Shown here: piece after piece, positions 1-22,561 of the stretch
Position numbering within the stretch: position 1 is the stretch's first letter
Layout: each line of letters begins with the position of its first letter
DNA from: a virus
Strand: one strand, 5' to 3'
IMG/VR virus record: IMGVR_UViG_3300020448_000043
Coordinates: 1-22,561 of that record
DNA length: 22,561 nucleotides
Notes under the pieces: model-generated
Told to the model about the DNA's origin: nothing
Seen by the model: the letters and a program-made list of their open reading frames with translations, nothing else
The model's database searches: none
Position numbers and translations under genes: made by a program

Positions 1-874
1 CTTCACTTAAACTTCTAACTTTTTCTGACTGTGTAAGAGTTAGACCTTCGCAGACATCTCTTGTGGAGATTTCTCTTTGAAGTTCTTGATTAGACTTAGT
101 AAGTTCCATATTTTTAGAAATTTCTTCGTCTAGATTCTGTTTCTTTTCTTCCAGATCTTTTACTGACTCTGCGTACAAGTCAACTTTAGATTCTGGTACT
201 TCAATATAGTTTTCAGTAAATACAGTTTTCAAACCCTTAATAAAGTTTTCCATGATTTCTAACTTAAGACCATTTTCGACAGCGAGTTTGTTTTCTTCTA
301 ACCATTCTTTGGCAACATAAGTTAAGTATTCGTCTACTTTCTCAGAAAGTTCTGTTCTAATCTCAGTAACAGACTCTGCGAAATCATTTTCATACTCTTT
401 CTCAAGAGTTTCTTTAATTTCATTTACTTTTTCAAGTACGGCGGCTTCAAAAATTGTTTTTGCTTTATCTTTAAATTCTTCCGATAGGTCATCTCCAGAA
501 AGCATAGCATCAATATGTTCATCAACATTTAGGTCTTCTTTTGTGACCTTTTTCGATTCTTTCTTTCCGTAACTGGCTTTCACCATTTTCTTTTTACCTT
601 TATCGTAAGAACCTTCTTCAACTTCGTCCTCATCTTCATCTTCTTCCTCATCTTCTTCCTCATCACCATGATCCATTTCTTTTTTCACTTCTTTTTTCTT
701 TTTTGCATGATCCATTTCGTCAAGAGTGACTTCTTCAGTTTCAGATTCGGAATCTGTTTCTACAACCTCATCGATGTTTTCTTCTTGAGTTTCCTCAACA
801 ACAGCCTCTTCTTCTGCAATAGCAGTATCAAGGTCTTTTTCGATTTCAGTTACTTCTTCAGTTTTGTTGTCCAT
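1..874 (-). CDS. 22: Prohead core scaffold protein gp22 (3' end cut by window edge)
   Basis: Major scaffold of the prohead core, around which the capsid assembles before the gp21 protease digests it. I read 291 codons from ATG at 874 to the left edge with no stop, so the C-terminus is missing. Residues about 181-291 match my recollection of T4 gp22: AKEWLEENKLAVENG (188-202), then VPESKVDLYAESVKDLEEKK (226-245), then a coiled-coil-like charged stretch and TQSEKVRSL. Residues about 1-115 are an extra, strongly acidic N-terminal region with a run of Asp/Glu at 70-87, bracketed by Lys clusters; T4 gp22 (269 aa) begins near the equivalent of residue 115. The start is supported by AGGAGA seven bases upstream and by a late-promoter motif at 911-918. 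It follows gp21, as in T4. Confidence 0.93.
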   Translation of the reverse strand, partial: MDNKTEEVTEIEKDLDTAIAEEEAVVEETQEENIDEVVETDSESETEEVTLDEMDHAKKKKEVKKEMDHGDEEEDEEEDEDEDEVEEGSYDKGKKKMVKASYGKKESKKVTKEDLNVDEHIDAMLSGDDLSEEFKDKAKTIFEAAVLEKVNEIKETLEKEYENDFAESVTEIRTELSEKVDEYLTYVAKEWLEENKLAVENGLKLEIMENFIKGLKTVFTENYIEVPESKVDLYAESVKDLEEKKQNLDEEISKNMELTKSNQELQREISTRDVCEGLTLTQSEKVRSLSE

Positions 875-910
875 TTGAGATCTCCTGTATCTTTGATTTT
901 ACGTTACTTT

Positions 911-918
911 TATTTATA
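911..918 (-). promoter_or_regulatory. T4-type late promoter ahead of gp22
   Basis: The minus strand reads TATAAATA, preceded by T, in the 47-bp gap between the gp21 stop and the gp22 start. It matches the T4 late promoter core, recognised in T4 by the gp55 sigma factor. The motif ends 36 bases before the gp22 ATG. Confidence 0.8.
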
Positions 919-921
919 AAA

Positions 922-1563
922 CTACAACTTTTGAAAGAAATTTTCGAATACACGAATCTTAACTTCTTCTAATTGTTTCTTTTTTGCTGATTGTATTTCG
1001 GATTTATATGATGCTATTTGAGCTTCTTTAATAACACCGTTCTCCCAAACCCATTCTTTTCCTTCCATGATACCGTTTACAAAGGCATCTGGTGCAGATG
1101 GGTCAGCAACAATATCAGCAGCAGTTGCAAGATAAAAATCATTTTGAACAACGTCAGTTCCACTTGATTTTTTTACACTACCCATTCCTCTAGATGAAAC
1201 ACCAAGGGTTGCTCCTTCACCAATCAAATTTTTAGCAATCGCACCCATAGGGGTCTCAGTCATAATTTTTGCTTTTCCGATAAAATTATCTCCATCTTGT
1301 TTTAGTTCCTTAATCATGTGTGAAACTCTTTCAAGATTTATGGTTGGGCCAGCAGGATGTCCCAATTCACCATATGCACGATTTTTATCGACATAATTCT
1401 CTGTATATCTTTTTACTTCTCTTTGTAAAACTTCTGTAGGATATACTCTACCGTTTCTATTCTTTTTATTTGCTTGAAGAAATACTCCTTCAATGAAGAG
1501 GTTTTTACCTTTTTCTTCAGTGATGAACTGTAAATCTTCAAATACTTCTGTTATTAGTTGCAT
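922..1563 (-). CDS. 21: Prohead core protease gp21
   Basis: Maturation protease that cleaves scaffold and capsid proteins in the prohead before DNA packaging. The 213-aa length is almost the same as T4 gp21 (212 aa). Visible family hallmarks are NGRVYP (37-42), the histidine motif GELGHP (H69), the serine motif GVSSRG (S123/S124), and a following Asp-rich segment AADIVADPSAPDAF (149-162), consistent with a His/Ser-type herpes/T4 prohead protease active site. The ATG lies two bases after the gp68-like stop, with AGGA eight bases upstream, so the pair is probably translationally coupled. Neighbours on both sides (gp68-like, gp22) are in T4 order. Exact catalytic assignment is by motif reading only. 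Confidence 0.95.
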   Translation of the reverse strand: MQLITEVFEDLQFITEEKGKNLFIEGVFLQANKKNRNGRVYPTEVLQREVKRYTENYVDKNRAYGELGHPAGPTINLERVSHMIKELKQDGDNFIGKAKIMTETPMGAIAKNLIGEGATLGVSSRGMGSVKKSSGTDVVQNDFYLATAADIVADPSAPDAFVNGIMEGKEWVWENGVIKEAQIASYKSEIQSAKKKQLEEVKIRVFENFFQKL

Positions 1564-1564
1564 T

Positions 1565-1831
1565 TTACAATCCTGTTCTTTTTACCATTGATCTGCTCCT
1601 CTTCATATTAGATTGAGCAGTTTTACCTCTTCTTTTTCGGGCACTTTTAGTATTTCTAATACTCATTTTTATAGCATCAGAGGCACCGATTTTCACTTCC
1701 CTTTTATTTACGACCTTATAGCCAGGTCTATCAGTTTTATACTTAATCATTCGCTTACCCTTACGGATAACAACTTTGCGTTTTACAGCTTCGTCCATAT
1801 CTTCATCTAGAAAATCTGCGAATGACTTCAT
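1565..1831 (-). CDS. 68: Small basic prohead core protein, gp68-like
   Basis: An 88-aa, very basic protein. The N-terminus MKSFADFLDEDMDEA is acidic; the C-terminal half is Arg/Lys-rich (for example SARKRRGK and MKRSRSMVKR). It occupies the place of T4 gene 68 (prohead core) between gp67 and gp21, and the Arg/Lys tail resembles marine T4-like gp68 relatives, but it is shorter than T4 gp68 (141 aa) and the assignment rests mainly on synteny and composition. The frame is open further upstream (to 1900), but that extension overlaps the preceding gene. ATG at 1831 has AGGA eight bases upstream and starts four bases after that gene's stop, so I chose it. Confidence 0.7.
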   Translation of the reverse strand: MKSFADFLDEDMDEAVKRKVVIRKGKRMIKYKTDRPGYKVVNKREVKIGASDAIKMSIRNTKSARKRRGKTAQSNMKRSRSMVKRTGL

Positions 1832-1835
1832 AATA

Positions 1836-2033
1836 CTATTCCTGTTCTTCCTTATCAGCTGAAAACATAGAACTCGCAACAACTTTACGATGGTCTTCAA
1901 TCTCTGATGCTATTTTTCCTTTTAAAATATCTGCAATTGCATCTTTAGATTTAGACAAGTTGCCTAGAACTATATCGTCAACTATGTTTTCTCCTTGAAT
2001 ATTTATATCTTTTTCTGTTTCAGTCTCGCTCAT
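1836..2033 (-). CDS. 67: Small acidic prohead core protein, gp67-like
   Basis: A 65-aa acidic protein: an acidic N-terminus (MSETETEKDIN), a likely helix in the middle (SKDAIADILKGKIASEI, about 30-46), and an acidic end (KEEQE). The position after portal gp20 and before the gp68-like and gp21 genes matches T4 gene 67, an 80-aa acidic core protein needed for correct head shape. Residue-level similarity to T4 gp67 is weak by eye, so the name is a synteny inference. A strong AAGGAG lies nine bases before the ATG, inside the last codons of the oxygenase gene, so the two genes are tightly packed. Confidence 0.65.
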   Translation of the reverse strand: MSETETEKDINIQGENIVDDIVLGNLSKSKDAIADILKGKIASEIEDHRKVVASSMFSADKEEQE

Positions 2034-2038
2034 CTTTA

Positions 2039-2758
2039 CTAACTCCTTTTATTTGTAGCAAATGATATACTATATCTTTTGTTTTTAGTTAATGATGGTG
2101 CAACCATATGTTCCAACCATGCTGGAAACAAAACAAGTAATGACTCAGTTGGCCATATAGTAATATCATGTCCATAATATTCTGTAAATCCTTTTAATTC
2201 ACCATCTGGTTTTACTTGACTTTTAATTAATCTTGCTGGGTCATGCACAATTAGTTGACCACCAGTAGGATTTTCTGCTTCTCTTTCCCCACTATACCCT
2301 GCTTGTATACTTCTTTTTATATCATATTCATCTAGATTTTCTATTTCTTTTAAACCTTTTGGATAATATACTCCACTCCACAGTGTTCTTCCAGAACCAT
2401 GAAAATGAGGTTTTGAGAATCCACCAATATCAAAAACAACATTTCCCCATAAATGTTGCGTTCTAGTACTATTCGCTATTTCATAAGGAATTTTACTTTT
2501 TACCATCGCTTCAACACTAGCCTGATGGATAATATCTCTCAATTCACTGAAACTATCATAACGCTCTTCCATATTCGATTGTGTTTGTTTAGAACATGCG
2601 TTTTTTGAAAAAGTTTTATACTTTATATTTTTATCTTCTATTGCATCTTCTATATCATCAATAAGTCTTTTATTTAATTCTCTGTGTTTCTCACCATAAT
2701 GTAATATCGCAAATGGTGATGGAAAAACAGGGCGAAAAAGTAACTCACCAGCCATCAT
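2039..2758 (-). CDS. Putative 2OG-Fe(II) oxygenase (PF13759-like)
   Basis: A 239-aa protein with the signature of the 2OG-Fe(II) oxygenase family seen often in marine T4-like phages. KPHFHGSG (117-123) gives His118 and His120, followed by WSGVYYP (127-133) and, further on, the distal motif LFPAWLEHMVAP (His217) and KRYSISFATN (Arg228, candidate 2-oxoglutarate anchor). Such enzymes hydroxylate a substrate using Fe(II), O2 and 2-oxoglutarate; the substrate here is unknown. The first metal motif is HxH rather than the more usual HxD/E, which I believe is normal for this Pfam family. The gene lies between portal gp20 and gp67-like, a site that holds no enzyme in T4. Tandem ATGs occur at 2758 and 2755, with AAGGA five to eight bases upstream. 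Confidence 0.82.
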   Translation of the reverse strand: MMAGELLFRPVFPSPFAILHYGEKHRELNKRLIDDIEDAIEDKNIKYKTFSKNACSKQTQSNMEERYDSFSELRDIIHQASVEAMVKSKIPYEIANSTRTQHLWGNVVFDIGGFSKPHFHGSGRTLWSGVYYPKGLKEIENLDEYDIKRSIQAGYSGEREAENPTGGQLIVHDPARLIKSQVKPDGELKGFTEYYGHDITIWPTESLLVLFPAWLEHMVAPSLTKNKRYSISFATNKRS

Positions 2759-2770
2759 AATTATCCTTTA

Positions 2771-4270
2771 TTAAAAATTATCCTCTTCTTCACCTTCTTC
2801 TGGAGATTGTTCTTTTTCCAAATCCATTTGTTTTTGCATTTGACCAATTTCATCTTCAGTTTGATGTAGAATATTTTGTTTCACCCACTCTTTAGAGTAG
2901 TATGTTCCTATAAGTTCTGCCATTTCTCCAACTAGACCAACTCTATCTCTTATTATTTCACTATTTTTTATCTCTGTATAATAAGAATCTTGAGTAAAGT
3001 CTAATACAATATCTTCTTCTATCATTTCCCATTCATCTGGTGTAATTATTTCTTTTAGAATGAGTTGTTTTCTTAGTAAATCCATGAATAATAAACTGAA
3101 CTTATTTCTTAGTCTGGTTATAAATCTATTGAATTTATATTCATCTCTTGATATGTCTTGAGCTCTTCCTAACTGAATAGTGTTTTCTGGTTGTAGACGA
3201 GACATTGGAACATTTAGAGCTTTATATAATTTTTTCTGAAAATATAAAACGTCTTCCATCTCACCAAGATTTGAACCACCAGCAAGAGTATCTATTTCAG
3301 TTCCCCTTCCACCTTCTCTTCTAGGAAACCAATAATCTTCCAACATAGAAAGGTGTTTTCTATCATCTCTCACTTCTCCAGTTGCACCATCATATACAAT
3401 TTTGTTTTTATGTTTTACCATAATATCATTCATATACTGTTCTGCCTTTTGTTTCGGCAGATTACCAACATCAATATAAAAAACTCTTCTTTCTGGAGCT
3501 CTTGTCCATCTGTAAATAACTACAGAATCTTCTACAAGTTTTAGTTGATTTAAAGGTTTTATTACTTTATGGAGATGACCAATTGTATAATTTTTTTGAC
3601 CATCAGTCAAACCAGATGGAACATATGTAACTGAATCTACTGATATTGGAACACCTTGATTTACTTCTTCTGTTGCTTGTATTCCTTTGTCACTATAGAT
3701 ATAATATTCTTTAGTACTTTTTACTAGAGCAAGCCCAACGCCACCTTTTTGGTCTTTTTCTATTTCTTTTACTTTTCTAATTTTTCTTGGGTCAACAACT
3801 CTTAACTCTTTAATACCTTCTTTTTTATTATTTCCTAAAAGAATGTGGTAATAAATTCGGCCGTCAATATACCAATTTCTGAATATATCATATCCACGTT
3901 CTTTAAATTTTAATAATTTAAGAATATGAATAAATTCTTCATTAATTGCTTTTTTAACTGTTGCAGATTGTTGAACTTCTCCAGTGTCTATTTTAACTGG
4001 ATGGGATGGAGCGTCTGTGATAACAGACTCCGAAACAATATCGTCAATAGCGATTTCCACTTCTGGATGCATCGCCATTTCACGATATCTGTTGATTAAT
4101 TCTGAATCAGATTTTGCAGTGTTTTCTAGATTTAAATATTGTCCGAAAAACCCACTACTTTGAACAGTAATTGCCCCTTCATCTGTTGTACCTGTTGGGG
4201 GAACAAAAGATTTAGGGGCTTCTTTTTCTTTTTTGCTTCTGGTTATTTCAAAACCAAATAGTTTTGCCAT
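2771..4270 (-). CDS. 20: Portal vertex protein gp20
   Basis: Forms the dodecameric portal ring at one capsid vertex, through which DNA is packaged and ejected and on which the neck and tail dock. 499 aa (T4: 524). Family-typical segments are DGRIYYHILLG (136-146), WTRAPERRVFYIDVGNLP (255-272), YWFPRREGGRGTEIDTL, and LYKALNVPMSRLQ (348-360) followed by a conserved helical region. The acidic C-terminus ends EEGEEEDNF. A GTG at 4279 is in frame, but it would leave almost no room for a ribosome site and no 5' leader behind the late promoter at 4289-4296. ATG at 4270 has GAGAGG eight bases upstream, so I chose it. Followed at 12 bases by the oxygenase. Confidence 0.96.
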   Translation of the reverse strand: MAKLFGFEITRSKKEKEAPKSFVPPTGTTDEGAITVQSSGFFGQYLNLENTAKSDSELINRYREMAMHPEVEIAIDDIVSESVITDAPSHPVKIDTGEVQQSATVKKAINEEFIHILKLLKFKERGYDIFRNWYIDGRIYYHILLGNNKKEGIKELRVVDPRKIRKVKEIEKDQKGGVGLALVKSTKEYYIYSDKGIQATEEVNQGVPISVDSVTYVPSGLTDGQKNYTIGHLHKVIKPLNQLKLVEDSVVIYRWTRAPERRVFYIDVGNLPKQKAEQYMNDIMVKHKNKIVYDGATGEVRDDRKHLSMLEDYWFPRREGGRGTEIDTLAGGSNLGEMEDVLYFQKKLYKALNVPMSRLQPENTIQLGRAQDISRDEYKFNRFITRLRNKFSLLFMDLLRKQLILKEIITPDEWEMIEEDIVLDFTQDSYYTEIKNSEIIRDRVGLVGEMAELIGTYYSKEWVKQNILHQTEDEIGQMQKQMDLEKEQSPEEGEEEDNF

Positions 4271-4288
4271 GTCATTCACCTCTCATAA

Positions 4289-4296
4289 TATTTATA
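4289..4296 (-). promoter_or_regulatory. T4-type late promoter ahead of gp20
   Basis: Minus-strand TATAAATA, preceded by T, between gp19 and gp20. By the T4 rule (core at about -13 to -6) transcription would begin near 4283, giving a leader of roughly 13 bases that consists mostly of the GAGAGG ribosome site. This very short leader argues for the ATG at 4270 rather than GTG at 4279 as the gp20 start. Confidence 0.78.
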
Positions 4297-4314
4297 ACAC
4301 TTTTAAAAGGTGTT
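4296..4314 (-). terminator. Weak hairpin after gp19, abutting the gp20 promoter
   Basis: Starting right after the gp19 stop, the minus strand reads AACAC, CTTTTAAAA, GTGTT: a 5-bp inverted repeat that can be extended by three A-T pairs past one mismatch. It could end gp19 transcripts or only slow them. It lacks a run of T directly after the stem, and the following bases are the gp20 late promoter, so a terminator function is uncertain. Confidence 0.3.
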
Positions 4315-4836
4315 TTACGTTACTGAGGCGTCAGCGTGTGTCCAGTAATCCATCGCTAAAGTAACCGTAAATTCCTCTATCACATCATTGGTATCCCATG
4401 CAAGTTCGATGGCACCCAATTCAGTTGGGAATACACCAAGGAAGCTGTATGTTGCAATTAAACCACCATCTTTTCCGTAGTGGAAAACTTTACCGTCTGT
4501 CTTATATTCACTTGCACCAGTTGATTGAAGGTTTGAAGTGTGACCATTAATTCCTGCCATCCAAGCTTCGAAAGAATTTCTAATTGTGAAATTTTCGTCA
4601 TTAAGGACAGTCACAGTCCAAGGTTCGAATGTTCTGTTACCAGCATATCTAACCTGTCTACCAAAATATGGTACATCGATAGATGGGATAGTACTGCCGG
4701 GCAACTGAGCAGCTTTACACATAAATCTGAAATCCGCCATTCCGCCAGCTGGCGATGTTAACGTGGCTTCAAACAGATTTGGTCTAGCACCACCAAGTTT
4801 TAGTTCTGACTTGAAAGTATTTACATCAAATGCCAT
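4315..4836 (-). CDS. 19: Tail tube protein gp19
   Basis: Builds the inner tail tube inside the contractile sheath. 173 aa, close to T4 gp19 (163 aa). The N-terminus MAFDVNTFKSEL...GGARPNLFEATL, PYFGRQVRYAGNRTFEPWTVTVLNDENF (about 56-83) and the C-terminal IELAWDTNDVIEEFTVTLAMDYW are typical of T4-like tube proteins. It directly follows the sheath gene, as in T4. Strong AAGGAGAT four bases before ATG, and its own late promoter at 4865-4872, fit the high copy number needed for a tube subunit. Confidence 0.96.
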   Translation of the reverse strand: MAFDVNTFKSELKLGGARPNLFEATLTSPAGGMADFRFMCKAAQLPGSTIPSIDVPYFGRQVRYAGNRTFEPWTVTVLNDENFTIRNSFEAWMAGINGHTSNLQSTGASEYKTDGKVFHYGKDGGLIATYSFLGVFPTELGAIELAWDTNDVIEEFTVTLAMDYWTHADASVT

Positions 4837-4864
4837 TTTTATCTCCTTACGTTGTGTTTGTAAC

Positions 4865-4872
4865 TATTTATA
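4865..4872 (-). promoter_or_regulatory. T4-type late promoter ahead of gp19
   Basis: Minus-strand TATAAATA, preceded by T, in the 45-bp gap between gp18 and gp19. The motif ends 28 bases before the gp19 ATG, with AAGGAGAT between. Confidence 0.8.
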
Positions 4873-4881
4873 ATCATTTCT

Positions 4882-7269
4882 TTACGCTGACCCTACTATT
4901 TCTTCAAATTCTGTTCCAGTTCTAGTTGCAATGAAGTTCAACTGGATATAGTTGATAGAACGGGCGGGTTTAATGAATATATCACCTACAAACTCATTAG
5001 CATCAACAACAGCGGGAGTATTGTTTGTTTCATCACATACAACTAAGAAATCATAAATTCCTCTTCGACCTTTCACTTCTCTTAAGAAAGGTTCTACTAG
5101 TGCTGTAAATTGTGAACGTGTAAATGCATCGTTAAATTCAAACAGAGTAAATTTAGCAGCAGTCGCAATAGACTTCTCAAGTATGATAAACAGTCTACGA
5201 ACATTGATTCTATCAAACGCACTTGGTTTAGTAGTATGTGTTCTATCACCGTAAAGTACTGTACCTTGGCCTGGGAAGGTGACAACTGGATTAATCGCTT
5301 TTGGATAAATCGTATCTCTATGTACCTTTGTTTGATCCCATCCTAGTTTTACTGAGTTCTTAATAACACCACGGTTGAATCCAGCAGGAGAAAACCAAGG
5401 GTCTCTGTCATTGTCTGTTCGTGCCATTAGACCAGCAATATCACCATTTAAAGGCAACCATCTATATTTGTCGTTATATTTGTCATACTGATACTTGACA
5501 TTGGAATCTACAAATGCATAGTTACTTTTTTGAGTCATTGTTGAGTCAAAATAACTTACCACTGCACTTAAAGGATTACTTCCAAGAACTGTAGAAGTTG
5601 GTGGTGAAATCAGTGCAACAGCATCTTTTCTAGTTTCAACCATAGAGATTACACTAGTCTGTACTGTACTACCACTTGTAATATCACCCCATTCTCCTGT
5701 CATTACAAGAGTAACGTCTGTACTATCTGGGTCTGAGAAAAGGTCATATGCTAGAATGACTTGTCCAGCAGTTGGAGTCGCACCATCATTACCCCCACCA
5801 AAAGGTCTTGTTAGTGGGTCACTACCAATAGTTGCAAAAGAAGTTGCAACTTCGGCACCAGAAATTGTTGTTACTAAGTTAGTTCCCCAATTAGTACCAA
5901 CTGAAGGATGGTTGATTGACCAGATATATTCTGATTTTTCATTTATTACATCTCTATAATAAATGTTAGTTCCGTCTGCACGTTTTCCGTTTCCAGCTTT
6001 TGATAGGAACTCAAAAGTTTCAAGAACAGTTTCTACACCGTTACTTGGGTTAATTTCTGTTACTACAACATGAACTTCAGTACTTCTACCTGCTTCAGTA
6101 GCAGTGAGACCATCAGTTGATGCAACATTCGGAGCAGCACTAATTACATTTTGAAAGTTTGTGTTTAACGCTTCGAAAGCTGTTAGGTTGGTTGCAGAAT
6201 CTATTGTGTATACTTTGAGGTTATTTCCCCAAACTCCAGCACTTTTTGCAGCCCACTCTCCATTTACAGCGGCAGCTGCAGCTGCAATATCATTATCACC
6301 TTCTTCTTCGTGGGTTACGAGAACACCAGTGTAAGAAAAAGATGTTGTAGTTGCGTTCAAAATCTTAATTGTTATGTTTTCTGTGGGAGCAGTTGTCATT
6401 TCAACAACTTTAGTAGTTGGTGTTGAACCAGTTATAGTAAAACCTGTTGTTGCGTCATTGACTGTTACTGAATCAGATGCACCGACATCTTCACCAGTAA
6501 GGGCAAATTTCTTTCTTGCACCTAAACTTACTAGTACAGCAGCTCCATCGGCAGGAATTGACCCACCAGCGAAAACAAGACTTGTTCCAGTTACTGTGAA
6601 ACCAGATGTTACTGAAGAACCACCTACACTTACTGCAATATCTCCATTGAAATCTTCTCTAGGTAGAGTAAATGTATCAAGAGCAGTAAAATCTGCTGTA
6701 ACAGCAAGAGTATCTGCTGGAGCAGTTGCGAAAGTAACTGTATTAGTACCAGAAAGAGTAAAAGTGTTAGCTGCTTGTGCAACACCGTCAACTTTAATTG
6801 TTAATCCAGCTGCTCTATTCGTATGTGCAGTTGTCGGTAAAGTAAATGCAGTAGTAGTACCATCACCAGTACCCAATGCTTCGGCGGTTACAGCAGCATC
6901 TCCTGTACCTACACTTTGGTCTGTGACTGCGGCTGCAAATACACCAGTTATGGTTGATTCTACTGGTGTGTTTGTCTGTGGTATACCAGCGGTTGCGTTT
7001 AGAGCTCCTGTCCCTACAACACGAATCAATGAAAGGTTGTTTCCGTATTGGAGAAAGTTTGAAGCAGAAAAATATGACTTATAAGTATCTTCGTTGGGTT
7101 TACCGAAGAGTGAAGTCAATTCCTGTTCACTTGAAATTTTTGTTATTGTGTTAACTGGGCCCTGCGTAAATCTCCCTACTAAACCACCAACTGATGCTGA
7201 AACATTCGGGGTAGAAGTAGAAAAATCTATCTCTGACACATTAACGCCTGGACTTACTTGGAATGGCAT
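4882..7269 (-). CDS. 18: Tail sheath protein gp18, with a repeat-built insert
   Basis: Contractile sheath subunit that polymerises around the tail tube and contracts during injection. 795 aa against 659 in T4. The core is clear: N-terminal PFQVSPGVNVSEIDFS, FSASNFLQYGNNLSLIRVVG (67-86), and the C-terminal half with VKYQYDKYNDKYRWLPLNGDIAGLMARTDN, FSPAGFNRG, FDRINVRRLF, and CDETNNTPAVVDANEFVGDIFIKPARSINYI. Between about 105 and 310, where T4 has its surface-exposed domain I, lies a Thr/Ala/Gly-rich segment containing three related units of about 50 aa (listed separately). ATG has AAAGGAGAT six bases upstream and a late promoter at 7338-7345. Better codon balance than the AT-rich gp17 fits high expression. 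Confidence 0.96.
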   Translation of the reverse strand: MPFQVSPGVNVSEIDFSTSTPNVSASVGGLVGRFTQGPVNTITKISSEQELTSLFGKPNEDTYKSYFSASNFLQYGNNLSLIRVVGTGALNATAGIPQTNTPVESTITGVFAAAVTDQSVGTGDAAVTAEALGTGDGTTTAFTLPTTAHTNRAAGLTIKVDGVAQAANTFTLSGTNTVTFATAPADTLAVTADFTALDTFTLPREDFNGDIAVSVGGSSVTSGFTVTGTSLVFAGGSIPADGAAVLVSLGARKKFALTGEDVGASDSVTVNDATTGFTITGSTPTTKVVEMTTAPTENITIKILNATTTSFSYTGVLVTHEEEGDNDIAAAAAAVNGEWAAKSAGVWGNNLKVYTIDSATNLTAFEALNTNFQNVISAAPNVASTDGLTATEAGRSTEVHVVVTEINPSNGVETVLETFEFLSKAGNGKRADGTNIYYRDVINEKSEYIWSINHPSVGTNWGTNLVTTISGAEVATSFATIGSDPLTRPFGGGNDGATPTAGQVILAYDLFSDPDSTDVTLVMTGEWGDITSGSTVQTSVISMVETRKDAVALISPPTSTVLGSNPLSAVVSYFDSTMTQKSNYAFVDSNVKYQYDKYNDKYRWLPLNGDIAGLMARTDNDRDPWFSPAGFNRGVIKNSVKLGWDQTKVHRDTIYPKAINPVVTFPGQGTVLYGDRTHTTKPSAFDRINVRRLFIILEKSIATAAKFTLFEFNDAFTRSQFTALVEPFLREVKGRRGIYDFLVVCDETNNTPAVVDANEFVGDIFIKPARSINYIQLNFIATRTGTEFEEIVGSA
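6358..6861 (-). repeat. Three degenerate ~50-aa beta repeats within gp18
   Basis: Residues 137-192, 199-248 and 253-304 of gp18 follow one pattern: an aromatic start (AFTLP, FTLPRED, KFALTGED), then hydrophobic-alternating V/I-x-V, a G-F/T-T-V/L-S/T-G-T turn (FTLSGTNTVTF, FTVTGTSLVF, FTITGSTPTTKVVEM), then a P-A/T plus V/I-x-V ending. The DNA is diverged between copies, so these are old protein repeats. Likely immunoglobulin-like beta domains on the sheath exterior; this fold is inferred from pattern only. Confidence 0.65.
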
Positions 7270-7337
7270 TTTTTCATCTCCTTTAGTGTGTTATAAAATA
7301 GTACAAAATCTCGTAAAATTAATTCTGTTTCTTAATT

Positions 7338-7345
7338 TATTTATA
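7338..7345 (-). promoter_or_regulatory. T4-type late promoter ahead of gp18
   Basis: Minus-strand TATAAATA, preceded by T, in the 92-bp gap between gp17 and gp18. It ends 68 bases before the gp18 ATG, the longest leader in the window. A 7-bp A/T inverted repeat with a 9-base loop (7316-7338) begins on its last base. Confidence 0.78.
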
Positions 7346-7361
7346 AAAAGATTGATTTCTC

Positions 7362-8978
7362 CTACATATTCTCTATTTTCCATTGCTGACCTTCATCATC
7401 AACGAAAGTATTCACCTCGACACCAGTATCAATGAAACCAAACGGCAACATCTCCTCTTCCATTCTTCGTATTCTTTCTTCGTATATAGCTTTCCTCGTA
7501 TCCATGTTAGATAATTCTTGAAAGTACGAATCAGTTGTCATCCACGCAAACATTATCAGGGTGTCAACTAAATCATCATTTCGACCAGATTCTGCCTCAA
7601 ATTTTATGCCTTTAGAAACGAAACTAGATAATTCGTTAATAGTATCATAATCTTGTATTATTAAAGCATCCTCTTCGATCAAACTTTTTAAGTTCATGCA
7701 ACCAACTTTTTTAGTTGATTTTGTTGTCCTAAGACCTAAAGTTATAGAACTACCAAATCCAGAACCAATCGATTGTCCCTTTCTAGGGTCACTGTTTATA
7801 GACAACATATTATCTAATTCATATTCATGATACAAAATATCACTGACTTGTTGTCCAATATCATTTATTTCTACTAGTACATATGTATCATTATATAGTT
7901 TTGCAAACTGTTGAATCACAGTAGGAAAAACCATAGGAGCGGTTTTATTAGAATGAAAAGTCGCAACTTGTGTATATGGAGCTTCTGTTGCATCAAAAAT
8001 CGAAAACGCAGAATAATCTCCTCCCCTTCCCCTTGCACAATCCACCGTCATATAGTATAAGTGGTCTTTTTTAGGAGAATCATAAATTTTAATCGCACCA
8101 TCATATGCCTTTTTTATCGGTGTTTTGAAAACAAGAGATTTTAATTTTGCAGTATTAATAAGAGTATTTGTACTGCCTAAAAACTCTGTTTCAAACTCTT
8201 GTTTAAATTGTTCTGGAGAAGTATTTTTTATTGTTTGTTCTTTCCATTTTGCATCTCTGCCTGGCACTTCTGACCAGTGAACTTCTAGAGGAATATATGA
8301 ATTTCTGTCTTCTTGTGCATCTACCCAAAGTTTATAAAAATGATTCATTCCTTGAGGAGTAGAAACAATAATAACTTTTGTTGATGTACCAGAAGAAATA
8401 GTAGGATAAACGGAATTAAAAAATTCTTCTGCAATTTCATTCGGAACAAACGCAAATTCGTCTAAAAAAAGAATATTATAAGAACCACCACGAATTGCAG
8501 ATGAAGATGTTGCAGCTGCCATCACCTTTGCACCATTTTCTAATTCTAAACTTCCTTTGTTCCAAACTAAAACTCCTTGTTGTAACCATTTGGGAAGATA
8601 TTCATATGCCATCTGCAATCTACCCAACAATTCTCTCGCAGTCGAAAGTTTGTTTGCAAGTAAAGCAACAGATACATCTTTATTAAAAAGTAGATAATGA
8701 AGAAAAAATGCAATACAAGTTATAGATTTACCAGACTGTCTACCAACTTTACATATACTGAATCTATTATCAGTAAATGTTTGAACCATTTTTTCTTGAA
8801 ATGGATATAAATCGAAAGGAATTAAACCTTTATCTAGATTAACAATTTGAACATATGACTTAATAAAGTATATTGGGTCTTCCATACACTTTACATATTC
8901 TTTTGCTTGCTCTTCTGTCCATTCGATTGTAACCCCAGCTGATTTTAGATTGGGGTTATTAAGATAAATATCATTCAT
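7362..8978 (-). CDS. 17: Terminase large subunit gp17 (packaging ATPase and nuclease)
   Basis: Motor that pumps DNA through the portal and cuts the concatemer. 538 aa (T4: 610). The ATPase domain shows Walker A GRQSGKS (79-85), Walker B ILFLDEFAF (169-177, with D173/E174), and the coupling motif IVSTPQG (204-210). The RNase H-like nuclease domain shows its three acidic motifs: MTVDCARGRGGDYSAF (D313), YVLVEIND (E370), and RNDDLVDTLIMFAW (D469 or D472). The C-terminus is shorter than in T4. AGGA precedes the ATG by seven bases. The start lies two bases past the HAD nucleotidase stop, so gp16, nucleotidase and gp17 look like one translation unit. Confidence 0.97.
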   Translation of the reverse strand: MNDIYLNNPNLKSAGVTIEWTEEQAKEYVKCMEDPIYFIKSYVQIVNLDKGLIPFDLYPFQEKMVQTFTDNRFSICKVGRQSGKSITCIAFFLHYLLFNKDVSVALLANKLSTARELLGRLQMAYEYLPKWLQQGVLVWNKGSLELENGAKVMAAATSSSAIRGGSYNILFLDEFAFVPNEIAEEFFNSVYPTISSGTSTKVIIVSTPQGMNHFYKLWVDAQEDRNSYIPLEVHWSEVPGRDAKWKEQTIKNTSPEQFKQEFETEFLGSTNTLINTAKLKSLVFKTPIKKAYDGAIKIYDSPKKDHLYYMTVDCARGRGGDYSAFSIFDATEAPYTQVATFHSNKTAPMVFPTVIQQFAKLYNDTYVLVEINDIGQQVSDILYHEYELDNMLSINSDPRKGQSIGSGFGSSITLGLRTTKSTKKVGCMNLKSLIEEDALIIQDYDTINELSSFVSKGIKFEAESGRNDDLVDTLIMFAWMTTDSYFQELSNMDTRKAIYEERIRRMEEEMLPFGFIDTGVEVNTFVDDEGQQWKIENM

Positions 8979-8979
8979 A

Positions 8980-9483
8980 TTATATTCCTAATTTTTTCAA
9001 TTGTGAAATAGTTCTTTGTGGTGATGTGTGTCTCACCCCAATTCCACCTTTTGCCTCCCACTCTTTTATATTTTTTATATGGTCATCAATTAGTATATTT
9101 GGTACACCATCGCTTGTTGCGTATTTTTGTTTGTCTTCTCTTTTTACTAAATTAATTCTATTCGCTGGAATCATTAAATGTTTACCTATCCAAAAATTCT
9201 TTCCTCTTCTACAATTTTTATCCCAACTTGCATACGCAGATAAAATATTTGGTTTTCTGTGTTTTATAAAATTCCACATCTTTTTTGCTCCAGGCATCCA
9301 TTCTAATTCATGCCAAAAATTAGAAAGACTTTCTATTTCTTTCTTAAGTTCCTGTTTTGATCTAGGAGTCAAGTCTGTACTAGCGAAATCTTGTCCTGTT
9401 CTTTTTTTTACACCGCCCATGAAATCGCACAGAACACCGTCCATGTCTACATAAATCTGTGCAGTTTCATTTGCCTCATTCAT
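8980..9483 (-). CDS. HAD-family phosphatase, 5'(3')-deoxyribonucleotidase-like
   Basis: A 167-aa soluble HAD-superfamily enzyme, of the type that dephosphorylates nucleotides. Motif I is YVDMDGVLCDF (11-21; nucleophile D13, acid/base D15). A motif II region is LSAYAS (81-86). Motif III is probably a Lys in KREDKQKYA (114-122), and motif IV is ILIDDHIKNIKEWEAKGG (130-147; metal-binding D133/D134). Length and motifs resemble the NT5C-like deoxynucleotidases, which could recycle or balance dNMPs, but some relatives act on other phosphate esters. It overlaps the end of gp16 by eight bases and ends one base short of gp17, so it is embedded in the terminase unit. T4 has no gene here. Confidence 0.8.
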   Translation of the reverse strand: MNEANETAQIYVDMDGVLCDFMGGVKKRTGQDFASTDLTPRSKQELKKEIESLSNFWHELEWMPGAKKMWNFIKHRKPNILSAYASWDKNCRRGKNFWIGKHLMIPANRINLVKREDKQKYATSDGVPNILIDDHIKNIKEWEAKGGIGVRHTSPQRTISQLKKLGI

Positions 9484-9931
9484 TTGTTCTATTTTTCCCT
9501 TTAAGTGCTTCTAGAAATTGGTTTGTATCACCAACAAAAACAGCATTATTTACAACTTTATTTGGACTATTTCCATCTTTTGTGTTTCTAACCTTATTCA
9601 TCATTGCTTGCATTTCAATTAAGTCTTTTGCTAACTCTCCTGTAGTTTTCATCAATTGACCAGCAACTTCATAAGCTCTTGGATGTTGACTCTGTTCTGC
9701 AAGTTGCACAAGACTTGAAAGAGCCTCTTGACCTTGTTGTACTAAATTATATAGTGTTTCTCTTTGAAAATTATAATCACTTTCTATATCCTTATCTCTT
9801 TCTATTTCTTGGTCATAATATTCTATTTCTTGTTTTTTTGCCTTGACAATTTTTTTAGAGTCCGATATAGTATCCTCAAGATCAAGAAAGTCATTTAACT
9901 TATCTTCCATAGTTGTTGCAGTTTTATTCAT
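9476..9931 (-). CDS. 16: Terminase small subunit gp16
   Basis: Recognises DNA for packaging and stimulates gp17. 151 aa (T4: 164). An N-terminal charged coiled-coil-like region (about 10-52) is followed by the family-typical core RETLYNLVQQGQEALSSLV (57-75), QHPRAYEVAGQLMKT (82-96), and a C-terminal NNAVFVGDTNQFLEAL (128-143). ATG at 9931 has GGAG nine bases upstream and follows the gp15 stop directly. The order gp15-gp16-(nucleotidase)-gp17 supports the call. Confidence 0.93.
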   Translation of the reverse strand: MNKTATTMEDKLNDFLDLEDTISDSKKIVKAKKQEIEYYDQEIERDKDIESDYNFQRETLYNLVQQGQEALSSLVQLAEQSQHPRAYEVAGQLMKTTGELAKDLIEMQAMMNKVRNTKDGNSPNKVVNNAVFVGDTNQFLEALKGKNRTNE

Positions 9932-9932
9932 A

Positions 9933-10676
9933 TCAGAACTCCGTTATAGTCTCACTAAATCCAAAATCATCTGTAGATGTTGCCGTCAAAGGATTTGGTA
10001 CTATCTCTGATTTTGCGTATGATTGAGTTTGCAAATCTTGATTCTTAATATTAGTTATTGCTTTTCTAATCTGTTCTTGTCTTTGTGTATTTGCATAGAG
10101 ATATCCTTTGATATTAAAACTTAATGTCCAGATTAATGCTCTTCTTGTCAAAAAGTCTCCCTCATATTCATCTTGTGTATCTACTGACTCCAAAGTAATT
10201 GGTGTATCTCTTGTTATTCCCATATCATCAGTATCTTTAATTGGTAAAGTAAAACTTGGAGTAAAAAATGGTAAAACTTGTTCTAATATTTGAGTTCCAT
10301 CTTCTGCATTTTTAGTTATGATAGATAGTGTCATTCCTATATCGTATGGAACTGGATTATAAACAAATAATTGTACAGTATTATCAGAGGTATCTTGTTT
10401 TTTATATCCACCAGTTTTTACCATTTTTCTTGCTGGGTCATAACTTAATGATGATATTTCAAAACTCATTCTTGGTAATACAATTGCAGTTTCTGCCTGT
10501 GTATTAACTCTCGCTAAATATTTTTGCATGGGCCCATACGAAACTGGAACTCTAATTATCTGTTGGGTAGTTCCATTAGAGTCTTTTCTTTCGATGTCAA
10601 CATCATCAAAGATTGTGCCAAACGCAATAACATAATTTCTTAATGTTCCTCTATATTGTGGTGTAATTCCTAACAT
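9933..10676 (-). CDS. 15: Tail completion / sheath-stabilising protein gp15
   Basis: Caps the top of the tail tube and sheath and joins the tail to the neck (gp13/gp14). 247 aa (T4: 272). Similar to T4 gp15 as I recall it: YRGTLRNYVIAFGTIFDDVDIER (8-30), IIRVPVSYGPMQKYLAR (40-56), VLPRMSFEISSLSYDPARK (66-84), YNPVPYDIGMTLSIITKNAEDGTQILEQVLPFFTP (106-140), and LTRRALIWTLSFNIKGYLY (176-194). Its ATG shares one base with the gp14 stop (TAATG), so the two are translationally coupled. Confidence 0.93.
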   Translation of the reverse strand: MLGITPQYRGTLRNYVIAFGTIFDDVDIERKDSNGTTQQIIRVPVSYGPMQKYLARVNTQAETAIVLPRMSFEISSLSYDPARKMVKTGGYKKQDTSDNTVQLFVYNPVPYDIGMTLSIITKNAEDGTQILEQVLPFFTPSFTLPIKDTDDMGITRDTPITLESVDTQDEYEGDFLTRRALIWTLSFNIKGYLYANTQRQEQIRKAITNIKNQDLQTQSYAKSEIVPNPLTATSTDDFGFSETITEF

Positions 10677-11548
10677 TAGTACTTCTCACTAAATGGATTT
10701 GTTACAGAAAAGTCAATCACATCATCTGCTACGGCTTCAGAACTTATTACACTATTATCTACTGCTTGTGTGGTTTCTTGAACAAAACTATAAGTGTTTG
10801 TTGCACCAAGTAAATAATTTGCACCAGAGGTAACACCTATAGTAGAAACATTTTGTGCAAATGTTCCCGAAAGATTTGTTACTCTCAAAGTTTTAGTTCC
10901 AGAGTTCCATGATTCTACTGTTGCAGTCGCATCTGCACTTTCAAAATTAGTTCCTTGATATATACTTTCTCCAGAAGAATAATCTCCATTACCAGTTCCT
11001 AATGTCATGTCAATACTATAGACAGTTGTATAATTTGAGTCAGAAACTATATCATCAATTTCTGCAACTCCAGTATTAAAGTTTTCTTGAGAAAACTCAA
11101 ACAATTCTGTTGATAGTTTATAAACATAATTTTTTCCTAATTGATAAAAAGGAACTTCATCTTCTACAAATTTTATTTCAAAACATCTATCAACTAAAGG
11201 AAAATATAGTAAATCGCCCGCTTTCGGTTCTGACATAGAAGTTTCTGTTATAAATCTAGACTTAGATACTAATACGTTCAAAGTGTCTCTGACCTCTAAA
11301 CCAAATTTAGATAAAAAGTCTCCTTCACCTTCGAACCCCTGTGCATCTTCTATGTACATTTCTATAAGTGTTGCACTATTGAAAGATGTTATTGTAGATT
11401 CATTTAAAATTGAATCAACATTTACGTCTGTTCTTTTTAAATAATAAAAATTTTGGCCAGTAATCTGAATAGATTCTGTAACTAAAGAATCAACTACGTT
11501 TTGTTCTGAAACAGTAGATGTCTGATTAAAGTAGCTGTTAAGTGCCAT
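10676..11548 (-). CDS. 14: Neck protein gp14, with an inserted beta segment
   Basis: Neck protein that completes the head below the portal and forms the docking site for the tail. 290 aa (T4: 256). The core is recognisable: LVTESIQITGQNFYYLKR (22-39), QGFEGEGDFLSKFGLEVRDTLNVLVSKSRF (70-99), EPKAGDLLYFPLVDRCFEIKFVEDEVPFYQLGKNYVYKL (107-145), and a C-terminal NPFSEKY. Residues about 183-255 (TLGTGNGDYSSGESIYQG onward) look like an extra beta segment related to the one in gp13. The ATG follows the gp13 stop with no gap, with GGTGGGA just upstream. Confidence 0.93.
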   Translation of the reverse strand: MALNSYFNQTSTVSEQNVVDSLVTESIQITGQNFYYLKRTDVNVDSILNESTITSFNSATLIEMYIEDAQGFEGEGDFLSKFGLEVRDTLNVLVSKSRFITETSMSEPKAGDLLYFPLVDRCFEIKFVEDEVPFYQLGKNYVYKLSTELFEFSQENFNTGVAEIDDIVSDSNYTTVYSIDMTLGTGNGDYSSGESIYQGTNFESADATATVESWNSGTKTLRVTNLSGTFAQNVSTIGVTSGANYLLGATNTYSFVQETTQAVDNSVISSEAVADDVIDFSVTNPFSEKY

Positions 11549-12523
11549 TTATCCCACCATGAAATCAACAGGCAACTCATAAGATGAAGACATTTCCTCT
11601 TCTAACCTTGTTATCTCTTCGTTTGCCTCGTCTATAAGTCTTTGACCATTAAATTCTACACCGCCAGGCATTTGTATTCCAGAGTACTTAGATAAATTTT
11701 CTCCCCACTGTCTTTTTATTAATGCAGTTGCATATCTTTTTAACCATCTATCGTTCCAAACATCTTGATAAACTGTTGGGTCAAGATATCGATAACATTC
11801 TATGATTAAATATTCTCCAATATTTAATTCTTCTGCCCAATTGATATCCAAATGCAATTGATTTTGATGACGATTAAATCTTATTGGGACTCTTCCTGTA
11901 ATCATATCGTTGACTAATTGCATATGAGATTGAGTAACTTCATATGTTAACATTTCTGCACTTTGAAGATTGTAAACATCATTCAAATGCATTTGATAAC
12001 GAATATCAAAAAAACTTTTTACGTTTTGGTCTCTTTCATATAGAGGAATAACTCTTTTTATTCCTGTAATCAAGTCACTAGTAGTAAGATATCCGTTTTC
12101 TATATCTCCTTTATCTACAGAACTAATAACACCAGTTTTACCAGATGTTCCCCCTGTTATAGTTTCTGCTGCTTGAAAAGGTGGAGTTGAATTGGTCATC
12201 ATCTCATAAACAATATCAGAAGTTGTTCCATCTAATTTTGTCGAATGTACTATTGCAGTTGCACCACTTGTACCACCAGTGATTGTTTCACCATCAGTAA
12301 ATTCAGTGCCAACAGTAGTTGTAAGATTTAAGGTTGAACCAGTTATTTCGTGTTTGAGAAACACTTTTTCGGTTGCATCGTAATGATAATCACGATAATA
12401 TTCAAATGCATCATCTACCCTGTCTTCTACTTGGGTATCATCGATATTAATTTGAATTACTGGTTTACCAAGTTTTCGTAAACAATACTCTTTGAACTCT
12501 GTTTTAGATGTGATTCTCGCCAT
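11549..12523 (-). CDS. 13: Neck protein gp13, with a GGTSG double-repeat insert
   Basis: Head-completion neck protein that binds under the portal with gp14. 324 aa (T4: 309). The core matches T4-like gp13: KTEFKEYCLRKLGKPVIQINIDDTQVEDRVDDAFEYYRDYHYDATEKVFLKHEIT (7-61), then DIENGYLTTSDLITGIKRVIPLYE (140-163) and a long C-terminal part containing EYLIIECYRYLDP and NDRWLKRYATALIKRQWGENLSKY. Residues 62-139 split this core and hold two copies of ETITGGTSG. ATG has AGGAG eight bases upstream inside an inverted repeat, directly behind a late promoter. It heads the gp13-14-15-16-nucleotidase-17 unit. Confidence 0.95.
   Translation of the reverse strand: MARITSKTEFKEYCLRKLGKPVIQINIDDTQVEDRVDDAFEYYRDYHYDATEKVFLKHEITGSTLNLTTTVGTEFTDGETITGGTSGATAIVHSTKLDGTTSDIVYEMMTNSTPPFQAAETITGGTSGKTGVISSVDKGDIENGYLTTSDLITGIKRVIPLYERDQNVKSFFDIRYQMHLNDVYNLQSAEMLTYEVTQSHMQLVNDMITGRVPIRFNRHQNQLHLDINWAEELNIGEYLIIECYRYLDPTVYQDVWNDRWLKRYATALIKRQWGENLSKYSGIQMPGGVEFNGQRLIDEANEEITRLEEEMSSSYELPVDFMVG
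12104..12340 (-). repeat. Two-copy GETITGGTSG repeat insert in gp13
   Basis: Residues 62-140 of gp13 carry EFTDGETITGGTSGATAIVHS and FQAAETITGGTSGKTGVISS, with the shared nine residues ETITGGTSG 41 residues apart. Codons for the identical residues differ between copies (for example ATC ACT GGT GGT against ATA ACA GGG GGA), so the match is kept at the protein level. Flanking gp13 sequence reads continuously if the segment is removed. Confidence 0.8.
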
Positions 12524-12524
12524 T

Positions 12525-12549
12525 ATAGTAGCTCCTGTTTTGCTACTAT
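12525..12549 (-). promoter_or_regulatory. Inverted repeat enclosing the gp13 ribosome binding site
   Basis: On the minus strand ATAGTAGC, a nine-base loop AAAACAGGA, then GCTACTAT: a perfect 8-bp stem. AGGAG of the gp13 ribosome site lies in the loop and first stem base, and the 3' arm ends two bases before the ATG. The 5' arm overlaps the last three bases of the late promoter, and by the T4 rule lies upstream of the start point near 12541, so the hairpin could form only in read-through RNA. Confidence 0.6.
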
Positions 12550-12554
12550 TTATA
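12547..12554 (-). promoter_or_regulatory. T4-type late promoter ahead of gp13
   Basis: Minus-strand TATAAATA, preceded by T, in the 41-bp gap between the 164-aa fibre gene and gp13. It ends 23 bases before the gp13 ATG. It is the only candidate promoter seen for the whole gp13 to gp17 unit. Confidence 0.82.
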
Positions 12555-12564
12555 ATTATTTAGA

Positions 12565-13059
12565 TTATGTCCAGTTGCCTATGTTTTCCCAAGCAGTACC
12601 ATTCCAAAAATTTAAACTTTTTTCTGATACTGCATATGCAAGATCTCCATTTGTATTTCCAGATGCAGGCAATCCAGCCTCATTTATGTATTCAGTCGCA
12701 GTTATTCCATCTACATCACCCCAAGTCATGTTCGTTCCATCCGTAGTCAACCATTTATTTGCATTGCCAGATTGAGTTGGAAGTTCTGCTCCAGAAGAAG
12801 TATTGGGTGTTACTGCATCTATAACTTTTGCAACTGCACCAGCAACTTTAGTTAAATCTTCAACACTTGCTCCACTTATTAATGTTTGAGCCCTAGAATC
12901 TATCAGTGTTTCTAAAGTTTGATTTTCTGATTGTTTTATTTGATTTGCTATTCTTGCAAGTTTAAGTAAAGATAATGCATCAGCGCTCGGAATAGAACTT
13001 TCTAAATCAGTTGTAAGTGCAGACCTTGATGTATCTAATCTTGAATCTAAGTTTGACAT
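12565..13059 (-). CDS. Fibre-type protein, third of three tandem paralogues
   Basis: A 164-aa protein of the same family as the next two genes upstream. Residues 1-85 are a helical region (LDSRLDTSRSAL..LTKVAGAVAKVIDAV). Then comes LPTQSGNANKWLTTDGTNMTW (93-113), the linker motif found in many phage fibre proteins, and a C-terminal LNFWNGTAWENIGNW (149-163), a common short tip. A TTG in frame at 13074 extends the frame, but ATG at 13059 has GGAGAG seven bases upstream and overlaps the previous stop by one base (TAATG), so I chose it. It sits immediately upstream of gp13, where T4 has the whisker gene wac; a neck or tail fibre role is inferred. Confidence 0.72.
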   Translation of the reverse strand: MSNLDSRLDTSRSALTTDLESSIPSADALSLLKLARIANQIKQSENQTLETLIDSRAQTLISGASVEDLTKVAGAVAKVIDAVTPNTSSGAELPTQSGNANKWLTTDGTNMTWGDVDGITATEYINEAGLPASGNTNGDLAYAVSEKSLNFWNGTAWENIGNWT

Positions 13060-13517
13060 TACATTTCTCTCCAATTCCCAGATTCTAGAACATATAATTT
13101 GTTTATTGATGTTACATATGCAATATTATAAGATGCACTATTCGACAAATCAACCACATTAGTTACTGTTTTGATAGAAACATTCTGCCAAGAATCATTT
13201 GTTCCATCTGTTACTAAAAATTTACCAGAATTTCCCGATTGACTTGGAATAAACTCACCAGTTAAATTACTTGAAGTTGTTGACAACAACTCTTTAACCG
13301 CCCTACTAAGATAATCTAAATCTTCTGCTGTTGCAGAACTTGAAAGAGAACTAACTCTTGATGCAACTGCTTGTTCTAAACTAGTATCTTCTTCTTCTCC
13401 AATATTTTTTCCAGTTTTTGCATTTTTGGCTAGTTCTTTTGCATCAGAACTGGCAACTAATGTTGTAATTCTACTTAATATTGCAGCTGTTGATGTTTGT
13501 AAATTTGAATCTGCCAT
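13059..13517 (-). CDS. Fibre-type protein, second of three tandem paralogues
   Basis: A 152-aa paralogue of its neighbours. The N-terminal MADSNLQTSTAAILSRITTLVASSDAKELA lines up with MPDSNFTTAISDLLSRATSLVPTATARELY of the 342-aa protein. EQAVASRVSSLSSSATAEDLDYLSRAVKELL (48-78) matches the equivalent region there, and IPSQSGNSGKFLVTDGTNDSW (90-110) is the linker motif. The C-terminus is short (LYVLESGNWREM), again the small tip form. Only a weak ribosome site (AGAAG) is visible. Function unknown beyond a likely fibre or neck appendage. Confidence 0.7.
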   Translation of the reverse strand: MADSNLQTSTAAILSRITTLVASSDAKELAKNAKTGKNIGEEEDTSLEQAVASRVSSLSSSATAEDLDYLSRAVKELLSTTSSNLTGEFIPSQSGNSGKFLVTDGTNDSWQNVSIKTVTNVVDLSNSASYNIAYVTSINKLYVLESGNWREM

Positions 13518-13527
13518 TTTTATTCTT

Positions 13528-14556
13528 CTATGCTAGTGAAAATCCAGTTGGTATTGTATATTGAGGGCCTTGAGTGTGACTGATTATTTCTATTCGATAA
13601 TTCTCTCCACCATTTTGTTGTGTAGTAAAAGCTGGACGCATATTAGTAGTTCCATTCATGTTAATAGAACTTCCAGCTTGTGTGGCTGGATTATGATTAG
13701 GGCCCCATGACCCATTTGTTCCTAACCAAACTTTTCCAGCAGTTGTATCATAAGCAACCATTCTTATGTCATTTATATTCGCATTACCATTGAAAAAATT
13801 ACTACCATAGTTAGTAGTTCCATCAAAAAGTTTCCCATCTCTGTGAAGATAAATACTCTGGTCATATCCAGTTCCCACTTGATTATATCTTGCTTCACTA
13901 GCACCTTTCGGGAAATTCCCAGAGGCAATTCCAATCAAAGAATAATTTATTGTTCCCGAAATATATTTAACTTCGAAATAACCTTTACCTACCAAACCAT
14001 TTTCTTCTGTATGAGCTATCTGATTTGATGTAGGAGTTATATCTGCTTGATTGTCAGCAGTATAAGTAGAATTAATTACAGATTTAGATGTATCAAACGT
14101 GAAAGTTGTTTGGGGGGTGCCAATTGTTCTCCAACTTCCATCATAATACATTTTAATATCAGAACCAGAAATTATAACCTCTCCATTTGTTGTTCCTGTT
14201 TCTGATGTTTTTAGTGATGGGTGAGCATTATCCCATAAAGTAGAAAAACCATTCGTTTTTAATGTTTTCCCAGAATTTCCTGTGTCGCTCGGAAGATAAA
14301 CACCAGAAACTATAGTATTTTCTAACATATTCGCAATAGATTTGCCAAGGAACTCTTTTTCAGTTAAAGTTGCAGAAGATAATAGGGAATTTATTCTAGA
14401 ATTAAGAGCATTTTCAAATGTTGCATCATCAGTCTTTTTAATTCTTTTGACGCAATTTGTTATTTGATAAAGTTCTCTTGCCGTAGCAGTAGGTACTAAA
14501 CTTGTTGCTCTACTTAGTAGATCTGAAATTGCAGTTGTAAAATTTGAATCTGGCAT
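13528..14556 (-). CDS. Fibre-type protein with C-terminal SPRY-like domain, first of three paralogues
   Basis: A 342-aa protein. Residues 1-110 are the shared paralogue module ending in LPSDTGNSGKTLKTNG; 115-147 is a small linker domain (GEVIISGSDIKMYYDGSWRTIG). Residues about 150-342 look like a SPRY/concanavalin-type beta sandwich: GKGYFEVKYISG, YSLIGIASG, SIYLHRDGKLFDG, DIRMVAYDTTAGKVWLGTNGSW, MRPAFTTQQNG, and the ending YTIPTGFSLA, a form I associate with phage SPRY-like tips. Such domains bind proteins or glycans, so a receptor or surface-binding tip is plausible. AGGATGG lies just before the ATG. The domain call is from pattern reading and needs a profile search. Confidence 0.72.
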   Translation of the reverse strand: MPDSNFTTAISDLLSRATSLVPTATARELYQITNCVKRIKKTDDATFENALNSRINSLLSSATLTEKEFLGKSIANMLENTIVSGVYLPSDTGNSGKTLKTNGFSTLWDNAHPSLKTSETGTTNGEVIISGSDIKMYYDGSWRTIGTPQTTFTFDTSKSVINSTYTADNQADITPTSNQIAHTEENGLVGKGYFEVKYISGTINYSLIGIASGNFPKGASEARYNQVGTGYDQSIYLHRDGKLFDGTTNYGSNFFNGNANINDIRMVAYDTTAGKVWLGTNGSWGPNHNPATQAGSSINMNGTTNMRPAFTTQQNGGENYRIEIISHTQGPQYTIPTGFSLA

Positions 14557-14564
14557 TTTCCATC

Positions 14565-15398
14565 CTAAGTTTTAAGTGTTACTGCTTGTATACTTCCGCC
14601 TGGAATGAAATTATTAAACATCACTCCATAACTTCCATAATTTTTATATTTTGAAGGATTTATTAAACATCCATCTATAAATATTTGTAACCAATCTCTA
14701 TCTAAATTCATCCATTCATCATCTTTTTTAAATTCAACTATTCCATCACTTCTATCAAGACTATCAATATTAATTTCATCTGAATATATAAGAACTGGTT
14801 TATCTGTCAGTCCTTTATATGTGTTGTTTCCAAGGTCTGGAATATCTTGAATGTTTTTCCATTTAGGAGAAACATTAGTTAAATCTGGTAAATTTTTTAT
14901 ATTATTATAATCAATATTATTTAATAATTCATGTATTTCATTTTTTACTGATACTAAAAGTTCATCTTTACTATCTTCTGTAGTAATATATTTCCACATT
15001 TCTCCATTAGAATATACAATCTTTTTTTCTTTTCTTAAAAGGGTCATCATTCCAGAATGAAGATGTGCTGGTGGTAAATCATTGTAATCCCACCAATCTG
15101 ATGACCATCTTAAATTTCCAATTTCTGCCTTTTCTGAATATAAATCTTTAAAGACTCCTCTTTCTGGTAGTTTAGTTTCTGTTTCTTTTTCTTTTGGGTC
15201 ATTAATTTGAAAAAACCCACTTTTTTTAGTGTACAACATAAGTTGCCACCACTCTTCTCTAGTAAATAAATGTAATGTGCCATTTACTAGTGCGAGTTCA
15301 CCATCTTCTGGATTTTCTGGAAAAGTCTTGTGGTTTTCTTCAAACTTGATGTTACCTTTTAAGGCAACATTTCCCAAATTCATTCTCTTTTCTTCCAT
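14565..15398 (-). CDS. Fibre- or baseplate-associated protein, unknown function
   Basis: A 277-aa protein with no family I can name. It contains two short segments of the kind that decorate phage fibres: PENPEDGELALVNGTLHLFTREEWWQLM (near the N-terminus) and HLHSGMMTLLRKEKKIVYSNGEMWKYI (mid-protein). A third, SDGIVEFKKDDEWMNLDRDWLQIFIDG, precedes a Gly-rich C-terminus ending IQAVTLKT. The middle is charged and Asn-rich (IHELLNNIDYNNIKNLPDL). An in-frame GTG at 15404 would overlap the preceding gene; ATG at 15398 has GGAG seven bases upstream and starts just after that stop, so I chose it. Very AT-rich compared with gp18 and gp19. Its place between fibre genes is the main hint to its role. Confidence 0.65.
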   Translation of the reverse strand: MEEKRMNLGNVALKGNIKFEENHKTFPENPEDGELALVNGTLHLFTREEWWQLMLYTKKSGFFQINDPKEKETETKLPERGVFKDLYSEKAEIGNLRWSSDWWDYNDLPPAHLHSGMMTLLRKEKKIVYSNGEMWKYITTEDSKDELLVSVKNEIHELLNNIDYNNIKNLPDLTNVSPKWKNIQDIPDLGNNTYKGLTDKPVLIYSDEINIDSLDRSDGIVEFKKDDEWMNLDRDWLQIFIDGCLINPSKYKNYGSYGVMFNNFIPGGSIQAVTLKT

Positions 15399-15400
15399 AT

Positions 15401-15601
15401 TCACGCTCCGCCATCTTCTTTACTATCTTTAAAGTCTGAATCTATTCTTTTTTCAATATCATCTTTTTTGTATACACTTGTTGCAATAACTGTTGTTATA
15501 GCCAACATAGGAACAGTATAAACCATTGCTTCTGTTAAAAATGCAACAAGATAAGTCGGTACTCCTATAATTAATACCTTTATTATTAACTCACTGTACA
15601 T
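15401..15601 (-). CDS. Small membrane protein with two predicted helices
   Basis: A 66-aa protein with hydrophobic stretches at about 5-22 (LIIKVLIIGVPTYLVAFL) and 26-43 (MVYTVPMLAITTVIATSV), separated by TEA, and a charged C-terminal tail (KKDDIEKRIDSDFKDSKEDGGA). No cleavable signal peptide is evident. The topology would suit a small holin or another inner-membrane protein, but nothing identifies it as such and no endolysin is adjacent. There is no clear ribosome site; ATG is one base after the stop of the 898-aa gene, so it probably depends on translational coupling. It is the only membrane protein seen in the window. Confidence 0.6.
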   Translation of the reverse strand: MYSELIIKVLIIGVPTYLVAFLTEAMVYTVPMLAITTVIATSVYKKDDIEKRIDSDFKDSKEDGGA

Positions 15602-15602
15602 A

Positions 15603-18299
15603 TTATATATTCGTCATTGACATGACTGAAACTCTGATATGTGAAGCTTGAGTTAAAGTTATTGTTAAAGTATTTGCATCCGTTTCCTCAACAGGAACAA
15701 CGTCATTTTTATATTTTCCATCACTATCAAGAACCATAACTTGAAATAAAAGAAAATTGGAATTTAAATTATGTGCAATAGTATGTACAAGAGCAGAGGC
15801 GCTAGATTGATATGTAAATCTTAAATTATTTACTGAAGTTCTTACAGAATTATCTCCAGCAATTCTTGCAGAACTTTCAGCTTCTGAATTTGATTCTACG
15901 TCTAATATTAAAGATTCTAAATCATCATAGTTTGTTTTAATTTGAGTGTCGAGTAATCCTATTGCACTTGTAATGCTAGTAGAAGAATTAATGTAATTTG
16001 TTCCAGAAACAGAGTATGTTCCTGTTGTACTTAATCCAACTGAAGATTCAATAGTATCAATTAAATCAACAACGGACTTTACTTGTGTATCTAAAAGATT
16101 ATCTGCGCCTTGGAGTGTTGTTGCACCAGTAATGTAGTTTGAACTATTATTTGCAGTATAAGAACCATCAGAACCTAAACCAGCACCAGTTTGTGTTGCG
16201 TCCAATTCTGTCTGAAGATTAGATATATTAGTTTCATTAGTGGTTATCTTATTGGATAAAGTATCGCTTAATTTTATACCAGAAGAACTTGCAGAAATAC
16301 TAGTACCATCTAATTTTACGGAAAGAGTATTACCATCTTTTTGTAATCCATTTCCTTCTAGTATTTGACCAGCACCAGAAAATTGTTGGAATGTTATTGA
16401 AGTAGTACCAACTGTAACAGGGTCATCTGATATAACTACAAAACCATTATTTCCGTTAATTGTACCTTCTTCAATAAATGTAAATGCACCAGCAGTTACT
16501 TCTGTGTCCGTATCAAAATCTTCTGCTCTTGTTGGAGCACCGCTTGAGTTAACTGTATAGATACCATTTTCTGAACCAGTAGTTTGGTTTTTAAGAAGTA
16601 TTCTATCACCAGTAGAAAGAGTAACACCGTCAATTGTTTGTCCATTTGCAAATGCAGATGAAAGTGTTCCATTTGTAGTTGTTGCAACTCTTACAGAGTT
16701 TTTGACATCTAGACCGTTTGCAACACTATCGACATACGCCTTTGTTGATGCATCAGTCGATACAGTTGGCGTTCCTAAGTTGGTAATTTTTTGACCACCC
16801 ATATTAATGGCAGAAGTCATTGTTCCACCAGATAAGGATAGATAGTCGTTTAAATCGCTGTAGTTAGCTAATTCTACCCAGTTACCAGCATGAGCAAAGT
16901 AACCTTTACCAGTTGCATGAACATGTGCAAACATACCATGATAAGTAGACGCAGAAGGTAAATCTGATAGTGCTGAATATACGTTTGCAAAAAGAACTTT
17001 GTTACCATTACCGTCAATGTCACCAGACATTGTTCCACCAGCAAGTGGAAGTTTAGTTAAAATTGCATCAGCATTTGTTTTTATTTGTGTATCTAGTTTA
17101 TTATCTGCATCTTTTAAACTGGTCGCAGTTGTAATATAATTAGATGAACCGTTTGTAACATATAACCCACTTACATTTAACCCAGCACTTGCTTCTATTG
17201 TGTTAATTTGAGATGTATTTGCAGTGACATCAGACTGTAGGTTTGTGATATCTGTAGTAATAGCATTATCAGCATTTGTTCTTGCACTTGTTTCAACTGC
17301 AATTGCATCTGCATTTGTTTTTATTTGTGCATCAAGAAGTGTATCAGCATTTTTTAAAGTAGTTGCACCAGCAATATAATTAGAACTTCCATCTGCAAGA
17401 TAGGCACCACTACCAGTGAATCCAGAAGAATTTTGTGTTGTGTCTAATTCTAATGAAACATTGTTTATTGCAGTATCTAGTTTATTGTCTGCGTCTTTCA
17501 GATTTGATGCAGTTGTTAAATAAACTGTTGTACTATCAGCATTATAAGTACCATTGGTTTCAAGACCAGCACCAAGTTCTATTGCATCTATTTCTTGTTG
17601 GACAGTTGCTGGTAAAGCAGATGTCTTAAGTATTCCAGCCATTGCAGCTGGATGATTTGTACAAATATAATATACTTGGTCTGGTGCATCATGAGGAACT
17701 TTAAAGAATAACTTACCAGAAGCTTTTCCTTGAGCGGCCGAACCAGTTGAAGTTGTTCCATTATCTGCAACATGACTTAAACCATCATTATAATAATTTG
17801 AAGAGAAATTTGAAGTTACTGGAGCAGATGTAATTACTATAGGATGTGTTCCCAAATTCAAATCAAATCTATATGTAACTCCAGGCGTTAATTTGAGTGT
17901 AGGGTTTGAATCACCATCTATAATAAAATTTGAAGCACTATTGTTAGTGACATCAAATATTATTGTCGCTGGATGATTTGCACGATTGACCGCTTCAGCA
18001 TCGATGTTTGTTTGAAGAGTCGAATCATTAGAAGCTCTGGTAGACGCTTCATTAGTAATTGCAGTATTAAGAGTTGCTACTTCTGTATTTAATTCTTCAA
18101 GACTAGCAGCTTGTCGAATTATAATATTTCCACTTCCATCCAAGGAAGAGAACTTAAATGCTTTTGTTGTTTCGTTATACCATAAGCGACCAGCTGATAT
18201 CGGGGTAGGGTCAGCCGTTACTTTCTCTACTCTGAGGTTTTCAATTTCAGAGCCATCAGCAAGCTTGATACCATGAAATTTTACATATTTATTGGCCAT
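15603..18299 (-). CDS. Large multidomain tail fibre protein with cupredoxin-like domain
   Basis: An 898-aa modular fibre protein. Order: N-terminal attachment-like region MANKYVKFHGIKLADGSEIENLRVEKV with GRLWYNETTKAFKF (1-50); short coiled-coil stretch (65-106); cupredoxin-like domain (112-226); three GxYxxxxSSNYI repeats (244-413); two LxGGTMxxxI fibre segments (418-524, including GGQKITNLGTPTVSTDASTKAYVDS); a beta domain VRVATTTNGTL..NGIYTVNSSG..FQQF (535-640); two more repeats (707-793); coiled coil; and a C-terminal beta domain (827-893) also found in the 140-aa protein. A role as a trimeric host-binding or baseplate-linked fibre is likely. GGAG lies eleven bases before ATG, with a late promoter at 18339-18346. 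No intramolecular chaperone domain is seen. Confidence 0.87.
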   Translation of the reverse strand: MANKYVKFHGIKLADGSEIENLRVEKVTADPTPISAGRLWYNETTKAFKFSSLDGSGNIIIRQAASLEELNTEVATLNTAITNEASTRASNDSTLQTNIDAEAVNRANHPATIIFDVTNNSASNFIIDGDSNPTLKLTPGVTYRFDLNLGTHPIVITSAPVTSNFSSNYYNDGLSHVADNGTTSTGSAAQGKASGKLFFKVPHDAPDQVYYICTNHPAAMAGILKTSALPATVQQEIDAIELGAGLETNGTYNADSTTVYLTTASNLKDADNKLDTAINNVSLELDTTQNSSGFTGSGAYLADGSSNYIAGATTLKNADTLLDAQIKTNADAIAVETSARTNADNAITTDITNLQSDVTANTSQINTIEASAGLNVSGLYVTNGSSNYITTATSLKDADNKLDTQIKTNADAILTKLPLAGGTMSGDIDGNGNKVLFANVYSALSDLPSASTYHGMFAHVHATGKGYFAHAGNWVELANYSDLNDYLSLSGGTMTSAINMGGQKITNLGTPTVSTDASTKAYVDSVANGLDVKNSVRVATTTNGTLSSAFANGQTIDGVTLSTGDRILLKNQTTGSENGIYTVNSSGAPTRAEDFDTDTEVTAGAFTFIEEGTINGNNGFVVISDDPVTVGTTSITFQQFSGAGQILEGNGLQKDGNTLSVKLDGTSISASSSGIKLSDTLSNKITTNETNISNLQTELDATQTGAGLGSDGSYTANNSSNYITGATTLQGADNLLDTQVKSVVDLIDTIESSVGLSTTGTYSVSGTNYINSSTSITSAIGLLDTQIKTNYDDLESLILDVESNSEAESSARIAGDNSVRTSVNNLRFTYQSSASALVHTIAHNLNSNFLLFQVMVLDSDGKYKNDVVPVEETDANTLTITLTQASHIRVSVMSMTNI
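15921..16181 (-). repeat. Fibre repeats 4 and 5
   Basis: Residues 707-793 of the 898-aa protein hold GLGSDGSYTANNSSNYITGATTLQGADNLLDTQV and GLSTTGTYSVSGTNYINSSTSITSAIGLLDTQIKTN. They match repeats 1-3 upstream and are separated from them by about 290 residues of other domains. Confidence 0.8.
17061..17570 (-). repeat. Fibre repeats 1 to 3
   Basis: Residues 244-413 of the 898-aa protein carry three units with the pattern AGLxxxGxYxxxxSSNYIxxATxLKDADxxLDxQIKTNADAI, each about 35-42 aa of beta turn plus helix. Parts are still near-identical in DNA: a 19-base stretch GCATTTGTTTTTATTTGTG (plus-strand sense) occurs at about 17074 and again at about 17319. This makes recombination between copies possible. 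Confidence 0.85.
17622..17966 (-). other. Cupredoxin-like domain with full type-1 copper ligand set
   Basis: Residues 112-226 of the 898-aa fibre: TIIFDVTNNSASNFIIDG, NPTLKLTPGVTYRFDLNLGTHPIVITS, then LFFKVPHDAPDQVYYICTNHPAAMAGIL. The layout (strand, HP motif, Gly-rich middle, VP..AP..YYxC..H...M..I) is that of plastocyanin-like domains, and candidate ligands His152, Cys213, His216 and Met220 are all present. Copper binding is inferred, not shown. Confidence 0.7.
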
Positions 18300-18338
18300 G
18301 CTTCGTGCCGCTCCATTTATATTAGTAGTGTTCTATCC

Positions 18339-18346
18339 TATTTATA
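18339..18346 (-). promoter_or_regulatory. T4-type late promoter ahead of the 898-aa fibre gene
   Basis: Minus-strand TATAAATA, preceded by T, in the 58-bp gap between the 140-aa and 898-aa genes. It ends 39 bases before the ATG. No further intergenic copy is seen until gp13, so the fibre, membrane protein and paralogue genes down to 12565 probably share this promoter. Confidence 0.8.
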
Positions 18347-18357
18347 ACCCTCACTAA

Positions 18358-18780
18358 CTATGGAAGCAGAGTCTCACCATCAAATATGACTTCTACATAT
18401 CCTGTAATACTTTCTGATAAGTGAACTTTGAAAGAATTTGCGTCTAAAGTTTCAATATAAGCAATAAATGGATCTCCATTTGTTTCATATAATTGAGCTC
18501 TATATTTGGTTGTTCCTTTGTTGTGTGTAATTGTCCATTGAGTTGATGGAGAAGAAACTGTAAAAGTGTTTATATTTATTGTGGGTTTATTAGACAAGTC
18601 ATTATAACTTCCTGTAGAAGCTACAGTCTGCAATCCTAGATTAGTTTTTGCTTGGGTTGCTGTTGTTCCACCAGTTCCGCCATGAGAAAGAGCGACAGAC
18701 TCCCCAACTTGAAATTGTGAAAGTCCATCGGTATTCCCTTGTGAGTCAATAGTGACTTTTAGTGGTATAGCGGTAGTCAT
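18358..18780 (-). CDS. Small tail fibre-type protein
   Basis: A 140-aa protein built from standard fibre pieces: LSHGGTGGTTATQAKTNLGLQTVA (31-54) and GSYNDLSNKPTI (58-69), both very common in phage and prophage tail fibres, then a C-terminal beta domain (69-134, with QWTITHNKGTTKYRAQLYETNGD and IETLDANSFKVHLSESITGYVEVIFDG). That last domain is shared with the end of the 898-aa fibre next door. The ribosome site is weak, and the ATG is 11 bases after the stop of the large structural gene. A short fibre or a partner of the long fibre is plausible. Confidence 0.75.
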   Translation of the reverse strand: MTTAIPLKVTIDSQGNTDGLSQFQVGESVALSHGGTGGTTATQAKTNLGLQTVASTGSYNDLSNKPTININTFTVSSPSTQWTITHNKGTTKYRAQLYETNGDPFIAYIETLDANSFKVHLSESITGYVEVIFDGETLLP

Positions 18781-18791
18781 ATTGAACTACT

Positions 18792-21700
18792 CTACGAGTT
18801 CAATTGCGTAGTATCTATATCCGTATTGAGGATTCCAAAACCAGCAGCAAGATATAAAATTCTCATTCCGTTACCAAATGAAGCAGAAGAAGGCCCTGCC
18901 TTGTACAGTCTTCTTTTATCTGTTGTTCCAGTACTACTAAATCTGTCAGAAGTAATAATACTTCCTTCACCAACAGCACCACCATCAGCAAACGCAATCA
19001 TGTCAAGTTCTGCACCTGTGTAAAAGTATCTTTGCGAACCTAATCTGTTAGGAAACTGAATAACTAACTGTCCAGCTTCGTTTAATGAGAGTTGTTCAAG
19101 AACATTTAAGACTGCATGGGAATCTCTTTCAGGCAATCCAGCAAATACATGACGATTCCAAGGTTTTAGAATATCTTTTTCTCTTACTATGAATCTTCTA
19201 AATTTACTTTGTTCTTCAATATCAAATGCTTTTATCTCATCGTTTGTCATCTGACTTACTTCAAAATCAAAGAGTTGTGTTCCATACTGGTCAAACAGTC
19301 CCTGTACAAAAAGAGAGGTTGTTCTGTCTTGAATTGCTTTGTCTGTAAAAAACGGACTCAAATCGGAAAATAGAACTGTTGGTTTTGAAGACTGATAAAC
19401 ACAATGAACTGGTCTTGTACTTGAAGAAACATCTGGAGCACCAGTAGTAGCATCAACGTGTCTTTGAACAACAAACCATGCGTAATCATCATCTTGGAAA
19501 GATGAAGCTTGGTCTTTTAACATGAGGAACAATCCATGATTTGTTGTAGTTAGTAAGTATGACATAGGGTATGAGAAAGCAATATCCCTCTGTTGTTTTC
19601 CTGTTCTCTTAAACCAACCTTGTTGCATACGCAACTGTCCATCATTATATGGGGTATCAGCAGTTAATTCTGTTGAACTACCCAACATAAACCTTTCTTC
19701 ATATCTGAACTCTGGTTTTACAGTTACTGTACCATCATAGAATGTTGATAGACCACCCAAAATTCTATCATTATACTTTGCAGTTGGATCTGTAGCACTC
19801 ATTGTAATACTAGAATTTGGATAATCGTAGTATCCTACAATACCAGCGGTAGAAACCATTCCCAACCTTCTTTGTTGGAAAGTTGCATCTTGAAGAGAGG
19901 TATCTTGAATATAAGGATTTACATTGTGTATTCTTGTTCTCATGTAACCAGCGTATTGAGGTCTGATTGCACCCAAGAAGCCCGGCTCTCTCAGTTCACC
20001 AACTTTTACTCCATCTCTTCCTTCTGGTCTTGTCACAGTACCATCATCTTTAAGTTGATATTCTGTTGCAATGTGAACAGTCAGGTATTCAAAAGAAGTA
20101 GAACCAGCACCGCCAGTATCTAATCCTTGTAAATATCTTGTTGCAATAAAGGGAGATGCATCTTCAATTGCTTCCCCACGATTAACATTAAATCTTATTC
20201 TGTATCCTTCTGTTCCATCTGGGCCACTAAGACCTCCAGCATTTGATGGAGTATCAAATATAATCGGGCCAATAGAGTTGTCGGTTATATTTTCGAAACT
20301 GATAATCGGAATAGATCCAACCTCATATACGAAATTTCTATAATTATCCTCTATGCCTGGATTGCTTATATTAGGATGACTACCTCTTTTTTCTGAATCA
20401 AATGAAATTTGGGGGCCTGGTCTATTACCAGATGCAACGAATCCTCTTGCAGTATATCCATTATCTTCTTCGTAACCATAATTTGCACGACCTATAATGT
20501 GTTGTTTATAAGAACTAAAATATTTTGTGTTTCCACCCATAACACTCGCTAGAGAAGATTCAAATGGCCCTGCGTCTTGTGTATCAAGAGGAGCTGCAAG
20601 TGGATCGCTTTGTCCTCCATTTTGTGTCCCATTAGCGTCTAGAGCCGTCATATCAACGACAGATGTAGTTTCATCAACAACTATTTGATCTGCATATTGA
20701 ACTCCAACAGAACTACTATTATGATTTATTGGATTTGCAAAAGTTCCAAGGTCTCTTGCGAAAGGAAATGACAATTTCACACTCGTATCTGCAAGAGCAA
20801 TAGGTTCAATCTGTGTTTGTTGACTGATTGAGATTGGGTTATATGCAATTGAAGTAGATGCTGTGTATTTTACTGTAACACCAAATGCAGCCAATGATGG
20901 AACATCTTGGACTGCGATAGCATCTGGTAAAACATCAGACATAGAACCCAAAGTTCTATATTGTGCAGTTTGGTCATTCTGGTCTGTAGAAGCATAAGCA
21001 GGGAAAACCTTTGCTATTGTTGGATTTGTTCCAACAACATATGCTGGTGGTGTTCTACCAGCAAAAGAAGAGTATAGATTATAATTTCCAACAACTGCGG
21101 CTTCGGTATCTGTTTCACCACCAAAAGGTTGAGTTTCCCATGAGTTTGCAGCTGAAGTAGCTGCCCATAATGCAGAATCTATATTAAATAACCCCAATCC
21201 CTCAGTAGCAGTCCTTTTTAATGACCTCACCATATAAGCACTAGATGATGTATTGTATGTTAAAATAATTGCATCACCTACTACATCTACATTCATATAT
21301 TTACTTATATATGCATCAGATTTTAAAGCAGAACTCATTGACATTACCATTTGTTGTGGAATATTAAATGATGATGGTGCTGTCCATATTACTTGTAGAT
21401 CTTTAGCAGGTGAAGACCAAGGAGTAGCACTTCCTTCATCTGGAACTCCAGTAATATCAAAGGTAAACTTATCTCCAGCATTACAACCGTCAAAGGCTGC
21501 ACCAGATCTTCCACCTAATTGTACTCTATGAACATAACCAGTTGCATATGTTTCAGTTAAGTTTTCATTCGCACCCAGACCTCTAAAGTTTCCGTTTGCA
21601 ATAACTCTGTTTACAACTGTACCTTCTCCAGTTGTATATTCTGCTTTTGCATTACCAGCAAGTGGATAACCAGTGATATTTACTGTCGTACCATCAGTAC

Positions 21701-22561
21701 CACCACTATTCGAATAACTTCCAGTTATCCTTGGAACTCTGAAAACATGGATACCAACATCTACACCAGCAACATTACCTTTATAATCAATAACGGAACT
21801 GGATATTTGATTGATAGAATATACGGCATCACCACCGAAACCACCAGATGCAGAACCATTTAATTGAGTAACTAAATTGTCTCTAAATGCTTCTAATGAT
21901 TTTATACTAGAATTGACTTCTACAGTAAAGGATGTTCCGTTATTATGTGTTCCACCAGTTCCCAATGTATTATATTCTTCATTGGTTGAGAGAAATCTTA
22001 CTGTCAGTGCAGTATTATGAAAACCGCTCAAGGTTGGAGGGATTGTAATATTATCATCTGATGTATTCGTAGTACTTCCGTTTATTCCAGTTGCAGTAGA
22101 TTGTCCTGCTTTCGCTGGAGGAATCATATCGACTAATTCACCAGTCTGTTGAGTTGTAATTATAACACTTCTTGTTCCAGCAAAAGCTGTCTGACTTTGG
22201 TTCTCAGTAACACTTAATGAACCACCAGTTGTTGAATCAATATTGACATCCCCTGATGCAAAATTTTCTAAAACTTCAGCTGGGAAACCAACACCTTTCG
22301 CACCAGAATATTTTCTTAGATTGATAGAAAAAGTATCTCCAATTTGAAGTTCAGTAACATTATTTGCGTTATCTAAGTCAAGAGAAAGAGTACCAACGGC
22401 AGTTTGTGGTGGAGAAATGTTAGATGGAAAGAATGAATCAGTCATTCTTGTACTAACCCAAAAATGATGCAAATTCCCAGAAGAGTTTACTTCTTCTTTA
22501 TATTGTTGAAGAGCTGCATCAATATTTCCTTGACTCTTATCTGAATTTTCTGGAAATAATG
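18792..22561 (-). CDS. Very large virion structural protein (5' end cut by window edge)
   Basis: The frame is open to the right edge, giving 1255 complete visible codons; the first visible residues are LFPENSDKSQGNIDAALQQYKEEVNSSG. An internal TTG at 22472 and ATG at 22445 have no ribosome site, so the true start lies beyond the window. The N-terminal two thirds are Ser/Thr/Gly-rich beta-type sequence. The C-terminal part is more globular, with AFSYPMSYLLTTTNHGLFLML, YAWFVVQRHVD, FRRFIVREKDILKPWNRHVF, ERDSHAVLNVLEQLSLNEAGQLVIQFPNRLGSQRYFY and LDMIAFADGG. I associate this C-terminal style with large virion proteins of marine T4-like phages but cannot name it. Its position before the fibre genes and gp13 corresponds to the T4 gene 7-12 region, so a baseplate or tail role is inferred. 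Confidence 0.72.
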   Translation of the reverse strand, partial: LFPENSDKSQGNIDAALQQYKEEVNSSGNLHHFWVSTRMTDSFFPSNISPPQTAVGTLSLDLDNANNVTELQIGDTFSINLRKYSGAKGVGFPAEVLENFASGDVNIDSTTGGSLSVTENQSQTAFAGTRSVIITTQQTGELVDMIPPAKAGQSTATGINGSTTNTSDDNITIPPTLSGFHNTALTVRFLSTNEEYNTLGTGGTHNNGTSFTVEVNSSIKSLEAFRDNLVTQLNGSASGGFGGDAVYSINQISSSVIDYKGNVAGVDVGIHVFRVPRITGSYSNSGGTDGTTVNITGYPLAGNAKAEYTTGEGTVVNRVIANGNFRGLGANENLTETYATGYVHRVQLGGRSGAAFDGCNAGDKFTFDITGVPDEGSATPWSSPAKDLQVIWTAPSSFNIPQQMVMSMSSALKSDAYISKYMNVDVVGDAIILTYNTSSSAYMVRSLKRTATEGLGLFNIDSALWAATSAANSWETQPFGGETDTEAAVVGNYNLYSSFAGRTPPAYVVGTNPTIAKVFPAYASTDQNDQTAQYRTLGSMSDVLPDAIAVQDVPSLAAFGVTVKYTASTSIAYNPISISQQTQIEPIALADTSVKLSFPFARDLGTFANPINHNSSSVGVQYADQIVVDETTSVVDMTALDANGTQNGGQSDPLAAPLDTQDAGPFESSLASVMGGNTKYFSSYKQHIIGRANYGYEEDNGYTARGFVASGNRPGPQISFDSEKRGSHPNISNPGIEDNYRNFVYEVGSIPIISFENITDNSIGPIIFDTPSNAGGLSGPDGTEGYRIRFNVNRGEAIEDASPFIATRYLQGLDTGGAGSTSFEYLTVHIATEYQLKDDGTVTRPEGRDGVKVGELREPGFLGAIRPQYAGYMRTRIHNVNPYIQDTSLQDATFQQRRLGMVSTAGIVGYYDYPNSSITMSATDPTAKYNDRILGGLSTFYDGTVTVKPEFRYEERFMLGSSTELTADTPYNDGQLRMQQGWFKRTGKQQRDIAFSYPMSYLLTTTNHGLFLMLKDQASSFQDDDYAWFVVQRHVDATTGAPDVSSSTRPVHCVYQSSKPTVLFSDLSPFFTDKAIQDRTTSLFVQGLFDQYGTQLFDFEVSQMTNDEIKAFDIEEQSKFRRFIVREKDILKPWNRHVFAGLPERDSHAVLNVLEQLSLNEAGQLVIQFPNRLGSQRYFYTGAELDMIAFADGGAVGEGSIITSDRFSSTGTTDKRRLYKAGPSSASFGNGMRILYLAAGFGILNTDIDTTQLNS

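What the first reader, a model, noticed from the sequence alone, without database searches (positions are those of the whole stretch)
17622..17966. Complete type-1 copper site predicted inside a phage tail fibre
Residues 112-226 of the 898-aa fibre have cupredoxin layout and keep all four candidate ligands (His152, Cys213, His216, Met220; C-x2-H-x3-M spacing falls between amicyanin and plastocyanin). Cupredoxin-like folds used only as scaffolds would not be expected to keep Cys, both His and Met together. A metal site on a fibre could stabilise a trimer, act as a redox switch, or bind an envelope copper or iron protein of the host. The domain also sits near the N-terminus, between the attachment region and the shaft, not at the tip.
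Basis: partly seen in the sequence, partly recalled or inferred. Interest (0 to 1): 0.72.

Follow-up and report, generated by a model that had tools for sequence, protein, structure and literature searches.

The report
Copper-protein domain in phage tail fibre
A tail-fibre protein of an uncultured, probably aquatic, phage contains a small domain with the fold and all four metal-binding residues of blue copper proteins, and the same domain recurs, with those residues almost always kept, in tail and baseplate proteins of many cyanophages and in some ocean microbes, so these virus particles may carry copper.

Summary
Residues 112-226 of the 898-aa fibre hold His152, Cys213, His216 and Met220; Cys213 is the protein's only cysteine. 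AlphaFold2 gives a confident model (pLDDT 91), and its PDB matches at E<=1e-3 are copper proteins or other cupredoxin-fold proteins. A family profile aligns its four ligand columns to the copper ligands of plastocyanin.

The domain is not unique to this phage. It is a widespread, apparently unnamed family: C-terminus of cyanophage gp9 (baseplate-fibre connector), gp10-type baseplate proteins, fibres of cyanopodoviruses, Pelagibacter and Methylophilales phages, and lipoproteins of SAR86 and Marine Group II archaea. Of 158 non-redundant domains, 146 keep all four ligands; eleven have lost Cys and the second His together (ten of them both His), one has lost only Met. The usual loop is C-x2-H-x2-M (amicyanin spacing); the window's extra residue is a minor variant.

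Best reading: a genuine type-1-like copper site on a plug-in tail module, most likely a metal-locked stabilising or docking domain. Copper binding and function are undemonstrated; redox, metal-exchange and other-metal roles stay open. I found no description in the open-access papers searched.

The parts
15603..18299 (-). tail-fibre protein, 898 aa, carrying the domain
   Evidence: ORF and translation; tail PHROG matches; lies among tail, neck and terminase genes
17622..17966 (-). cupredoxin domain, residues 112-226
   Evidence: AlphaFold2 pLDDT 90.9, pTM 0.83; Foldseek PDB matches are blue copper proteins; profile matches
17844..17846 (-). His152 codon, predicted first His ligand
   Evidence: 97% conserved column; family column aligns to the plastocyanin His ligand
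17661..17663 (-). Cys213 codon, predicted Cys ligand; only Cys of the protein
   Evidence: 96% conserved; sole Cys
17652..17654 (-). His216 codon, predicted second His ligand
   Evidence: 96% conserved
17640..17642 (-). Met220 codon, predicted axial Met ligand
   Evidence: 97% conserved
17967..18104 (-). segment before the domain (about residues 66-111), coiled-coil-like by eye, partly shared with cyanophage gp9
   Evidence: PHROG 677 match runs from residue 77 to 224; coiled-coil character is my reading of the sequence, not computed

Best explanation
The stretch is a cupredoxin domain with a complete mononuclear type-1-like copper site (His152, Cys213, His216, axial Met220), in the proximal part of a tail fibre. 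It belongs to a large, apparently unnamed domain family that aquatic phages plug into tail and baseplate proteins and that some ocean bacteria and archaea carry on lipoproteins. Most likely mechanism: each subunit binds one copper ion, during assembly or from the medium after lysis; the metal ties the ligand loops together and gives a rigid surface domain that stabilises a fibre or baseplate joint or offers a docking patch. Shown: homology, predicted fold, ligand conservation and loss as a set. Inferred: that the metal is copper, that the site is filled in the virion, the trimeric state, and the stabilising or docking role.
For: Predicted fold pLDDT 90.9, with all 29 PDB matches at E<=1e-3 being copper proteins or cupredoxin-fold proteins. 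Family profile finds Cu-nitrite reductase, plastocyanins and pseudoazurin by sequence alone, with ligand columns aligned. Four ligands in 146 of 158 non-redundant domains; Cys and both His lost together in ten others, about two loss events on a tree. In the same cyanophages, gp9 and the first gp10-type copy keep the ligands while the second gp10-type copy lost the set. Several unrelated tail and baseplate families carry the domain.
Against: No metal was measured. PDB TM-scores are only about 0.4-0.55, so the fold is a divergent cupredoxin. No Pfam copper model passes its cutoff. A purely stabilising role does not readily explain the near-invariant Met, which in known sites mainly tunes potential and Cu(I) binding (general knowledge). 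Copper is kept scarce in cytoplasm, so loading is uncertain.
Confidence: 0.6

Rival explanations
1. The copper is used chemically: a redox or metal-exchange element that reacts with, or exchanges copper with, a host envelope protein during adsorption, or that lets the phage use a copper-uptake receptor (a copper analogue of the iron 'Ferrojan horse' idea).
For: Near-invariant Met as well as Cys and both His suits a tuned Cu(I)/Cu(II) site. Cellular relatives are lipoproteins, hence probably surface-exposed. Iron in phage fibres has been proposed for host contact (PMC11705849).
Against: No redox partner or receptor is evident. Residues between and beside the ligands vary in the small family alignment, which fits one shared partner poorly. 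The domain occurs in phages of unrelated hosts and in proteins at different tail sites.
Confidence: 0.15
2. The site holds another metal (Zn, Fe or mixed) in the virion; the cupredoxin ligands are used as a generic metal staple.
For: Isolated type-1 sites are known to take up Zn in expression hosts (general knowledge); iron is reported in fibres of other phages (PMC11705849).
Against: The Cys/His2/Met set with the cupredoxin fold is characteristic of copper (general knowledge).
Confidence: 0.15
3. The domain is a metal-free scaffold; the residues are conserved for folding only.
For: Ligand-less copies exist and still model as a confident beta sandwich (pLDDT 86.7), so the fold does not need the residues.
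Against: For that same reason folding does not explain why 146 of 158 keep all four and why loss is of the set. The one ligand-less copy modelled no longer matches copper proteins at E<=1e-3.
Confidence: 0.06
4. The single Cys is a reactive thiol that cross-links subunits or host proteins.
For: One exposed Cys per subunit could cross-link.
Against: The Cys is kept or lost together with both His; the window protein has no other Cys.
Confidence: 0.03

Closest known systems
Mononuclear blue copper proteins (plastocyanin PF00127, amicyanin, pseudoazurin, auracyanin, rusticyanin, AcoP)
   Same: Predicted cupredoxin fold; His...Cys-x2-His-xn-Met ligands; the family's usual C-x2-H-x2-M loop is the amicyanin spacing
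   Different: Module of a tail fibre or baseplate protein, not a soluble electron carrier; sequence only distantly related and below Pfam cutoffs; the first ligand is usually followed by Pro (88%); copper not shown
Cyanophage gp9, baseplate wedge tail fiber connector (PHROG 677)
   Same: Its C-terminal ~100 aa is the same domain with all four ligands; the window matches profile positions 268-406
   Different: The window protein shares only the C-terminal third of gp9 and continues into a long fibre; phage T4 gp9 resembles cyanophage gp9 only near the N-terminus
At5g54830-like domain (PF25489)
   Same: Best Pfam profile: 23 of 58 members match at E down to 5e-6
   Different: Window score 21.9 is below the curated cutoff of 27; function of that domain not examined here
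Iron-binding HxH tail fibres (T4 gp37 tip; Alteromonas phage R22Y; 'Ferrojan horse' idea)
   Same: A metal in a tail fibre, with a possible role in host contact and ocean metal budgets (PMC11705849)
   Different: Different metal, fold and ligands: octahedral iron from HxH motifs there, a predicted Cys/His2/Met site inside each subunit here

Membership tests
Cupredoxin superfamily (fold) | Greek-key beta sandwich matching solved cupredoxins | tested here: met
   AlphaFold2 pLDDT 90.9, pTM 0.83; Foldseek E 2e-5 to 1e-3 to copper proteins and cupredoxin-fold proteins, TM about 0.4-0.55
Type-1 (blue) copper proteins | Two His, one Cys, usually one axial Met, in the order H...C-x2..4-H-x2..4-M | tested here: met
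   H152, C213, H216, M220; family columns align to plastocyanin ligands
Type-1 (blue) copper proteins | Ligands conserved together across homologues | tested here: met
   146 of 158 complete; ten lost Cys and both His, one kept only the first His, one lost only Met
Type-1 (blue) copper proteins | Ligand side chains converge on one point in the structure | not testable with these tools
   Model coordinates are not released
Type-1 (blue) copper proteins | Binds copper, ~600 nm absorbance, small EPR hyperfine coupling | not testable with these tools
   Needs purified protein
Pfam Copper-bind PF00127 | Score above curated cutoff | tested here: not met
   No hit for the window; 10 of 58 members match weakly, best E 1e-4
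Pfam At5g54830-like PF25489 | Score above curated cutoff | tested here: not met
   21.9 bits against 27
Cyanophage gp9 (PHROG 677), whole protein | Match over the gp9 N-terminal region as well as the C-terminal domain | tested here: not met
   Only profile positions 268-406 of 412 match
HxH iron-binding fibres | Several HxH motifs in the fibre | tested here: inconclusive
   One H-x-H (459/461) in the window protein; iron binding not testable

The most novel reading that the evidence does not exclude
Tailed phages of surface waters carry functional blue-copper domains on baseplate and fibres, and the copper takes part in host contact or in triggering infection (redox or copper-dependent docking), making virions a mobile copper pool.
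Probability: 0.15. Interest if true: 0.88.

Novelty: new variant of a known kind. Interest (0 to 1): 0.62.

Why it matters
If the prediction holds, a copper site of the type used in photosynthetic electron transfer is a standard part of the tail or baseplate of many marine phages. Virions would then be copper carriers, extending to a second metal the idea so far discussed for iron. It also gives a defined four-residue site for asking whether metals govern adsorption in cyanophages, with a ligand-less copy of the same domain in the same phages as a natural negative control.

Tried and rejected
A single-sequence PDB search gave only chance hits (interferon gamma); profiles were needed. A viral-contig scan with the window domain alone found no relative, so its relatives are distant (at most 46% identity in isolates). 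Considered and rejected: chance occurrence (conservation); retrieval bias towards the Cys motif (117 loci lack the Cys-motif search peptide and so came through other patterns; only 3, cut at contig ends, lack the C-H-M ligands); disulfide or reactive thiol (one Cys only); uniqueness of the N-terminal placement. NCBIfam gave nothing and Pfam nothing above cutoff for the window. Paper searches pairing cupredoxin, plastocyanin or copper with phage, cyanophage, tail fibre or baseplate found no description of this domain; only titles, abstracts and counts were inspected for most of those hits. Subscription papers, preprints and automatic InterPro/SUPERFAMILY annotation could not be searched.

Full report
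WHAT IS THERE. The window is a 22.6-kb virus record from IMG/VR of a T4-like phage. Its terminase is at most 59% identical to that of isolates, the closest being Synechococcus phages; neck, tail-sheath-stabiliser and terminase genes follow the fibre genes. The ORF 15603-18299 on the minus strand encodes 898 aa. Cys213 is the only cysteine of the protein.

FAMILY. tblastn with the domain finds 244 phage records at E<=0.01, nearly all cyanophages, most often the C-terminus of gp9, 'baseplate wedge tail fiber connector'. PHROG 677, that gp9 family, matches residues 77-224 at E 9e-18. Four scans of IMG/VR with relatives each found 268-397 related stretches, of which the best 80 were kept. The domain also occurs in fibres of Pelagibacter and Methylophilales phages and in 44 loci of bacterial and archaeal assemblies. 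Some of those may be viral contigs, but several are cellular: SAR86 proteins with a lipoprotein-like N-terminus, one on a 471-kb contig, and Marine Group II archaeal proteins with a lipobox. Copies sit N-terminal, internally or C-terminal, up to three per ORF. It is a plug-in module, not a feature of one fibre.

METAL SITE. In 107 non-redundant phage domains the four ligand positions are among the six most conserved columns (96-97%, with Tyr211 and Phe145). With cellular and divergent copies added, 146 of 158 keep all four: 142 with C-x2-H-x2-M (amicyanin spacing), 3 with H-x3-M including the window, and 1 with C-x4-H-x2-M. Ten lack Cys and both His, one keeps only the first His, one has lost only Met. 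On a tree the loss of Cys takes about two events. The clearest control is inside single cyanophages: gp9 and, in nearly all, the first gp10-type copy keep all four ligands while the second gp10-type copy has lost the set. Retrieval bias is small: 117 loci lack the Cys-motif search peptide, so they came through other patterns, and only three of them, cut at contig ends, lack the ligands.

FOLD. AlphaFold2 on the window domain with 57 relatives from viral contigs gives pLDDT 90.9 and pTM 0.83. Foldseek's 29 PDB matches at E<=1e-3 are copper proteins or, in the case of E. coli SufI, a multicopper-oxidase-like cupredoxin protein: AcoP, three-domain Cu-nitrite reductase, rusticyanin, auracyanin, amicyanin, pseudoazurin, plastocyanin, laccases. 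TM-scores are moderate (about 0.4-0.55), so this is a divergent cupredoxin. A profile of the family finds Cu-nitrite reductase, plastocyanins and pseudoazurin first in the PDB by sequence alone (E 7e-4 to 8e-3), and its plastocyanin alignment places the ligand columns on the copper ligands. One ligand-less copy (L229) modelled in the same way (pLDDT 86.7) has no PDB match at E<=1e-3; its weak matches mix immunoglobulins and cupredoxins. Model coordinates could not be read, so side-chain distances were not measured.

MECHANISM. Shown: predicted fold, homology, ligands kept or lost as a set. Inferred: that the metal is copper (the ligand set and fold favour it), and that it is loaded in the virion. 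For function I favour a metal-locked stabilising or docking domain on fibre and baseplate: it occurs in many unrelated tail proteins, in phages of different hosts, and the residues beside the ligands vary, which fits one conserved redox partner poorly. Against a purely structural role stands the near-invariant Met. Redox or metal-exchange roles therefore remain possible (about 0.15).

KNOWN OR NEW. It looks like a type-1 copper protein: fold and ligand membership are met, copper is untested. By their cutoffs it is not a member of Pfam Copper-bind or At5g54830-like, and the PHROG and GenBank names seen do not mention copper. In the open-access papers searched I found no description; automatic superfamily annotation elsewhere cannot be excluded. 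The nearest published idea is iron in HxH fibres (PMC11705849). I rate it a new variant of a known kind: a known fold and site in a new and widespread virion setting.

Noticed in passing
window 16890-16940 (-), fibre residues 454-470: A cluster of His (454, 459, 461, 470) with one H-x-H, the motif proposed to bind iron in other phage fibres.
   Followed up: no
L103, L388-L408, second domain copy of the gp10-type protein (about residues 560-690; 732-841 in L407): A second cupredoxin-like copy that has lost Cys and both His, beside a first copy that nearly always keeps all ligands.
   Followed up: partly
L397/L401, first copy of the gp10-type protein (residues 370-454): Only domain seen to keep His, Cys and His but lose the axial Met (CKNHGSYH).
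   Followed up: no
L355, L373 (SAR86); L356-L358, L363, L364, L368 (Marine Group II or assigned otherwise): Small cellular proteins with a lipoprotein-like N-terminus and a C-terminal copy of the domain with all ligands; their function is unknown.
   Followed up: partly
BFVD hits: Predicted 'beta-sandwich proteins' of pithovirus- and marseillevirus-like metagenomic viruses match the model, so the fold may also occur in giant viruses.
   Followed up: no
L002 (P-SSM2), 2575-5730: In P-SSM2 a gene annotated piuC lies three genes after the domain-bearing fibre gene; the window has an ORF (2039-2758) that reads by eye like a 2-oxoglutarate/iron oxygenase, not searched.
   Followed up: no
window 11549-12523 (-), about residues 60-150: The neck protein (head-tail adaptor Ad2) carries an insert with a twice-repeated 'ETITGGTSG' motif that matches tail-fibre PHROGs 693 and 9851.
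   Followed up: no
window 13059-14556 and 12565-13074 (-): Three consecutive small proteins share similar N-terminal halves by eye and have no PHROG match; probably duplicated fibre-associated proteins.
   Followed up: no
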